A DNA stretch of 64,000 nt, from positions 62,001 to 126,000 of the forward strand of contig CALCCE010000138.1 in the NCBI GenBank assembly GCA_937899835.1, in the 5' to 3' direction. The notes beneath the pieces are model-generated. The model searched no databases, was not told the DNA's origin, and saw only the letters and a list, made by a program, of their open reading frames with translations. Below are positions 1 to 64,000 of this stretch, piece by piece; positions within the stretch are counted from its first letter, which is position 1, and each line of letters begins with the position of its first letter. Source of the DNA: an uncultured Flavobacteriales bacterium (GTDB lineage: Bacteria; Bacteroidota; Bacteroidia; Flavobacteriales_G; Salibacteraceae). The translations under genes and the position numbers were made by a program.

Positions 1-847
1 CTTTCCGGGTAATGATCAGCAGGGTGTTTACCATAGCAAAACCGGAGAATACCGCTCCCGCTACGAAGTAGGGCGGAAAGATCGTGGTGTGCCATCCTGG
101 AATCACCGAGGTGGCAAAGTCCATGGATACAATGGAGTGTACTGAGAATACCAAAGGAGTAGCCAATCCAGCCAACACCAGTGATACTTCTTCAAAACGC
201 ACCCATGCTTTTACATCTCCGGTCCAACCGAAGGCCAAAATGGAATAGACTTGCTTGACCACAGGTTTCACAGCCCGGTCGCGGATGGTAGCAAAATCAG
301 GAATGAGCCCGATGTACCAGAAAACGAGCGATACCGAGAAATAAGTAGAAATAGCAAATACGTCCCAAAGCAGTGGAGAGTTGAAGTTTACCCACAGCGA
401 ACCCCACGTGTTGGGAAGTGGCAATACCCAATAGGCCATCCAAATACGTCCCATGTGGATTCCCGGGAAGAGGGCTGCCATCATTACCGCAAAAATGGTC
501 ATCGCTTCTGCCGCACGGTTGATCGCCATCCGCCAACGCTGGCGAAAGAGCAACAACACCGCGGAAATCAAAGTACCAGCGTGGCCGATACCTACCCACC
601 ATACAAAATTGGTAATGTCCCATGCCCAACCTACAGTGGTATTCAAACCCCAGGTACCAATACCGGTACCAATGGTGTAAGTAATACAACCGAGGCCCCA
701 CATCCCAAGAACGAGGGCCAGGCCAAAAACAGCATACCAATACTTATTCGCTTTCCCCTCAACCGGGGCGCAGACCTCCTCGGTGATCTGGTGATAAGTC
801 TTCTCACCCAGAATCAGCGGAGTTCTAATGTCAGCTTCTTTATGCAT
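1..847 (-). CDS. actC: Alternative complex III membrane subunit ActC (NrfD/PsrC-like), C-terminus cut by window edge
   Basis: The reading frame opens with ATG at 847 ([20 protein letters not shown]) and stays open to the left edge, so the C-terminal part is missing. The translation contains long hydrophobic helices beginning near residue 38 ([19 protein letters not shown]), as expected for the multi-pass NrfD/PsrC-type quinol-oxidising subunit. In this family ActC sits in the cytoplasmic membrane and passes electrons from quinol to the iron-sulfur and heme subunits on the outside. It lies 27 bp downstream of actB in the same direction, which is the usual actA-actB-actC order, so the assignment rests on both sequence and context. 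The subunits that normally follow (ActD, ActE, ActF) would lie to the left of the window. Confidence 0.9.
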
Positions 848-874
848 TCTGTCGGTCTTTTGCTGTAAAGAATA

Positions 875-3800
875 TTATACTTCTGCTGCTGCCTCGTCTT
901 TTTTACGAGTCGGCATGTTCTCTTCTTTCGTTCTGTTTCGAATCTTGGTTTGGTACCAAATGTTCGGTTGAACACCAATTTCTTCCAACAAGTGGTAAGA
1001 ACGGGCGTCTTTCGACCATTTGTAAACTGCTGATTCCGGATCGTTCACGTCTCCAAATGCAATAGCATCAGTTGGACAGCTATCGGAGCAAGCAGCGTTC
1101 AGCATCTCATCAGTTACTTTGCGCTTTTCTTTCTTCGCCTGCAGTTTAGCCGCCTGAATGCGTTGCACACACATACTGCATTTTTCCATCACCCCACGTG
1201 AACGTACTACAACGTCTGGGTTCAATACCATCCGTCCTAAAGTATCCTGACTTGGGTTGATGTCTTTGAATTTCGCATAGCCCATGTAGTTGAACCAGTT
1301 GAACCGTCTTACTTTATAAGGACAGTTGTTGGCACAGTAACGGGTACCTACACAACGGTTATACGTCATTTGGTTCAAGCCTTCATCACTGTGAGTGGTC
1401 GCTGCTACCGGACATACCGTTTCACAAGGAGCATGGTTACAGTGCTGGCACATGACCGGCTGGAAAGTAACATCCGGATAAACCGAAGGTGTTTCCATTG
1501 CTACATAACCATCTTCTTCTTTGGTGGCATCGGAAGTAAAATAACGGTCGATGCGCATCCAGAACATGGAGCGCGTACGACGAATTTCGTCTTTGCCTAC
1601 TACAGGAATGTTGTTTTCAGCAGCACAAGCAGTCACACAAGCTCCGCATCCAAAACAAGTATTCAAATCAATGGCCATTCCCCAGCGGTGTCCCAACCCA
1701 ATTGCGTGGTCGTCCCAAAGGTTAAGTTCCTCTGTGGTTTTGTCTTGGCCGTATGCGTCTTTCAGGGTAATCTTTTGATTCCAACCTTGAAACTGACCCT
1801 GAGCACCAGGCACTGAAGCCGGCTCATTCTTGTAAGTTTCCATGTCGGTCTCGTTGATGATCTTACGACCCATCATGGTGCTGTGCGTCTGCAAAGAAGC
1901 CATAGGATAGGTACCTTCCGACTTCTCTACTTTGGCATCAAATAGCGCCATTGACAGCGAACCCGCTACTTCCTGCATCAGCGGAAAGACGTTTTTACCA
2001 ATCTCTCCAATTTTACCTACGTGCTTGCGGCCATAACCCACTGCAACACCCACCGTTTTACGGCGTTGTCCTGGAATGGGATATACCGGCAGTTCAACTT
2101 CTTGATCTCCAACGATAACTTTACCCAAGTGGGCAGGTGTTTTTTCAGCGATCTTGATGTTGAGGCCCAACTCCGCCATGTCTGACGGGTTCATGGTAAT
2201 GTAGTTGTCCCAGGTAACACGCGACACAGGGTCGGGCAATTCTTGCAGCCAAGGGTTGGCAGCATGGGTTCCTTCTCCTGCTCCTGCCTTCATGTAAAGT
2301 TGCACTTCCCATTCGCCACCTTTAATAGAGGTAGCCGCTTTGGCAGCTTGCGCAACATCACCTTGAAATACTACTTCGGTTGGTTCAGCGTGGTCACCGA
2401 CGAATACACCATCGTGCACACATTTGTTCCAGAATTCGAAGAACCCGTTGGCATCCGATTGAGGCATCAGGTTGTTCTTCCACTCATCGCGGATATAGGT
2501 GTAGAAATCAGTATCTGCTTTGCCCATCCAACTCAAGAAAGATTCTTGTGCCTGACGGGTGTCGAACAATTTACTAATGGTAGGCTGGCAAATGCTGTAG
2601 TGTCCTTTGACGGACTCGTGATCGTTCCACGACTCGAGGAAGTGGTGATCTGGGGCAATGGCATCGCAGAGGATAGAAGTTTCATCTACATAACTGGCCA
2701 TCGACACTTTGTAACCTACTTTACTCAATGCTTCCTCAAACCCCCAGGATTTGGGCATGGAGTAAACCGGATTGGATCCGTAAATGACTAACGCATCCAC
2801 TTTCCCACTTTTCATCTCGCCAATCAACTCTTTGACTTTGCTGTCACGAGCCTGACGGATGGAGGTAGGATTATCTAAATCAATGGTAGAGCCGTAACTC
2901 TTCAATTTTGCATTGATCGCATTGACCAACACCTGAACGTTGGGATCATTGGAGTCGCAAACGATGAGGCTATGACCTGGATTTTCCCGCAACTCACTGG
3001 CTGCTCTGGCAATCTTTTTCTCAATGTCGTTTTCGTCCTCGATGGTGCCTGCCGGGAGTGATGCTCCTGTAATGGCATTGTAGAACCGCGTTACGACTGC
3101 TCCTACCTCACTTGGCTTGATCGCTCCACGGAAATCGGAGTTGGCACCGGTGAGGGAGAGGTTGGTTTCAAATTGGTAGTGGCGTGACATCCACTCGCGG
3201 TCTGGCTTACGGGTTTTTCCAAAACCGTGACTATTGGTAACCGGCAACAACCAGTTGGCAATGAAATCGGCACCGATGCCTACCACCACTTTGGCGTTTT
3301 CAAAGTGATAAGAAGGAATGACCGCGCGGCCAAAAGATTTTTCGTTGGCTTCGATCATCGCCGAGTAGGAGACCGCATCATAAGCAACATGCTTAAAATC
3401 TACTCCTGCACCCGTTGATAGCTCAGCACCTTCTTCAGCAGCACTATCGTCAACCATGGAACCACCAAAGTGGCTGCCCATTTGCTGAATCAACTTACGG
3501 GTAGAGGGGCTCAAAAGGCTGTGCGACAGAACTCTGATCGTCCCACCCTTGGCATTTACGGCCCGTAATTTCTCCCGCACTTGAACATCAAGCGCATTCC
3601 AATCTGCATCTGCTCCGCCAATTTGTGGTCCTCTCAAACGGTTTCCGTCGTACAAGGAAAGCACCGAAGAATTGATGCGTGCATTCAGTCCACCGCCAGT
3701 AATCTTAGACTCACGGTTTCCACGAATGAAGATTGGACGACCTTCCCTGGTTCTTACCAGAACACTGGAATAGTCGATCCCATCCGAATAGGATGTAGCG

Positions 3801-4081
3801 TAGTGATTGGGCACCCCAGGAATAACTTCGTAAGGCTTCACTACATAAGGAATGGACTTAATAACCGGTGTCTCACATGCCGCAAGGGTAGCTGCACCAA
3901 CACTAAATCCAAGAAATTTCAAAAAGTCACGTCGATTGGTTGACGTTGCATCTAAATCTGAGTTGTTGAGAAAGTCTTCTACCGGAAGTTCTTCCGGAAA
4001 CTCTTTCTCGGCGGAAGCAATAAAATCAGGATCACTTTCCAACTGCTGAATGCTCTGCCAATATCGTTTGGTCGTACTCAT
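875..4081 (-). CDS. actB: Alternative complex III iron-sulfur subunit ActB
   Basis: 1068 residues. A twin-arginine signal lies at about residues 50-70 (NRRDFLKFLGFSVGAATLAA), consistent with Tat export of a prefolded cofactor protein. A large molybdopterin-oxidoreductase-like domain fills about residues 75-600; in ACIII it is known to lack the molybdenum cofactor. The C-terminal third carries the ferredoxin-like domain with Cys clusters: CFGCGACVTAC near 808, CQHCNHAPCETVC near 877, CVGTRYCANNCP near 910, CSMC near 967 and CSDSCP near 997. These ligate one 3Fe-4S and three 4Fe-4S clusters in characterised homologues. It is 42 bp downstream of actA and directly upstream of actC. Length and domain order are typical for Bacteroidota; I see no missing Cys motif. 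Confidence 0.95.
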   Translation of the reverse strand: MSTTKRYWQSIQQLESDPDFIASAEKEFPEELPVEDFLNNSDLDATSTNRRDFLKFLGFSVGAATLAACETPVIKSIPYVVKPYEVIPGVPNHYATSYSDGIDYSSVLVRTREGRPIFIRGNRESKITGGGLNARINSSVLSLYDGNRLRGPQIGGADADWNALDVQVREKLRAVNAKGGTIRVLSHSLLSPSTRKLIQQMGSHFGGSMVDDSAAEEGAELSTGAGVDFKHVAYDAVSYSAMIEANEKSFGRAVIPSYHFENAKVVVGIGADFIANWLLPVTNSHGFGKTRKPDREWMSRHYQFETNLSLTGANSDFRGAIKPSEVGAVVTRFYNAITGASLPAGTIEDENDIEKKIARAASELRENPGHSLIVCDSNDPNVQVLVNAINAKLKSYGSTIDLDNPTSIRQARDSKVKELIGEMKSGKVDALVIYGSNPVYSMPKSWGFEEALSKVGYKVSMASYVDETSILCDAIAPDHHFLESWNDHESVKGHYSICQPTISKLFDTRQAQESFLSWMGKADTDFYTYIRDEWKNNLMPQSDANGFFEFWNKCVHDGVFVGDHAEPTEVVFQGDVAQAAKAATSIKGGEWEVQLYMKAGAGEGTHAANPWLQELPDPVSRVTWDNYITMNPSDMAELGLNIKIAEKTPAHLGKVIVGDQEVELPVYPIPGQRRKTVGVAVGYGRKHVGKIGEIGKNVFPLMQEVAGSLSMALFDAKVEKSEGTYPMASLQTHSTMMGRKIINETDMETYKNEPASVPGAQGQFQGWNQKITLKDAYGQDKTTEELNLWDDHAIGLGHRWGMAIDLNTCFGCGACVTACAAENNIPVVGKDEIRRTRSMFWMRIDRYFTSDATKEEDGYVAMETPSVYPDVTFQPVMCQHCNHAPCETVCPVAATTHSDEGLNQMTYNRCVGTRYCANNCPYKVRRFNWFNYMGYAKFKDINPSQDTLGRMVLNPDVVVRSRGVMEKCSMCVQRIQAAKLQAKKEKRKVTDEMLNAACSDSCPTDAIAFGDVNDPESAVYKWSKDARSYHLLEEIGVQPNIWYQTKIRNRTKEENMPTRKKDEAAAEV

Positions 4082-4123
4082 CTTAAATACACTCTATAGT
4101 CCCAAAAAATCTCTTTACCTGAA

Positions 4124-5449
4124 TTAGTAGTGGCACTTGGCACACTCCAATCCTCCGATCTGCTCCACGGTAAACTCTTGCAAGCCAAGATCGCGGTGTT
4201 TGATCATGAGATCTTCCTTTATTCCCTGATAATATTCGTTGTCGTCTTCCATAGTCACCTTGGTCTCGCGGTGACAATTGATACACCAGCCCATCGTCAA
4301 TTCGCTGTGCTGTGCTAAGACTTCCATTTTTTCTACTTCTCCGTGGCAGGTTTGACATTTCTGCTTTCCTACTACTACGTGCTGACTGTGGTTGAAATAA
4401 GCAAAGTCGGGCAGGTTGTGGATTTTCACCCATTTGATGGGCTCGGTTTCACCCGTATAGCGTTGGTTCTCATTGTCCCAACCTGCGGCTTTATAAATCT
4501 TGGCAATCTCCTCTTTTCCATAGAGTGACCCTTCAGGAATCGCTACGTGGCAGTTCATACACACGTTGACGGATGGGATACCCGCCGATTTCCCTTTTTC
4601 TGCTGCGTGGTGGCAGTAAACACATTCCACCGCATTTTGACCCGCGTGAATCTTGTGAGAAAATTTAATGGGTTGCTCCGGAGCATATCCTTGGTAAACG
4701 GCTACTCCTTTGAGTGCGTACCAACCGTTGGTTGCGCCTACAGACACAATGACCAAAACAATGAGGGCTGCATACTTCTTGTTGTTGGCCAACCAGTTGA
4801 TCGCAGAACGAATGTGACTAATGTCTTCTTTTGGCTTCAGCCCTTTGCCCGTGCGGTCCAGATTGATGAGGGAGGTCTTCACCAAACCAAGCACCTTGAT
4901 CACCACGTAGAACACGAGGGCTAAAGCACCCAGCCAAATGATCAACGAAGTGGCATCACTTTCTCCTTCCTGCGGATCGCCTCCTCCAGTTGGTTTTGGA
5001 TCCTTGGCAACTACTTCTTCCGCCTGAACAGTGTTGTTGTCCAGGTAAATCAGGATCGAACCAATTTCTACATCGGTGAGTGTCCCGAATGCAGTCATCA
5101 AAGTTGGTTTGTAGGCAGCCCACAGTTCGTTGGCATAGGCATCGCCCGACTTGATCATCCCTTGTGGATTCCGAATCCACTTGTACAACCACTCTTCGTT
5201 GGGCACACGCTCACGGTAGCCGTAAAGCCCCGGACCCGTGTTCTTTTGTGCCGTTAGGTAGTGACACGATTTACACTTTGCATTGAACAGACCTTCGCCT
5301 TGTGCTTCAGTAGCACCTGCTGGTGGCTCAGCAAGAAGATAAAAGGGGGTGGCTATGAATAGGATGAAGAAAAGGAAACATTTCAGCCACTTACCTGTTC
5401 CGCTACTTTGCCTTGTCAAGCTCCTCATAGATATGTTTTTGGGCTGCAT
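4124..5449 (-). CDS. actA: Alternative complex III multiheme cytochrome ActA with fused N-terminal monoheme domain
   Basis: 441 residues with six CxxCH heme-binding motifs. One is at about residue 57 (CKSCH) in a cytochrome-c-like N-terminal domain; five are in the C-terminal half: CVYCH near 275, CMNCH near 297, CQTCH near 364, CINCH near 388 and CAKCH near 435. A signal peptide precedes the first domain, and hydrophobic segments sit near 168-188 and 225-243 between the two heme regions. The pentaheme part is the ActA unit that takes electrons from ActB; the monoheme part resembles the electron-exit cytochrome. The start may be Met8 (position 5428, MRSLTRQSSGTGKWLKC), which gives a cleaner signal peptide than the listed ATG. 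First gene of the actABC operon; a candidate promoter lies at 5483-5490. Confidence 0.93.
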   Translation of the reverse strand: MQPKNISMRSLTRQSSGTGKWLKCFLFFILFIATPFYLLAEPPAGATEAQGEGLFNAKCKSCHYLTAQKNTGPGLYGYRERVPNEEWLYKWIRNPQGMIKSGDAYANELWAAYKPTLMTAFGTLTDVEIGSILIYLDNNTVQAEEVVAKDPKPTGGGDPQEGESDATSLIIWLGALALVFYVVIKVLGLVKTSLINLDRTGKGLKPKEDISHIRSAINWLANNKKYAALIVLVIVSVGATNGWYALKGVAVYQGYAPEQPIKFSHKIHAGQNAVECVYCHHAAEKGKSAGIPSVNVCMNCHVAIPEGSLYGKEEIAKIYKAAGWDNENQRYTGETEPIKWVKIHNLPDFAYFNHSQHVVVGKQKCQTCHGEVEKMEVLAQHSELTMGWCINCHRETKVTMEDDNEYYQGIKEDLMIKHRDLGLQEFTVEQIGGLECAKCHY

Positions 5450-5482
5450 AAACCGTCAAAATGGACGAATATAAACCTAGCG

Positions 5483-5490
5483 CAAAAATA
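5483..5490 (-). promoter_or_regulatory. Candidate -7 promoter element for actABC
   Basis: Read on the minus strand this is TATTTTTG, matching the Bacteroidota -7 consensus TAnnTTTG. It lies 33 bp upstream of the listed actA start, leaving a short untranslated leader. A weak TTTCG at about the -33 distance (5514-5518) could serve as the upstream element. Inference from motif and position only. Confidence 0.4.
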
Positions 5491-5548
5491 GGGCATAAGC
5501 TGGATTACGGTCACGAAATTGTCAAAAAATTGAACTCGACAGATTTAA

Positions 5549-5565
5549 TTTAGAACAATTCTAAA
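5549..5565. promoter_or_regulatory. Palindrome TTTAGAA-N3-TTCTAAA between actA and the SPOR gene
   Basis: A perfect 7-bp inverted repeat with a 3-base spacer lies in the 300-bp divergent gap between actA and the SPOR-domain gene. A near copy, TTAGAA-AC-TTCTAA, lies at 6293-6306 just after that gene. Such a short symmetric AT-rich site could be an operator. The rest of the gap (5450-5749) holds the two candidate promoters and a weak hairpin at about 5574-5614 (AAATCGC pairing with GCGATTT), and no gene that I can see. Confidence 0.3.
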
Positions 5566-5734
5566 TAAGATTGAAATCGCTCGAATTCCCCTAATAAAGG
5601 GCGATTTTTGTTTTCAATTTCATTATATTCTTTCTTCATTTTCAGCGTTCTGTTGAACAATCTTTCCAGGTATTCGCGGAATTCAAATTTGATCATTTTT
5701 GACCGTTGAGGCGACTGTTTTTTTTGAAGTCTAC

Positions 5735-5742
5735 TACCTTTG
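5735..5742 (+). promoter_or_regulatory. Candidate -7 element (TACCTTTG) for the SPOR-domain gene
   Basis: TACCTTTG is an exact TAnnTTTG box ending only 7 bases before the ATG at 5750. If used, transcription would begin at or very near the start codon, giving a leaderless or nearly leaderless mRNA. Confidence 0.45.
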
Positions 5743-5749
5743 TTTCAGC

Positions 5750-6283
5750 ATGAAGATATCCTTCTATTTCCCGGCTTTTTTACTTTCCATTGGTATACTC
5801 TGTTGCACGAATTATGTTGCCATTGGCCAAAAAACCAAGGGCGATTGGAAGCTGTATCCACCAGATACAAACGCTTCAGAAGTCTTTTCAGACAGCCTAA
5901 TGTCTGACAGTTTAGTCATTGCAACACCGGATAGTTCCTACCAAAGTGAGCTTTTGGAGGACGCACGTTTGGAGTATCTGATGGACAAATACCTCACCCT
6001 AAACGAGGATAAAATAACCGGCTTTCGGATTCAGATTTTTGCAGTTTCAGGCCCTAACAGCAGCCTGGAGGCCAGAAAAGTAAATGCCGAGTTCAAACAG
6101 TCGGGCATTGATTTGCCCTCCTACATCGAGTTTGATAATCCAAATTTCCTGGTTCGGGTTGGTGATTTTCGAACCCGATTAGAAGCTGAAAAATTTCGAT
6201 TGATGGTGCAGGATAAATTCCCATCTGCCTACATCGTGGTGGACGACATCAACCTACCGCCACTTCCAAAAAACAAGGGCTAA
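5750..6283 (+). CDS. SPOR-domain envelope protein
   Basis: Starting at ATG 5750, the protein has 177 residues. An N-terminal hydrophobic segment (FYFPAFLLSIGILCC) forms a signal peptide or lipoprotein-like signal. A low-complexity region rich in Ser and Asp follows (about 35-75), and then a SPOR-like fold from about residue 95 to 165: GFRIQIFAVSG, an alpha-helical stretch, FLVRVGDFRTRLEAEKF and AYIVVDDI. SPOR domains bind denuded peptidoglycan glycan strands, often at division sites. The upstream in-frame start at 5699 is rejected because it would precede the promoter box and the signal peptide. The gene stands alone, divergent from actA and convergent with infB, with which it shares a terminator. 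Confidence 0.8.
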   Translation: MKISFYFPAFLLSIGILCCTNYVAIGQKTKGDWKLYPPDTNASEVFSDSLMSDSLVIATPDSSYQSELLEDARLEYLMDKYLTLNEDKITGFRIQIFAVSGPNSSLEARKVNAEFKQSGIDLPSYIEFDNPNFLVRVGDFRTRLEAEKFRLMVQDKFPSAYIVVDDINLPPLPKNKG

Positions 6284-6311
6284 CAAACTCTCTTAGAAAC
6301 TTCTAAACAAC

Positions 6312-6343
6312 AAAAAAGCGCCCCGTTTCTGAAGCGCTTTTTT
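6312..6343. terminator. Bidirectional intrinsic terminator between the SPOR gene and infB
   Basis: AAAAAAGCGC, a 12-base loop and GCGCTTTTTT form a symmetric hairpin flanked by A and T runs. It is placed between two convergent genes and can end transcription from both sides. Confidence 0.85.
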
Positions 6344-6363
6344 AGTTTAAAATGTGTTTACTG

Positions 6364-9228
6364 TCAGAGGTTTTGCTTGATCTCTACCTCTTCGAATCCT
6401 TCGATGATGTCTCCCACCTTAATGTCGTTGTAGTTGGTGATGTTCAAACCACATTCGTAGCCTGCTTTCACTTCCCGAACGTCATCTTTGAAGCGTTTTA
6501 ACGATCCAAGTTCGCCGGTATAAACGACTATACCATCGCGAATGAGTCGTACGCTGGTGTTTCGGTTAACGGTTCCATCGAGGACGTAGCAACCGGCAAC
6601 GGTTCCCACTTTAGAAATTTTGAAGACATCGCGTACTTCGATGTTGCAAACCACCTTCTCTTCGAACTTGGGTGCCAACATGCCTTCCATCGCACTTTTG
6701 ATCTCGTCGATGGCATCGTAAATGATGGAATAGAGGCGGATGTCAATTTCTTCTTTCTCTGCGAGTTTTCTCGCAGTTCCTGAAGGCCGAACCTGGAAAC
6801 CAACGATGATGGCATCGGAGGCGGAAGCAAGCAGTACATCAGACTCTGTGATCTGCCCTACACCTTGCATGATAATGCGCACCTGGATGTTTTCCGTCGA
6901 AAGCTTCATTAAAGAATCGGAAAGCGCCTCTACAGAGCCGTCCACATCACCTTTAAGAATAATGTTGAGCTCCTGGAAGTCTCCAATGGCCAAACGACGG
7001 CCGATCTCATCAAGCGTGAGACGGTTTTGTGTCCGAACCCCTTGCTCTCGCTGCAATTGCGTCCGCTTACCAGCGATTTCCCGCGCTTCGCGCTCGTCGT
7101 CCATCACTACCAGACGTTCGCCTGCGTTAGGCGCTCCGTTGAAGCCCAATACCGAAACGGGAACTGCCGGACCTGCTTCTTTAATGGCTACACCACGTTC
7201 GTTAAACAAGGCTTTTACTTTTCCACTGTATGGGCCGGCAAGCATAATGTCGCCTACCCGAAGTGTACCGCCTTGCACCAAGACCGTAGTCACATAGCCG
7301 CGACCTTTGTCAAGCTGCGATTCGATTACCGTTCCAAGGGCATTTTTTCCTGGATCGGCTTCCAGTTCGAGCAATTCTGATTCGAGGAGTACTTTTTCCA
7401 GTAGTTCCTCAATGTTAGTTCCGTGTTTGGCAGAGATTTCCTGGCTTTGGAATTTTCCTCCCCAGTCTTCCACCAAAATATTCATGCCCGCCAACTCTTC
7501 TTTAATTCGGTCGGGGTTGGCGTTTTCTTTGTCTACTTTATTAATGGCAAACACCATGGGCACACCAGCGGCTTGCGCATGCTTGATGGCCTCTTTGGTC
7601 TGAGGCATTACATTGTCGTCAGCAGCTACTACAATCACAGCAACATCAGTCACCTGAGCACCCCTGGCCCGCATAGCGGTAAAGGCTTCGTGGCCCGGAG
7701 TATCTAAGAAGGTGATGGATTTACCACTTTCAAGTCTCACGTTATAAGCTCCGATGTGCTGGGTAATTCCCCCTGCCTCACCAGCAATAACGTTGGCATT
7801 GCGAATGTAATCGAGCAAAGAAGTCTTTCCGTGGTCAACGTGGCCCATTACCGTAATGATCGGTGGACGACCAGACATACGGTTGGGGTTGTCTACTGAT
7901 TCTACAACCTTTTCAGAAATCTCTGCACTTACAAAGTCGGTTTCGTACCCGAATTCTTCGGCTACAATGGAGAGGGTTTCCTTGTCAAGTCGTTGGTTGA
8001 TGGACACCATCATTCCCAGAGACATACAAGCAGAAATCACTTCGGTGACCCCCACATCCATCATGCTGGCCAACTCATTTACGGTAACAAATTCCGTTAC
8101 CTTCAAAATGCGCTTTTCAGCTTCCTGCATCCGCATGTTAGCTTCTGCTTGCTGGCTCGCAGCGTCACGTTTGGCCTTGCGGTGGCGGGCACCTTTATTT
8201 TTCTTGTTACCTCCGCTCAAACGAGCGAGGGTTTCACGAATTTGATTTTGAATTTCTTCTTCGGTAGGCTCCTGCTTGGTAGCTCCTTTTCCTCGGTTAT
8301 TGCCTTGACCACCTCTTTGTCGGTTGTTGGAATTATTTCCACCGTCCCTACGATTGTTGTTGGATGGAGGACCTGCCTTGGCAATTCGCTTCCTTTTCTT
8401 TTTGCGGCCAGAGAGTTCTGTATTTTCCGAAGAGGACGCCACTGGCTTCTTCTTCTTTTTCTGCTCTACCGGTAGTTCGATTTTTCCTACCACCGTAGGG
8501 CCGCTAAGCTTCGCAACATTGGCTCTTACCACTTCCTGCTCGGCAGGTTTGGCCGGTGCATCGGTTGCGGGTGTTTCTTTTTTAGCTTCAGGTTCGGGTT
8601 CTGCAGCAGGTGCTTCCTCTTTCTTAGGAGTTTCAACCGGTTCAACTGCCTTTTCGGCTACGGTCGGCTTTTCCTCTTTTTCTTTTACCGGAGGGGCAGG
8701 AGTTTCCTCTTTCACTTTGGGCTTGACTTCAGGCTTAGCCTCCACTTTTGGCTTTTCCTCCGCGGCTGGCTTTTTTTCAGGCGCGGGCTCTTCTACCTTG
8801 GCAGGTTTCTTTTTGTCGGGCCGGGTTTTGGTATTGATCGAATCCAAATCGATTTTCCCCAATACCTTAGGTCCTTCCTGCTTTGGTTCTGCCAAGTCTT
8901 TAATGCCTCCGGAAACGTTTTCGATATTCTTAATAAGAATCTCATCTTGCTCCGGCTTTTTGCCGGACACACGCTTCTCGGTGTCTTCGAGGGAGATGGT
9001 TTCCCGCACCACCTTGTTCAGGCTGATTTGGCGCGATTCTTCCTTTGCAGCCCGCTCCGACTGGTATTCATCGAGCAGTACCAAATACAACTCTTCCGAG
9101 ATTTTCGTATTGGGTTTGGCATCGATGTCGTGCCCTTTGTCAGATAGGAAATCAACAATCGTGGAAATACCGATGTTAAATTCCCGGGCGACTTTACTCA
9201 AACGTCTTGCTGGTCTGCCTTCACTCAT
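6364..9228 (-). CDS. infB: Translation initiation factor IF-2
   Basis: 954 residues. The N-terminal IF2_N-like helical domain (about 1-70) is followed by a long charged, Lys/Pro/Glu/Ala-rich linker (about 90-360), a second IF2_N-type domain, and the GTPase core. G1 is GHVDHGKTS near 462, G3 is DTPGHE near 509 and G4 is NKVD near 563. Domains II, III and the fMet-tRNA-binding C-terminal domain fill the rest. IF-2 is the GTPase that places initiator tRNA on the 30S subunit. The extended low-complexity N-terminus is usual in Bacteroidota. It is the last gene of rimP-nusA-infB, 69 bp after nusA, and ends at the bidirectional terminator. Confidence 0.98.
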
Positions 9229-9297
9229 AGTTTTGCTTCTTCCGAAACGGCCGGTAAAAGTAATAATATTCTATTTATTCCTGAAATGAAGCGGGTT

Positions 9298-10536
9298 TTA
9301 GTCAAATTCTGCTTTCAGGATGTTCAACACTTCCTGTACCGTCTCTTCTTCCAGGTCAGTGCGCTTCACCAGATCAGAGGCTGAAAGTTCCAGTACGCTG
9401 CGTGCAGTGTCGCAACCTACTTTCTTCAGCTCATCGAGAATCCAGTGTTCGATTTCATCGGCAAATTCTTCGAGGTCTACGTCTTCCTGATCATCGTCAG
9501 TATCCCGATAAACATCGATTTCGTAGTTGGTTAACTTGCTTGCCAATTTGATATTGAAACCTCCCTTACCGATGGCCAACGATACCTGATCGGGCCGAAG
9601 AAATACATCCGCCCGGTGGTTTTCGTCATTCAATTTCATCGATGTGATCTTGGCCGGGCTTAGCGCACGGGTAATGAACAACATCGAATTATTGGTAAAG
9701 TTGATCACGTCAATGTTTTCGTTGCGCAATTCGCGCACAATGCCATGGATGCGGCTTCCTTTCATCCCCACACAAGCACCAACCGGATCAATCCGATCGT
9801 CATAGGATTCTACCGCTACCTTGGCTCTTTCACCCGGTTCGCGTACAATCTTTTTAATGGTGATGAGGCCGTCGAAAATTTCGGGCACTTCCAATTCGAA
9901 GAGGCGCTCCAGGAATACAGGAGAAGTTCGCGATAAAATAATGACCGGACTGTTGTTCCGCATCTCTACTTTGGAAACCACTGCACGAACCGAATCTCCT
10001 TTTTTGAAGTAGTCGGATGGAATTTGCTCGGACTTGGGAAGAATCAATTCGTTGCCTTCGTCGTCGAGAATGAGGATTTCCTTTTTCCAGATCTGGTATA
10101 CTTCGCCGGTAATGATCTCTCCCACGCGGTCTTTGTATACCTTATATATACTGTCTTTTTCAAGTTCATGGATGCGCGAAACCAGGTTTTGACGCATGGC
10201 CAATACCGCCCGGCGACCAAACTCCTCCAACTTCACTTCTTCCGACACATCTTCTCCGATTTCGAAGTCGGGCTCAATCTTAATGGCGTCAGAATAGGCG
10301 ATTTCCGCATTTTCATCCTCTACTTCCCCATCGGGAACGATGGTGCGGTTGCGCCATACTTCGAGGTCGCCCTTATCGGGGTTGATGATCACATCGAAAG
10401 TATTTTCCTCTCCATACCGCTTTTTCAGCATGTTCTTGAAAACTTCTTCCAGGATGTTCATCATCGTTACCCGGTCGATGTTTTTGAATTCCTTAAACTC
10501 GCTAAAGGAGTCAATCAATTCTTGCGTATCCAGCAT
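9298..10536 (-). CDS. nusA: Transcription termination/antitermination factor NusA
   Basis: 412 residues: an N-terminal RNA-polymerase-binding domain (about 1-135, with EVFKNMLKKRYGEEN), an S1 domain (about 140-205), two KH domains (about 235-350, with GACVGMKGSRIHGIV and SLAIGKGGFNIKLA), and a short acidic C-terminal helix-hairpin-helix region (about 355-412). NusA modulates pausing and termination by RNA polymerase. It starts 8 bp after rimP stops and is followed by infB, the conserved order in most bacteria. The terminator-like hairpin in the rimP leader is notable because NusA could in principle affect its own operon there. Confidence 0.98.
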   Translation of the reverse strand: MLDTQELIDSFSEFKEFKNIDRVTMMNILEEVFKNMLKKRYGEENTFDVIINPDKGDLEVWRNRTIVPDGEVEDENAEIAYSDAIKIEPDFEIGEDVSEEVKLEEFGRRAVLAMRQNLVSRIHELEKDSIYKVYKDRVGEIITGEVYQIWKKEILILDDEGNELILPKSEQIPSDYFKKGDSVRAVVSKVEMRNNSPVIILSRTSPVFLERLFELEVPEIFDGLITIKKIVREPGERAKVAVESYDDRIDPVGACVGMKGSRIHGIVRELRNENIDVINFTNNSMLFITRALSPAKITSMKLNDENHRADVFLRPDQVSLAIGKGGFNIKLASKLTNYEIDVYRDTDDDQEDVDLEEFADEIEHWILDELKKVGCDTARSVLELSASDLVKRTDLEEETVQEVLNILKAEFD

Positions 10537-10544
10537 GATTCAGC

Positions 10545-11054
10545 TTATTTGAATGACACTAAAACCTTGGTTTCTTTTATTTCTGAAAAAGGTAAATCGT
10601 GTTCAGTCTCTACCCAAACACGGCCTTTACCCACTTCTTTTTTCTTTTTGCTACGGCTCACCACGAGAATACTTTCTTCAGATGCTTCTCGCAATTCACC
10701 TTCGATGCGTTGATCGGCTCCTGTGATTACCGCTACTTTTCGACCGATATTTTTTCGATACTGTCGCGGCATTTGAAGGGGTTGGCCTACTCCCGGCGAA
10801 GAAACGCTCAGTTCAAAATCTTCTTCGTCCCGATCCAGGGCCCCTTCCACTGCCCGACTGATGGCCACACACCGATCAATGGTTAACCCCGAGTCACTGT
10901 CCATTTGCACCGATATCCGGTTGCCAGCATTTACCTGAATGTGGACAACAAACTCATCTGTGCCTTCAATGGCAGCATTCACAAGGTCTCGAATCAGTGT
11001 TTCTACGATCAAATCAGGTAGGTCAACAAAAAAGAGGGGCGAGCCCCTCTTCAA
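10545..11054 (-). CDS. rimP: Ribosome maturation factor RimP; start codon uncertain
   Basis: Family features are clear from about residue 14: a helical start (LIVETLIRDLVNAAIEGTDE), GNRISVQMDSDSGLTIDRC, AISRAVEGALD and the strongly conserved ELSVSSPGVGQPL. RimP binds the 30S subunit during assembly. The frame as drawn opens at TTG 11054, and its first 10 codons are made of a perfect hairpin followed by a run of six T. The only nearby ATG (11061) is in another frame and meets a stop after 12 codons; removing one T from the run would join it to rimP. Either rimP starts at a TTG (11054 or the codon near 11012) or there is a frameshift or sequencing error. The product identity is secure, the N-terminus is not. 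Confidence 0.9.
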   Translation of the reverse strand: MKRGSPLFFVDLPDLIVETLIRDLVNAAIEGTDEFVVHIQVNAGNRISVQMDSDSGLTIDRCVAISRAVEGALDRDEEDFELSVSSPGVGQPLQMPRQYRKNIGRKVAVITGADQRIEGELREASEESILVVSRSKKKKEVGKGRVWVETEHDLPFSEIKETKVLVSFK

Positions 11055-11061
11055 CGTTCAT
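11023..11061 (-). CDS. Possible 12-codon leader peptide (MNVEEGLAPLFC) or displaced rimP start
   Basis: An ATG at 11061 opens a 12-codon frame ending in TGA at 11023, overlapping the hairpin and the beginning of the rimP frame. It follows a TATATTTG promoter box by about 20 bases, as a first start codon in the transcript would. If one T of the T6 run (11028-11033) were absent the frame would continue as MNVEEGLAPLFVDLPDLIVE into RimP. It may therefore be a leader peptide, or the true rimP N-terminus separated by an indel. Confidence 0.35.
   Translation of the reverse strand: MNVEEGLAPLFC
11028..11051 (-). terminator. Intrinsic terminator/attenuator-like hairpin at the start of rimP
   Basis: On the minus strand AAGAGGGG, loop CTCG and CCCCTCTT form a perfect 8-bp GC-rich stem followed directly by TTTTTTG. 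It lies 70 bp after the stop of the MORN-repeat gene, so it could end that transcript, but it also lies inside the leader or first codons of rimP, downstream of the rimP promoter candidate. Confidence 0.7.
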
Positions 11062-11080
11062 TCTATCTTTTTTAGCGATG

Positions 11081-11088
11081 CAAATATA
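11081..11088 (-). promoter_or_regulatory. Candidate promoter (TATATTTG) for rimP-nusA-infB
   Basis: Minus-strand TATATTTG is an exact -7 box. A TTG at 11111-11109 lies 20 bases upstream, a good -33 spacing for Bacteroidota. The predicted start of transcription near 11075 places the hairpin at roughly +25 to +47. Confidence 0.5.
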
Positions 11089-11119
11089 TAAATTTATTGC
11101 CGCCAATCCAACTATCTGC

Positions 11120-12730
11120 TCAGGGTACGGAAGACCCATTTTCGTAGCGTTTTTCAGTTAGTATTTCTCCCTTTTTACCGTAGAATCGAAATACCCCATG
11201 TTGCCTTCCGTTCTTATAACTTCCTTCACTCAAAGGCTTTCCATTCTGGAAATAAACGGTGGTTTTACCGTTCAACCTACCCTTGGTATAGTTTTCCTCC
11301 CGTTGCATGGCTCCTCCAGGATAGTAATAAGTCCACTTGCCGTCTTTTTTTCCATTTGCGAAAGAACCCTCGTAATCCGTACCTCCTTTGGGAAGAAAGA
11401 AGCTCCATTTGCCGTGCCGCTGGCCCTCCTTATAGCTACCGGACTCTCTTGGCTGGCCGTTGCTGAACCAAAATTCCCAATCACCTACTTTCATTCCCTC
11501 TTTTAATTGGCCTTTGTAGCTCGGTTTTCCATTTTCATAGAATCCTTCCCAATTTCCGCTCATTTGACCCAATTGATAGCTTCCATGGTCTTTTTCATTG
11601 CCATTGGCATACCATGATATCCACTCCCCTTCTTCCTTGCCATTGTTGTAGTCCCCTTCTTGGAGTAAGTTGCCGTTTTCGAACCAGGTGGTCCAATGAC
11701 CTTGCTTGTGATCGTTCTCATAACTGCCTTTTCGCCAAACTCGCCCATTCTTATAGTAGTACTTCCAATCGCCGTGCAATTTATCTTCTCGGTAATACCC
11801 CTGGCTTTCTACTTTTTGATTGGGATAATAATACGTCCAAAGGCTGTCCTGCATGCCTGCTTTGAAATATCCGGTTTGATAAGTGGTTTCATCGCTGTTT
11901 TTCCATTCCCAGAAGCCGGTTTTTTCGCCGTTTTGGTGGGCTCCTTTAATTGACAGGTTGCCGTTGGGATAATAATTGAGGTAGTTCCCTTCAAATTTTC
12001 CGGCCATGAAGTCTACTTCTTTCCACTTTTCACCTTCTTCATACCAATAGGTCCAGGTACCGGTTTTCATCCCATTTTTATAATCGCCTTTTTCCTTCAC
12101 CTGGCCGTTGAGGTACCAAAGGGTGCAACTGCCCGACCGCTGACCATCTACGTAGCTACACGCCTCTTTCTTTCCATTGGTCACAAAATAGCTAACGAGG
12201 GTCCCCGTTCCATTCGACATGATTTGCTTTCCCTCCGTGTTCCAAGCGTCTACCGGAGTCATACGGCCCAACTGCCAATTCTCCCGGGAAGCAGGCCTGC
12301 CATCTTCGTAGAAATGCTCCCAAAGACTATCCCGTAGGTTGGAGACCATATAGCCGCGCTTTCTCAACTTTCCGCTGTCATACCACTCCTGATAAAGGCT
12401 GTCTTGATAATCCCAGGTAAAATATCCTTCGTTTTGCTTTTGACCACTTTCGTACCAAATGGTCACGCGCCCGTGCAGCTTGCCCGCATCATAGTGAGCT
12501 TCCTCCTTCAATTTCCCGTTTTCGTACCAATAGCGCCACAGTCCTTGTTCTTTGCCATTCACCAAGGCACCTTCCATGCTTTTGCGGGTACTGTCTTTGC
12601 CAAAAAACAACACGTAGTCTTGCACCAGGTCGGGAGCACCTTCGGGCAAGCGGATCGAATCTTTTTGTGGTTGTGCTTGTAGGGCAACAAAAGCACATAG
12701 AAGCCCTGCCAAAGCGGCAAATTTTCTCAT
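11120..12730 (-). CDS. Secreted MORN-type repeat protein (YwqK-like), 20 repeats
   Basis: From ATG 12730 the protein has 536 residues: a signal peptide (MRKFAALAGLLCAFVALQAQ), a short linker, then about 20 tandem repeats of 23-24 residues from about residue 55 to the end. The repeat core is W-x-x-W/Y-Y-x-N-G-x-x-x-x-x-G-x-Y-x-x-G-x-x-x-G. This is the MORN_2 type repeat; proteins of this kind are often labelled YwqK-family antitoxin, but no toxin gene is adjacent and I would not infer a toxin-antitoxin role. The start at 12730 is chosen over the TTG at 12754 because of the signal peptide and because the promoter box (12752-12759) overlaps the TTG. Extracellular or periplasmic scaffold role is inference. 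Confidence 0.8.
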   Translation of the reverse strand: MRKFAALAGLLCAFVALQAQPQKDSIRLPEGAPDLVQDYVLFFGKDSTRKSMEGALVNGKEQGLWRYWYENGKLKEEAHYDAGKLHGRVTIWYESGQKQNEGYFTWDYQDSLYQEWYDSGKLRKRGYMVSNLRDSLWEHFYEDGRPASRENWQLGRMTPVDAWNTEGKQIMSNGTGTLVSYFVTNGKKEACSYVDGQRSGSCTLWYLNGQVKEKGDYKNGMKTGTWTYWYEEGEKWKEVDFMAGKFEGNYLNYYPNGNLSIKGAHQNGEKTGFWEWKNSDETTYQTGYFKAGMQDSLWTYYYPNQKVESQGYYREDKLHGDWKYYYKNGRVWRKGSYENDHKQGHWTTWFENGNLLQEGDYNNGKEEGEWISWYANGNEKDHGSYQLGQMSGNWEGFYENGKPSYKGQLKEGMKVGDWEFWFSNGQPRESGSYKEGQRHGKWSFFLPKGGTDYEGSFANGKKDGKWTYYYPGGAMQREENYTKGRLNGKTTVYFQNGKPLSEGSYKNGRQHGVFRFYGKKGEILTEKRYENGSSVP

Positions 12731-12751
12731 CACTAAGCGTTTAACTGGATT

Positions 12752-12759
12752 CAAAACTA
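12752..12759 (-). promoter_or_regulatory. Candidate -7 element (TAGTTTTG) for the MORN-repeat gene
   Basis: Minus-strand TAGTTTTG matches TAnnTTTG and lies 21 bases before the ATG at 12730. It decides between the two possible starts, since transcription would begin downstream of the TTG at 12754. Confidence 0.45.
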
Positions 12760-12877
12760 CCCCAAATCGCAGCTGTTCCTGGAAATACCGGGGGAAGTTA
12801 TCAACGACTGGAAATGAATTGAGCCGTTGGTGAGACTGCTAATAATACGTTAGGATTTGCTTTTTGGTGTGCCGCAG

Positions 12878-13288
12878 TTAGTTCTTATAATCAAATTGAT
12901 CGAACCAAAGGGAATTCATCCGCACGTTTACCCCGCGTTTGCGCACAATGACAGCACGCATATTGTATTCGAAAGCGATCACAAAATCGGAGGCAGTGAT
13001 GAAATACTGCGCATTGCCATTGCTCCCTAAAAGGTCGACAATCTGAAACTGCCCCTGGTAATTCAGAAAACCCTTTACTTGCTCTTCTGGACAAAAGATC
13101 GTGATGGTGCTATCCCTTAAGTTGAGTACAATGCGATAAGGGTCTCCGGCTTCAAAATTGGCCCGTTCGCCGTCTTTTACCAACCGGATGCGTTCCGAAG
13201 TAAAAACGTGAACGTCTTGCTGTGCCCCAACCGGTAGGGCTGTGCTCCACAAAGCAAGCGATATAATTAGTTGCAACACCATGCGCAT
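12878..13288 (-). CDS. Small secreted protein of unknown function
   Basis: 136 residues with a clear signal peptide (LQLIISLALWSTALPVGAQ, cleavage after about residue 23). The mature part looks like an all-beta fold with alternating hydrophobic residues (YRIVLNLRDSTITIFC, QYFITASDFVIAFEYNMRAVIV) and a single Cys. I do not recognise the family. It is upstream of the MORN gene in the same direction with a gap of about 150 bp, so co-transcription is possible but each has its own promoter box. The -7 box at 13293-13300 lies only 4 bases before the ATG, suggesting a leaderless transcript. Confidence 0.65.
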   Translation of the reverse strand: MRMVLQLIISLALWSTALPVGAQQDVHVFTSERIRLVKDGERANFEAGDPYRIVLNLRDSTITIFCPEEQVKGFLNYQGQFQIVDLLGSNGNAQYFITASDFVIAFEYNMRAVIVRKRGVNVRMNSLWFDQFDYKN

Positions 13289-13292
13289 ACTT

Positions 13293-13300
13293 CAAAAATA
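13293..13300 (-). promoter_or_regulatory. Candidate -7 element (TATTTTTG), leaderless arrangement
   Basis: Minus-strand TATTTTTG ends 4 bases before the ATG at 13288, so the predicted transcript start falls at the start codon. Confidence 0.4.
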
Positions 13301-13402
13301 CAGGAAATTGAGTGGATGGGTAGGAAAGACTTAACAATCCTTAACAGTGACCACAAAAATTTTCCCTAAAAATTGAACGTTTTTTGCGCCATGGTGTACT
13401 GA

Positions 13403-13651
13403 GTGAAAAAATCGAGCATGGAAGCCCCGGAATTGCCCTTCAAGAAAAAGAACTACTACCTCTTAGCTGCCGCTGCTGCATTGGTACTTGTCGGCTTTGC
13501 CCTGATGTCAGGCGGAGGAAGTGACGATCCAACCGTATTCAATCCGGATGTATTTAGTCATCGTAGGATTAGTCTTGCCCCTACGGTGGTGGTGGTGGGT
13601 TACCTGTTGGGTATAGTGGCCATTCTTTACCGTCCGAAAAGCGAGGTGTGA
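13403..13651 (+). CDS. DUF3098 family small membrane protein
   Basis: 82 residues as drawn from GTG 13403, or 77 from ATG 13418 (MEAPELPFKKKNYYLLAAAA), which I slightly prefer. Two transmembrane helices (about 20-37 and 59-75) flank a conserved-looking loop, LMSGGGSDDPTVFNPDVFS, then RRISLAPTVVVVGYL. This is the hallmark of DUF3098, a Bacteroidota-restricted family of unknown function, often found near cell-division or envelope genes. Its stop overlaps the sigma-factor start by 4 bp (GTGA), so the two are translationally coupled and probably act in one operon. Confidence 0.85.
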   Translation: MKKSSMEAPELPFKKKNYYLLAAAAALVLVGFALMSGGGSDDPTVFNPDVFSHRRISLAPTVVVVGYLLGIVAILYRPKSEV

Positions 13652-14253
13652 TCTCAACTGCTGAAACATACAAAGGTTGGTCGGACGAGGCTTTGGCAGC
13701 TGCGATTGGTCAAGGAAAAAACGGAGCTTTAGAAGAGCTGTATTTCCGGTATCAAAAACGGGTGCAGTACTTCTTCTATCGTATGTTGGGCCACTCGGAG
13801 GAAAAGGCCAACGACTTTGTGCAAGACTTGTTTTTAAAACTGATCGAAAAGCCGCATCTCTTTAATCCTGAAAAACGCTTTTCGACTTGGTTTTTCAGTG
13901 TGGCACACAACATGTGCAAAAATGAATACCGCCGATTGAAAGTGCGGGAGGTAATGGACCCTGAGGCAGAGGCGAACCCCTCTACCGGCCAGCGTTTCGA
14001 CCCGGCCTACCAGGCTGACCTCAACGCGTTCAATGCTGCGCTGCACGCTGCGCTCGATCAATTTGATGAAGATCGAAAAACGGCTTTTTTGTTGCGCCAC
14101 CGAGAAGGTTTTAGCATCCGGGAAATTAGTCAGGTGCTGCAATGCTCGGAGGGCACCGTAAAGTCCAAACTCTTTTACACTCATAAAAAACTGGCAGTCC
14201 GTTTGAAGGATTTCAATCCCAATCAACTGACTTCCGAAACACGAAAATCATGA
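13648..14253 (+). CDS. ECF-type RNA polymerase sigma factor
   Basis: 201 residues from GTG 13648, which overlaps the DUF3098 stop. Region 2 is at about residues 28-95 (ELYFRYQKRVQYFFYRMLG, NDFVQDLFLKLIEKPHLF, RFSTWFFSVAHNMCKNEYRR). Region 4 is at about 130-190 (RKTAFLLRHREGFSIREISQ, EGTVKSKLFYTHKKLA), a helix-turn-helix that would read the -35-like element. The linker between the two is acidic and poorly conserved in type. The next gene starts within its stop codon and encodes a single-pass membrane protein, the usual position of an anti-sigma factor. Confidence 0.93.
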   Translation: MISTAETYKGWSDEALAAAIGQGKNGALEELYFRYQKRVQYFFYRMLGHSEEKANDFVQDLFLKLIEKPHLFNPEKRFSTWFFSVAHNMCKNEYRRLKVREVMDPEAEANPSTGQRFDPAYQADLNAFNAALHAALDQFDEDRKTAFLLRHREGFSIREISQVLQCSEGTVKSKLFYTHKKLAVRLKDFNPNQLTSETRKS

Positions 14254-14726
14254 ACACCGATTCTTCTGCCTTTGATCATATTGAACATCTGTTGGCGACC
14301 AAGTCTTTTGGAGAGCTCGATGCGGCTGAACAGAAACTGGTGTTGACACACTTCGACTCGGCATCGGAATATGAAATGATGCGGGATGGCTTGCCACGAT
14401 TCGACCGTGCGCTTCAAAATGATGCCCTTGATCTGAAAGACGATCCAGGCACCTTGTTGCGGCTTAAAAACCGCATGGAGGTTGCACCTAAATCTTCCAA
14501 CGTCAAACATGGGTCACTTTTGGGACTCCTATGGGGAATACTTCCCGGAAAATTAGCGGGTTTGAAAGCCGGCATCATGGCCATAGTCATGTTGGGAATG
14601 GTATGGATGGGGGAACCGGGGGTAGAACATCAGGAGGGCGTTTGGACAGATTCCACTGCTACGCTCTCCGATACCTTTCCTGCTCCTTTCATGGACAGTG
14701 TTTCTGTGGGCTTTCCGGTGCGATAG
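14250..14726 (+). CDS. Probable membrane anti-sigma factor paired with the upstream sigma factor
   Basis: 158 residues, starting in the ATGA overlap with the sigma-factor stop. The first about 100 residues are acidic and helical without a zinc-finger Cys/His motif. A single transmembrane helix follows at about 105-122 (LKAGIMAIVMLGMVWMGEPG), then a short Ser/Thr/Pro-rich outer tail. The layout, cytoplasmic helical domain, one membrane span and a small periplasmic tail next to an ECF sigma gene, suggests an anti-sigma factor. I recognise no Pfam-like motif, so the role is inferred from position and topology. Confidence 0.65.
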   Translation: MNTDSSAFDHIEHLLATKSFGELDAAEQKLVLTHFDSASEYEMMRDGLPRFDRALQNDALDLKDDPGTLLRLKNRMEVAPKSSNVKHGSLLGLLWGILPGKLAGLKAGIMAIVMLGMVWMGEPGVEHQEGVWTDSTATLSDTFPAPFMDSVSVGFPVR

Positions 14727-14846
14727 AATGGCCTAAACGAGATTGTAACTACATGTTGGAAATTTTACCTTTATTGGGTGAAACTAAACGGTCCACTTTG
14801 CGTACATACTCGTGATCCCTGGCTCCAAGCCCTCTCTTGTAATTTC

Positions 14847-15407
14847 ATGGCTACTCTATCAAAAAACAATTTGTGGCTTTCACCTGCCCAAAAAAGGTTA
14901 CTCACGATTGCAACGTGCTTCCTTTTGTTGTTATCCCCCAACCTGCTCGCTGGTGGACTCACCACATCAGAACCTGACTCTTTCTTACTCAACGTTTTCG
15001 GATTTATCTACGATAAAGACGTTAAGATTAAAGAAGCAACGGTAACACTCTACGACGGAAATCGAATTGTGAAAACCATTCAGACTAAAAAGAATGGTAA
15101 ATTTCTCTTTCAGCTCAATCGCAACCGCGATTATACCATTGAAATTAAGAAAGACACTTACGTTACTAAACGGGTGAGCATCTCCACTAAAGTGCCCCAT
15201 GGGGTAGGTTGGTTACCCGATTTTGACTTTGATACCAGCTTACTCAAAGTAGAGAAGTTTCGTGGAATCGACATTTCAGACCTTGACTTTCCAAGCGCAC
15301 TTATCGCCTATGATACGAAGGATAAGGAAATGGATTTCAGCAAAACATATAGTAAGCTCTATAGAGCTCAAGTTAGAGAATTGCTCCTGCAGGCCCGGAG
15401 CAGATGA
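14847..15407 (+). CDS. Exported protein with carboxypeptidase-regulatory-like beta-sandwich
   Basis: 186 residues from ATG 14847, chosen because it gives a signal peptide (LLTIATCFLLLLSPNLLAGG) after a basic stretch; the GTG at 14778 would add an unlikely 23-residue extension. About residues 50-120 read as a transthyretin/CarboxypepD_reg-like domain: FGFIYDKDVKIKEATVTLYD, NRIVKTIQTKKNGKFLFQL, DYTIEIKKDTYVTKRVSIST. Such domains are common on Bacteroidota surface or periplasmic proteins. The C-terminal 60 residues are charged and helical. A possible promoter (TACCTTTA, 14766-14773) precedes it and a strong terminator follows. Confidence 0.7.
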   Translation: MATLSKNNLWLSPAQKRLLTIATCFLLLLSPNLLAGGLTTSEPDSFLLNVFGFIYDKDVKIKEATVTLYDGNRIVKTIQTKKNGKFLFQLNRNRDYTIEIKKDTYVTKRVSISTKVPHGVGWLPDFDFDTSLLKVEKFRGIDISDLDFPSALIAYDTKDKEMDFSKTYSKLYRAQVRELLLQARSR

Positions 15408-15435
15408 TTACTGTTTGGTTTAGGTTAATTTGTGC

Positions 15436-15831
15436 CTAATGCGGCCCGGTCAATGGTTTTTGATCGGGCCGTTTTCTTTTCCCACTCTCTTTCAACTCTT
15501 CAATGAATACCCGTTTTAACAACTCTTGATAGCGTTGTCGGATTTTAAGGACTACCGCGTGGTCGTCTACTCCTAATAAGCGGTAATAATTGAGGCGATC
15601 GAGCACCCGGGTACGGATTACGGCATCTGACTTTTGATAAACGTGGAGGTGGTCGGCAAAAAAGTCAATCTCTACAAATCGCTCTCGGGTTTCAATCAAG
15701 GCCATCCGGTCGGGCCGGAGACGTTCCAGGTAAAATCGAATCAAAATTCCATTGATAAAGGGTTTAATGGCAAAATCGCTCTTTACAAAGATCGGAAAAC
15801 ACTCAGCTGGTTGCGGTAGCGCAATGGACAC
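15436..15831 (-). CDS. Hypothetical protein, basic C-terminus
   Basis: 131 residues from a GTG at 15831; a shorter form from Met43 (MALIETRERF) is possible. The composition looks like a folded soluble protein: strands rich in Phe/Ile (CFPIFVKSDFAIKPFINGIL), then a long amphipathic helix (RQRYQELLKRVFIEELKESG) and a basic tail. No signal peptide, membrane span or family motif that I recognise. It is convergent with the plus-strand gene at 14847, and its last about 14 codons are the terminator of that gene, which constrains or shortens the real C-terminus. Medium-low confidence as a gene. Confidence 0.5.
   Translation of the reverse strand: MSIALPQPAECFPIFVKSDFAIKPFINGILIRFYLERLRPDRMALIETRERFVEIDFFADHLHVYQKSDAVIRTRVLDRLNYYRLLGVDDHAVVLKIRQRYQELLKRVFIEELKESGKRKRPDQKPLTGPH
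15442..15480 (+). terminator. Intrinsic terminator after the beta-sandwich protein
   Basis: A 12-bp stem (CGGCCCGGTCAA with TTGATCGGGCCG, one G-T wobble), 6-base loop, then TTTTCTTTT. It overlaps the last codons of the convergent minus-strand gene at 15436. Confidence 0.85.
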
Positions 15832-15929
15832 GAAAGGCGCTCGATTTCGAACAGTTTTTAGAATTTGGACACGAAAGAAGTGCGGTTTTTCACAATTTTC
15901 AGAGTTGGTTAGGTTCGCTCAATTTTTCC

Positions 15930-15965
15930 AAAAAAAATGCGACTTCGCTAATACAAAGTCGCATT
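15930..15965 (-). terminator. Intrinsic terminator after the 340-aa unknown protein
   Basis: Minus-strand AATGCGACTT, 10-base loop and AAGTCGCATT form a 10-bp stem followed by a run of eight T (ATTTTTTTT). It lies 38 bp after the stop at 16003. Confidence 0.85.
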
Positions 15966-16002
15966 CACCGATGCACGAGCACCGTAGTATGAGTTTACCG
16001 GT

Positions 16003-17025
16003 CTACTGTTCGTCTATGGTAAGGTAAGTAAAGGTTTGGTTGAGCATTTGATAGGCAATCTCTCCAAATGTGGTGGCACCTGAGAAACCAATGGAGGCTT
16101 TGTCTAACCCTCCGTAGACGTAGTTCAGGATGCAATTGCAGTTGTAATCAATGCGGTTTTCCTTTTGAAGCTGCACTTGGGCTTTTGCCTTAAAGGTATC
16201 TACATAGCTGTCGAAAGACTTTGCAATTCGGTAAGTGCGGTCTTTAAACAGCGGAGCATAAAAAACCACTTGCTTGTTTTCTTCGTCCAAACGCTGGAAA
16301 CTAATGTTGACATTGGCGCCTCCGTAATCGCTCACCAAAGGATAGGAGATATCGATGTTGTTGGTTTGAATGAAATCCAACAGGTTCTGTTTTTTGCCAT
16401 TGATGATACATTCTTCAAACACAAAACCATCCTCCTCTACTTCCAGGGTAAAGGCATCAGAGCCCTCAAATACATTGATAATCTCCAACCTTGCGGCCTG
16501 GCTTTCCGGTAGCTTCACATGAAGTGCCACACCGAGGTCGGTATGCGCCTCACCCGTAGATCCATCAAACGTTTTAGAAAGACGGCCGTCGGTAAATTCA
16601 TCCAAGTCTACACCAGCAATCAAACCGATTAAAGGATTTTCAAAGAGCTTTTCGTAGTTCGGAGCATTTAACGCAAATGACAAATGAATGTCGCGCAAGG
16701 CCGGTAAGATGAGAAAATGGAAACCATTATCGAAGCCGTTGCTCGTAATGTTTTTTAAGGTTTCTACCGAGTAAGTGGCGATTTTAAGGTCTTCTGCCAA
16801 ATCGGAAAAGTCGGTTACAAACACATGAGACTTATCCATTCGCCCGGGTTGATCCTTAAAATAGAAGTAAGGGATAGTGCCTCCAATCCATTTTCCGTTG
16901 GGCAATTGTGCCAACAAAGCCTCTTCACCCGAAATGACCAAAGTGTGGCCTTGTTCGATTAACTCGGCGGCTTGGCCAAGTTCCATCAGTTGGTTTTTCT
17001 GTACTGTTTCCATTGCTGTTACCAT
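16003..17025 (-). CDS. Conserved-looking cytoplasmic protein, possible FIST-like fold
   Basis: 340 residues, no signal peptide or membrane helix. It begins with a helical stretch (LGQAAELIEQGHTLVISGEE), followed by a Gly-rich turn KWIGGTIPYFYF and a beta-rich middle. The end carries CNCILNYVYGGLDKASIGFS and TFGEIAYQMLNQTF. The C-terminal Cys plus Gly-rich GE-type ending is reminiscent of FIST sensor domains (GGEIGP-like), but the match is loose and I cannot confirm it. It overlaps the upstream 82-aa gene by 7 bp and ends at a strong terminator, so the two form an operon. Role unknown; a small-molecule-sensing function would be speculation. Confidence 0.75.
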   Translation of the reverse strand: MVTAMETVQKNQLMELGQAAELIEQGHTLVISGEEALLAQLPNGKWIGGTIPYFYFKDQPGRMDKSHVFVTDFSDLAEDLKIATYSVETLKNITSNGFDNGFHFLILPALRDIHLSFALNAPNYEKLFENPLIGLIAGVDLDEFTDGRLSKTFDGSTGEAHTDLGVALHVKLPESQAARLEIINVFEGSDAFTLEVEEDGFVFEECIINGKKQNLLDFIQTNNIDISYPLVSDYGGANVNISFQRLDEENKQVVFYAPLFKDRTYRIAKSFDSYVDTFKAKAQVQLQKENRIDYNCNCILNYVYGGLDKASIGFSGATTFGEIAYQMLNQTFTYLTIDEQ

Positions 17026-17267
17026 TCCTTGAAAATCGTTTTAAAGTCACTCTGTACCGCCACCGCGTATTTTCGGCATAGTTCGTATAACTCATCTACC
17101 GCAGCCTCAGTTGAAATTTGCCCGTTTGAAATCTTCCTGCTGAACTCAGCGGTTTTCATTTGAAGGACAAAATTTTGAAACTGATGATTGATATTGCCAT
17201 TGACCAACTCTGCCCATTCCTTGCGTTCTTTCGGTGGTATCGAGAACTGTGTTTGAGGGTCAGACAT
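17019..17267 (-). CDS. Small helical protein, partner of the 340-aa gene
   Basis: 82 residues, mostly alpha-helical and charged (PPKERKEWAELVNGNINHQF, AAVDELYELCRKYAVAVQSD), with no signal or membrane span. It starts at ATG 17267 and its stop overlaps the start of the 340-residue gene (ATGGTAA context), implying coupled translation. A TACTTTCG promoter box lies 40 bp upstream. I do not recognise the family; the tight coupling suggests it works with its neighbour, perhaps in a complex. Confidence 0.7.
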   Translation of the reverse strand: MSDPQTQFSIPPKERKEWAELVNGNINHQFQNFVLQMKTAEFSRKISNGQISTEAAVDELYELCRKYAVAVQSDFKTIFKEW

Positions 17268-17306
17268 GTTGAATTATTTAGTTGAATATGAAAGTGTTAG
17301 AAACTA

Positions 17307-17314
17307 CGAAAGTA
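17307..17314 (-). promoter_or_regulatory. Candidate -7 element (TACTTTCG) for the two-gene operon
   Basis: Minus-strand TACTTTCG fits TAnnTTYG, the variant also seen at 20692 and 49484. It lies 40 bases before the ATG at 17267. Confidence 0.35.
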
Positions 17315-17416
17315 ACGTGGGTAAGTTTCATGTTTCGGCCTTTAACTCAAGCTTTTCCAATGGTTAAGTCATTCCAGGTCTACCGTTAACCAACTCCGAT
17401 TTTTTTCCATGGCCCC

Positions 17417-17461
17417 TCATCCAATTGAATGATTTTAGCCGGTGTTCATCCAAATGAATGA
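17417..17461 (+). promoter_or_regulatory. Paired 16-bp palindromic sites upstream of small secreted protein 1
   Basis: TCATCCAATTGAATGA (17417-17432) and TCATCCAAATGAATGA (17446-17461) are near-palindromes of the form TCATYCAWWTGRATGA, with starts 29 bp apart. The same pair with the same spacing precedes the paralogous gene (18176-18220). A -7-like box TACTTTAG (17484-17491) follows 22 bases after the second site, so the pair occupies the place of the -33 element. This looks like a dimeric activator or repressor binding site pair. Confidence 0.65.
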
Positions 17462-17523
17462 AAGCGGCTTTAGTGGCTCCTTCTACTTTAGGCATGTTTA
17501 TTTCACCTAAAATCTATTCGACG

Positions 17524-17901
17524 ATGAAACATTTCTTTTTACTGGTTGCCTTTGTTGGACTTTGCTCTGCAAGCCTGGGCCAATGCAACGCTATTGCTGT
17601 AACCAACTATACTGCTGCAACATTAGACATTGGTGGGCAGGCGGTAGTTCCTGTTTTATGCCCTCCCGCCGGATTTCCTGAAATGCATACTGCTGTTTCG
17701 GTTGCCCCATCAGCTACGGTGATGTTTACAGCAACGCCGGGCAAAGAATTTTACCGGGTTGGGGCCAATTCTTTTTTAGGAATGGGTTCTAGTACCGCAC
17801 CAGACTGGGCGTTTACCGCCTGCGCCACAGTGCCAGTTGGTCCTTACACGATGTTTTGGTATTCTACGCCCAGTGGCGTTTGCAAAGTAGACATCTATTG
17901 A
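17524..17901 (+). CDS. Small secreted four-cysteine protein, paralogue 1
   Basis: 125 residues from ATG 17524, with a signal peptide (MKHFFLLVAFVGLCSASLGQ). The mature protein of about 105 residues starts QCNAI and has four Cys (QCN, LCPP, TAC, GVCK) that align with those of the next gene. The shared core is VTNYTxATLDxGGQAxxPVxCPP and the shared end is PSGVCKVDIY/PGGVCKIEIF. It looks like a small beta-sandwich with two disulfides; I do not recognise the family. No T9SS C-terminal domain is visible, so export to the periplasm or surface beyond Sec is unclear. Tandem duplication with the gene at 18280 is plain, down to the regulatory sites. Confidence 0.8.
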   Translation: MKHFFLLVAFVGLCSASLGQCNAIAVTNYTAATLDIGGQAVVPVLCPPAGFPEMHTAVSVAPSATVMFTATPGKEFYRVGANSFLGMGSSTAPDWAFTACATVPVGPYTMFWYSTPSGVCKVDIY

Positions 17902-17947
17902 CCTTTTACACCGTTCTGACCGGTTCGCCGATTGGTTCGCATCCAAT

Positions 17948-17985
17948 GAAAGACGGCAGCCTTGCAGGCTGAGGCTGTCGCTTTC
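17948..17985 (+). terminator. Weak terminator-like hairpin after paralogue 1
   Basis: GAAAG and CTTTC flank nested CAGCCT/AGGCTG, forming a hairpin 47 bp after the stop; the T-run after it is poor (TATTT). The remaining sequence up to 18175 shows no gene. Confidence 0.4.
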
Positions 17986-18175
17986 TATTTCTCCTCAGGG
18001 GCTACACTCCGTAAATAGTAAGCTCCGTGAGTTAACAATGCTTAAGGCTTAGCCCTCAAAAAAGCTAAGTTGCACCATTAGCGTACTTTCCCGCTACTTT
18101 TTAGTAGGCCTAAATCTTGAAAGCACATGTGCATGAGGGTACACTACTGCCAACAATGAGCAAGAGGGTCAACCT

Positions 18176-18220
18176 CATTCATCTGGATGATTTCGGTGGC
18201 AACTCATCCAAATGAATGAA
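18176..18220 (+). promoter_or_regulatory. Paired 16-bp palindromic sites upstream of small secreted protein 2
   Basis: TCATTCATCTGGATGA (18176-18191) and TCATCCAAATGAATGA (18205-18220), again with starts 29 bp apart. The second copy is identical to the proximal site of paralogue 1. A -7-like box TACATTCG (18242-18249) follows 21 bases later, and the ATG is 59 bases downstream, against 62 for the first gene. The conserved geometry argues for a real operator pair. Confidence 0.65.
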
Positions 18221-18279
18221 AAAGGCCTTTGAAACCGGCCCTACATTCGGACCATTACCAACCAAAATATTTATTGATT

Positions 18280-18657
18280 ATGAAACAAGTTCTTTTAATC
18301 GTTCTCTTAGCAGGAATAAGTTCCTGGGGCATGGCACAATGCAACTCCATCCATGTTACCAACTACACCACTGCCACTTTAGACGTTGGTGGGCAGGCAC
18401 TCATTCCGGTATCCTGCCCTCCAGGAGGAGCACCAGAAGTAGACAATATCTGGGGGTTGACTCCTGGATCTTTTGGCTGGCTCAACGCTTCACCTGGAAA
18501 AGAATTCCGGATCGTTGGCGCAACTTCAGGACTCCTGTCGGGTTCCAACACTTCACCAGCATGGGTAGGTTCGGCATGTGCCCCTGGCCCCAGCGGTGAC
18601 TACACGATTATCTTTTACCCTGGCCCAGGCGGAGTTTGTAAAATAGAGATCTTCTGA
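18280..18657 (+). CDS. Small secreted four-cysteine protein, paralogue 2
   Basis: 125 residues from ATG 18280, signal peptide MKQVLLIVLLAGISSWGMAQ, mature start QCNSI. It aligns end to end without large gaps to the product at 17524 and keeps all four Cys, the CPP turn, the ASPGKEF segment and the GVCKIEIF ending. The middle is richer in Gly/Ser/Trp. Function unknown; the matched promoters suggest the two proteins are made together under one regulator. A strong terminator follows at 18757-18792. Confidence 0.8.
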   Translation: MKQVLLIVLLAGISSWGMAQCNSIHVTNYTTATLDVGGQALIPVSCPPGGAPEVDNIWGLTPGSFGWLNASPGKEFRIVGATSGLLSGSNTSPAWVGSACAPGPSGDYTIIFYPGPGGVCKIEIF

Positions 18658-18756
18658 TTCAACTTTTTTCAATCTTCATCCCAAGGAAACCCTTGTAAAG
18701 CGAAACCGTAAGGATCATTCCTTCTTCCAGCAATGGAAGGATCGTTTCCGGCTAAA

Positions 18757-18792
18757 AAAAGAGGCTGTCTCCAATTGGAGGTGGCCTCTTTT
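18757..18792 (+). terminator. Intrinsic terminator after paralogue 2
   Basis: AAAAGAGGC and GCCTCTTTT form the outer stem around an inner palindrome CTCCAATTGGAG, with a T-run. It lies 100 bp after the stop at 18657. Confidence 0.75.
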
Positions 18793-19001
18793 GTTGATGT
18801 ACTTGCCCAACTATGTTGGGATTGAATCCCAATGTCTTGATTTTGATTCAAGGCATCAATCGGTTGTACCAGTTAAAGAGTATGGATTTTGCCGATTGAA
18901 ACAGAAGTCAAAATGCATGTCCATAAATGATTACCAAGTGGATGGCCCGGTTGGTATTTTAACCAGTGAACAACCGCAGGCTCCAAGCTCCTTTTCAGGA
19001 A

Positions 19002-19643
19002 TCACAGGCCGAAATCAATCCCTATTGTCAGAATTAATCCACCCGGAGATAAAATCTGCATCACAGTTTCAGAAGTACCCGTCAGCCGCACCCCATCTGT
19101 CCGTAAATCGTAAGTATCTACCACCCGAGCCGTTCGAAAGGCTATACCCGTTTGAAAATAAAGGCGGCTGTTTGGCGTAATTCTGGCGGAGTAACCATAT
19201 CCCAGATCGATCAGTCCAACCGGATTGAGGTCTAACAGTACCATTCGGTTTTCGATAGACCCTAAGTCAGTGTCTTCAATTTCCAGCTCGGTTTCAAAGT
19301 TCCTCCTCCCAGTTGCTAACGAATAACCCAGATGTAAGTAGCTTCCACGAAAGCTTTCTTTGAAATAGTACCGGCCGTAGAAGCCCAATTTTATGCCCCA
19401 GGTACCAAGCCCTGCTCCTAACCCAACCACCGCTCGGTTGTTGGGAGCAGTTTGCAACCGCAACCCTATGAGGCCCACTTTACTGTTGAGGCCTGATTCA
19501 AGGCCAACAAAAGTCTTTCCAGCACCTAAGGGCGGTGCAGCAAGCCGTTCTTGTGCTTGTACACTGCTGGAAGTCAAAAGGGCACCTATGCAAAAGGAAA
19601 ATGCAACAATAGAAACACGGAGGATAGATAAGGCAGGCATCAT
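19002..19643 (-). CDS. Outer-membrane beta-barrel-like protein
   Basis: 213 residues from Met at 19643, chosen for the signal peptide (LSILRVSIVAFSFCIGALLT, SSSVQAQ); an upstream ATG at 19718 would add 25 unconvincing residues. The mature protein alternates polar and hydrophobic residues in strands: GKTFVGLESGLNSKVGLIGL, IKLGFYGRYYFKESFRGSYL, RMVLLDLNPVGLIDLGYGYS, SRLYFQTGIAFRTARVV and the final LILTIGIDFGL. The last strand ends in an aromatic-like pattern typical of barrels. I infer a small outer-membrane barrel; substrate unknown. It stands alone with no operon partner. Confidence 0.65.
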   Translation of the reverse strand: MMPALSILRVSIVAFSFCIGALLTSSSVQAQERLAAPPLGAGKTFVGLESGLNSKVGLIGLRLQTAPNNRAVVGLGAGLGTWGIKLGFYGRYYFKESFRGSYLHLGYSLATGRRNFETELEIEDTDLGSIENRMVLLDLNPVGLIDLGYGYSARITPNSRLYFQTGIAFRTARVVDTYDLRTDGVRLTGTSETVMQILSPGGLILTIGIDFGL

Positions 19644-19739
19644 ATTAGAGAACTTATGGTGTGTTGCAGAATGGGCACCGGGGATAAAGGATCGGGAAGT
19701 ATTCCCCAGCATGCACATTTTGCTATATAATTGAGTTGA

Positions 19740-20489
19740 TTATCTTCGGCTCAATGCCCTTTTTGAAAAAGGGTATGCTGTTCCTGTAAGGAGTCTACCT
19801 AACTTCCCTTTTGCTAATCCTGACTTCCATACTCCTACCGAAAAACGGGAATACAATAACGATCAAAACCACAATGGGGATCACAAAGGTGTTTCCTTAG
19901 CAGATGTTTACATAAGTTGTACCCTCCCAAAAACAATGGTAATCACATCTTCTCTGCATTTAAAAGCAAGTAAGAAGACCGCTTCTGAACCGGTTGTAGC
20001 AGCCATTTTTGAATAGCGACTTAAGGTTGCAGGATGAATTTCTCCTAAGTTCGACTCAGTAAATTTCCAGGCCCTTTCTAACAGCTTCTAAACTCCTTTA
20101 TAATCGCATAGGGCTTCTATACGGTAGCTACACTGTTGTGGAGGGTCGCTGCTTTTTTCTCCGATGCTTCTTGGTTTGAAATTTAGAATACCGTTCCAAG
20201 TATACTTTCCCCAAGAGACCTGTAGAGAGCTTGTCTATTCGACAGCTTTGAAAGGAAGGAAGCTGAAAATTATAATCTTGGTCTTCTAACGTTAACCATC
20301 AACCTTGCACCTGTTGCCCAATTAGAACCCAATTCGGCCTGTGCCCTGCGCAGCATCAACGACTCGCCAAGACTGAATAATTGAACCACCTGATGTTCTA
20401 AATTTTAGGCATAGAAAAAGCTTCCCAACGTTGAAAAAAGTAGAGTAAGTAAGAAAATGGAGTTCGAGCGCGAGAGACGAGAGAAAATA
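19740..20489. other. Gene-poor 750-bp stretch upstream of the tRNA terminator
   Basis: I find no convincing reading frame, RNA or repeat here. Codon-like patterns are absent on both strands and stops are frequent. It may hold a decayed gene or regulatory RNA, but nothing in the sequence supports either. Confidence 0.5.
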
Positions 20490-20531
20490 AAAAGAGCGCT
20501 GTCCCTCATTCTTCAGGACTCACGCTCTTTT
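20490..20531 (-). terminator. Intrinsic terminator downstream of tRNA-Gln
   Basis: Minus-strand AAAAGAGCG and CGCTCTTTT arms, 24-base loop, followed by T residues; it begins 9 bases after the tRNA 3' end. Confidence 0.7.
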
Positions 20532-20539
20532 CTATTTTG

Positions 20540-20612
20540 TTGCCCGACTAGGGCTCGAACCTAGACTCTTCTGAACCAAAATCAGACGTGTTGCCAGTTA
20601 CACCATCGGGCA
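20540..20612 (-). tRNA. tRNA-Gln (anticodon TTG)
   Basis: 73 nt on the minus strand. Acceptor arms TGCCCGA and TCGGGCA pair perfectly with discriminator A at 20540. The anticodon arm is TCTGA-TTTTGGT-TCAGA, giving anticodon TTG (Gln, CAA codons). The T arm CTAGG-TTCGAGC-CCTAG is standard. CCA is not encoded. A TAATTTTG promoter box lies upstream at 20632-20639 and a terminator follows. Confidence 0.95.
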
Positions 20613-20631
20613 ATTCTCTCAAAGAGGATGG

Positions 20632-20639
20632 CAAAATTA
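20632..20639 (-). promoter_or_regulatory. Candidate -7 element (TAATTTTG) for tRNA-Gln
   Basis: Minus-strand TAATTTTG is an exact TAnnTTTG box ending 19 bases before the tRNA 5' end, the right place for a short 5' leader. Confidence 0.5.
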
Positions 20640-20691
20640 GGAATTATTTTTTTCTCGTAAAAGCAACTTCAGGGTCCGGATTCAAATGTTT

Positions 20692-20699
20692 TACCTTCG
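20692..20699 (+). promoter_or_regulatory. Candidate -7 element (TACCTTCG) for the DUF2723 gene
   Basis: TACCTTCG fits the TAnnTTYG form and lies 15 bases before the ATG at 20715. Confidence 0.4.
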
Positions 20700-20714
20700 T
20701 TGTAGATTTTGTTG

Positions 20715-23700
20715 ATGCCTCTGAATTCTGTTCATCGCCTTACCGGATGGGGCTTGGGCCTCATGGCTTTTCTGGTATATGCTCTTTGCCTGGCACCCAG
20801 TGCCAGCTTTTGGGATTGCGGTGAATTTATTGCCGCAGCACATTGGCTTCAAGTAAGTCATCCGCCCGGAGCACCGCTATATGCCCTGCTTGGCCGACTG
20901 CTTAGCTTAGGCGCTGCTCCAGACGCTATTGCCTGGCGGATCAACCTGCTCTCGGCAATGGCCAGCGGAGGTACAATTGCCCTGCTTTACTGGTCCTTTA
21001 TTCGTATCGTACGTTTTTTACCCTCAGCTGTCCCAAAGCCTGAACCTACCCCGAGATGGATGCTTCAAACGGCTGGCGTCATTGGTACCCTTTGTTTTGC
21101 CTTTTCCGACAGTCATTGGTTCTCAAGTGTGGAGGCCGAAGTGTATGCCCTCTCCCTCTTTTTCACTGCGCTCACCTTTTGGGCCGGGCTGCGGTCGTTG
21201 GATGCAGCAAATGGGGCCCGATGGTGGATGCTGACCGTATTTTTGATTGGGCTTTCCCTTGGAATACATCAATTGAATTTGTTGGTAATTCCACCGTTGG
21301 TTTTGATAGGGTGGTTGAAAAAGCATCGGGCGAGGGGTTGGAAATGGTGGCTGGTGCTGGCCGGGAGTGGCGTTCTCTTATTGGTCATTCAGGATGTGCT
21401 GATCCCCGGATGTTTGCGCATCCTGGCCCAATGGGAACTTTTTGCGGTCAACAAATGGCATTGGTCCTTTGATCATCCTACACTGTTGGCACTTACGTGC
21501 ATCACCTTGGTTCTGATGCTCTTTCTGTGGGTGTCGCATCACAGGCGTTGGTGGCTTGGCCATCAGCTGGCCTTGGCTTTTACGTTATTAGCTATCGGAT
21601 GCTCGAGCTACGTCATGATCTCTCTTCGATCGGGAGGTAACCCCTGGATGGACGAAGGCAACCCGGAAAACATGCTTGCCTTCGAACGCTATTTCAACCG
21701 GGAACAGTACGGTAAAGCTCCGCTTTGGTACGGTGCACATTTCAATACTCCTCAAGACCCGGAAGTTCCTTTCCTCAATGGAGACACCGTTTTCTATCAA
21801 AACCAAACTACGGGCCGATACGAGGTGGCCGACAAGGGCATTCAAGCTGTGCCCAACTATCTTTCCCAGTTTCAGATGGTCTTTCCGAGGATGCATGGTA
21901 AATCTTCGGTATTCCGCAACTCTTACCGGGAATTTAGTGGCTTTCGTGGCGATACCGGATCTTATGCAATAAACGATCAACGAAAAACGGTGGTCTCCCC
22001 TACCCAAGGAGAAAACCTACAATTTTTCCTCAACTACCAATTGGGTTGGATGTACGCCCGGTTTTTTGCCTGGAACTTTATCGGGCGTCAAAACGATATT
22101 CAGGGGCACGGCGGGATACTCTTCGGCAATTGGTTATCAGGTATTCCCTGGTTGGATGAGCTGCACCTCGGCACCGGAGACAGGTCCGGTAACCGTCATC
22201 CAAATCCGGGCAACAACCGCTATTTTGCACTGCCTTTCCTGTTGGGTGTTCTTGGCTTCCTGGTTCATTTTAGACAAGGCTCACCTACCTTTTGGCCATT
22301 GTTGTGGCTGTTTCTTTTCACCGGAGCAGCGGTGGTAGTATTTCTCAACCAAACTCCGCTTCAACCCAGAGAACGCGATTATGCTTTTGTAGGATCATTT
22401 TATGCATTCAGTTTCTGGATAGGCATTGGGGCATTGGCCATTTTGCAAAAATTGCGGAAAGGGAGGCTCCACAAAATGGCAGCAGTCTTTTTACTGGCCC
22501 TTCCGGGGTGGATGCTTTGGCAAGGCTGGGACGACCATAATCGGTCAGGAGAAACCATGGCACGCGATATGGCTTACAACCTGCTGAATTCTTGCGCTCC
22601 CAATGCAATCTTATTCACCATTGGCGATAACGACACTTTTCCACTTTGGTATTTGCAACAGGTAGAAGCCATCCGTACCGATGTGCGGGTCGTCAACCTC
22701 AGCTTACTCAACCTGGACTGGTACATCGATCAGTTGAAAGGTAGGCAGGGAGCATCTGCGCCACTTCCGATCCGCTTGCCTACCGCAAGCTATCGAAACG
22801 GTACCCGCGACTACCTGTATCTTTTAGACTCGGAAAGCCCTGCCCACCAAACGCTGGCGACCTGTCTGCAGGCCGCTACATCAGATTCATTAAAAGACGA
22901 ATTGGAAAACGGTCACTCGGTCTATTATTTTCCTACTTCTCACTTGTCTCTTTCTGTCCCGGACAAGAGAACTGGAGATACGGTCTTTCAATGGACCTTG
23001 CCTCAGCGAATTCTTTTCAAAAAAGACCTGCTGCTCCTGCACATTCTTTCAGAAAATCGCTGGGAGCGCCCGATTTATTTTTCTTCCTTTAGTGGTAAGG
23101 GAGCTCATTTGGGCCTTACCCCCTTTTTACAATCTGAAGGAATGGTGGATCGACTGGTGCCGTTTCGCTCCACTACTGGCAAAACAGCGGTTGATAAAGA
23201 TGCACTACGTGACAATTTGCTTACCCGGTTCTTGTGGGGCGGCATGGAACGGGTAGATACGGTGATTCTCCCAACTACCCAGATTCCGGAGATGATTCAA
23301 AACGGCGATGTATTTCGCTTTCAATTAGACCATTGGAACCAGTCCAACTCAGCACGTGCTCAGAGCAGTATTTGCCTGCTGAACGATCCGCCCTACATGA
23401 ATGAAACCGGAAGACGCTTCGCTCAGAAAATGTTGAGTACATTCTACCAAGCGGCAGTGGCACAGTTAAAGGCGAAAGACACACTTAGCGCCACCCATTT
23501 GCTTCACCGCAGTTGGGAAGTAATTCCCATTGAATCGGTACCGGAAGTCAAGTGGCGGATGGCCATTGCAGAAGCCTACCTATTGGCCCAAAACATGAAA
23601 GCAGCTGAAGAAGTAATGGAGTGGATAGCCCAACAGCGCATCCGTGATCTGGAGTATCTGAATGCTCGTCCACCGAAATTTCAGCAATTGCTGTTTCCAC

Positions 23701-23843
23701 AGATTTCGGAGGCCGTGGAGGACCTGGAGCGACTCCAAGTTCATTTTCAGAAACATTTAGCCAATTCTACCGTCTTAGCAACTATTGAAACCAACCTGCC
23801 TAAGTGGAAAACCCAGCTCGGCTTGCCAAAAGATCAACGCTAA
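20715..23843 (+). CDS. DUF2723 membrane protein, probable protein O-glycosyltransferase (GT117-like)
   Basis: 1042 residues from ATG 20715 (MPLNSVHRLTGWGLGLM); two TTG codons just upstream are not needed. The family signature is at the N-terminus: SFWDCGEFIAAAHWLQVSHP PGAPLY, with the Asp-Cys-Gly-Glu and HPPG motifs. About ten transmembrane helices occupy roughly residues 1-590, including a second conserved stretch PRERDYAFVGSFYAFSFWIG. The C-terminal 450 residues are soluble, with NGDNDTFPLWYLQQ-type (here IGDNDTFPLWYLQQ) and helical repeats near the end. DUF2723 is related to TMEM260, a protein O-mannosyltransferase, so glycosylation of exported proteins is the best inference. It is followed 18 bp later by a polysaccharide deacetylase. 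Confidence 0.88.
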   Translation: MPLNSVHRLTGWGLGLMAFLVYALCLAPSASFWDCGEFIAAAHWLQVSHPPGAPLYALLGRLLSLGAAPDAIAWRINLLSAMASGGTIALLYWSFIRIVRFLPSAVPKPEPTPRWMLQTAGVIGTLCFAFSDSHWFSSVEAEVYALSLFFTALTFWAGLRSLDAANGARWWMLTVFLIGLSLGIHQLNLLVIPPLVLIGWLKKHRARGWKWWLVLAGSGVLLLVIQDVLIPGCLRILAQWELFAVNKWHWSFDHPTLLALTCITLVLMLFLWVSHHRRWWLGHQLALAFTLLAIGCSSYVMISLRSGGNPWMDEGNPENMLAFERYFNREQYGKAPLWYGAHFNTPQDPEVPFLNGDTVFYQNQTTGRYEVADKGIQAVPNYLSQFQMVFPRMHGKSSVFRNSYREFSGFRGDTGSYAINDQRKTVVSPTQGENLQFFLNYQLGWMYARFFAWNFIGRQNDIQGHGGILFGNWLSGIPWLDELHLGTGDRSGNRHPNPGNNRYFALPFLLGVLGFLVHFRQGSPTFWPLLWLFLFTGAAVVVFLNQTPLQPRERDYAFVGSFYAFSFWIGIGALAILQKLRKGRLHKMAAVFLLALPGWMLWQGWDDHNRSGETMARDMAYNLLNSCAPNAILFTIGDNDTFPLWYLQQVEAIRTDVRVVNLSLLNLDWYIDQLKGRQGASAPLPIRLPTASYRNGTRDYLYLLDSESPAHQTLATCLQAATSDSLKDELENGHSVYYFPTSHLSLSVPDKRTGDTVFQWTLPQRILFKKDLLLLHILSENRWERPIYFSSFSGKGAHLGLTPFLQSEGMVDRLVPFRSTTGKTAVDKDALRDNLLTRFLWGGMERVDTVILPTTQIPEMIQNGDVFRFQLDHWNQSNSARAQSSICLLNDPPYMNETGRRFAQKMLSTFYQAAVAQLKAKDTLSATHLLHRSWEVIPIESVPEVKWRMAIAEAYLLAQNMKAAEEVMEWIAQQRIRDLEYLNARPPKFQQLLFPQISEAVEDLERLQVHFQKHLANSTVLATIETNLPKWKTQLGLPKDQR

Positions 23844-23861
23844 AGCGCTTTATCTTGTGAC

Positions 23862-24503
23862 ATGATGTACCTCGCCAAAACTCCTCCGTTGATCAAACCA
23901 CTCTACCGAGACCTGGACTGGGACGGCAAAGCAGGCGCAACACCTGTGGTTTACCTCACTTTTGATGATGGTCCGATCCCTGAGATCACTCCTTGGGTTT
24001 TGGAGCAGTTGGAGCAATACAACGCGAAAGCCACCTTTTTCTGTATTGGTGACAATGTGCGCAAGCACCCTGAGGTATATCAGCAGGTAATTGCTTCGGG
24101 GCACACCGTCGGAAACCACACCTTCAACCACCTTAACGGTTGGGATACTCCCAAGGAAGAATACTTAAAAAATATAGCCCAATGTGCTGAACTGGTAGAA
24201 AGCAAATTACTTCGTCCACCGTATGGTAAGATAACCAGGGCACAAATTGCCGCACTTAAAACCGACTATCGAATGATCATGTGGGGGGTGCTTAGCGCTG
24301 ATTTTGATCAAAAGATCACTCCGAAACGCTGCCTTAACAATGTGATACAAAACGTGCGCAACGGATCTATCGTAGTATTTCACGACAGCTTGAGGGCCGA
24401 AAAGAACCTACGCTATGCTTTGCCTCACACCTTGGAACATTTCCACCAATTGGGATATACCTTTGCCGCTTTAACTTCAGCTGCTTTGTCCAAAAAGGCT
24501 TAA
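23862..24503 (+). CDS. Polysaccharide deacetylase (NodB fold)
   Basis: 213 residues. The NodB motifs are all present: TFDDGP (motif 1, with the catalytic and metal Asp, near residue 33-38), HTFNH (motif 2, metal His, near 86), RPPYGK (motif 3, near 118), the Asp-containing GVLSADFD (motif 4) and VFHDS (motif 5, near 170). This is a complete carbohydrate esterase family 4 core removing N-acetyl groups from peptidoglycan or another glycan. No signal peptide is evident; the start MMYLAKTPPLIKPLYRDLDW resembles cytoplasmic or peripheral members. The start lies 18 bp after DUF2723, so co-transcription is likely. Its stop overlaps the convergent gene at 24500 by 4 bp. Confidence 0.92.
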   Translation: MMYLAKTPPLIKPLYRDLDWDGKAGATPVVYLTFDDGPIPEITPWVLEQLEQYNAKATFFCIGDNVRKHPEVYQQVIASGHTVGNHTFNHLNGWDTPKEEYLKNIAQCAELVESKLLRPPYGKITRAQIAALKTDYRMIMWGVLSADFDQKITPKRCLNNVIQNVRNGSIVVFHDSLRAEKNLRYALPHTLEHFHQLGYTFAALTSAALSKKA

Positions 24504-25891
24504 GCTACTGGTTCCACGACCAAAAAACCCAACTCGGAAAGGGCATCAAAACCGCCTTCTATGTTGACCACATCCTGCACACCATTGGCCCTAAATATTG
24601 AAGCTGCCACTACAGAGCGGTAACCCGATTTGCAATGCAAATAATAGGTTCCCTCAAGGTCAATATCCTGAAATCGATTGTTGATGAAATCCAAAGGAAA
24701 ATTGCTGGAATGCTCAATGTGTGCATTGTTGAACTCTCCTGGCTTGCGCACATCTATAAGATGTGCACCCGGGTGTTCCGACAACTCTTTAGACAATGTT
24801 TCCGGAGCAATGGAACGGATCGATTGAACAGCGTTTCCCGCCGTTTTCCATGCCGAGATTCCTCCATCTAAATACCCAATCGCTTTATCGTAGCCAACAC
24901 GCGCCAAACGGAGAACTGCCTGTTCTTCTGTGTTCGGATCGGCAACCAAAACAATGGGCCGTTTCAAATCGGTGATGAGCGTACCTACCCACACAGCAAA
25001 AGAACCATTCAGTCCGATACTTACTGAACCGGGAATAAATTCCTTGTGAAAGGAATCGGAATCGCGCGTATCCAATAGGAGTGCGCCTTCGTTCAATGCT
25101 TGCTCCACCTCAACGACCGACAAGGCCTTTTGGCCACTCTGGCGGACACCCTCGAGGGCGTCATATCCTTGTTTGTTGATCATGGCATTTTTGGGAAAAT
25201 ACTGTGGCGGAGGTAGAATCCCAGTGGTCAACTCTTTTACAAAAGCTTCACGAGAGGTTGCTTTCATTGCGTAGTTGTTTTGCCTTTGATCGCCAACGGT
25301 AGATTCGGTTTCGCTGCTGATGTTTTTTCCACAAGCTGAACCCGCTCCATGCGCAGGATACACTTTTACATGGTCGGCCAGGGGCTTAATTTTGTCCTGC
25401 AGCGAATCAAATAACATTCCGGCAAGGTCTTCTTTCGTCAAGTCTCCCTTAATGGCCAAATCTGGTCGGCCTACATCACCTATAAACAAAGTATCGCCAG
25501 AGAAGATCGCATGATCTGCCCCTTGTTCATCACGCAGCAGCCATGTAGTGGACTCCGGCGTGTGCCCGGGGGTATGCAAAGCCACCATGGTCAAAGCTCC
25601 AATTGGAAACGCTTCACCATCCTTTGCTTCGTGAATGATATATCCGGTTTTGGCCGTAGGTCCATAAACGATGGTAGCTCCCGTTTCACGGGCCAGATCG
25701 AGGTGACCTGAGACAAAATCGGCGTGAAAGTGGGTTTCGAAAATGTACTGGATAGTCGCACCCCGCTCCGCAGCTTTTTTAAGGTAGGGTTCAGGATCGC
25801 GTAGCGGATCTATTACCGCGGCAATACCTTGGGATTCTATATAATAAGCGGCCTCGGCAAGGCATCCCGTATACATCTGCTCTACGTACAT
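24500..25891 (-). CDS. Persulfide dioxygenase-type metallo-hydrolase with two rhodanese domains
   Basis: 463 residues from ATG 25891. The first about 240 residues are a metallo-beta-lactamase fold of the ETHE1/Blh type: THFHADFVSGH (metal motif), HTPGHTPEST, SGDTLFIGDVGRPD and YPAHGAGSACG. Two rhodanese domains follow. The first (about 265-355, LLDTRDSDSFHKEFIPGSVS) has VLVADPNTEEQ where the catalytic Cys loop should be, so it is probably inactive. The second (about 365-460) keeps the active loop LHCKSGYRS. This combination oxidises glutathione- or protein persulfides and moves sulfane sulfur. The upstream ArsR gene ends 2 bp before, so sulfur-responsive control is likely. Confidence 0.9.
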   Translation of the reverse strand: MYVEQMYTGCLAEAAYYIESQGIAAVIDPLRDPEPYLKKAAERGATIQYIFETHFHADFVSGHLDLARETGATIVYGPTAKTGYIIHEAKDGEAFPIGALTMVALHTPGHTPESTTWLLRDEQGADHAIFSGDTLFIGDVGRPDLAIKGDLTKEDLAGMLFDSLQDKIKPLADHVKVYPAHGAGSACGKNISSETESTVGDQRQNNYAMKATSREAFVKELTTGILPPPQYFPKNAMINKQGYDALEGVRQSGQKALSVVEVEQALNEGALLLDTRDSDSFHKEFIPGSVSIGLNGSFAVWVGTLITDLKRPIVLVADPNTEEQAVLRLARVGYDKAIGYLDGGISAWKTAGNAVQSIRSIAPETLSKELSEHPGAHLIDVRKPGEFNNAHIEHSSNFPLDFINNRFQDIDLEGTYYLHCKSGYRSVVAASIFRANGVQDVVNIEGGFDALSELGFLVVEPVA

Positions 25892-25893
25892 GT

Positions 25894-26208
25894 TCAATCA
25901 ATTTGCGACAGTTTGTTACAACACTGGCCTATGCAGCGCACTACTCCAGAAATGTTGGGATATTTCAGGTAGTAAAAGCAAGATTTTCCCTGCCTTACCG
26001 ATTCTACGATTCCCTTGCTTTTCAGGATGCCCAAATGATGGGAGGCTACTGCCTGTTCCAGCTTCAACTCTTGATAAATTTCGGTCACCGATAGTTTCGA
26101 CTCTCCTTCCAACAAGGAAACAATAGACATCCTTATCGGATGTGCTATGGCCTTCAACATGGCTGCTGCACGCTCAAACTGCTGAGGAGATAACGAATTG
26201 ACCAACAT
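25894..26208 (-). CDS. ArsR-family regulator, likely sulfide/persulfide-responsive
   Basis: 104 residues with a winged helix-turn-helix: LKAIAHPIRMSIVSLLEGES, VTEIYQELKLEQAVASHHLG, ILKSKGIVESVRQGKSCFYY. The ArsR metal motif ELCVCDL is absent. Instead Cys residues sit in the wing (KSCFYY) and the last helix (CIGQCC). A Cys in the wing and another in the last helix is the pattern of BigR/SqrR-like persulfide sensors, which regulate sulfur-oxidation genes such as the one downstream. It starts at ATG 26208 and is in an operon with the persulfide dioxygenase. An AT-rich inverted repeat overlaps its start codon, a likely autoregulatory operator. Confidence 0.85.
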   Translation of the reverse strand: MLVNSLSPQQFERAAAMLKAIAHPIRMSIVSLLEGESKLSVTEIYQELKLEQAVASHHLGILKSKGIVESVRQGKSCFYYLKYPNISGVVRCIGQCCNKLSQID

Positions 26209-26226
26209 ATATAATTATCTATATAT
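26207..26226. promoter_or_regulatory. AT-rich inverted repeat, candidate ArsR operator
   Basis: ATATATA, 6-base spacer, TATATAT overlapping the arsR start. Short symmetric AT-rich sites at the gene start are typical of autoregulated ArsR/BigR-type repressors. Inference from symmetry and position. Confidence 0.45.
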
Positions 26227-26267
26227 TTTATCAGATTGCTAAAATACATTGACTAAAGGTTATGGCC

Positions 26268-26297
26268 AAAAAAAATGCCCCGGCATCAGCCGAGGCA
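26268..26297 (-). terminator. Intrinsic terminator after PorP/SprF 1
   Basis: Minus-strand TGCCTCGGC, loop TGAT, GCCGGGGCA (one mismatch) then TTTTTTTT. It lies 28 bp after the PorP/SprF stop and separates that operon from arsR. Confidence 0.85.
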
Positions 26298-26324
26298 CTT
26301 TGAAAATCAGAAATGATAAAATAC

Positions 26325-27278
26325 CTAGTCAATCGAGGGGGCATCACCACCTTTTGCTTTCTTTCGGTTCTTGAAACGGAAACCGAGCATAAGCTCATGA
26401 GATCCATCGTTGAACTTTCGAATATTTGATAAGGATAGATCATAAGAATAACCCAGCATCAGGTTCTTTTGAAAGGTATATCCAAACAAAAAACCAACCG
26501 ACTCTGCATTGGTTATCTCATCGCCGGTTCGGTATGAGGCTCCGAGCCAAACCTGATCCTGATAAATTCCACGAGCAGTAACATCAACTTGCACCGGGAG
26601 TGGATCAACGTATTTTGCTTGTGCAGAGGGCTGCACGCTAAACTCGTCGTTGATGCGAAAGGTGTAGCCTGCTGAGGCAAAAAAGTGATTTGAAAGCTTA
26701 CTCAGGGTATTGGTATATCCATCAAAGAACTGCACCTTGTTGCCCAACAACTGAGGAGCTGAAAAACTCACGAAGTAGTTGTCTCCGTACAGGTACAAAC
26801 CCGCACCTGCATCTGGAGTGGTTACCGACATGATACCACCACTTACTGCAATGTCTCCCTCTTCTTCAAGGTTGAGTTTATCGCCATCGACGGTGAATTG
26901 TAGAACTCCTCCGGTAACTCCAAAGGAAAGATTCATCTTCTCAGTGATTTTGAGATGATAAGCGTAGCTCAACTGAATCCCTGTTCTACGGGTTGGCCCA
27001 ACAATATCAGTAAATACATACCCACCAAGACCCATCTTTTGCTGAACAATTGGCCCATGAAGACTAAAAACGAAAGTCCGGGGAGCATCCGTCAGTCCGG
27101 TCCATTGATACCGGTGATTGGTCCTTGCGAGGAAGTAGGGTTTGGTTCCGGCAATGGCCGGATTGATGGCAAAATCATTCAGCAAATACTGCGTAAACTG
27201 CGGCAGTTGCTGAGCCGTGACCCAGGAGGTCATAACCATCATGAAACCCAATAGAAGAATATGCTTTTTCATTTTCAT
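26325..27278 (-). CDS. PorP/SprF family type IX secretion outer-membrane protein (partner of the giant adhesin)
   Basis: 317 residues: signal peptide (KKHILLLGFMMVMTSWVTAQ), then the family opening QLPQFTQYLLNDFAINPAIA with the conserved N-terminal segment ARTNHRYQWTGLTDAPRTF. About ten amphipathic strands follow and the protein ends with LMLGFRFKNRKKAKGGD. PorP/SprF proteins form a beta-barrel that helps anchor or export type B T9SS substrates; SprF is needed for SprB export in Flavobacterium. It starts 10 bp after the giant adhesin gene and ends at a strong terminator, so the two are co-transcribed. Confidence 0.93.
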   Translation of the reverse strand: MKMKKHILLLGFMMVMTSWVTAQQLPQFTQYLLNDFAINPAIAGTKPYFLARTNHRYQWTGLTDAPRTFVFSLHGPIVQQKMGLGGYVFTDIVGPTRRTGIQLSYAYHLKITEKMNLSFGVTGGVLQFTVDGDKLNLEEEGDIAVSGGIMSVTTPDAGAGLYLYGDNYFVSFSAPQLLGNKVQFFDGYTNTLSKLSNHFFASAGYTFRINDEFSVQPSAQAKYVDPLPVQVDVTARGIYQDQVWLGASYRTGDEITNAESVGFLFGYTFQKNLMLGYSYDLSLSNIRKFNDGSHELMLGFRFKNRKKAKGGDAPSID

Positions 27279-27288
27279 GAATTATTTC

Positions 27289-30200
27289 TTAGCGAACGAT
27301 GGTAATGGTACCAACGATTGGATCGGTGCTGGAATCTCCAAGGTCGATCGTATAATAGTAAGTTCCGATTGGCAAGTCATTGCCTTCGAAGGTTCCGTCC
27401 CATGGGATGGTGTAGCCATTCGATTGGAAGAGCGATTGTCCCCAACGGTTGAAGATTTCCACTCGTGCATTGGGGTAATCTGCCAGGATACTAATGATCC
27501 AAACATCGTTGACTCCGTCACCATTTGGTGTGAAAGCGTTGACCACATCGAATACATCAATGACCGTTACTGTCACTGTATCCACATCAGTACATCCTTC
27601 GGGACTGGTTACTGTCACCACATAAGTAGTAGTTGAATCTGGTGTGGCCACTGGATTAGCAGCACTTGCATTATCCAAATTGTTGCTCGGTGTCCAATTG
27701 AAGTTGGCGTTGACCGGACCGGTTGGCGAGCCACCCAGGGTAGCCTGTCCTCCCGACACAATAGAAACATTCGTTCCGGCCGAAGCAACTACAGGGCTGG
27801 CTACGTTCACAACCACCGTATCGGCATCGGTACACAAACCAGAAGATACAATGTACACATACTGGGTGTTACCCGTTGGGGAAACAGTGAGGGTATCGCT
27901 GTTCGACACAATCGCACCAGAGGTATCCAACCATTGTACTGAGAATCCAGTATTGGAGGTGGCACTGCCTACCAATGTCAGGCTTCCACCACCAGAACAC
28001 AAAGTAGTGTCATTAGGTGCATTTGCGGTAACAATTGTGCTGGCGTTGACCGTAATGTTCTGGAACACCTCGCATCCGGCAGAATCAACCACTAACAGCT
28101 GATAAACTGCAGGCAATACATTCACCAAATCTTGGTTGGTTCCGGCAATTGTACTGTCTGTTCCGCTGATCCACTGGTAAGTATAGGGAGCAGAACCACC
28201 GGAGACCGAAATCTGTACAGAACCATCGTTTGAGTTGCTACAGGTGGCATCGATAACCGTATCCACTACTACTACGATTGGCAGTGGCTCAACAATAGTC
28301 GCAGAATCCAATTGAGTACATCCATTGGCATCTGTAACGGTCACTGAGTAGGTACCAGCTGTAAGGCCAACGAGTGTCGAGTCTTGTGAAACAGTCAAGT
28401 TCGACCAGGCAAAAGTGTAGGGCTGCGTTCCACCGGTCACATGCGCAGTGATTTGTCCATCAGAATCGCCACCACAACTTGGGTTCACCAAATCAAAGGA
28501 GGCAAACACCAGTGGTGAAGGATCAGGCAAGTTGATGATTTCAAAGCTCTGGCATCCGTTAGCTCCGGTAGCAGTTACCGTATAGGTTCCTGCACACAAG
28601 CTATCAATGTCTTGCAGTGAATCGGAGAACCCGGCAGGTCCTGCCCAGTTATAGGTGAATACCGGCTGACCAGCAGTTACTGTAATGTCAATGGCACCAT
28701 CACAATCTCCCGGACAGCTGACCTGAGTCACTGTATCAATGGAGATGACACCGGAACCGGAATCGTTCACAATCACTTGGAACACATCAAAGCATCCAAT
28801 GGAATCCGTTACAGTCACATTGTAAATCGCAGCTGACAGGTTAGCAGCAGTCTGGTTGGTTTGGTTCAGTGGATCATCCCACTGATACAAGTAAGGAGCT
28901 CCAACCGTAAAAGGTACCCCACCAATCGGGTTGATGGTCGCGATACCATTACTTCCGCCACAACTTGGGCTTTGGACTGCATTCGTAGCGGTAATTTGCG
29001 AAGGTTCGGTAATGATGACCGAAAGGGTATCGCTACATCCGCCAGCATCAGAAGCCGTTACGGTATACGTCCCAGCGCTCAAGCCAGTCAGTACTGCGGT
29101 GGTATCGCCATTTGACCAATTGTAAGCGTAAGGAGCTACGCCACCCGTAGTGGTTAAGGTGATACTTCCATCATTATTGCCGAAACAAGAGATGTTGTTG
29201 CTGTTGAGCACCACATTAAACACAGCAGGTTGAATGATCGAGGTGCTGTCTACCGCAGTACATCCATTGGCCTCGGTTACAGTTACGGTATACGTACCGG
29301 AACACAATCCGGAAATAGTTGAGGTAGTGTCTCCCGTATTCCACAAGTAAGTATAAGGAGCAGCTCCGCCGGAAGTGGCTACTGAAGCAGTGGCAATACA
29401 AGCTCCGTTACAGGCCAGTGGCGTAGTAGTAAAACTCAAGGTAAATGGAGCAGGTTCGTTCACAGTGGTAGTATCAACTGTAATACAACCCGCTGAATCG
29501 GTTACAGTAATGCTGTATCCACCGGCACACAGGCTATCTGCTAAAGTCGCAGTGTCACCGTTACTCCACAGGTAGGTGTAAGGCACAGCACCGCCAGTTG
29601 CTACCACCGTAGCCGAACCGTCACAAGACCCATTACAACCTGCATCAGTTGTATTCACTGCAATGTTGGCACCGCCGGTATCGCTCAATGGAATTGGGAA
29701 GGTAAAGGCACAACCTACACTGTCGGTAATGGTCAGGTTGTAAACACCTGCACACAAGTTAATTGCCGTGGCTGTGGTTTGACCGTTGCCCCAATCGTAG
29801 GTGTAAGCCCCCGTACCGCCAGTAGCAAGTACTGAGATTTGACCGTCACATGCCCCGCAATTAGAGCTGGTTACCGATACGTTAGCCAAGGTGACGGCAG
29901 TAGGCTGAGTCACCATCATGCTATCAACTATGGTACAGCCATTGGCATCGGTCACAGTTACAAAGTATTGACCTGCACAGAGGGTATCAGCTATAGCGCT
30001 GGTATCGCCATTGCTCCATAAGAAGGAGTAGCCTGGAGTACCACCATTGACACCTACAGAGAGCACACCGTCACAATTTCCATTACATGAAATAGCGTTG
30101 AGGACGGATACTGAGGTGATCATACCCGGAGGATCAACGATCGTTAACGAATCGACAGCAGTACAACCATTAGTATCAGTTACCGTCACAAAGTAAGTTC

Positions 30201-33200
30201 CGGCACACAATCCGGTGGCGGTTGGTGTAGTGGCTACTGTTGTGCCTCCAAGATCTTGCCACTCGAACTGAACGTAAGGTGGAGTACCTCCCAGCGGAGT
30301 CACCGTCAATTCGCCATCACAACTGCCTGGGCAGGAAATCTGAGCCTGCACAGAAGCGCTTGCAGTGATGACCGGAGGATCAATCAAGGTAATGCTATCG
30401 CCACCTAAACAGCCATTGGCATCTTGTACAACGACTCCAATCAGACCCGCTCCAAGGTTTGTGGCCGTGGTTCCTGCTTGCAGGTTGGTCCAGGTGTAGG
30501 TGTAAGGTGGTGTTCCACCCGTGGTAGAAGTTACTGTTGCGCTACCATCGTTATCTCCATTACAACTCGGATTGGTTGCTGCGATTTGGACAATCAGTGT
30601 ATCTGGCTGATTCACCGTAATGTTTCTAAAGAAGATACATCCAGAGGCATCCGTTACTTGCACAATGTATGGCCCGGCGGTAAGGTTGCTGGCAATAGGT
30701 GTGGTTTGAGCGTTTGGATCATTCCAGAGGTAAGTCAACGGAGGAGTAGCACCTGAGAGCACCGCAATTGCAGCGCTTCCGTCGTTTCCACCGAAACAGG
30801 TAACATCTACTACCGAATCAACCACTACAAGGTTGGGCAAGAAGTTATTGACCGAGATCGTATCTGCAATGGTACATCCACTGGCATCGGTGATTGTTAC
30901 GGTGTAAAGTCCGGCACAAAGACCAGTTAAAGAATCGGTAGTGCTACCACCAGTGCTCCAGGCATACGTGTAAGGTGCATTTCCACCGGTAGGTGCCACG
31001 AAGGCTACACCGTCACATACCCCACAGTTGGCATCAACAGAACCTTGGTTGGCCACAATTGGAGTTGGTGAATTAACCGTATGTGAGCCAACTGCTGTAC
31101 AGCCATTGGCATCAGAAACCGTCACATCATAAGTTCCTGCGCAAAGGTTGAAGAGGGTATCTGTGGTTTGTCCAGTACTCCATGCATAGGTATAAGGCGC
31201 TGTTCCACCCGTAGGTGCCGCAGCTGCAAAAGCATCGCAAATATTTCCACAAGACATGTTCGACCCTGATACGTTCGCCAGCAGAACTGGCGGTTCAATG
31301 ATCATTACACTGTCAACAGTGGTACAACCGTTCGCATCGCTTACGGTTACGAAATTCATTCCGGCACACAGAGCAATGTTGACCGATCCGGTGTTTCCAT
31401 TGCTCCAGGTAAAGTTGAAGGGAGCAGTACCACCACTATTCACTATTGCCTCTGCAGCGCCATCACAAACCCCGTTGCAGGATGCATTGGTTACGTTTAC
31501 AATGCTGGTGAAGATCGCACCGGGCTCGGTAATGGTTACCGAAAGGGTATCAAAACATCCGTTAGCATCGGTTACTGTAACGCCGTAGGTGCCGGCACAG
31601 AGTGCATTGTCGGTATCCGTGGAGTTTCCGTTCGACCAGTTGAAAGTATAAGGAGCAGTACCACCGTTGGCAACGATCGTAGCTGATCCATCGCATTGGC
31701 CAAAGCAAGAAGCATTGTTGTTAACCACCGAAGAGACGACAAGCAAGTTTGGATTAATAATGGACACAGAGTCCAGACCCGTACAGCCATTAGCGTCCGT
31801 TACCGTTACCGTATAAGTTCCGGCACAGAGTAGCGTATCAAAATTACCCGTGGTGCCGGTGCTCCAATTAAAGGTAAATGGTGCCGTTCCGCCACTTGCC
31901 ACCGAAACTGCTGCAGCTCCGTCACAGGTATTGTTACAAGTTGTATTCGTCACACCACTAAAGGCCAGTATCAGAGCTCCAGGTTCGACCACCGTCACAC
32001 TGTCGATGATGAAACAACCAGTGGAATCAGTCATGGTAACGGTGTAAGTACCGGCACAAAGTCCATTGATGGCAGGTGTAATTGCTCCTGTATTCCACAG
32101 GTAAGTGTATGGAGTAACACCGCCAGTAACCACTGCCGTAGCAGAGCCGTCACAAATTCCAGGACAACTGGTAGGAGTACTGTTCAGATTGAGGGTCAAT
32201 GCGTTTGGACCAGTAATGTTGATGGAGTCAACCACCGTACAACCATTACCATCGGTTACCGTCACGAAGTTCAGACCGGCACAGAGGTTGGTATCCAGGT
32301 TAGCAGATCCACCGTTCGACCAGAGGAAGGTGAAAGGTGCAGTACCACCGGAGTTCACAGCCACTACAGCAGCTCCATCACAAATACCTCCACAACTGGC
32401 ACTGTTCAACAGGGTCATACTGGTAAGGATAGGCGATGGCTCAATGATGATTGCCGAATCGGTGAAGGTACAGCCATTGGCATCGGTTAATGTCAAGGTA
32501 TAAGTACCACCACAAAGGCCATTCAAGTTGGCAGCACTGCTTCCGTTACTCCAGGCATAGGTGTAAGGAGTAGAACCTCCAAAGATGTTTGTGGTTGCTG
32601 TTCCGTTGCACACTCCATTACAGAGAACATTGGTAGCGATAATCGATCCAGTAATCGTTGGTGGTTCTGTAATGGTAAGACTTGTAGTAGCAGTACAGCC
32701 GAAACCGTCCGAAACAGTAATAGTGTAAGTACCGGCACACAGAGCAGTATCAAGAGGACCTGCCGTACCATTACTCCAGGAGAAAGCAAATGGAGCTGTT
32801 CCGCCTGAGGCCACCGTAATTTGAGCCGCCCCATCACAAATTCCAAAACAGGAAGCATTTTGAATCACGTTGGGGTTCAACACGATCGGTGAAGGTTCAG
32901 TTACCAATACTGAATCGGTAAGCGTACATCCACTCGCATCGGTTATGGTCACGGTATAAGCACCTGCACAAAGCGCAGTGAGGTTAGCACTGCTGGCACC
33001 GTTCGACCAATTGAAGGTGTACGGTGTAGTACCACCGGTTACAGTAGCGGTGGCAGTTCCGTCACAAACGCCATTACACGAAGCATTGGTCGAGCTGACA
33101 CTAAGGGTCAGCGCTCCCGGTGCTACAATGTTCACACTATCAACAGTGGTACATCCAAAGACATCGGTTACGGTCACAAAATTCATTCCCGCACACAAGG

Positions 33201-36200
33201 TGGTGTTCGCTGCGTTGTTCACTCCATTGCTCCACACAAAGGTGAAAGGCGCCAAACCTCCTGATACTACACTTGCCGTAGCCGTTCCATCACAGGTAGA
33301 ACCACAACTAATTGGTCCAACTCCGGTGATGGCAGTAACAATTGGTGGAGGTTGATTGATGGAGAAGTTCGCAACATTGAAGCAACCATTGTTATCGGTA
33401 ACGGTAACGGTATAGTTACCTGCACACAAGTTAGTATCAATAGGAAGAGAAGAACCCGAAGGCCATGCATAAGTGTATGGGAAAGTTCCCCCGAATACCA
33501 GCGCAAGCGCAGCCCCATCACAAGATCCAAAGCAGGTAGGATCAGATGGAATGACATTAATGGTAACCGCATTCGGATCAACAATTAATATACTGTCTAC
33601 TGTAGTACAGTTGTTGGCATCAGTTACGGTCAATACATTGAATCCTGCACAGAGCGTATTGTTAACAGCACCTGTCACACCATTCGCCCAGTTATAGGTA
33701 TATGGTGCGGTACCAGCCGAGGCATTTGCCGTTGCAGAACCGTTACAAACTCCGTTACACTGAGCGGTAGTCACACCCGTGAAACTCAAGGTAATCGGAG
33801 CTGGGTCCATAATGGTTTGTTGAGCGGTTTGTGTACAGCCATTCGCATCGGTGAGTGTCAAGGTATACACCCCTGCACACAAGCCGGTAAGGTTGGCAGT
33901 TCCGGTTCCGTTGGACCAGTTGAAGGTATAAGGTGTGGTGCCACCAACTGCGGTGGTAGTAATGGTGCCATCACAAGTACCGTTACAGCTAGGATCTGTT
34001 GCCACGATGGTAATGTTGGCTCCGGCTGGTTCCGTAATCATGATGCTGTCTACAGCGCTACATTGATTTGAATCAGTTACCGTCACAAAGTTCATTCCCG
34101 CACAAAGCGCTACCGCAGTAGCAGAAGTTTCTCCATTAGACCAACTGAAGGTATAAGGAGTGGTACCGTTGGAAGCGGTCACTGTAGCCGAACCATCGCA
34201 TACTCCATTACAAGAAGCATTGGTTACCGAACCAATGGAAGTGGTGATGGCTATCGGTTGACCAATGGTTACCGTAGCAGTGATAGAACAACCTGCCGCA
34301 TCCGTTACGGTAGCGATGTAGGTTCCAGCACACAATCCGGTATCTACCGGAGTGCTAGCACCGCTTGGCCATGCATACGTATAGTTTGGAGTACCACCAG
34401 CAACGATTAAGATGCCGGCACCATCACAAATACCGCTACAAGTAGCATCTTGAGAAATGGTATTGATGGTCAATCCGCCAGGTTGAGTGATGGTCACCGA
34501 GTCTACTGCAGTACAACCGTTAGCATCGGTTACAGTTACCGTGGTTGTGCCCGCACAAAGAGCAGTATCGAAACTAGTAGTGGTTCCGTTGCTCCAGGCA
34601 AAAGTAAATGGTGCAGTACCACCTGAATTCACACCTACAGTAGCACTACCATCGCAATTGCCCGAGCAAGATGCATTGTTGACATTGGAGAAAGCAAGGT
34701 CAATAATTGCTGGTTCAGTGATGGTATAAGCAGCTGAATCAGAGCATCCGTTGGCATCGGTGACCGTTACCATGTAGGTACCTGCACAAATATTGGTGTT
34801 ATTACCTGCTGGCCATTGGATGGTATAAGGCGCAGTACCGCCACCAGCTACTGCTGATGCCGTTCCGTCACAAATACCGTTACAACTCGCATTGGTCGTA
34901 GTAACAGTGATCGAAATGGCTGCGGGCTCTGTGATAACTGCATTGTCTACCGAAGTACAACCGTTGGCATCCGTAATGGTAACGGTATTGGTACCCGCAC
35001 AAAGGTTGGTGGGGTTGGTTCCGGTAGCGCCATTCGACCAGTTGAAAGTGAAAGGAGCAGTACCGCCAGAGGTAACTGCCACCGTAGCAGAGCCGTCACA
35101 AGTACCGTTACAACTCGCATTGGTCACGCCACTTACATTGGATACAATTGGAGCTGGCTCAGTCACCGTAGCACTATCCAATCCAGTACAACCGTTGGCG
35201 TCTGTGACAGTGACGGTGTAAGTTCCTGCGGTTATTCCAGAAAGGAAGGTAGCAGTACCGCCGTTGGACCAATTGAAGGTATAAGGTGTGGTACCGCCGA
35301 CTATAGCGGCAGATACTCCACCCGTTGCTTGTCCAGGACAGAAGACGTTGCTGTCCACAGCAACCGTCACTGCAAGCAAAGCAGGCTCATTAATAGTTAC
35401 ACTATCGACCACCGAACATCCGTTGGCATCGCTAATGGTTACCGTATAGTTGCCCGCACAAAGACCAGTAAGTGCACTCGTGGAGGCACCATTCGACCAG
35501 TTGAAGGTAAACGGTGCGGTTCCGCCAGAGGTGAGTCCGGCAGTCGCCGTTCCATCGCAAATTCCATTGCAACTGGCGTCATTCACATTGGTAAATCCAG
35601 GGATCAAGGTACTTGGCTGGGTGATGACATAAGAAGCAGTATCGGTACAGCCGTTGAAGTCTACCACGGTGAGCACGTAGCTCCCGGCACAAAGGTTCAC
35701 ATTGCTACCACCAGGCCAGAACAAGGCATAAGGAGCGGTTCCACCAGTGACGTTAGCCGTAGCCAACCCATCACAAATACCAGAGCAGGTAGCGTTGGTA
35801 GTGGTCACCGAAGTACTCAATGAACTTGGCTCGGTAATGTTTACACTATCGACCGCCGAACAACCATTGGCATCGGTTACCGTCACAAAATTCATTCCGG
35901 CACACAAGCTGGTATCTTGTGCAGCCACTCCTCCGTTTGACCATTGGAAGGTAAAAGGAGCAGTTCCACCAGAGGCTACCGTTGCAGTAGCCGTTCCATT
36001 ACATTGTCCGTTGCAAAGCGCATTCGTTACATTAATAATGGATGTAACAATCACAGCAGGTTCGGTTACGGTAGCAGAATCTACCGAAGTACAGCCGTTA
36101 GCATCCGTTACAGTCACAGTATAAGTACCTGCCACAAGACCAGTTAAAGAGGCATTAGTGGCTCCGTTGCTCCAGTTGAAAGTGTAAGCAGGAGTACCCC

Positions 36201-39200
36201 CAGCTGCGCTTGCAGTAACCCCTCCATCGGCGAGGCCTCCACAACTAACGTTGTTATCAACCACCACGCTGGCGACCAGCAAAGTAGGTTCGGTTATGGT
36301 TACGTTGGTAGTTTCTGTACAACCGTTGGCATCGGTCACCGTGATGGTATAATTTCCAGCACAGAGCGAATTATCAGCGGGCCCGGTAGTTCCATTGCTC
36401 CAATTGAAGGTAAATGGTCCAGTACCGCCAGCAGCCACACCTACTGTAGCAGAACCATCACAAACGCCGTTGCAACTGGCATCGGTTTGGCTGGTGATTG
36501 CCACCACAATTTGAGCAGGCTCACTAATGGTATAGGTAGCAGAGTCTGTACAACCATTGAAGTCAACAACCGTCATGGTATACGTTCCGGCACAAATGTT
36601 TACGTTGCTTCCTCCTGGCCAGAAAAGGGCATAAGGAGCAGTTCCACCGGTTACAGCAGCATTGGCGGTTCCATCGCAAAGGCCGAAACAGGTGGCATCG
36701 GTCGTGGTAATCGCAATGTTAATAGGTGCTGGCTCTGTGATGGTCACACTATCCACCGCAGGACAACCATTGGCATCAGTCACCGTTACCCGGTTTACCC
36801 CGGCACATAAGTTGGATGGAGAGGTGCCAATAGCACCATTCGACCAGTTGAAGGTAAATGGCGCTGTACCTCCTGAAGTGACGGCCACTGTAGCAGATCC
36901 ATCACAAACTCCGTTGCAACTGGCGTTGGATACATTTGTAATAGAAGTAACAATAGGTGCAGGAGATGTAATGGTGTATGGCGAAGTAAGCGTACATCCA
37001 TTTCCATCCGTTACCGTTAGAATGTAAGAACCGGCACATACGTTAACAGGGCTACCCGCAGGCCAGGCCAGTGTGTAAGGCAAGGTGCCTCCTGAAACCG
37101 TTGCGCTGGCAGTTCCATCGCAAATACCGGCACAACTTGCAGGCAGTGTAGCAACGAATACTACCAATGGTGCGGGTTCAGAAATGACTACTGAAGTACT
37201 GTCAGTACAGCCATTTGCGTCAGTTACCGTTACACTGTAAGTGCCAGCGGTAAGGCTGGAAATACTCGCAGTTGTTGCCGCATTGGACCATACAAAAGTA
37301 TAAGGGGATGATCCACCAGCTGCAGCAGCGGTTGCTGCTCCATCAGTAAATCCGAAACACGATACATCGGTACTGGTAAGAATGGAGGCCACTACGGCCG
37401 CAGGTTCATTTACTATGGCACAAGCAGTGTCGGTACAGCCATTAGCATCTGTCACGGTTACGCAGTAGGTACCGGCAGCAAGATTGCTCTCTAAAGGATT
37501 GCTACCGCCAGAAGGCCAGGCAAAAGTATAAGGTGCATTTCCACCAGATGCTCCGGCAGAAGCCGATCCGTCGGTAGCGCCATTACAAGAAGCTGGTGTA
37601 GTGGCAATGATTGCAGCATCTACGCCAGTGGCGGGTTGGGTAATATTCACACATGCAGTATCGGAACAACCGTTCGCATCGGTGACGGTAACGCAAACCT
37701 GACCTGCACTCAAACCCGTTTCCAAAGCATTGCTTCCACCGGAAGGCCATGCGAAGGTATAAGGGGCCGTTCCACCACTTCCGCCAGCGGTCGCAGAACC
37801 GTCGTTGCCACCAAAGCAATTGACGTTAGAGGTCAAACTCGCTGAAGCCACTACTGCCGAAGCAGGTTGGGTAATCGATATCGAGGCCTGATCAGTACAG
37901 CCGTTCGCATCGGTTACCGTCACGGTGTAATTACCAGCGGTCAATCCGGCAATACTGGAAGATGTGGCACCGCTGGACCAATTGAAGGTGTAGGGAGCAG
38001 TACCACCGGAGCCAGCAGCATCTATCGTACCATCGTTACCTCCGTTGCAGGAAACATTGGTAGAAGAGGTTATTGAAACAGCAACAGGTGTAGGTTCAGT
38101 AATACTAACCGATTCGGTATCAGTACAGCCGTTGGCATCCGTCACAGTAACGGTAAATGACCCTGCACCAAGACCGGTAACGGTAGCGGCACTGCCGCCA
38201 GTAGACCAGCTGAATGTGTAGGGTGCAGAACCTCCAGCCGCAGCTGCAGTTGCTGATCCATCAGCAGCTCCATTACAAGAAACATTGCTGCTGGTAGTAA
38301 TGGAAGCCACTACTGTAGCAGGCTCGGTAATAATAGCACAAGCGGTATCCGTACAGCCGTTGGCATCCGTTACAGTTACACAATACGTTCCAGCAGCTAA
38401 GCTGCCTTCGGTTCCACCCGAACCTCCGGATGGCCATGCAAAAGTATAAGGTGTGGTTCCACCAGAAGCTCCAGCAGAGGCTGAACCATCAGCAGCTCCA
38501 TTACAAGAAGCCGGCGTAGTGGCAATGATAGTAGCGGCAACCGGGTTGGCGGGTTGCCCAATCGTTACACAGGCAGTATCAGAACAACCGTTATTATCGG
38601 TTACAGTGACACAGAACGTACCTGTAGAAAGACCATTTTCAGTAGCAGAGTTGCCTCCACCTGGCCAGGCAAAGGTATAAGGTGCGGTTCCGCCGGTAGC
38701 ACCGGCTGTAGCTGATCCATCATTTCCTCCAAAGCAAGTCACATTGGTGCTGCTGGTGATAGAAGCGTCAACTCCGTTCGCGGGTTGAGAGATGGAAACA
38801 CAAGCGGTATCGGTACAGCCGTTATTATCGGTTACAGTCAGGCAGTAAACTCCGGCAATCAAACCGGTTTCAGTGGCAGCAGAACCACCCGAAGGCCAGG
38901 CAAAAGTATAAGGTGCCGTTCCACCGCTACCACCTGCGGTAGCCGTTCCGTCATTCCCACCGAGGCAAGATACATTGGTACTGTTGGTGATGCTGGCCGA
39001 TACTGCCGTTGGCTCGGTAATGGTAGCGTTGGCAGATTGAGTACACCCGTTGTTATCGGTAACGGTTACCGTGTATGTTCCTGCACAAAGACCATTGATG
39101 GTAGCTCCGGTGTTTCCGTTGGACCATGCAAAAGTGTAGGCCGGTGACCCTCCGGTAACCGTAGTAGTGATACTTCCATCACAAGTGCCATTACAGGAGG

Positions 39201-41931
39201 CGGCAGTTGGATTAAATAATATCCCGATAGCCGACGGTTCGGCGATAACAGTATTGAAGGTATTGGTACATCCATTGGCATCAGTAACCGTTAAAGTGTA
39301 GGTACCTGCACACAAACCTGATTCACTGGCAGAAGAGCCACCGGAAGACCAATTGAAAGTATAGGGAGAAGTGCCTCCAGCTACCGCTGCATTGGCCACT
39401 CCATCACAAGTGCCATTACAAGAAGCATCGGTGTTGGTAAAGGTAGTGGTGATCGGGGCAGGGTCTGCGATGTTAACACAAGCAGTGTCAGTACAGCCAT
39501 TGGCATCAGTAACGGTTACACAATAGATGCCGGCGGTAAGTCCGGTTTCATTCGCATTGGTTCCACCCGATGGCCAGGAAAAAGAAAGAGCTTGTTCGGG
39601 TACAAACGCTACATAGTCATTGGTAATCGTTCCCCAGTTTGAAGAGTTACGACCAGCAACGAAGAAGCCATTCGCTCCAGTGGCATCCTCAATACCCATG
39701 GTGTGGTTTCCACCATCGGAGGGAGCACTGGTAGTGTGAATTTCAATAATATTAGAAGTCTCGTGAAGAACAATTTGAGTAGTTACCAGATTTCCGTTGG
39801 GGAAGTGCGGCTGATCGGTCACGTTGAATATAAAGGCCCGATTGGGTGAGGCACCCGCTGTCCAGTATTCAATAGTACCGCCTGCACCCAGGTTCAGGTC
39901 TTCCCATGCATAAGCGATCAGGTTGTTAGGGGCACCCGCATTAGGGAGCACTTGGCCAGTACAACAGCCGTTTGGAGAAGAGGCGTTGAATGTGATAAAC
40001 CCATTCGTGGAAGCAAAAACTTGCGTAAATGTCTGTCCAAAGAATTCGAATGTAAAGCCAAGGGGCATGGCAGTACTCACACCATCATCCAAAGAACCAG
40101 AACCTAATGCAAATGCAGTTCCTGTCCCGGTGTATGGACTAAAAGTACCGGTTTGATCAACTCGATAGGTAAGCGTTGAAGTACTCGCCGAACTACCGCC
40201 ATAGCCTCCGGCAAATGCCTCTCCATCATTGCCCCCACTACAGCTTACGTTGTTGCTGCTATCAATCACCGCTACAACTGCAGGTGGGTCAACAATGGTA
40301 TACTGACGGGTGATGGTACATCCGTTGGCATCAGTCACCAATACGTTGTAAGTACCTGCACAAAGGTTAGAAGCGGTAGTACCAATTTGGTTACCCGGGT
40401 CGTCCCAAGCGTAGGTCAATGGAGAAGAGCCACCTACCGCCAATACGGAAACACTACCTGTGCAATCTCCATTGCAGCTTACTCCATTAATGGTATCCAA
40501 AGTAAAAAATAGCGGCCCTGGCTCAGAAATGTTCAATGCTGGGTTTACCAGGAAAGTTTCTCCTGAAGGGTTTTCTGTAACAAATACAGTAATGGCGCCA
40601 GGACAAAGGCCAGTTAATGTAGAAGTTCCTCCTCCAAAAGTGGTCGTTCCGTTGCTCCATGCATAGGTATAGGTATTACCAGAAGTATCGGAGGCTATAG
40701 TTGCTGTTGCAGTACCATCACAGTTGCCAAAACAAGTCACGTCAGTAACGCCAAGCGTTGCACTCAGTACGTTCGCGGGTACAATGATTTCGAAACTTTG
40801 AGAGTTGGTTCCAAAAACCGGACATGCACCGTCGTCTGCAAACACAGAAACTGAAAGGCTTTGAGACACCCCGGTGACTGCAGTCCAACATATGGTTCCA
40901 GTAGCGGGATTCGTACCTGTTTGAGTAAAAGTACCCCCTGGTAAAACGGTGGCAGCATTGGAAGTCAGCGTAATATTGTCTGCCAGGTTTGGATCAGTAA
41001 ATACTACATCAAAACAGAAATTCTGACCTGGGTTAGCAGTAACCGTAGTTGGAGGGGTAAAAGTGGCGGTACCGGTAGTGTTGGTGTACGAAGTAGGTGC
41101 AGAAGGAACATTGTTTCCGCAATTCTCCACCACAAATTGAATGTCCCGACGAATGTTTCCTAACAATGCACCCGTTCCAGGATCGTATTCATCTACCTGA
41201 ACGACTACTATGTAATTTCCGGTTAAGGTTGGCGTAAAACTTAACTGACCATTTTGGTTCAAAGTAATCCCTGGGATAGGATTTGCCGCAGTGTTTGGGA
41301 ACACATAGCCTACATTAACACCAGAGGCAGACTGAGCAGATACCAAAGAATAAACAAGGCTATCGCCATCGCTGTCTACCGCTCCATAATTGTAGTTTAC
41401 CGGTTGGTTGATACAGGTATAAGGAATCGGCTGGGAGGTGAAAATTGGAGAAGCATTACAAGTATCGGTTTGCGAACGAAAAACCGTACTGATCGACATC
41501 TGCGGTGAACCAGCCACATTGAGCGAAGTGTTTCGACAGCACTGGGACCAGTTGGCGGTCCAATCATCACATCGTGGGGAGAGTACTACCGTATTTTGAT
41601 ACACGTACTCTTCCATACCCGGCAGGAGGCCTCCATTACAAGTACTTTGTGGAATCGAGGTAGCACACAACTGCGATACTTCCGTTCCACCTACGTTGGT
41701 AAGAGGAAAGTTGGATGTAAAGTTTCCACCGCAAGTGCTGGCAAAAGTCATATTAATGGCGCCCGGTGCGGGGATTCCCGAGCAATCCCTAAAGGCACGC
41801 AGGGTTACCAAAAATGAGTCAACACCTACACAGGTGTAGGTGATTTCTCCTCCGGAAAAGTGAGTTGCCGTGACACTGGGCGTTATGGCAAGACACATAA
41901 TTGTTGCAAGAACAGAAAGTAATCTTTTCAT
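27289..41931 (-). CDS. Giant SprB-like repeat adhesin with T9SS type B C-terminal domain
   Basis: 4880 residues. Signal peptide (MKRLLSVLATIMCLAITPSV), then a Cys-rich N-terminal region (about 22-270: HFSGGEITYTCVGVDSFLVT and CCRNTS). A beta-sandwich linker follows to about residue 385. About 53 SprB-like repeats of 73-78 residues run from about 386 to 4630; a typical unit is ASCNGxCDGxATVxxxGGTAPYTF-WSNG-xxx-LCAGTYTVTVTDANGCT-xxDSVTITEP. Two further beta domains and a C-terminal gliding-motility-type domain (about 4800-4880) follow: FTPNGDGVNDVW, VEIFNRWGQSLFQ, WDGTFEGNDLPIGTYYYTID. This C-terminal domain directs T9SS type B export. It is a cell-surface adhesin of the SprB class, possibly for gliding, attachment or aggregation. 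A PorP/SprF gene follows immediately. There is no obvious promoter box in the 200-bp gap upstream. Confidence 0.95.
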   Translation of the reverse strand: MKRLLSVLATIMCLAITPSVTATHFSGGEITYTCVGVDSFLVTLRAFRDCSGIPAPGAINMTFASTCGGNFTSNFPLTNVGGTEVSQLCATSIPQSTCNGGLLPGMEEYVYQNTVVLSPRCDDWTANWSQCCRNTSLNVAGSPQMSISTVFRSQTDTCNASPIFTSQPIPYTCINQPVNYNYGAVDSDGDSLVYSLVSAQSASGVNVGYVFPNTAANPIPGITLNQNGQLSFTPTLTGNYIVVVQVDEYDPGTGALLGNIRRDIQFVVENCGNNVPSAPTSYTNTTGTATFTPPTTVTANPGQNFCFDVVFTDPNLADNITLTSNAATVLPGGTFTQTGTNPATGTICWTAVTGVSQSLSVSVFADDGACPVFGTNSQSFEIIVPANVLSATLGVTDVTCFGNCDGTATATIASDTSGNTYTYAWSNGTTTFGGGTSTLTGLCPGAITVFVTENPSGETFLVNPALNISEPGPLFFTLDTINGVSCNGDCTGSVSVLAVGGSSPLTYAWDDPGNQIGTTASNLCAGTYNVLVTDANGCTITRQYTIVDPPAVVAVIDSSNNVSCSGGNDGEAFAGGYGGSSASTSTLTYRVDQTGTFSPYTGTGTAFALGSGSLDDGVSTAMPLGFTFEFFGQTFTQVFASTNGFITFNASSPNGCCTGQVLPNAGAPNNLIAYAWEDLNLGAGGTIEYWTAGASPNRAFIFNVTDQPHFPNGNLVTTQIVLHETSNIIEIHTTSAPSDGGNHTMGIEDATGANGFFVAGRNSSNWGTITNDYVAFVPEQALSFSWPSGGTNANETGLTAGIYCVTVTDANGCTDTACVNIADPAPITTTFTNTDASCNGTCDGVANAAVAGGTSPYTFNWSSGGSSASESGLCAGTYTLTVTDANGCTNTFNTVIAEPSAIGILFNPTAASCNGTCDGSITTTVTGGSPAYTFAWSNGNTGATINGLCAGTYTVTVTDNNGCTQSANATITEPTAVSASITNSTNVSCLGGNDGTATAGGSGGTAPYTFAWPSGGSAATETGLIAGVYCLTVTDNNGCTDTACVSISQPANGVDASITSSTNVTCFGGNDGSATAGATGGTAPYTFAWPGGGNSATENGLSTGTFCVTVTDNNGCSDTACVTIGQPANPVAATIIATTPASCNGAADGSASAGASGGTTPYTFAWPSGGSGGTEGSLAAGTYCVTVTDANGCTDTACAIITEPATVVASITTSSNVSCNGAADGSATAAAAGGSAPYTFSWSTGGSAATVTGLGAGSFTVTVTDANGCTDTESVSITEPTPVAVSITSSTNVSCNGGNDGTIDAAGSGGTAPYTFNWSSGATSSSIAGLTAGNYTVTVTDANGCTDQASISITQPASAVVASASLTSNVNCFGGNDGSATAGGSGGTAPYTFAWPSGGSNALETGLSAGQVCVTVTDANGCSDTACVNITQPATGVDAAIIATTPASCNGATDGSASAGASGGNAPYTFAWPSGGSNPLESNLAAGTYCVTVTDANGCTDTACAIVNEPAAVVASILTSTDVSCFGFTDGAATAAAAGGSSPYTFVWSNAATTASISSLTAGTYSVTVTDANGCTDSTSVVISEPAPLVVFVATLPASCAGICDGTASATVSGGTLPYTLAWPAGSPVNVCAGSYILTVTDGNGCTLTSPYTITSPAPIVTSITNVSNASCNGVCDGSATVAVTSGGTAPFTFNWSNGAIGTSPSNLCAGVNRVTVTDANGCPAVDSVTITEPAPINIAITTTDATCFGLCDGTANAAVTGGTAPYALFWPGGSNVNICAGTYTMTVVDFNGCTDSATYTISEPAQIVVAITSQTDASCNGVCDGSATVGVAAGGTGPFTFNWSNGTTGPADNSLCAGNYTITVTDANGCTETTNVTITEPTLLVASVVVDNNVSCGGLADGGVTASAAGGTPAYTFNWSNGATNASLTGLVAGTYTVTVTDANGCTSVDSATVTEPAVIVTSIINVTNALCNGQCNGTATATVASGGTAPFTFQWSNGGVAAQDTSLCAGMNFVTVTDANGCSAVDSVNITEPSSLSTSVTTTNATCSGICDGLATANVTGGTAPYALFWPGGSNVNLCAGSYVLTVVDFNGCTDTASYVITQPSTLIPGFTNVNDASCNGICDGTATAGLTSGGTAPFTFNWSNGASTSALTGLCAGNYTVTISDANGCSVVDSVTINEPALLAVTVAVDSNVFCPGQATGGVSAAIVGGTTPYTFNWSNGGTATFLSGITAGTYTVTVTDANGCTGLDSATVTEPAPIVSNVSGVTNASCNGTCDGSATVAVTSGGTAPFTFNWSNGATGTNPTNLCAGTNTVTITDANGCTSVDNAVITEPAAISITVTTTNASCNGICDGTASAVAGGGTAPYTIQWPAGNNTNICAGTYMVTVTDANGCSDSAAYTITEPAIIDLAFSNVNNASCSGNCDGSATVGVNSGGTAPFTFAWSNGTTTSFDTALCAGTTTVTVTDANGCTAVDSVTITQPGGLTINTISQDATCSGICDGAGILIVAGGTPNYTYAWPSGASTPVDTGLCAGTYIATVTDAAGCSITATVTIGQPIAITTSIGSVTNASCNGVCDGSATVTASNGTTPYTFSWSNGETSATAVALCAGMNFVTVTDSNQCSAVDSIMITEPAGANITIVATDPSCNGTCDGTITTTAVGGTTPYTFNWSNGTGTANLTGLCAGVYTLTLTDANGCTQTAQQTIMDPAPITLSFTGVTTAQCNGVCNGSATANASAGTAPYTYNWANGVTGAVNNTLCAGFNVLTVTDANNCTTVDSILIVDPNAVTINVIPSDPTCFGSCDGAALALVFGGTFPYTYAWPSGSSLPIDTNLCAGNYTVTVTDNNGCFNVANFSINQPPPIVTAITGVGPISCGSTCDGTATASVVSGGLAPFTFVWSNGVNNAANTTLCAGMNFVTVTDVFGCTTVDSVNIVAPGALTLSVSSTNASCNGVCDGTATATVTGGTTPYTFNWSNGASSANLTALCAGAYTVTITDASGCTLTDSVLVTEPSPIVLNPNVIQNASCFGICDGAAQITVASGGTAPFAFSWSNGTAGPLDTALCAGTYTITVSDGFGCTATTSLTITEPPTITGSIIATNVLCNGVCNGTATTNIFGGSTPYTYAWSNGSSAANLNGLCGGTYTLTLTDANGCTFTDSAIIIEPSPILTSMTLLNSASCGGICDGAAVVAVNSGGTAPFTFLWSNGGSANLDTNLCAGLNFVTVTDGNGCTVVDSINITGPNALTLNLNSTPTSCPGICDGSATAVVTGGVTPYTYLWNTGAITPAINGLCAGTYTVTMTDSTGCFIIDSVTVVEPGALILAFSGVTNTTCNNTCDGAAAVSVASGGTAPFTFNWSTGTTGNFDTLLCAGTYTVTVTDANGCTGLDSVSIINPNLLVVSSVVNNNASCFGQCDGSATIVANGGTAPYTFNWSNGNSTDTDNALCAGTYGVTVTDANGCFDTLSVTITEPGAIFTSIVNVTNASCNGVCDGAAEAIVNSGGTAPFNFTWSNGNTGSVNIALCAGMNFVTVSDANGCTTVDSVMIIEPPVLLANVSGSNMSCGNICDAFAAAAPTGGTAPYTYAWSTGQTTDTLFNLCAGTYDVTVSDANGCTAVGSHTVNSPTPIVANQGSVDANCGVCDGVAFVAPTGGNAPYTYAWSTGGSTTDSLTGLCAGLYTVTITDASGCTIADTISVNNFLPNLVVVDSVVDVTCFGGNDGSAAIAVLSGATPPLTYLWNDPNAQTTPIASNLTAGPYIVQVTDASGCIFFRNITVNQPDTLIVQIAATNPSCNGDNDGSATVTSTTGGTPPYTYTWTNLQAGTTATNLGAGLIGVVVQDANGCLGGDSITLIDPPVITASASVQAQISCPGSCDGELTVTPLGGTPPYVQFEWQDLGGTTVATTPTATGLCAGTYFVTVTDTNGCTAVDSLTIVDPPGMITSVSVLNAISCNGNCDGVLSVGVNGGTPGYSFLWSNGDTSAIADTLCAGQYFVTVTDANGCTIVDSMMVTQPTAVTLANVSVTSSNCGACDGQISVLATGGTGAYTYDWGNGQTTATAINLCAGVYNLTITDSVGCAFTFPIPLSDTGGANIAVNTTDAGCNGSCDGSATVVATGGAVPYTYLWSNGDTATLADSLCAGGYSITVTDSAGCITVDTTTVNEPAPFTLSFTTTPLACNGACIATASVATSGGAAPYTYLWNTGDTTSTISGLCSGTYTVTVTEANGCTAVDSTSIIQPAVFNVVLNSNNISCFGNNDGSITLTTTGGVAPYAYNWSNGDTTAVLTGLSAGTYTVTASDAGGCSDTLSVIITEPSQITATNAVQSPSCGGSNGIATINPIGGVPFTVGAPYLYQWDDPLNQTNQTAANLSAAIYNVTVTDSIGCFDVFQVIVNDSGSGVISIDTVTQVSCPGDCDGAIDITVTAGQPVFTYNWAGPAGFSDSLQDIDSLCAGTYTVTATGANGCQSFEIINLPDPSPLVFASFDLVNPSCGGDSDGQITAHVTGGTQPYTFAWSNLTVSQDSTLVGLTAGTYSVTVTDANGCTQLDSATIVEPLPIVVVVDTVIDATCSNSNDGSVQISVSGGSAPYTYQWISGTDSTIAGTNQDLVNVLPAVYQLLVVDSAGCEVFQNITVNASTIVTANAPNDTTLCSGGGSLTLVGSATSNTGFSVQWLDTSGAIVSNSDTLTVSPTGNTQYVYIVSSGLCTDADTVVVNVASPVVASAGTNVSIVSGGQATLGGSPTGPVNANFNWTPSNNLDNASAANPVATPDSTTTYVVTVTSPEGCTDVDTVTVTVIDVFDVVNAFTPNGDGVNDVWIISILADYPNARVEIFNRWGQSLFQSNGYTIPWDGTFEGNDLPIGTYYYTIDLGDSSTDPIVGTITIVR
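28040..40775 (-). repeat. Tandem SprB-like repeat array inside the giant adhesin
   Basis: About 53 units of roughly 225 bp encode the repeats. Units are divergent in DNA but share Cys pairs (SCNGxCDG and DANGC). Over units 15-39 (about 36965 to 31285) odd units carry an extra residue and the form xSGGTAPF plus AVDSV, while even units carry xGGTxPY. Units 7-9 repeat as 11-13 with a period of about 915 bp, and 15, 19 and 23 recur at about 905 bp. Unit 3 is split by an inserted domain. Confidence 0.9.
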
Positions 41932-42000
41932 GTTCAGTTACTTATATCGTTGAATGCTTAATTCGTTCCAATCCGGTTCTAATCATAGAACCATTACTAA

Positions 42001-42037
42001 GACGGGACTCCCGTCCAAATAGCTGCCTCTGAGGCAG
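42001..42037. repeat. Two short hairpins between the barrel protein and the giant adhesin
   Basis: GACGGG-ACT-CCCGTC (42001-42015) and CTGCCTC-T-GAGGCAG (42023-42037) are perfect inverted repeats in the 200-bp gap. They lie downstream in transcription of nothing and upstream of the giant adhesin start by about 70 bp when read on the minus strand, so they could form a leader structure; alternatively they end neighbouring transcripts. Confidence 0.4.
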
Positions 42038-42132
42038 TTTAATATTTTGGGCACCAGCTGCCAAAATACGGATAAATCGTTCAGGATTCACCCCATTAGC
42101 AGGACATCTATGTAATTCCAGTGCGTTCATTT

Positions 42133-43482
42133 TCAGTGTGCGGACAATCTTCCTAATTTGTAATTCACCAACAAGCGAAGTTGGCTGTTGCGATCCACCA
42201 CCGAATAACCAAAGTGGCTGTCATCGGTCATGTCGAACATGCCGAAGCTCGCCCGCATGCCCAAGCGCAAGCGCTCGTTAAGGGCATATTGGTAGTGAAT
42301 CCTTAAGGCAAGGTTTGGGTTAAACCCTTCCGGGCGTCCCAACCAATCCGTTTTTTCAGAATCAGGAGTAGTGGTTTCCGTGGTCCGGAAAACCGGAATG
42401 GAATACTCCATACCTACTCCAATTTGGTTGCGGTAAGCCAATTGTGGCGACCAACCAAAGGCATATTGAAAGTAGAGCGGGATGTCGATGCTGGTCAACC
42501 ATTGTGAGGCTACCCGAGCCGAATCGAAGCGGTTATCGTTGGCATCTGGTGCACTCCGATACTCTTCCACACTGTTCAGTCCATTTCGAATGCTTGCTGC
42601 CACTCCAGCATTGAAGGAGAAAGAAGAAGATAAAGACCAATTGGCGTGTACTCCGCCGAAACCGCCGTAACCATTACTACCGCGCAGTGGGTCACCGGTG
42701 TTGATCAATCCACGGGTGAGTGCCGGACCGAATACCAGGTGGATACTGGCCGGTGCAAATCGCCTTCTGGCCTCATCAGGTCCAATAAAAGTGCGGTTGG
42801 CCGGCGAAAACTCAGGGGTAGCTGCATTTACACCCATCAAATGGAGATAATTCAGATCACCGTCTTCACCGTTAGGAGGAGTTATCTGGTCTGAATTGCT
42901 GGCCAATAAACCGTGATTCAAACGTTGGAACAGCTCATCATCTTTGCTTGTAGAGAGTATTTTGGAGTTGGTTGGTTCGATAATGGACGATGATAGAGCG
43001 GTATTCCCTTCACGCCGTGCAGTAGTAGCAGGTGTAGTTTTGTTTTCAGCGCTTGAAGTAGTAGCATTAGCCAGATTTGGAGCCGCTTTTACTGGTGTTG
43101 AGGAGTTGTCTTTATCTGTGGCTGTACTCTTTTGTGGTAAAGCATTAGAAACGTTGGTCGAGGTTTCCTGTTCCTCAAAACCAACCAAGGCTGTAGCATT
43201 GGAAGCAGTTGTTGAGATTTCGTCTATCCATTGTTGATTTCCTTCTGCAATCGAATGAGAAGCGAGTTGGCCGCTTGGCTCAACCACCAGCCAGGGCACT
43301 ACAACAGCTACTAAAAGGGCAGAAAACAGAGCAGCCAACGCACCGGATGACCATCCACCTCCGCCTTTGTTCAGGGCCTCTACTGATGGGGCTACAGCCT
43401 CCCACGCAGCAGGATCGAAAGGCAACTCTTGCGCTCCTCCCAACTTGGCCTGAAACAGTTGATCAAATTCTTTATTCTCCAT
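42133..43482 (-). CDS. Envelope protein with inner-membrane helix and outer-membrane-barrel-like C-terminus, paired with ECF sigma factor
   Basis: 449 residues from ATG 43482, whose A is shared with the sigma-factor stop (TGATG). The N-terminal 45 residues are cytoplasm-like (MENKEFDQLFQAKLGGAQEL). A transmembrane helix follows (GALAALFSALLVAVVVPWLV, about 47-66). Then a Ser/Thr/Asn-rich, low-complexity spacer (about 70-210) and a C-terminal half of alternating strands: FAPASIHLVFGPALTRGLIN, SSFSFNAGVAASIRNGLNSV, WLTSIDIPLYFQYAFGW, LALRIHYQYALNERLRLGMR, SQLRLLVNYKLG. The latter resembles outer-membrane-protein-family barrels. The layout suggests a protein bridging inner and outer membranes that signals to the sigma factor, by analogy with anti-sigma factors. 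This is inference; it might instead be a soluble beta domain. Confidence 0.75.
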   Translation of the reverse strand: MENKEFDQLFQAKLGGAQELPFDPAAWEAVAPSVEALNKGGGGWSSGALAALFSALLVAVVVPWLVVEPSGQLASHSIAEGNQQWIDEISTTASNATALVGFEEQETSTNVSNALPQKSTATDKDNSSTPVKAAPNLANATTSSAENKTTPATTARREGNTALSSSIIEPTNSKILSTSKDDELFQRLNHGLLASNSDQITPPNGEDGDLNYLHLMGVNAATPEFSPANRTFIGPDEARRRFAPASIHLVFGPALTRGLINTGDPLRGSNGYGGFGGVHANWSLSSSFSFNAGVAASIRNGLNSVEEYRSAPDANDNRFDSARVASQWLTSIDIPLYFQYAFGWSPQLAYRNQIGVGMEYSIPVFRTTETTTPDSEKTDWLGRPEGFNPNLALRIHYQYALNERLRLGMRASFGMFDMTDDSHFGYSVVDRNSQLRLLVNYKLGRLSAH

Positions 43483-44075
43483 CACAACAAAATTGTCGGT
43501 AGTTTTTTCATTGTTTCGGCGATCATTCCCCGAAGTTTTTTGCGCGCAAAGGACACGTGCCATTTCGATGTCCCGTCCGACATATCGAGCATCTTTCCAA
43601 TTTCTTTGTGGCTATATCCATCTATCACGTGCAGGTTGAAAACTTTTTGACTCAAAACCGGGAGCCGGGTAAGCATTTGTTGCAGTTCTTCAGCATCGAA
43701 GCGTTGATCTGCATCGTTGTAACTGATTTGAACATTGGTTCCGCGGTCTTCACTGAGATCATTGTATTCTATCAGTTCTTTTTGCTTTCGATTTTTACGA
43801 AACTCGTCGATGATCGTATTGATCATAATTCGACGAATCCAGGCTTCAAAAGGAGCTTCCTGACTGTATTTTTCCAGGTTGCTTAGCACTTTCAAAAAAC
43901 CGAGGTTCAATAAGGAGGTTGCGTCCTCCTTGTTCTTCTCATACCGCAGGCAAACACTCATCAGAATGCTGTAACTCTGGCGATACAATTCGAACTGAGC
44001 CTTCCGGTCTTTCTGGATGCACAAGCTCAAAAGCTCTTTGTCGATGCCCATCTCCATTTGTTTGAAGGTACGCAT
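43482..44075 (-). CDS. ECF-type RNA polymerase sigma factor
   Basis: 197 residues from ATG 44075; a second start at Met7 is possible. Region 2: FELYRQSYSILMSVCLRYEK, DATSLLNLGFLKVLSNLEKY, FEAWIRRIMINTIIDEFRKN. Region 4: LPVLSQKVFNLHVIDGYSHK, IGKMLDMSDGTSKWHVSFAR. The sequence SDGTSKWHVSFARKKLR is the recognition helix form typical of Bacteroidota ECF factors of the SigP/PorX-linked kind. It is translationally coupled to the envelope protein downstream and lies within the adhesin/PorP cluster, so control of surface-protein genes is a reasonable guess. A strong hairpin sits 46 bp upstream. Confidence 0.92.
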   Translation of the reverse strand: MRTFKQMEMGIDKELLSLCIQKDRKAQFELYRQSYSILMSVCLRYEKNKEDATSLLNLGFLKVLSNLEKYSQEAPFEAWIRRIMINTIIDEFRKNRKQKELIEYNDLSEDRGTNVQISYNDADQRFDAEELQQMLTRLPVLSQKVFNLHVIDGYSHKEIGKMLDMSDGTSKWHVSFARKKLRGMIAETMKKLPTILL

Positions 44076-44120
44076 GTTTCGGTATTTCCGTTACGCGTAC
44101 CATTCTCACCAGTTTAAAGT

Positions 44121-44161
44121 GGTCCAGGGCTCCACCCGATTAAAGTGGAGCCCTGAGGACC
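44121..44161. repeat. Long hairpin between PorP/SprF 2 and the sigma-factor gene
   Basis: GGTCC AGGGCTCCAC, 9-base loop, GTGGAGCCCT GA GGACC: a 15-bp stem with a 2-base bulge. The 9-mer TTAAAGTGG occurs just before and again in the loop (44114-44122 and 44140-44148). It lies 46 bp upstream of the sigma-factor start and about 145 bp after the PorP stop. It could terminate the upstream operon or be part of the sigma-factor leader; the lack of a T-run argues against a simple terminator. Confidence 0.5.
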
Positions 44162-44305
44162 AGCAGGTTGAACCAAACCTACTCATAAAAAATTTCCGGT
44201 TTTCCGGTTTTGTTTCCATTAAATTGCGCATCCAAGAAGGTACACGCAATCGCAACCCACAAGGTTGGGTCTACTCATCAACTTTTTCTAAAAATTTTAG
44301 ATTTA

Positions 44306-45262
44306 TCAGTTATAGGCCGGACAGAGCTGATTTTTCACCGGATACCTGCCTTTAGCACAAGGGGTTAGCGAAAGAATGATCTCGTGGGTATTGGAGCTAA
44401 TTCTACGCATTTTTGAAGTGGTATAGTCGTAGGAATATCCTACCGAAACGAATTTTGCCAACTTTAGCTGCATCATGGCACTAACGGCATCGCCCAGCCG
44501 GTAAGAAGCTCCCAAACCAATCACATCTTTGTAAAAAACCAACATATTGGCGTCAATGGAAGGAGGCCACAGGGCCGTGTAACGCACGTGCACAGAGGGG
44601 ATATACGTGTAATAATACCGTTGCGATTCGATTTGTCTTCCAATGGTAAAATAAAAATGTGGTGGCAGGCCCGCCGGAGAACCGATTTGCTGTCCGCCTT
44701 GCTTGAGTTGGTTTTTAAATACCTGGCGCACCGAGATCCCGGTGTAGAACGATTTGTTATACAGCCAAATACCGGGATGAATCTCAGGATAAAGAAAAAA
44801 AGCAACACCCTGTCCCAAGGTAGGATCGTCTAAGTCAGGATACACCAGTCCGGCCCCGCTAAATGACTCTCTTCGAAAACCAAGAAAAGCACCGGTAGAC
44901 ATAATCAAATTACGATTCAAGCGCACATGAAAAGCATAAGAAGGATAAACAGCCTGGCGCCCAAAGGCCCCAATCTCTTCGTTGAACATGTACACCCCAA
45001 TGCCGTGCCAATGCTGCCGAATACCGTTTTTCTTACCAATGGCTTTGTGGAAGGTGAAGAAGGAAACTTCTGGTGCTCCATCCAGCCCTACCCACTGTCG
45101 TCGATACCCCAGTTTAATGTCCGTACAAGGTTTGCTCCCAGCCACCGCAGGATTGATCGCATAGTGATTGAATAAATATTGGGTGTATTGCTCCGGTTGT
45201 TGGGCGGATATTACGGTCCCCAACAAACAAAAAATCAACAGGATCAAACCTCCTTTTCTCAT
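44306..45262 (-). CDS. PorP/SprF family type IX secretion outer-membrane protein (partner of the 573-aa adhesin)
   Basis: 318 residues: signal peptide (GGLILLIFCLLGTVISAQ), then QPEQYTQYLFNHYAINPAVA and KLGYRRQWVGLDGAPEVSFF. These are the same family landmarks as the protein at 26325, but the sequence is clearly diverged, so the two are not recent duplicates. The C-terminus carries VSVGYSYDYTTSKMRRISSN THEIILSL. It overlaps the upstream adhesin by 4 bp (ATGA), showing strong translational coupling. The product is expected to act with that adhesin at the outer membrane. Confidence 0.93.
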   Translation of the reverse strand: MRKGGLILLIFCLLGTVISAQQPEQYTQYLFNHYAINPAVAGSKPCTDIKLGYRRQWVGLDGAPEVSFFTFHKAIGKKNGIRQHWHGIGVYMFNEEIGAFGRQAVYPSYAFHVRLNRNLIMSTGAFLGFRRESFSGAGLVYPDLDDPTLGQGVAFFLYPEIHPGIWLYNKSFYTGISVRQVFKNQLKQGGQQIGSPAGLPPHFYFTIGRQIESQRYYYTYIPSVHVRYTALWPPSIDANMLVFYKDVIGLGASYRLGDAVSAMMQLKLAKFVSVGYSYDYTTSKMRRISSNTHEIILSLTPCAKGRYPVKNQLCPAYN

Positions 45263-46980
45263 CGCATTAGGGTTAGATAACCAGTGAAGGTATCCGCATC
45301 GGGATCTTCATGATCTAAGGTGATTTGATAATAGTAGGTTCCGGTAGGCAGGGTGCGCCCTGCGTTGGTGCCATCCCAGGGAACTTTATATCCGGTAGAT
45401 CGATATACCCGCTGCCCCCAACGGTTGAACACCAATACCCGGCACCGCTCGTAAGTAGACAAGTTTTGCAACAACCAGGTCTCATTCAAGCCATCTCCGT
45501 TGGGGGAAAAGGCATTGGTGACGGTTACCGGCGGACAAAGGTTGGGAATGGTAACGGTGTAGTTGGCCGTACAACTGCGATTGTCCGTTATCACAATTTC
45601 GTACGTTCCAGTTAGCAATTCAGTAAACTCGGGAGTAAACTGCGTACCACCAGGATTCAACGTGTAGGTGTAGGGTGCAGTGCCGCCGACCACCTCCGTG
45701 ATCACAATGCTGCCAGTTGTAGACTGACATTCAATGGGCGTAACCACCGGACGGGCTTCGACCGGATCAGTCTCAGGAACTACTTCCACCAAGGTATCGC
45801 TACAGCCGTTGGCGTCCTCCACAACAATGGTATAGGTGCCCGCAGCAAGCCCACCATAAAAACCTTGGGCGTTACCGGGAGCCAACGGAGGGGTATACGT
45901 GTAAGGACCCGAGCCTCCTTGGGCGGTCACCAACAACGAACCGTTGGCCTCTCCACAATTAGCTTCGGTGACATTGGCGACAGCTTGCGGAGGAGCAGGC
46001 TGACTCACCGTAGTGGTTACGGTATCCATGCAGCCGTTTTGATCCTGAACAATCACTGAATAAGTACCTGCCGCAAGACCCGTAAAGCTATTGCCCGACT
46101 GAAAATTCGCACCACCATCAATGGAGTAAGAATAGTTTGGAGTACCACCGGATACGGAATCGATGGAAATACTACCTGTACTAGCCGTACAGGAGCTGGG
46201 CTGTGGAGTTTGAAAAACAGCGGTGATAGGATCTGATGCTGGCACCACCACCGAAACAACGGTATCACACCCTTGTGCATCGGTTACGGTAGCTGTGTAC
46301 GTTCCAGCGGACAAATTACCGATCAAGCTTCCACTTTGCCCATTGCTCCAGGCATAGGTATAAGGTGGAAAATTCCCACTCATGGAAAGATTGATGCTCC
46401 CATCATCGCCTGGATTGCAACTTTCAGGAAGCACCGCGGGTTGGGCTTGCCATGCAACCGCCTGCCCACTTACTTCAATATCGAAACTACAGGCTGAAAG
46501 GCTAGGTAGAGAAGTACCACCGTCAATTTGTACCCAATATTGGGTATTGCCCGATAATGAAATCCCATTCAATACAAAACCTCCGGCAAGGCCGGTATCG
46601 CAGTCAATCGCTATGTAAGAAGTTGGATCACACGGAACGGCAGCTGCCAGAAGTACCCCTTGCAATGTCAACCCAGGTCCACATCCTGAATTGCTGACGG
46701 TCACCTGCACTGCTCCACCAATGGCATTGGTCCGAAAAGTGTACCAGACGGAGTTATCTACATCATAACATTGTCCCCACGAGCCAGAGGCCATGCAATC
46801 TCCGTCCGGACCACCACATTGCGCAGTGGCACCAAGGGTGGTTCCAGCAATTTGCACATTGCTGCAAAGGACCTGAGCTGCGCTGCAATCGTCATTGGGC
46901 GGTTGCCCAAAACCAAGCAATGGCAAACACAACACCAACCAGCTCCATAGAACCTGCGATTTAGTGGGAATTCTTCGCAT
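45259..46980 (-). CDS. Secreted adhesin with SprB-type repeats and T9SS type B C-terminal domain
   Basis: 573 residues: signal peptide (SWLVLCLPLLGFGQ), an N-terminal beta domain with paired Cys (about 25-175: NDDCSAAQVLCSNVQ, CYDVDNSVWYTFRTNA), four SprB-like repeats (about 180-480, each ending in a DxNGC-type Cys), and the C-terminal gliding-motility-type domain (about 490-573: AFSPNGDGLNETW, VLVFNRWGQRVYR, WDGTNAGRTLPTGTYYYQIT). The N-terminal domain has the look of a bacterial pre-peptidase or lectin-like sandwich. It is the small counterpart of the 4880-residue adhesin, with its own PorP/SprF gene. Exported by T9SS; surface attachment is inferred. Confidence 0.93.
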   Translation of the reverse strand: MRRIPTKSQVLWSWLVLCLPLLGFGQPPNDDCSAAQVLCSNVQIAGTTLGATAQCGGPDGDCMASGSWGQCYDVDNSVWYTFRTNAIGGAVQVTVSNSGCGPGLTLQGVLLAAAVPCDPTSYIAIDCDTGLAGGFVLNGISLSGNTQYWVQIDGGTSLPSLSACSFDIEVSGQAVAWQAQPAVLPESCNPGDDGSINLSMSGNFPPYTYAWSNGQSGSLIGNLSAGTYTATVTDAQGCDTVVSVVVPASDPITAVFQTPQPSSCTASTGSISIDSVSGGTPNYSYSIDGGANFQSGNSFTGLAAGTYSVIVQDQNGCMDTVTTTVSQPAPPQAVANVTEANCGEANGSLLVTAQGGSGPYTYTPPLAPGNAQGFYGGLAAGTYTIVVEDANGCSDTLVEVVPETDPVEARPVVTPIECQSTTGSIVITEVVGGTAPYTYTLNPGGTQFTPEFTELLTGTYEIVITDNRSCTANYTVTIPNLCPPVTVTNAFSPNGDGLNETWLLQNLSTYERCRVLVFNRWGQRVYRSTGYKVPWDGTNAGRTLPTGTYYYQITLDHEDPDADTFTGYLTLMR

Positions 46981-47103
46981 GTAACTTCCTTCCTGGTGGG
47001 AGCCAGGGCAACTCCTACGCGATACAAGTTTAAAAGAATCGAGGCTTGCTATCCGACTGCCAAAAATTACTTATTGACATCATTCATTTGACAATCAAGC
47101 CTT

Positions 47104-49458
47104 TCAGGAATTATTTTGGGCAATCACCTCGAAGGTTTGACTCATGGCATTGCCCTGTTCGTCTACTAACGTTAGGCGGTGTTTGCCGGGTGGTGGATTC
47201 AACTCCATTTGGTGCAAGTCTTGGGTTTGCCCCAGAAACACCTCATCCAAATGCCAATATACCACCGCTTCAGGGGTTCGATGGGTAATTTCAAAAACCG
47301 TTTTGCTGCGGGTGCCGTCCAATTGACGTGGCACGTAGATGCGGCTGGGCCGTTTAGGATAGAGGATAGACATGGTTCGCTCTCCTTTGGTTGAACTACA
47401 ACCGGGGAGAAATGCAGGAAGTGGTTGATAGCGGGGATGGTTAAACCGGTAATACCATTCCATGACCGGTGGCAACACAAACCATGCTCGGTGTTGCATT
47501 TCATTGGTGTTCATGCAATGGCTGTTCACCTGATGTTTCCCCGCTGCATCGAGGTGTACCCATCGGTGAAAGGGACAAGCCCGGGTATCCAGCGAAGGAA
47601 GAGGAACAGCCACTTGGTTAGTTTTAGGACAAATGGACGAGGCCCGATACCCACTCTCAGCGCACAAGGCTACCTCCTGCATATCGTCGTGTGGCGGATC
47701 GAACCACTGAGAAGGAGGCAAATGCCCAAACAAATGAAACATGATCGGGGCTGCGGCTTCTACACCTACCAAACCCGGACGCCCTTCACCATCGGCATTG
47801 CCCACCCAAACCGCCACTACGTGATTGGGCGTTACTCCCACCGCCCAGGCATCGCGAAAACCAAAGCTGGTACCGGTTTTCCAAGCTACTTTTCGGGCGG
47901 AGCCGAAAGCCTGCCAATTGCTGTCTTCTTCAGGTCGTGCCACTTCCAGCATAGCTTGAAAAGTATGCCACACCACACCCGCACTCAAAGGCGCCTGCCC
48001 GATCGGCTCTTCGTTGGATTCCTCCCGTAAAAGCACCTTCGGTTCCAATCGCGCTACGGCTCTTGGATACTGATTCAGGGTATTGGCCATTTGGCCATAC
48101 ATGGCCGCTAAATCCCATAGAGTCGCTTCTGCACCGCCCAAGATGAGGGACAGACCGTAATGATCCGGCCCATGCTGCAGGGTGGTCATTCCCATTTTTC
48201 GAAGTTGCAAGTGAAATCGCGCTACGCCATAATCGCGCAATAGCAATACCGCCGGCACGTTCAGCGATCGAGCCAGAGCTCGGTGTGCCGGCACCGCTCC
48301 ATCGTAATTCTGAGTGTAGTTTTTTGGCGAGTAGCCGCCCATTTGGGTGGGCACATCGGGCACCAATTGATGGGGCGTAAGCATGCCTTCTTCCAGCATC
48401 CCTCCATAGAGAAAGGGCTTCAAGATGCTCCCGGTACTGCGCGGAGCGCGTATCACGTCCACATCGCCACCGTGTGCAGGGTCGTTCAAGGCCAAATTGC
48501 CAACGTAAGCCAGGACCTCCCCAGAATGGACGTCCAGAATAAGTGCCCCGGCATTGTAGATTTTATTTTCAGCCAAACGTGCCTGATGGAAAGCCAGCGA
48601 TTGCTGCACTTGCTTTTGCAAGCTGGCATCGAGACTGGATTTCAGCGGATTGCCTCTTAATGCCCCTGTTTGGAATCGGCTCATCAGGTGAGGCGCCAAG
48701 TCGGGCAACGGATGTGGAGCTTGGGGCAAAGGTTCGACAAGGGCCAATTGATACCCGATGGAATCAAGCAAGTCAACTTCCAGCAACCGATGGAGCAAAC
48801 GGTTGCGTTTGGCCAGCAAACGGTGCTGATTTTTGCCGGGATAGATGAGGCTAGGAGCATTGGGCAAAACGGCCAAAGTAGCCGATTCGGCCCAAGACAA
48901 GAGGGTGGGGGGGCCGCCATAGTATCGCCAGGAAGCAGCATCTAAGCCTACCACGTTGCCTCCATAAGGAGCATTAGAAGCCCAATAAGCTAAGATTTGG
49001 GATTTATTATAGCGCCATTCCATTCGGGTGGCCTGAATCAATTCCACCAGTTTTTCCCACAGGTTGCGCGATTTGCCCTTGCGGCTCAGTCGAATGACTT
49101 GCATGCTAATGGTGCTGCCACCGCTGACCACTCTGCGGGCTTCCAGGTTTTGTAGGAATGCTCGTCCAAAACCACGAAGGCTAAACCCTGCATGGTCGTA
49201 AAACTGGCGGTCTTCGAACTGCACCAAACAGTGCTTAAATTTCTCAGGAACCGCCGTATTGTGCGGAAACCGCCACTGGCCGTCAGCAGCGATGCGGGCG
49301 CCCAACAACTCCCCGTCCCGATCGTACAACACCGTCGACCTGGGGTCGTTAAACAAGGTTTCCGGCAAGCAATTCCAGTAGCCAATTGACAAGAGTAAAC
49401 CCAATAAAAGCAGTGGCTTTCGCTGGGTCCAAAAGAAGGTGATTAAACGGTATTTCAT
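47104..49458 (-). CDS. pbpC: Penicillin-binding protein 1C (bifunctional peptidoglycan synthase)
   Basis: 784 residues. One N-terminal transmembrane helix (KPLLLLGLLLSIGYWNCLP) is followed by the glycosyltransferase GT51 domain (about 45-230: QFEDRQFYDHAGFSLRGFGR, GGSTISMQVIRLSRKGKSRN). The transpeptidase domain spans about 300-560: SxxK as STGSILKPF near 338-341, SxN as RSLN, KTG as WKTGTSFGF. The BiPBP-type C-terminal domain (about 690-780) completes the PBP1C architecture. In enterobacteria pbpC is next to a periplasmic alpha-2-macroglobulin gene; here such a gene lies 7.5 kb away at 56993. A TATATTCG promoter box lies upstream at 49484-49491. Confidence 0.95.
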   Translation of the reverse strand: MKYRLITFFWTQRKPLLLLGLLLSIGYWNCLPETLFNDPRSTVLYDRDGELLGARIAADGQWRFPHNTAVPEKFKHCLVQFEDRQFYDHAGFSLRGFGRAFLQNLEARRVVSGGSTISMQVIRLSRKGKSRNLWEKLVELIQATRMEWRYNKSQILAYWASNAPYGGNVVGLDAASWRYYGGPPTLLSWAESATLAVLPNAPSLIYPGKNQHRLLAKRNRLLHRLLEVDLLDSIGYQLALVEPLPQAPHPLPDLAPHLMSRFQTGALRGNPLKSSLDASLQKQVQQSLAFHQARLAENKIYNAGALILDVHSGEVLAYVGNLALNDPAHGGDVDVIRAPRSTGSILKPFLYGGMLEEGMLTPHQLVPDVPTQMGGYSPKNYTQNYDGAVPAHRALARSLNVPAVLLLRDYGVARFHLQLRKMGMTTLQHGPDHYGLSLILGGAEATLWDLAAMYGQMANTLNQYPRAVARLEPKVLLREESNEEPIGQAPLSAGVVWHTFQAMLEVARPEEDSNWQAFGSARKVAWKTGTSFGFRDAWAVGVTPNHVVAVWVGNADGEGRPGLVGVEAAAPIMFHLFGHLPPSQWFDPPHDDMQEVALCAESGYRASSICPKTNQVAVPLPSLDTRACPFHRWVHLDAAGKHQVNSHCMNTNEMQHRAWFVLPPVMEWYYRFNHPRYQPLPAFLPGCSSTKGERTMSILYPKRPSRIYVPRQLDGTRSKTVFEITHRTPEAVVYWHLDEVFLGQTQDLHQMELNPPPGKHRLTLVDEQGNAMSQTFEVIAQNNS

Positions 49459-49483
49459 GATCCGATCCGGTTGTATCCAAAAA

Positions 49484-49491
49484 CGAATATA
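49484..49491 (-). promoter_or_regulatory. Candidate -7 element (TATATTCG) for pbpC
   Basis: Minus-strand TATATTCG fits TAnnTTYG and lies 25 bases before the pbpC start. Confidence 0.4.
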
Positions 49492-49556
49492 GTGGGCGAT
49501 CGGACCAGATTCTGGCTACTTTATTATCCGTTTCCGAGTCACACCGATTCGTTTGT

Positions 49557-49564
49557 TATCTTTG
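49557..49564 (+). promoter_or_regulatory. Candidate -7 element (TATCTTTG) for the sensor kinase operon
   Basis: Exact TAnnTTTG box 12 bases before the ATG at 49577. It overlaps the TTG upstream start, which favours the ATG. Confidence 0.5.
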
Positions 49565-49576
49565 ATTAATTGCCCT

Positions 49577-52500
49577 ATGGAGCGGATTTTTCGCCTTTCG
49601 GTCTGCTTGTTGTTCGCCTGCATATCTTTCGGGTCGACCGGACTTGCCCAACAGTTTCATTTTAAAAACTATTCGGTCGGTGAAGGGCTCCCTCAATCGC
49701 AGGTGTATGCCTTGCTGGAAGACAGTCGGGGCTATATTTGGATGGGAACCCGCGCGGGGGGCTTGTCCCGCTTCGACGGCATCAACTTCACTACGTTTAC
49801 CATCGAAGACGGACTGCCCGACAATGCCGTTTTCTGCCTGTACGAAGGCTCAGAGGGCAATATTTGGATTGGTACCGCCAAAGGAGTTTGTACCTTCAAC
49901 GGTCTCGACTTTGTTCCTCACCTGCTCCACGAGCAGGAGCGGCAACCACCCATCGGTGCCATTTGCCAGGATGAAAACGGGCAGTATTGGTTCGGCACTG
50001 GCGCTGGGTTGTATCGCTACGACGGAAAAGAAACCCGCTCCCTCTCTCCACTACCAAATTATCCCAAAGGCAGGATCAGCGACCTCTTGCCTGCCTCCAA
50101 AGGTGGAATGTGGGTAGGCCACGATCGTGGGGTTAGCCTGATCAATAGCAAAAAGGTGGTGCACTTTGACGCCACACGCGGACTGAGGAGTCAGGTAAGC
50201 TGCCTTAGCCGCGATTCTACTGGAACCATTTGGGCTGGCACCTACGGAGGTGGCATGTTTTTGTTGAAAGGCGATCGGGTTGAACCGCTGATCAACAAAC
50301 TGGGCCTGAATGAGAGTGTCATTTTCGATGTACTGCACGATTCCAATGGACAGGTGTGGATCACCACGCCAGTGGATGGCGTGAAATTGTGGTCGGGGCA
50401 AGACAGCAGTTTTACTGCCATCGACGAAGACGATGGCCTGGCCAACAATCATGTACGGTGCGCCTTGGAAGACCGCTGGGGGAATTTATGGTTTGGCACT
50501 TCCGGAGGAGGAGTAAGCAAATACTTCGGACAGCAATTCATCCATTTCGACGACCGCAACGGTCTGCCGGGCAGTTATGTGTATGCCGTTCGGCAAGATT
50601 CAAAGGGGCGTTTGTGGGTGGGCACTTCCGGTAAGGGAGTAACCCGCATCGAAAATGGCAAATACCATACCTACCGGGCCGATTCGGGCTTTTACAACGA
50701 GAAGGTGAAAAGCATTTACGAAGACCACCTGGGCAGGATGTGGTTTGGTACTGAAGGCAAAGGATTGAGTTGTTTGCACGACAGTGGTTTTGCACATTTT
50801 TCGGGAAGCAACGGCCTGAGTGGCAACTGGATCCGAGACATCACCGAAGATGCTCAACATCAATTGTGGATCGCTACTGCAGGAGGTGGGGTCACCAAAA
50901 TGACCCCCAAAGATTCTTTGAAGCTGGACTTTGATTTTGACTTCTTCACCACTACCCGCGGCATGCCCAAAAATCGGATCAATTGCCTGCACCGGGACAG
51001 CCTGGACCGCATTTGGTTTGGCACCTACACCGGAGGCATTGGTTTCATCTGGCGCGACTCGGTATACGCTTTTCCGAATGAGCAATTGGCTAGCCTTCAA
51101 ATCCGCTCCATGGTAGAAGACAACTATGGTGTCCTCTGGGTGGGTACCGCCAAAGGTGGTGTAAACGGCATTTCCATCTATGGCGACAGTTTGAAAATCA
51201 CCACCATCAACCGGGCTTCGGGCTTGTCTTCCAACAACATTTATTCGCTATCGATGGATCAGCAGAACAATTTGTGGGTGGGCAGCGAAACTGGTTTGGA
51301 TCAAGTGCAATTGGATGCGGACCGACAAGCTTTCGAATACAGTCACTATGCCAGAGAGGAAGGGTTTGTAGGCATTGAGAACTGCCTCAATGCCGCCTGG
51401 CGATCTACTGACGGCAACCTCTGGTTCGGTACCATCAACGGCCTCACTTGCTATAACCCTCAGCAACGTATGGACAATCCACTGCCCCCCATTCTGGAGA
51501 TTTCCAAAATCAGCTTGTTTTACGAATCGCTCCGCAACACCGACTATGGGCAGCACATTGGTCCCTGGGGGCAACTGGAAGGCACGGTGGAGTTTCCTTT
51601 CAACCAAAATCACCTGGGGTTTGATTTTGTAGGGCTCAACCACAAGAACCCCGAAAAAGTGCGCTACCAATGGCGGTTGGTGCCTTTTGATAAAGACTGG
51701 TCGCCGGTGAGCAAAAAAACGGACGCCACCTATTCCAACCTGCCACCGGGAGACTACACGTTTCAAGTGCGTGCCTGCAACGAAGACGGTATTTGGACCC
51801 CTGAACCTGCTGAAAGTTCGTTCACCATTTTAAAACCCATCTGGGAAACCTGGTGGTTTCGTGCGGCCTTCGGAGGTGTTTTTTTGCTATTGATCGCTCT
51901 ATTTTTCAATTTGCGTTTACGGCAGATCAAGCGGAAAAACCAACAACTGCAAGCCCAATTGCAATTGGAAAAAGGCTTGTTAGAGTTGGAACAAAAAGCC
52001 TTGCGCCTTCAAATGAATCCCCACTTCATTTTCAATGCGCTCAATTCGATACAAGGGGTAATCGCCCGAAAAGACGACAAAACCGCCCGCTATTATTTAG
52101 CTAAGTTTAGCAAGCTCATGCGCATGATTCTGGAAAACAGCCGGAGTCAAACGGTTTCGTTGAGTGAGGAAATCAGCACCCTCGAAAGCTACCTCGCACT
52201 GGAACGCTTCAGCCGTGGAGAGCGCTTTGATTATCAATTGACCGTGGAAGAATCGCTCGATCCGGACGACATCCACATTCCACCCATGATGATTCAGCCT
52301 TTTCTGGAAAATGCGGTCATCCACGGGGTGGGCCACCTCGACAATCAGGGACTGATCAAAGTACATTTCAAACAGGAGGCACAACAACTCATTGGCACCA
52401 TTGAAGACAACGGTATCGGCCGACAACAAGCCAAAGCCATCAAAAGTCAAATTGGCCAACACCATAAATCCACGGCATTGGCGGTTACCCAGGAACGGCT

Positions 52501-52624
52501 CGACATTTTGAACAATGGCGCAACCATCGAGCACCACAGCCTTGAAATCACCGACCTTCAGCAGGCCGATGGTGCCGCTTCGGGAACCTTGGTAACGATT
52601 CGCATTCCGGCACAATTGAATTGA
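49577..52624 (+). CDS. Two-component sensor histidine kinase, propeller/Y_Y_Y/LytS type
   Basis: 1015 residues from ATG 49577, with a signal peptide (IFRLSVCLLFACISFGSTGL). About 14 two-component-regulator propeller repeats fill residues 30-680 (SRGYIWMGTRAGGLSRFDG, GNIWIGTAKGVC, and so on). A Y_Y_Y beta domain follows (about 690-755: YQWRLVPFDKDWSPVS, LPPGDYTFQVRACNEDGIW), then one transmembrane helix (about 768-787) and a coiled-coil. The LytS/YehU-type kinase domain follows, with the phosphorylated His in NPHFIFNALNSIQ near 816 and the ATP-binding ENAVIHG and EDNGIGR motifs. The periplasmic propeller probably senses a polymer or peptide. The response regulator follows 35 bp later. Confidence 0.95.
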   Translation: MERIFRLSVCLLFACISFGSTGLAQQFHFKNYSVGEGLPQSQVYALLEDSRGYIWMGTRAGGLSRFDGINFTTFTIEDGLPDNAVFCLYEGSEGNIWIGTAKGVCTFNGLDFVPHLLHEQERQPPIGAICQDENGQYWFGTGAGLYRYDGKETRSLSPLPNYPKGRISDLLPASKGGMWVGHDRGVSLINSKKVVHFDATRGLRSQVSCLSRDSTGTIWAGTYGGGMFLLKGDRVEPLINKLGLNESVIFDVLHDSNGQVWITTPVDGVKLWSGQDSSFTAIDEDDGLANNHVRCALEDRWGNLWFGTSGGGVSKYFGQQFIHFDDRNGLPGSYVYAVRQDSKGRLWVGTSGKGVTRIENGKYHTYRADSGFYNEKVKSIYEDHLGRMWFGTEGKGLSCLHDSGFAHFSGSNGLSGNWIRDITEDAQHQLWIATAGGGVTKMTPKDSLKLDFDFDFFTTTRGMPKNRINCLHRDSLDRIWFGTYTGGIGFIWRDSVYAFPNEQLASLQIRSMVEDNYGVLWVGTAKGGVNGISIYGDSLKITTINRASGLSSNNIYSLSMDQQNNLWVGSETGLDQVQLDADRQAFEYSHYAREEGFVGIENCLNAAWRSTDGNLWFGTINGLTCYNPQQRMDNPLPPILEISKISLFYESLRNTDYGQHIGPWGQLEGTVEFPFNQNHLGFDFVGLNHKNPEKVRYQWRLVPFDKDWSPVSKKTDATYSNLPPGDYTFQVRACNEDGIWTPEPAESSFTILKPIWETWWFRAAFGGVFLLLIALFFNLRLRQIKRKNQQLQAQLQLEKGLLELEQKALRLQMNPHFIFNALNSIQGVIARKDDKTARYYLAKFSKLMRMILENSRSQTVSLSEEISTLESYLALERFSRGERFDYQLTVEESLDPDDIHIPPMMIQPFLENAVIHGVGHLDNQGLIKVHFKQEAQQLIGTIEDNGIGRQQAKAIKSQIGQHHKSTALAVTQERLDILNNGATIEHHSLEITDLQQADGAASGTLVTIRIPAQLN

Positions 52625-52659
52625 TCCAACATGCTCCCGAATTGCTAACTTAGCCCGCA

Positions 52660-53415
52660 ATGACCAGCCCAATAAAAGCGGTAATTGTGGATGACGTGAA
52701 GGACGCACGCACCACCTTGCAAGCCGACCTCGCCAGCTACTGCCCGGAGGTAAACGTCATCGGCGAAGCCGATGGTGTGGTGAGTGGGGCCAAATTGCTG
52801 CGCAAAGTGAAACCAGAGGTGGTTTTTCTCGACATTCAAATGACGGATGGCAGCGGTTTTGACCTGTTGGAAATTTTTGACTCGGTTCCTTTTAAAGTGA
52901 TTTTCACCACGGCTTCGGATGCTCATGCCATTCAGGCGTTCCGCTTTTCTGCGGTGGACTATTTGTTGAAGCCCATCGACCCGGATGAATTGATGGAAGC
53001 GGTACGAAAACTCGGCCAGACCAAGAAGGCTACAGCCGATTCTGATCAACTGGGCCTATTGAAAGACCACCTGAACCCCAACAAGAAACCAAAGCGCCTT
53101 GCCTTGCACACGCAAGATAAAATTCACGTGGTTGAGATCGACAGCATAGTACGCTGTGAATCGAACGTAAACTACACCATGTTTTATTTCAAGGATAAAA
53201 CCCGCCTGCTGGTAACCAAAACCTTGAAGGAATTTGACGAGTTGCTGCGCGGAAATGACTTTTTACGCGTACATCAATCGCACCTCATCAATGCGGCCTA
53301 CCTCAAAGAATTTGTAAAGATCGACGGAGGTTATCTGGTCATGAAAGACCAGTCGGAAGTACCGGTTTCTACCCGCAAACGCAACATCGTATTAGAGGCT
53401 ATTTCCAGGTTGTAA
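52660..53415 (+). CDS. LytTR-family response regulator
   Basis: 251 residues. Receiver domain (about 5-125): VIVDDVKDA acidic pocket, phosphorylated Asp in VFLDIQMTDGSGF near 58, TTASDAHAIQAF, and the Lys in YLLKPID near 109. LytTR DNA-binding domain (about 150-250): IVRCESNVNYTMFYFKD, FLRVHQSHLINAAYLKEF, VPVSTRKRNIVLEAI. It pairs with the sensor immediately upstream. In Bacteroidota such pairs commonly control carbohydrate or envelope genes; no target site is evident here. Confidence 0.95.
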   Translation: MTSPIKAVIVDDVKDARTTLQADLASYCPEVNVIGEADGVVSGAKLLRKVKPEVVFLDIQMTDGSGFDLLEIFDSVPFKVIFTTASDAHAIQAFRFSAVDYLLKPIDPDELMEAVRKLGQTKKATADSDQLGLLKDHLNPNKKPKRLALHTQDKIHVVEIDSIVRCESNVNYTMFYFKDKTRLLVTKTLKEFDELLRGNDFLRVHQSHLINAAYLKEFVKIDGGYLVMKDQSEVPVSTRKRNIVLEAISRL

Positions 53416-53437
53416 ATGCCACGCTATTTCCGAAAAC

Positions 53438-54130
53438 CTACTGTTGAAGGATCCGCACCTCTGTTCTTCGGTTTTCCTGACGGCCATTGGACGAAGCATT
53501 CGAAGCAATGGGCTGCTGCTCTCCATAGCCTTTGGCTTGTACCCGTTGCGGATCAATGCCTTTGCTGAGGAGGTAGCTGCGCACTACCTCTGCCCTATCC
53601 TGAGAAAGCTCCAGGTTGCTGTTCGAATCACCAACATTATCGGTATGTCCGGCTACTTCAATGACCATGTCCGGCTTCAAAGTCAACACTTCTACCAGTT
53701 CGTCTAACTCTGGAAAGGAAGCTGCACGCAAACTGGATTTTCCAGTATCGAAATGCACATCGTTTAGTCGGAAAACGGTTTCGCTGCGGTCGATTTGAAT
53801 GCCCAACTCAGCCGTATGGTAACTCCCGTCTACTTCGGGCAATTCCATGGTGTGGTAGTCCTGATCACTCCCAATGCCTTTGATCACAATCTGATACGTT
53901 TCTCCTTCCGGCAGAAGGAGGTAAAACTCTCCCTTTTCGTCAGAAACACCGCGAAAAGACTTGCCTGACTGGGTTTTGAACATGATTTGCTCACCAGACA
54001 GGGGTTGCGCCTCGGGGTTGGAAACGGTTACATGGAAAAGGGCTTCGGATTCGGTGGATTGCAAGGGCGCTTGTGCAAAAAGCAGCGGACTAAGCAGGCT
54101 CAAAAGGAGCGTGAAAGCAAAAATTTTCAT
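53438..54130 (-). CDS. OmpA-family peptidoglycan-associated protein
   Basis: 230 residues: signal peptide (KIFAFTLLLSLLSPLLFAQ), an N-terminal beta-sandwich resembling a carboxypeptidase-regulatory domain (about 30-105: PLSGEQIMFKTQSGKSFRGV, YLLLPEGETYQIVIKG), and the C-terminal OmpA peptidoglycan-binding domain (about 115-228). The OmpA motifs are VHFDTGKSSLRAASFPELDE, GHTDNVGDSNSNLELSQDRA, VRSYLLSKGIDPQRVQAKGY and RRTEVRIL. It anchors to the cell wall from the outer membrane or periplasm. It is convergent with the response regulator, with only 22 bp between, and divergent from the gene at 54259. Confidence 0.92.
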   Translation of the reverse strand: MKIFAFTLLLSLLSPLLFAQAPLQSTESEALFHVTVSNPEAQPLSGEQIMFKTQSGKSFRGVSDEKGEFYLLLPEGETYQIVIKGIGSDQDYHTMELPEVDGSYHTAELGIQIDRSETVFRLNDVHFDTGKSSLRAASFPELDELVEVLTLKPDMVIEVAGHTDNVGDSNSNLELSQDRAEVVRSYLLSKGIDPQRVQAKGYGEQQPIASNASSNGRQENRRTEVRILQQ

Positions 54131-54258
54131 AATGGGAACGATTCAAGGTCTTTTAAACCATAATACCCAAGGGGCTAAAAAGTAACCCTCTGCAAAAATT
54201 TGTTTCTTTTTACTAATTTTTTTAGCTTTATGTTTTAACCCCAAAAACCCAAGCCACT

Positions 54259-54606
54259 ATGTCTTTTTCAACCTTTGGACTGGACGCCATAAAGCGCGCG
54301 CGAACTCATTTCAAAACGGCGAACAAACCCAGCTATTTCGAACTTAAAGATACATTAACACGACCTAACTGCTACCGAACCACGGAAATCGAAGCTGCTC
54401 CACCCGAAGTACTCGAAACGATTCGAAAACAGCTAAAGCAAGAAAGAAAAGAAGAAGTATTGCTAAAAATATTACTATTAATTGGCGCCATCGCCATCAC
54501 CCTTTTACTGGCCGTGGTACTTATTCATGTTGTGCTTCCCGGATTATTCGAGTTTGATGTAATTTTCCGGAATGAAGCTGCCGGCATTGCGCACCCCCGG
54601 AGTTGA
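54259..54606 (+). CDS. Single-pass membrane protein of unknown function
   Basis: 115 residues. The first about 70 are charged and cytoplasm-like (AIKRARTHFKTANKPSYFEL, EAAPPEVLETIRKQLKQERK), followed by a strong transmembrane helix (ILLLIGAIAITLLLAVVLIH, about 70-90) and a short outer tail. I do not recognise the family. It overlaps the next gene by 35 bp in another frame, so the two are translationally linked. Confidence 0.65.
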   Translation: MSFSTFGLDAIKRARTHFKTANKPSYFELKDTLTRPNCYRTTEIEAAPPEVLETIRKQLKQERKEEVLLKILLLIGAIAITLLLAVVLIHVVLPGLFEFDVIFRNEAAGIAHPRS

Positions 54607-55600
54607 CCTCCTCAATCTTCTCTTGTTGCTTGGTGCATTTGCCTTAGCCTGGTGGCTGCCTTTTCGGTTGTTTCTCTTCGCCTACGCGGTTTTGGGCCCG
54701 TTGCACTACCTCACAGAAATGAACTGGCTCCACGACCGCAATTACTTTATCCAATCAAAGGGTTGGATAGCCTTGCCACTTGTGGTAGCTACTTTTGTAT
54801 TTTTACCACAGATCGCCCAATTGCTAACTCCTGAATCAGGATGGCCCGAGTCCATTGCCTGGGGAATGGCGCAGGTAGCCAACAGCTCCAACGGATTGAT
54901 TTTTTGGTGGCTGATCGTTTCGGCAGGATTGCTTTTTCTAAAGACTACGCGCCATCGGCTCATCCTCGGTGCAATAGGATTGGTGGTTTCCCTCGTCCTG
55001 CTCCGCTTCCCCACCTATCTGCTGCTGGTAGGCCTGATGATTCCTACCCTCATCCATGTCTACCTCTTCACCGGCTTGTTTATGCTCTATGGGGCGCAAC
55101 GCAGCCAGAGTAAGTTGGGCTTTCTCAATGTGGCCGTTTTGTTTTTAGTGCCGGTCATCATTGTGATTTTGCCACTTGATCCGGGAAATTATCATTTTAC
55201 CGATGCGTTGAAAGACACTTTTCTCGGGTCCAACTTTCACGTCACCAACGCAAAAATTGCCGGTTTTTTAGGGTTGAATGAAGGAAAGACCTTCTTTTTT
55301 TATGAGGTGATGGAAATCAAACTTCAGGTTTTCATCGCCTTTGCCTACAGCTACCATTACCTCAATTGGTTTTCCAAAACCACCACCATTGGATGGCACA
55401 AAAACCTCACCACCGGAAGAACAGTGACCATTGCTGGAATTTGGTTGGCCTCTATAGGTTTGTATGCCTGGGATTACCGCACCGGATTGGCCGTATTGGT
55501 CTCGCTCAGTACCCTCCACGTGTTGCTCGAGTTTCCCCTTAACCTGATGTCAATCCGAGGCATCGGACAACACCTTTTTGCGAGGTCAACTCCACGGTAA
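54572..55600 (+). CDS. Multi-pass membrane protein with several intramembrane histidines
   Basis: 342 residues with about nine hydrophobic helices. His residues fall in or next to membrane segments: GPLHYLTEMNWLHDRNYF (about 41-58), PTLIHVYLFTGLFMLY (about 160), AFAYSYHYLNWFSKTTTIGW (about 253-272) and LSTLHVLLEFPLN (about 320). A set of His spaced in helices like this is seen in membrane di-iron or heme enzymes, and the layout loosely recalls the Brp/Blh beta-carotene cleavage family, but I cannot assign it. It overlaps the upstream 115-aa gene by 35 bp. No signal peptide beyond the first helix. Confidence 0.7.
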   Translation: MKLPALRTPGVDLLNLLLLLGAFALAWWLPFRLFLFAYAVLGPLHYLTEMNWLHDRNYFIQSKGWIALPLVVATFVFLPQIAQLLTPESGWPESIAWGMAQVANSSNGLIFWWLIVSAGLLFLKTTRHRLILGAIGLVVSLVLLRFPTYLLLVGLMIPTLIHVYLFTGLFMLYGAQRSQSKLGFLNVAVLFLVPVIIVILPLDPGNYHFTDALKDTFLGSNFHVTNAKIAGFLGLNEGKTFFFYEVMEIKLQVFIAFAYSYHYLNWFSKTTTIGWHKNLTTGRTVTIAGIWLASIGLYAWDYRTGLAVLVSLSTLHVLLEFPLNLMSIRGIGQHLFARSTPR

Positions 55601-55901
55601 GCAATTACCGATGGCTCATGTCTTTTTGCTTGACACCTGACCGTCATCTCCATTCTGTACCGAAGAAGAAAATTTTTAGGGAGGGTGCATTAGCGTAAGC
55701 ACTTCCGTATAAAGGGAAACTATACACCCCAAACGGCCCTTATGGCAATTTCAATGCTATTTTATGAAAAGCGCCCTCTCACAAGCGTGTAGGTGTAAGA
55801 TGGCAACTATTTCATGTTCAAGGCGATCCGAAGGATTTGGAGCGAACAAAAGGGGGAATAAAATACTTACCTTGTCTGCACTAATTAATCCTTTGTCATC
55901 C
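55601..55901. other. Intergenic stretch of 300 bp
   Basis: I see no convincing gene, RNA or strong repeat between the membrane protein and the exported protein at 55902. A frame open from 55764 is rejected since it lacks coding character before the signal peptide at 55902. Confidence 0.5.
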
Positions 55902-56666
55902 ATGAAATTCATCAAGTACTTTTTAATCTTAGCCATTGTACCGGTGCTCGGTTTTGGCCCGCCACAAGGCAAGAAAAAGGTAGCCGTCACCACTTTCTAT
56001 GTCAATAAATACATCGGAACCGAAGGCCTGGGAAGCGGTGCCAGTATGGTAGCAGCCATCAGCACACTGGCCGACGACCCCAACTTCAACCTGCAACCGA
56101 TACTTGACAAGTTCCACAAGACCTTCTTTACCGAATACGCCAAAAGTTTTCCATTCGATTTGCTTCCGGAAGAGGAAGTAACAGGCAATGAAGATTACAA
56201 AGCCTACGAAAGTCGCTTTGGAGAAACTTCTGATGCCGACCGTTCGAAGATGGCCCAACGCTACCTTGTGATTGATGGCTACAAGCCCTTGATCGAGGGA
56301 GCGCTGATCAAAAAAGAAAACCGCAACCAAACCAAGATGATCGAGATTTTTGACGCCAATGCCGATGGGGTCATGTTCGTCAACATGGACTACTCCTTCA
56401 TTACCAAAGGTGGTGTAGGCCCATTGGCTGCGGTAGGTATCAAGGCGTTTGTGCGCATCAAGCTGTGGAATAAAGAAAGCAAGAAAGTATTCGCCATCAA
56501 TGAGTCTGCGGTATCCAAGGCCACCGTTGGCATGGTCGGCGGAATTCCGGTAATGGACACCGACAAGTTGCTGCCCATGTGCCAGGATGCTTCCGATCGC
56601 TTGTTGGAAGACCTTAAAAAGAGGTTGCCTAAAATTGCTGCCCGTTCAGCCAAGAAATTCCAGTAA
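55902..56666 (+). CDS. Secreted protein of unknown function
   Basis: 254 residues from ATG 55902, which gives a signal peptide (KFIKYFLILAIVPVLGFG). The mature part begins PPQGKKKVAVTTFYVNKYIG, the kind of strand-plus-loop opening seen in CsgG-like or TolB-N-like folds, then helices and strands (LADDPNFNLQPILDKFHKTF, YLVIDGYKPLIEG, FIKTKGGV-like GGVGPLAAVGIKAFVRIKLW, KKVFAINESAVSKATVG). A C-terminal amphipathic helix ends it (CQDASDRLLEDLKKRLPK). No motif that I can name. It has its own strong terminator and is a stand-alone gene. Confidence 0.7.
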   Translation: MKFIKYFLILAIVPVLGFGPPQGKKKVAVTTFYVNKYIGTEGLGSGASMVAAISTLADDPNFNLQPILDKFHKTFFTEYAKSFPFDLLPEEEVTGNEDYKAYESRFGETSDADRSKMAQRYLVIDGYKPLIEGALIKKENRNQTKMIEIFDANADGVMFVNMDYSFITKGGVGPLAAVGIKAFVRIKLWNKESKKVFAINESAVSKATVGMVGGIPVMDTDKLLPMCQDASDRLLEDLKKRLPKIAARSAKKFQ

Positions 56667-56688
56667 ACGAAGTTTTACTTTGAAATGT

Positions 56689-56723
56689 AAAAGCCGCTTC
56701 CCGTTTGGGGAAGCGGCTTTTTT
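56689..56723 (+). terminator. Intrinsic terminator after the exported protein
   Basis: AAAAGCCGCTTCCC, loop GTTTG, GGGAAGCGGCTTTT with T-run: 14-bp perfect stem, 23 bp after the stop. Confidence 0.92.
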
Positions 56724-56730
56724 CATGTAA

Positions 56731-56794
56731 AAAAGGCCCCACCTTCGGATCTTCAGGATAGGATCGGATGCATTAGGGACTCCGAAGGTGGGGC
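56731..56794 (-). terminator. Terminator-like hairpin downstream of the alpha-2-macroglobulin gene
   Basis: GCCCCACCTTCGGA (56736-56749) and TCCGAAGGTGGGGC (56781-56794) form a perfect 14-bp stem with a 31-base loop. On the minus strand the stem is followed by CTTTT, so it could end the alpha-2-macroglobulin transcript. Confidence 0.6.
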
Positions 56795-56799
56795 AAAGC

Positions 56800-56961
56800 A
56801 CCGGCGTGGTTTTGAGGTTTTGAACCGGTGCGAGGGAATGCTCATCATTGGGGTAAAATTTTTAGTAGTTGTTTCGGCCCTTCCTGCCCGCCCCGGAAGA
56901 ACCGGGGCGGGTGTGCTTATCTGAGGGACTTGGAAGGGTGGGCCCCCACTGCCAGGGGCCC
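56800..56961. repeat. GC-rich hairpin cluster
   Basis: After the terminator-like stem the same gap holds three more inverted repeats: CACCGG...CCGGTG (about 56800-56831), CCCGCCCCGG-AAGAA-CCGGGGCGGG (56887-56911, a perfect 10-bp stem) and GGGCCCC...GGGGCCC (56940-56961). The density and GC content stand out from neighbouring intergenic DNA. Confidence 0.6.
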
Positions 56962-56992
56962 GGAGGAGTGCAAGAAAACCAACCAAATGCAA

Positions 56993-59900
56993 TCATCCTC
57001 CAGAATCGATTACCTCAACCCATTGGCCCGGTTCACGGGCATTGATGGTGCGGTCGTACATGGATTCGGCCATGATGGTAGGCATGTAAAACCGGCCTTT
57101 GTAAGTGGCATTGAGCCGAACCCTGTACTGAACAGAATGATGGCTTTCTAACCAGAAATAAGTGTTGATGCGGTCATCGCGGATATCACGGTATTGATAG
57201 TGGGAATTCGCATCGGTATTGCGCACGCCCAAGTCCATCCGGTCGTTGTGAATTTCCCAGCCAGATGGAAAAACTTGTGTCAAAGCCATATCAGCCAGGT
57301 GACCTCGAACACCTGGATTACGCACCGTCACCACAGCCGCAAAATCGGTTCCTTGTTCTATTCGACTGGGGTCTAATGGTTCTCCATCCATGGTCTCATA
57401 GTCAATATCGATGCTCAGGTTGTTGGCCGCCCGACTTTGGTCGCCAGTGATGGGCACCCCTTCCATAAGCAGGCGCACGTAGAGGATGCCTTTGCCATCG
57501 TTAGTGATGGTGAGTTGACTGCTGTCGGCCACCAGCTTTTGGGGTAGCGCTTGCTGGTGCAGCACGCTTTGTCGGTTTTCGTGTTGCTCCGACTGCTGGC
57601 CCAACCGATAGGTGTAGCGCATGTTTTCGGTAATAGGCACACTGCCCAGGAACCGGGAAATTCCGATAAGGCAGAAAGAAGTGGCTTGGGTGTTGAGCCA
57701 CCGCCTCGAAGAGAGGTGACTGGCCACTGTTTTCGCTAAAACAGCTGCGTTTGTTTCATCTCCCATGAGGCAAAGTGCTTCCAGAATCATGCCTTCATCG
57801 CGGTAGCGGCAGCCATAGCTGTAAGACAGTTCTATGTAGTCGTCGATTTTAAAATCGTAGCTCGCTACTAGCTCTTTCGCTACTTCGGGTTGCCCCGCCA
57901 AATGGTAGGCTGCGGCCAAGCGCCACCGGGCTTGTAGGGAGAGTGAAGCCTCTTCCCGCAGTCGGTTCATGGCACCCAATTCGGGTGAATTGGCCAAGGC
58001 CAGCGTGAACAAACGGTAGGCTTGGGTAATGACCGCACTACGGTAGGAATAATAGCCGGAACGGTAAGACCATTTAGCCGTCCATTCGCGGGAAAGACGT
58101 TTTTGCGCCTGTATCCAGGTACTTTTCATCCCATCGGGCAAAGCGTAGCCGAGGCGTTCGGCTTCCAACATAAAATGCCCGGCATAGTTGGTGCCCCAGC
58201 TGCTGTAATAGCTTTCACCGGGCCAGTAGGTGAAGCTTCCTTCCGATTGCTGGAAATTGGACAGCTTTTGCAGTGCAGCACGGATGTTAAAGTCGATTTC
58301 TTCCCGAAAGTCGTTGTTGAGGTGGAGCACATCGGCCAGGTAGAGCTGCGGGAAGGCACGGGAGGTGGTTTGCTCCAGGCACCCGTGTGGATAACCAATG
58401 AGGTATTTCAACCTTCGGCCCAGGTCGATGGCGGGCATGGTGGAAATCTCCATGGTGCCTTTTTCTGTTCCGGAAACACCGGTAAATCCGAAAGGCGCCT
58501 CCCAGGATTCTCCGGGTTGAATTACGGTTTCCAACACGTTCATCACCGGTGGATTGGGCGAACGAACGTCTATTTCAATCTCGTGATAGGCGGTTTCCTT
58601 GCCACTGGAAACCTGGACTTTCACCTTGCCAATGCCTACTTTTTTGGGCACTTTCAACTCAAAATTCACCACCTGATCGCCCACCGCATCGAACTGAATG
58701 TTGGCGGTGGTATTTCCCTGAGATTGCAACATCTGATTGGTTTCCACGGCGATCTGCACGTTTTTCACCTGCTTTTCCATGGCAAATACGTTGACGGGAA
58801 GTTGCACCGTTTCACCCGGCCCTAATACCCTGGGCAGGGTAGCCAATACCATCAAAGGTTTGCGCACCGCCACTGTAGCATCTGTATGGCCATAGGCTTC
58901 TTCCTGGCGCGCCACCACCATCACCCGCACAGAACCTACGTAATTGGGAACATCAATGGTGTGGGTTCCGGTTTTTCCGGCCTTCAGCTCGAAAGGGCCC
59001 ACGAAGCGCACCATGGGCTTGAAACGGTTGGCTTTTTGCTTTTTCGCCGGGCCGTTTTCTCCATCGCCTCCCACACTCAAAATTTTGTTCAATTCCCCTC
59101 CGTAAGCACCCATCACCTGATCGTAGAGGTCCCAGGTGCGCACGCCCAAGGCTTCTTTTGCATAAAAATGTTTCCAGGGGTCGGGAGTCGAAAACCGGGT
59201 AAGGTCCAGCAAACCTTCATCCACCACTGCGAGGGTATAGGTCATGTTGCGCCCTTCTTTCTCTTTTACCTGCACCTTCACTTTGGTCTCCGGCCGCCAA
59301 ACTTTTTGGGTAATGATTTCAGGTTGCAGATGGGAAAGCGGATCTTCTACCAACACCGGAATTACTCCGTAGAGTCGGATCGGCAGGTCGTTGGCGGTTT
59401 CCTGATGCGGCTGCAACAAACTCACGTGCACAAATACATTGGGTGCCATTTCGGAAGTAGTAGGAACCTCGAAGCGGGTTTCCCCTTGTTCGGTTTCTAC
59501 CCAGAATTTTTTGAGGATTCGGGAACCATTTTCCACACAAACCAGGGCGCGCCCTTTGGTGCTGGAGGGAAAAGTCACCTTCACGGCTTCGCCTACACTG
59601 TATTTTTCTTTGTCGGAAGAAAAGTTGAGCATGGTGGCAAATTCATTTACCGTACGATTGGCACGCGCCCAATAAGGCCAATCGATGTACACTATTTTTC
59701 CACACGAATGACCGCTTTGCGGATCGGTGACCCTGACCAAAAACCGCCCCCACTTGGGCCGGTTGATGCGCAACTTGAATTGCCCTTTGCCTTCCTTTGT
59801 ATTTACTAGGGTATCCAAAATCATGCGGGTACTCGAACGTGCAATGTAGTTGGCCATGTTTTCGCCATAGCTGTCCCACCACCAGCGCCAGTTGAGTTGA

Positions 59901-62563
59901 TACACCTTTACCTGAAGCCCTTTGCGGGAAGCCTTTTTGCCAAATTGATCAACGGTAGCAACTTCGATGGTGTGGTCTTCATCCGTCACCAGGGTACCGC
60001 GGTACATGCTGCCTTTGGGCACTTTGATACCCACATAATGACTAAAGGGAGAATAATTGATTGAAAAACGATCGATGCTAAATCCTCCACCCTCTTCAAA
60101 AACCTTGGTGGTAAAAAGCGCTTTGAGCATGCCAGGTGCGTTTTTTCCGTAGGCAATCACCGGGTCGAGGCTGGCTTCTCCTTTTTCGTCGAGTCGATCT
60201 TCGAAAATGGTTTCTTCTTCCGAATACAGGCTGCGAATGGGGTCGTCGAAATGGTATTTTTTAAATCCTTTGAACCGGGTACGCATTTGGTTCACCGTAA
60301 GATCTACTTTGGCCTTCAGGTTTCGGGCAATGGCACCGTGCAACCATTTCACCTGTAGTTTGCCTACTACTTCATCATCTTCGGCTGCCACGAGGTCTTT
60401 TCCAAAATCCAGGTAGATTTTCAAGCGGTTGGGTTTCACCGTTTCCACCTTAAGGTATTTGGTGTAGGTGCGGTTTCCCACTTTTACGATGGCCCGGTAG
60501 TTTCCGGTAGGCGCCTCTGCATCGGTAGTGGTTCTAAAATCGTACATCCCATTCACCGACCGCGTCTCTATTTTTTTGTGGACGAGCCGCCCTCTGGGGT
60601 CGTACAAGCTAAAGGCAATGGGATGATTTTTGGGAAGCAACTGGTCGGCATCTTCCATCATGAAGGTGAGAAAAAGAGAATCTCCGGGCCGCCATACGCC
60701 ACGTTCTCCATAGATCAAGCCTTTGATGCCCTCACGCACCTGAGCTCCCGAAACATCGAACTTGCTCAGGGAAAGTGACCTTCCGTCCTCCATTTTGAGG
60801 TAGCCTTTTTGGCTTCCTTTGCTGGCCACTATCAAAAAGGGTTTTTCGGGCAATTCCTGGGTCAGCATACCTTCGGCATTGGTAGTGCCCGTAGCGATGT
60901 GGCGTTGTTGGTAGTTGTAAAATTCGATGGCCACACCAGCTTTAGGCTGAGTCGACAGCAAGTCGTTGGTGATGACATGCACCTTGCGGTCGGCACCCAT
61001 TTTGGCAATGATGCCCAAATCGGAAGCCAGGATATTGCGCGCCCGTGAGCGGTGGCGGTAATACATGTCGTGGCAAGGGTTGTCGTGCTCCCGATAATCG
61101 TAGTTGAAGTCGTTCCAATAATCGTCCTGACGGTAACGGGAATTGGGCCAACTGCCTCCATCACTTTTGATTTCCAAGGTCTGTAAATCGGTATTGGCGG
61201 TGGGTTCGCACGCACTGTAGGCGGCATACTCTTTTCGGCACCGCAATTCTACCCGATAGATCACCCCGGGTTGCACATCGATCAGTTCATCCAACTTGAT
61301 GGAGTAGTGTTGCCACTCTTGCAACTCAGGACTGTTTCGCTCTCCTAAATGAATGCGCTTTTTTGCCAGGTGGTGCCCTACGCGCTCCAATTGCCATACG
61401 CCCTCCAGGTTGTTCACCTGCAAAAACTGCTGCACATTGTCCTCGTAGATTTGAGTAATGAAAACATCTACCGCCGTGAGGCCCACCGCTTCAAAGGGAA
61501 AGAGCAGCCCTTGGGTTTTGGGCAAAATGGCACCCTTACCCACCATTCGAAAATCGGGTTTGAGCTCTTCAAAATTCAACGTACGCTCCTCTTCTTCCGG
61601 CAGGGTATAGCCTTTGGCGTTTTTCACTTGTTCGGTAACCACCAAATTGAATTGGCCCGAGAGGCGGCTTTGGGGATAAAGGGTGACATGGTTGCCTTCA
61701 ATGGCGTAGGTCACGTTGTATTCGTTCAACAAAAAGAGCTTTCCCTCCAAAGATTGCTTGGGCAACAATGGGTCGGAAAAACTTACCCGAACGTATTGCT
61801 CGGGCTGTTGTACCACCTGCACTTGCGTGATTTTAAATTCGCCCAAGGCAGGTACTTCGATTTCACGCTTTGAACTGTTGCCTAAGCCAAGTGCATCGCC
61901 GTCCCACTCCACCAACAATTGGCCTTTCTTCTGCCTTCTGGCGATGCTGTCTACCGTAAAATAGTGCGTGTTGCCATGGTGGTGATTCCATCGAATGCTC
62001 AAGTTTTTTTGGTCTTGGCTGGCCTGCATGAGCTTTTCTACCGCCATAGAGTCGGCCTCGTCAAAGGTGACCACACGTCCGGTAAGCTTTTGCCATTCAG
62101 ATTCCTCGGCCGAATACCCCTTCAAACCATCGAGGTATACCTTGAACCCCTGATCCATGGTTTTGAATTGAAACGAAAACGTTTGCAAGGCCTCCGGCAC
62201 TTCCAGCAACTCATCGAGTTGAAAATCGACATCGTAGGTTTGGCCGTGCTTCAGGGGTTTATTTGGCGTGTATTCTATGGTTCTTTGGTCCACCCACCGC
62301 GCGGTTCCCGATACAGAAGGCGTGAAATCGAACAAATCGGCATCCAGCTCTTCGCCAGGCTTCACTGGCTTGGGATAGTCGGAGGTCAATCGAATCCGAA
62401 TGGAGGATTTGGCCGGAATGACTCCCGAAGAAAACGCAGTAATGTATGATCCAAATGCCGGATCAATTTCCGGTGCGCGGGAACGGTTGCGGTTACAAGA
62501 ACCAAAAACGAAGAGGAGCGACAAAAGTCCGATCAATGAAAGTGTGGTGCGTGTAAAATGCAT
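56993..62563 (-). CDS. Alpha-2-macroglobulin family lipoprotein
   Basis: 1856 residues from ATG 62563, preferred over the ATG at 62605 because it gives a lipoprotein signal (LIGLLSLLFVFGSC, Cys near residue 23) and follows a weak promoter-like CAAGAATA. The family layout is MG-type beta domains (about 25-1100), then an A2M domain with bait-like region (KSSFRPF-type region replaced here by WPYWARANRTVNEFATMLNF), and the thioester domain with GCLEQ near residue 1391. The thioester-forming Cys-x-Glu-Gln is intact, so covalent trapping of proteases is plausible. In other bacteria this protein works with PBP1C to protect and repair the envelope. It is outer-membrane- or inner-membrane-anchored in the periplasm. 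Confidence 0.93.
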   Translation of the reverse strand: MHFTRTTLSLIGLLSLLFVFGSCNRNRSRAPEIDPAFGSYITAFSSGVIPAKSSIRIRLTSDYPKPVKPGEELDADLFDFTPSVSGTARWVDQRTIEYTPNKPLKHGQTYDVDFQLDELLEVPEALQTFSFQFKTMDQGFKVYLDGLKGYSAEESEWQKLTGRVVTFDEADSMAVEKLMQASQDQKNLSIRWNHHHGNTHYFTVDSIARRQKKGQLLVEWDGDALGLGNSSKREIEVPALGEFKITQVQVVQQPEQYVRVSFSDPLLPKQSLEGKLFLLNEYNVTYAIEGNHVTLYPQSRLSGQFNLVVTEQVKNAKGYTLPEEEERTLNFEELKPDFRMVGKGAILPKTQGLLFPFEAVGLTAVDVFITQIYEDNVQQFLQVNNLEGVWQLERVGHHLAKKRIHLGERNSPELQEWQHYSIKLDELIDVQPGVIYRVELRCRKEYAAYSACEPTANTDLQTLEIKSDGGSWPNSRYRQDDYWNDFNYDYREHDNPCHDMYYRHRSRARNILASDLGIIAKMGADRKVHVITNDLLSTQPKAGVAIEFYNYQQRHIATGTTNAEGMLTQELPEKPFLIVASKGSQKGYLKMEDGRSLSLSKFDVSGAQVREGIKGLIYGERGVWRPGDSLFLTFMMEDADQLLPKNHPIAFSLYDPRGRLVHKKIETRSVNGMYDFRTTTDAEAPTGNYRAIVKVGNRTYTKYLKVETVKPNRLKIYLDFGKDLVAAEDDEVVGKLQVKWLHGAIARNLKAKVDLTVNQMRTRFKGFKKYHFDDPIRSLYSEEETIFEDRLDEKGEASLDPVIAYGKNAPGMLKALFTTKVFEEGGGFSIDRFSINYSPFSHYVGIKVPKGSMYRGTLVTDEDHTIEVATVDQFGKKASRKGLQVKVYQLNWRWWWDSYGENMANYIARSSTRMILDTLVNTKEGKGQFKLRINRPKWGRFLVRVTDPQSGHSCGKIVYIDWPYWARANRTVNEFATMLNFSSDKEKYSVGEAVKVTFPSSTKGRALVCVENGSRILKKFWVETEQGETRFEVPTTSEMAPNVFVHVSLLQPHQETANDLPIRLYGVIPVLVEDPLSHLQPEIITQKVWRPETKVKVQVKEKEGRNMTYTLAVVDEGLLDLTRFSTPDPWKHFYAKEALGVRTWDLYDQVMGAYGGELNKILSVGGDGENGPAKKQKANRFKPMVRFVGPFELKAGKTGTHTIDVPNYVGSVRVMVVARQEEAYGHTDATVAVRKPLMVLATLPRVLGPGETVQLPVNVFAMEKQVKNVQIAVETNQMLQSQGNTTANIQFDAVGDQVVNFELKVPKKVGIGKVKVQVSSGKETAYHEIEIDVRSPNPPVMNVLETVIQPGESWEAPFGFTGVSGTEKGTMEISTMPAIDLGRRLKYLIGYPHGCLEQTTSRAFPQLYLADVLHLNNDFREEIDFNIRAALQKLSNFQQSEGSFTYWPGESYYSSWGTNYAGHFMLEAERLGYALPDGMKSTWIQAQKRLSREWTAKWSYRSGYYSYRSAVITQAYRLFTLALANSPELGAMNRLREEASLSLQARWRLAAAYHLAGQPEVAKELVASYDFKIDDYIELSYSYGCRYRDEGMILEALCLMGDETNAAVLAKTVASHLSSRRWLNTQATSFCLIGISRFLGSVPITENMRYTYRLGQQSEQHENRQSVLHQQALPQKLVADSSQLTITNDGKGILYVRLLMEGVPITGDQSRAANNLSIDIDYETMDGEPLDPSRIEQGTDFAAVVTVRNPGVRGHLADMALTQVFPSGWEIHNDRMDLGVRNTDANSHYQYRDIRDDRINTYFWLESHHSVQYRVRLNATYKGRFYMPTIMAESMYDRTINAREPGQWVEVIDSGG

Positions 62564-62713
62564 GGCAGTTGAAATTGCAGTACACCACAAGAATACCCGG
62601 TTCATACGGGGTTTATGAGGTCATTTGAGTAGGCGCTTCATTGGATTTATTATTTGCAATCCTCCTTCAATTATTTGATTTCAGGAACTTCAGGTTGGGA
62701 CCTGCGTAGGAGT

Positions 62714-63535
62714 ATGGGAACAAAAAGCGGTTCCTCCTGTTTCGAATACACGTTGTTACATTACATCACACATCTACACGAAAATCCAAAAGCACCATGG
62801 GTAACCATGGTTCATGGTGCCGGAGGCAGCAGTTCCATTTGGTTCCGTCAGTTGCGGGATTACCGCAAACATTTTCACGTATTGATGGTGGACCTGCGTG
62901 GCCATGGCAAATCCAAAGGCCAGGTTTACGAAAAACTGAAGCGCTACACCTTCGATGTCATTAGTGACGAGGTGGTAGAAGTACTCAATCACCTCAACAT
63001 CCGGAAAAGCCATTTCGTAGGAATCTCCCTCGGAACAGTAGTCATTCGGGAAATTGCTGAACGTTTTCCTGATAGGGTACAAAGCATGGTATTGGGTGGA
63101 GCCGTAATGAAGCTCAACTTAAGGGGTCAGGTTTTGATGCGCCTAGGAGTACTGTTAAAATCAGTGCTGCCCTATTTGTTGTTGTACAAGTTTTTTGCCT
63201 TCATCATCATGCCGCGCAAGACGCACCGCGAATCGCGCAACCTCTTTGTAAACGAAGCGCGGAAACTCTATCAAAAAGAATTCATCCGGTGGTTTACACT
63301 GGCTTCTCAGGTCAATCCACTGTTGGCTTTTTTCAGAATCAAGGATTGCGGCATTCCTACACTTTACGTTATGGGAGAGCAAGATCACATGTTTTTGCCC
63401 TCCATTTCGCGCCTGGTGAAAGACCATACCTCCTCACGCCTGCACGTGATCCCCGATTGTGGCCATGTGGTGAACGTGGAACGCCCCAAAGATTTCAACC
63501 GCGAAACGGTTGGGTTCATGCTGGGAATTGGTTGA
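62714..63535 (+). CDS. Alpha/beta hydrolase
   Basis: 273 residues from ATG 62714; the TTG at 62654 is less likely. Hydrolase landmarks: oxyanion loop VHGAGGSSSIWFRQL near 32-46, VDLRGHGKS near 60-68, nucleophile elbow FVGISLGTVV with Ser near 103, the acid Asp in GEQDHMFLP near 222, and the catalytic His in DCGHVVNVERP near 253. The cap region (about 120-200) is helical and basic (LLLYKFFAFIIMPRKTHRES). It is a soluble serine hydrolase of the fold 2 kind; substrate unknown. It is divergent from the alpha-2-macroglobulin gene and may be in an operon with the gene at 63560. Confidence 0.9.
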   Translation: MGTKSGSSCFEYTLLHYITHLHENPKAPWVTMVHGAGGSSSIWFRQLRDYRKHFHVLMVDLRGHGKSKGQVYEKLKRYTFDVISDEVVEVLNHLNIRKSHFVGISLGTVVIREIAERFPDRVQSMVLGGAVMKLNLRGQVLMRLGVLLKSVLPYLLLYKFFAFIIMPRKTHRESRNLFVNEARKLYQKEFIRWFTLASQVNPLLAFFRIKDCGIPTLYVMGEQDHMFLPSISRLVKDHTSSRLHVIPDCGHVVNVERPKDFNRETVGFMLGIG

Positions 63536-63559
63536 GCCATTTTCCTTTCCTTTGCTTTC

Positions 63560-64000
63560 GTGAAGAAAGCAACGCTTTATTTCCTCCTCATCCTCTATTT
63601 AACGGTTCCTCTACTTGTGGTTGAATTCTTTTTCGATTCACCGGATGGATGGGAGTTCAACCTTACTTTTGGCGTTCAAATTGCCCTTTTAGGAATAGTG
63701 TACCTGTGGGGAAGTACCAAAGAAAAAAGGGATGCCAAAAAGCACTCCGAAAAAGCCGCTTCGGCCCTGAAGGAATGGCTTGAAAAGGCGACTCCCTATC
63801 CAGTCAATTTAAGAACGTGCGAAATGGTGCGTTCCTCCTCCTACCAAGAAAATGAAAACGAACTTCGGTACCACGAAGAAGCAGCCTTGACCGGATTGAG
63901 CGACCCTGAACCCGAAGTGCAGCTCGTTAACTCCACCCGCCTCAAATGGACCACCGATGATCCTGAAATAAGGGGTACCTATTGGAGTGCTGTCCTATAC
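63560..64000 (+). CDS. Membrane-anchored protein of unknown function, truncated by window edge
   Basis: The frame opens at GTG 63560 and stays open for 147 codons to the right edge, so the C-terminus is missing. It begins VKKATLYFLLILYLTVPLLV, then a second hydrophobic segment (FGVQIALLGIVYLWG), giving two membrane helices within the first 50 residues. A charged cytoplasm- or periplasm-like part follows (KEKRDAKKHSEKAASALKEW, ENENELRYHEEAALTGLSDP). No family that I recognise. It is 24 bp after the alpha/beta hydrolase, so co-transcription is plausible. Confidence 0.6.
   Translation, partial: MKKATLYFLLILYLTVPLLVVEFFFDSPDGWEFNLTFGVQIALLGIVYLWGSTKEKRDAKKHSEKAASALKEWLEKATPYPVNLRTCEMVRSSSYQENENELRYHEEAALTGLSDPEPEVQLVNSTRLKWTTDDPEIRGTYWSAVLY

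Follow-up and report, generated by a model that had tools for sequence, protein, structure and literature searches.

A putative trans-envelope anti-sigma factor of the Dma type encoded among T9SS adhesin genes

Results

A distant relative of the Bacteroides Dma proteins

Analysis of a 64,000-nucleotide stretch of DNA from an uncultured Flavobacteriales bacterium (hereafter, the window) identified a 449-residue protein which, on the basis of profile comparisons, we would assign to the Dma family of anti-sigma factors as a distant member. In the reading we favour, with a probability of about 0.8, residues 1-46 hold an ECF sigma factor, a helix anchors the protein, a tether crosses the periplasm and ends in an outer-membrane barrel, and a change at the outer membrane frees the sigma factor. 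The analysis yielded the anatomy by prediction, together with homology, gene linkage and a promoter-like motif; sigma binding, outer-membrane insertion, the signal and the regulon are what we infer. The features of the locus are collected in Table 1.

Table 1. Features of the anti-sigma locus and its neighbours (window coordinates)
Feature	Position	Strand	Basis or remarks
Dma-like trans-envelope anti-sigma factor (putative), 449 aa	42133..43482	(-)	ORF, homology, AlphaFold2
Residues 1-46, predicted cytoplasmic sigma-binding-type domain; two helices, motif NIDxLFKxKL...AWxxxExxL	43345..43482	(-)	AF2, hhalign
Residues 47-66, single inner-membrane helix, N-terminus cytoplasmic (predicted)	43285..43344	(-)	AF2, charge bias
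Residues 67-244, Ser/Thr/Asn-rich disordered periplasmic tether (predicted)	42751..43284	(-)	pLDDT
Residues 245-449, predicted 8-stranded outer-membrane beta-barrel	42136..42750	(-)	Family matches, AF2, folds, strand alternation
TGATG, overlap of sigma stop codon and anti-sigma start codon	43480..43484	(-)	Read from sequence
Cognate ECF sigma factor, 191 aa; alternative start upstream at 44075	43482..44057	(-)	Sigma70_r2, Sigma70_r4_2; TIGR02937 above cut-off
Promoter-like site ACCCAACC-N16-CGTGT, between porP and sigma gene	44242..44270	(-)	Kept in most orthologues
PorP/SprF-family T9SS outer-membrane protein, upstream neighbour	44306..45262	(-)	PF11751, 216.8 bits
SprB-repeat protein with CHU_C T9SS type B C-terminus, upstream neighbour	45259..46980	(-)	PF13573, PF13585, TIGR04131
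Giant SprB-like surface protein, 4880 aa, downstream neighbour	27289..41931	(-)	ORF

The assigned start codon is supported because homologues start at the same methionine and carry the same motif. An AlphaFold2 (AF2) model built with 29 sequences recovered the four-part layout of a preliminary description made from the sequence alone, which had called for structure prediction with membrane topology: tail, inner-membrane helix, tether and barrel. The tail, put there at about 45 residues, contains helices at 5-15 and 24-39, and the strong helix said to follow it was modelled as a membrane helix at 47-66. Lysines and arginines within 15 residues of this helix were more numerous on its N-terminal side in all 29 barrel-bearing homologues; from this positive-inside bias it follows that the N-terminus is cytoplasmic. 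The spacer is indeed predicted to be disordered (pLDDT below 50 at 63-226 and 228-234), at a length of about 178 residues rather than the 140 first estimated. In two homologues (L021:1132-2592 and L027:1396-2763) the sigma-binding-type motif is doubled in tandem before the membrane helix.

The beta-rich C-terminus had been described as barrel-like, and prediction agreed in giving an OmpA/OmpX-type barrel and not a soluble domain. Eight strands were placed within 245-446, mostly with pLDDT above 90, and the closest PDB folds were OmpA, Ail, NspA and OmpX, all of them 8-stranded outer-membrane barrels. Hydrophobicity alternated between the inward and outward faces of the strands with a value of 2.66, against 1.03 +/- 0.28 for shuffled sequences, none of 2000 shuffles reaching it. 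The OMP_b-brl_2 family scored 17.8 bits against the window protein alone, below its cut-off of 27, and matched all 29 aligned homologues at E<=0.01 (best 3e-16).

This architecture is already known. In the Bacteroides Dma (dual membrane-spanning anti-sigma) family, the B. thetaiotaomicron proteins are composed of an N-terminal sigma-binding domain, a transmembrane helix, a disordered tether and a C-terminal barrel, and are encoded beside an ECF21 sigma factor (PMC13088901). The novelty that the preliminary description implied for such a one-piece design is thus not supported, the design having been reported between 2022 and 2026 (PMC9308784, PMC13088901). The cytosolic region of Dma1 binds its sigma factor directly, according to a paper that cites the Dma1 study (PMC12077199), and loss of Dma2 takes effect via its sigma factor (PMC13088901).

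For the profile comparisons we used Dma-type proteins of Bacteroides-like genomes instead of the B. thetaiotaomicron Dma sequences themselves. The N-terminal 75-80 residues matched the N-termini of these proteins at 97.7% in hhalign (E 2.4e-12; best E in 20 column-shuffled controls, 0.034), the cytoplasmic part alone at 94.6% (E 7e-8) and the barrel at 99.0% (E 2.4e-18). Distant membership of the Dma family is proposed because both the N-terminal domain and the barrel are homologous to those of the Bacteroides proteins. The family profile also recovered Dma-type proteins in genome G330, one locus being that of Bacteroides ihuae. There the anti-sigma gene shares its operon with a nitronate-monooxygenase-like gene and one for a small lipoprotein, both assigned from gene position and general appearance rather than by family scan; since this gene content agrees with the published dma2 operon (PMC13088901), the locus was counted as dma2-like. 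Further dma2-type relatives (L151-L162) were seen in B. fragilis, B. nordii, B. salyersiae and Caecibacteroides, and a downstream lipoprotein was common to the three whose neighbours were checked (L151, L155, L158).

The window protein differs from the Bacteroides Dma-type proteins in several respects. It is distant from them (12-20% identity in profile alignments), its gene sits among T9SS adhesin genes instead of in a dma2-type operon, and its sigma factor, at most a candidate member of ECF21, shares 28-29% identity with Das-type sigmas of Bacteroides and forms a separate group in the tree.

Conservation of the sigma/anti-sigma pair

The start codon of the anti-sigma gene shares one base with the stop codon of the sigma gene, in line with the translational coupling proposed from the sequence. 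Homologues of the 449-residue protein were found in 35 genomes in a search of 100 relatives, and an ECF sigma gene adjoined the homologue at all 30 other loci fetched. In each of 20 loci inspected more widely, the two genes lay on one strand, with gaps of -82 to +35 nt. The sigmas of the fetched loci were mostly 47-64% identical to the window sigma; the one adjoining a paralogue on contig C304 of the same genome was 36% identical. Support for both the topology and the anti-sigma role that had been suggested for the protein comes from the predicted structure, the charge bias around the helix, the sigma gene found at every locus and the homology with Bacteroides Dma-type proteins.

Across the phylum, the family profile found matches in 123 of 296 sampled genomes, many of them barrel-only or N-terminus-only. 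The window protein used as query against the genome contigs gave no match. Membership of the window sigma in the NF058625 (PG0214-type) family was rejected (67.3 bits against a family cut-off of 130), as was the use of NF058625 sigma loci as relatives; these belong to another system, and most of them encode small anti-sigma-like proteins lacking a barrel. In the genome itself, ECF sigmas were matched 48 times at E<=0.001, and further pairs of a sigma with a long anti-sigma-like protein were noticed at L062:2205-4044, L063:331-2506, L064:1475-3641, L187:875-3366 and L190:948-3090.

A conserved promoter-like site upstream of the sigma gene

Of 31 orthologous regions lying upstream of the sigma gene, 24 contained the sequence CAAC-N17-CGT. 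For the looser AAC/CGT form, 7.4 occurrences were expected from shuffles, and none of 200 shuffles gave as high a count. In most of the aligned copies the sequence is ACCCAACC-N16-CGT or a near variant; the window copy is the sole exact match in the 64 kb (0.10 expected). The motif was not enriched genome-wide, where it matched 16 times as opposed to 22 times in the control, and a wide regulon is thus not supported. The simplest reading would be that the sigma operon is autoregulated and has few targets. This conserved site is new here; it suggests autoregulation and offers a candidate promoter motif with which that possibility can be tested.

Siting within a T9SS adhesin cluster

The order CHU_C - PorP - sigma - anti-sigma seen in the window recurs in G036, G038 and G040. 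In the window, in G036 and in G040 the pair is followed by an SprB-like gene, and an SprB-like neighbour was also found in G064 and G041; homologues of the giant protein hold the same position in G064 (41% identity) and G040 (38%). This siting within a T9SS adhesin cluster, recurring in other families, is new here, and the locus suggests a connection to surface adhesins of the T9SS. PorP-like proteins are reported to anchor type B cargo (PMC9143113). These data can be cited for a special case of the preferred reading, in which the protein would be a dedicated monitor of the T9SS adhesin pathway: its barrel would touch the neighbouring PorP/SprF protein or the cargo of that protein, and a failure to export or anchor adhesins would free sigma. 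We regard this special case as rather unlikely. In 14 of the 20 wider loci (L166:10860-11987 and 13 others) the gene directly downstream of the anti-sigma encodes a lipoprotein of about 370 residues, and therefore the adhesin link is not general. The evidence is suggestive of a link confined to some lineages.

The idea that SprB-linked loci form a single clade found no support: once every row of the tree is taken into account, the window sigma falls together with those of G086, G044 and G090 (81/86), not with G036, G038, G040 and G041. The G086, G044 and G090 loci have the lipoprotein neighbour where checked. The lipoprotein might be a third component of the system.

Discussion

Proposed mode of action

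By analogy with Dma2, residues 1-46 of the protein would hold, in the cytoplasm, the ECF sigma factor encoded just upstream. Helix 47-66 would fix the protein in the inner membrane, and the roughly 178 disordered residues would bridge the periplasm and place the C-terminal barrel in the outer membrane. Sigma would probably be let go upon disturbance of the barrel or tether: the barrel might stay unassembled, a ligand or T9SS component might bind it, or the polypeptide might be cut. From the ACCCAACC-N16-CGT promoter, the freed sigma would then drive expression of the operon that encodes it; envelope or adhesin genes may also be among its targets. With this protein, the recently described class of one-piece signalling proteins reaching from cytoplasm to outer membrane, known from gut Bacteroides, would extend to further Bacteroidota-type lineages.

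Outer-membrane barrels travel through the periplasm, usually with cleaved signals. Conceivably, then, the helix is itself a cleaved signal sequence and the gene yields two products, an ordinary barrel of the outer membrane and a short anti-sigma fragment bound to the membrane, with a tether that carries no signal. We consider this improbable. A signal peptide would not usually have a 46-residue N-terminal domain ahead of its helix, and tether length is held at 125-240 residues in 29 homologues. Furthermore, the domains of the published Dma proteins are described as reaching from the outer membrane to the cytosol (PMC13088901).

The trans-envelope anti-sigma reading finds a close counterpart in Phocaeicola vulgatus, where an ECF sigma (M0N98_03761) is followed by an anti-sigma (M0N98_03760) predicted to cross the periplasm and to end in an outer-membrane barrel, a pair which its authors liken to an oxidative-stress pair of B. 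fragilis (PMC9308784). The window pair resembles it in gene order and in the barrel-ended, periplasm-spanning anti-sigma. The P. vulgatus pair differs in responding to BcpT, likely via envelope stress, with an induced gene set that includes NigD genes; genes of this kind were not seen beside the window locus. In FecR/FpvR-type cell-surface signalling, as would be the case here, the outer membrane controls an ECF sigma through an inner-membrane anti-sigma, but that system has a separate TonB-dependent receptor and FecR protein. No Pfam match to a FecR domain or TonB-dependent receptor was found in the anti-sigma, its sigma or four nearby proteins. A tie between an ECF sigma and T9SS also exists in the PorXY-SigP and PorA systems of Porphyromonas gingivalis; these employ a two-component system and a separate CTD protein, in contrast to a barrel-bearing anti-sigma.

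A sister family with a different far end

A sigma-linked protein of the same genome, P0003, has an N-terminal domain homologous to that of the window protein and ends with PKD and T9SS type B sorting domains. For this homology the first 75 residues gave an E value of 5.8e-15, the cytoplasmic part 3.6e-12. In an alignment of 18 P0003-type proteins (A3; homologues from L127-L135, L139, L141-L143, L145 and L148-L150), CHU_C was detected in 17 and TIGR04131 in 16. For P0003-type proteins, AF2 predicted two helices on the cytoplasmic side and one in the membrane, as well as a disordered stretch and beta domains. The PKD/T9SS-type locus of the genome lies at L065:2629-4607 on contig C304, and five sampled sigmas of this type form one group in the tree (99/98). 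A literature search for an ECF sigma-linked N-terminal domain in combination with PKD and a T9SS type B end found nothing; the sister family is new here.

That homologous N-terminal domains stand on different C-termini, likewise beside ECF sigmas, and that an ECF sigma is adjacent at all loci, makes it very improbable that the window protein is an outer-membrane or structural protein co-transcribed with sigma and not regulating it, even though the barrel is a common fold and we infer sigma binding. Tentatively, and at less than even odds, the sigma-binding domain with its inner-membrane helix might be a general trans-envelope module with an exchangeable far end, either a barrel or PKD plus T9SS type B, the window member being the one tied to the SprB/PorP adhesin cluster. 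If this were true, single polypeptides would report the state of the outer membrane and of T9SS export directly. At L194:635-2457 we noticed another sigma and anti-sigma-like pair, whose second protein has a CHU_C-like end and a different N-terminus.
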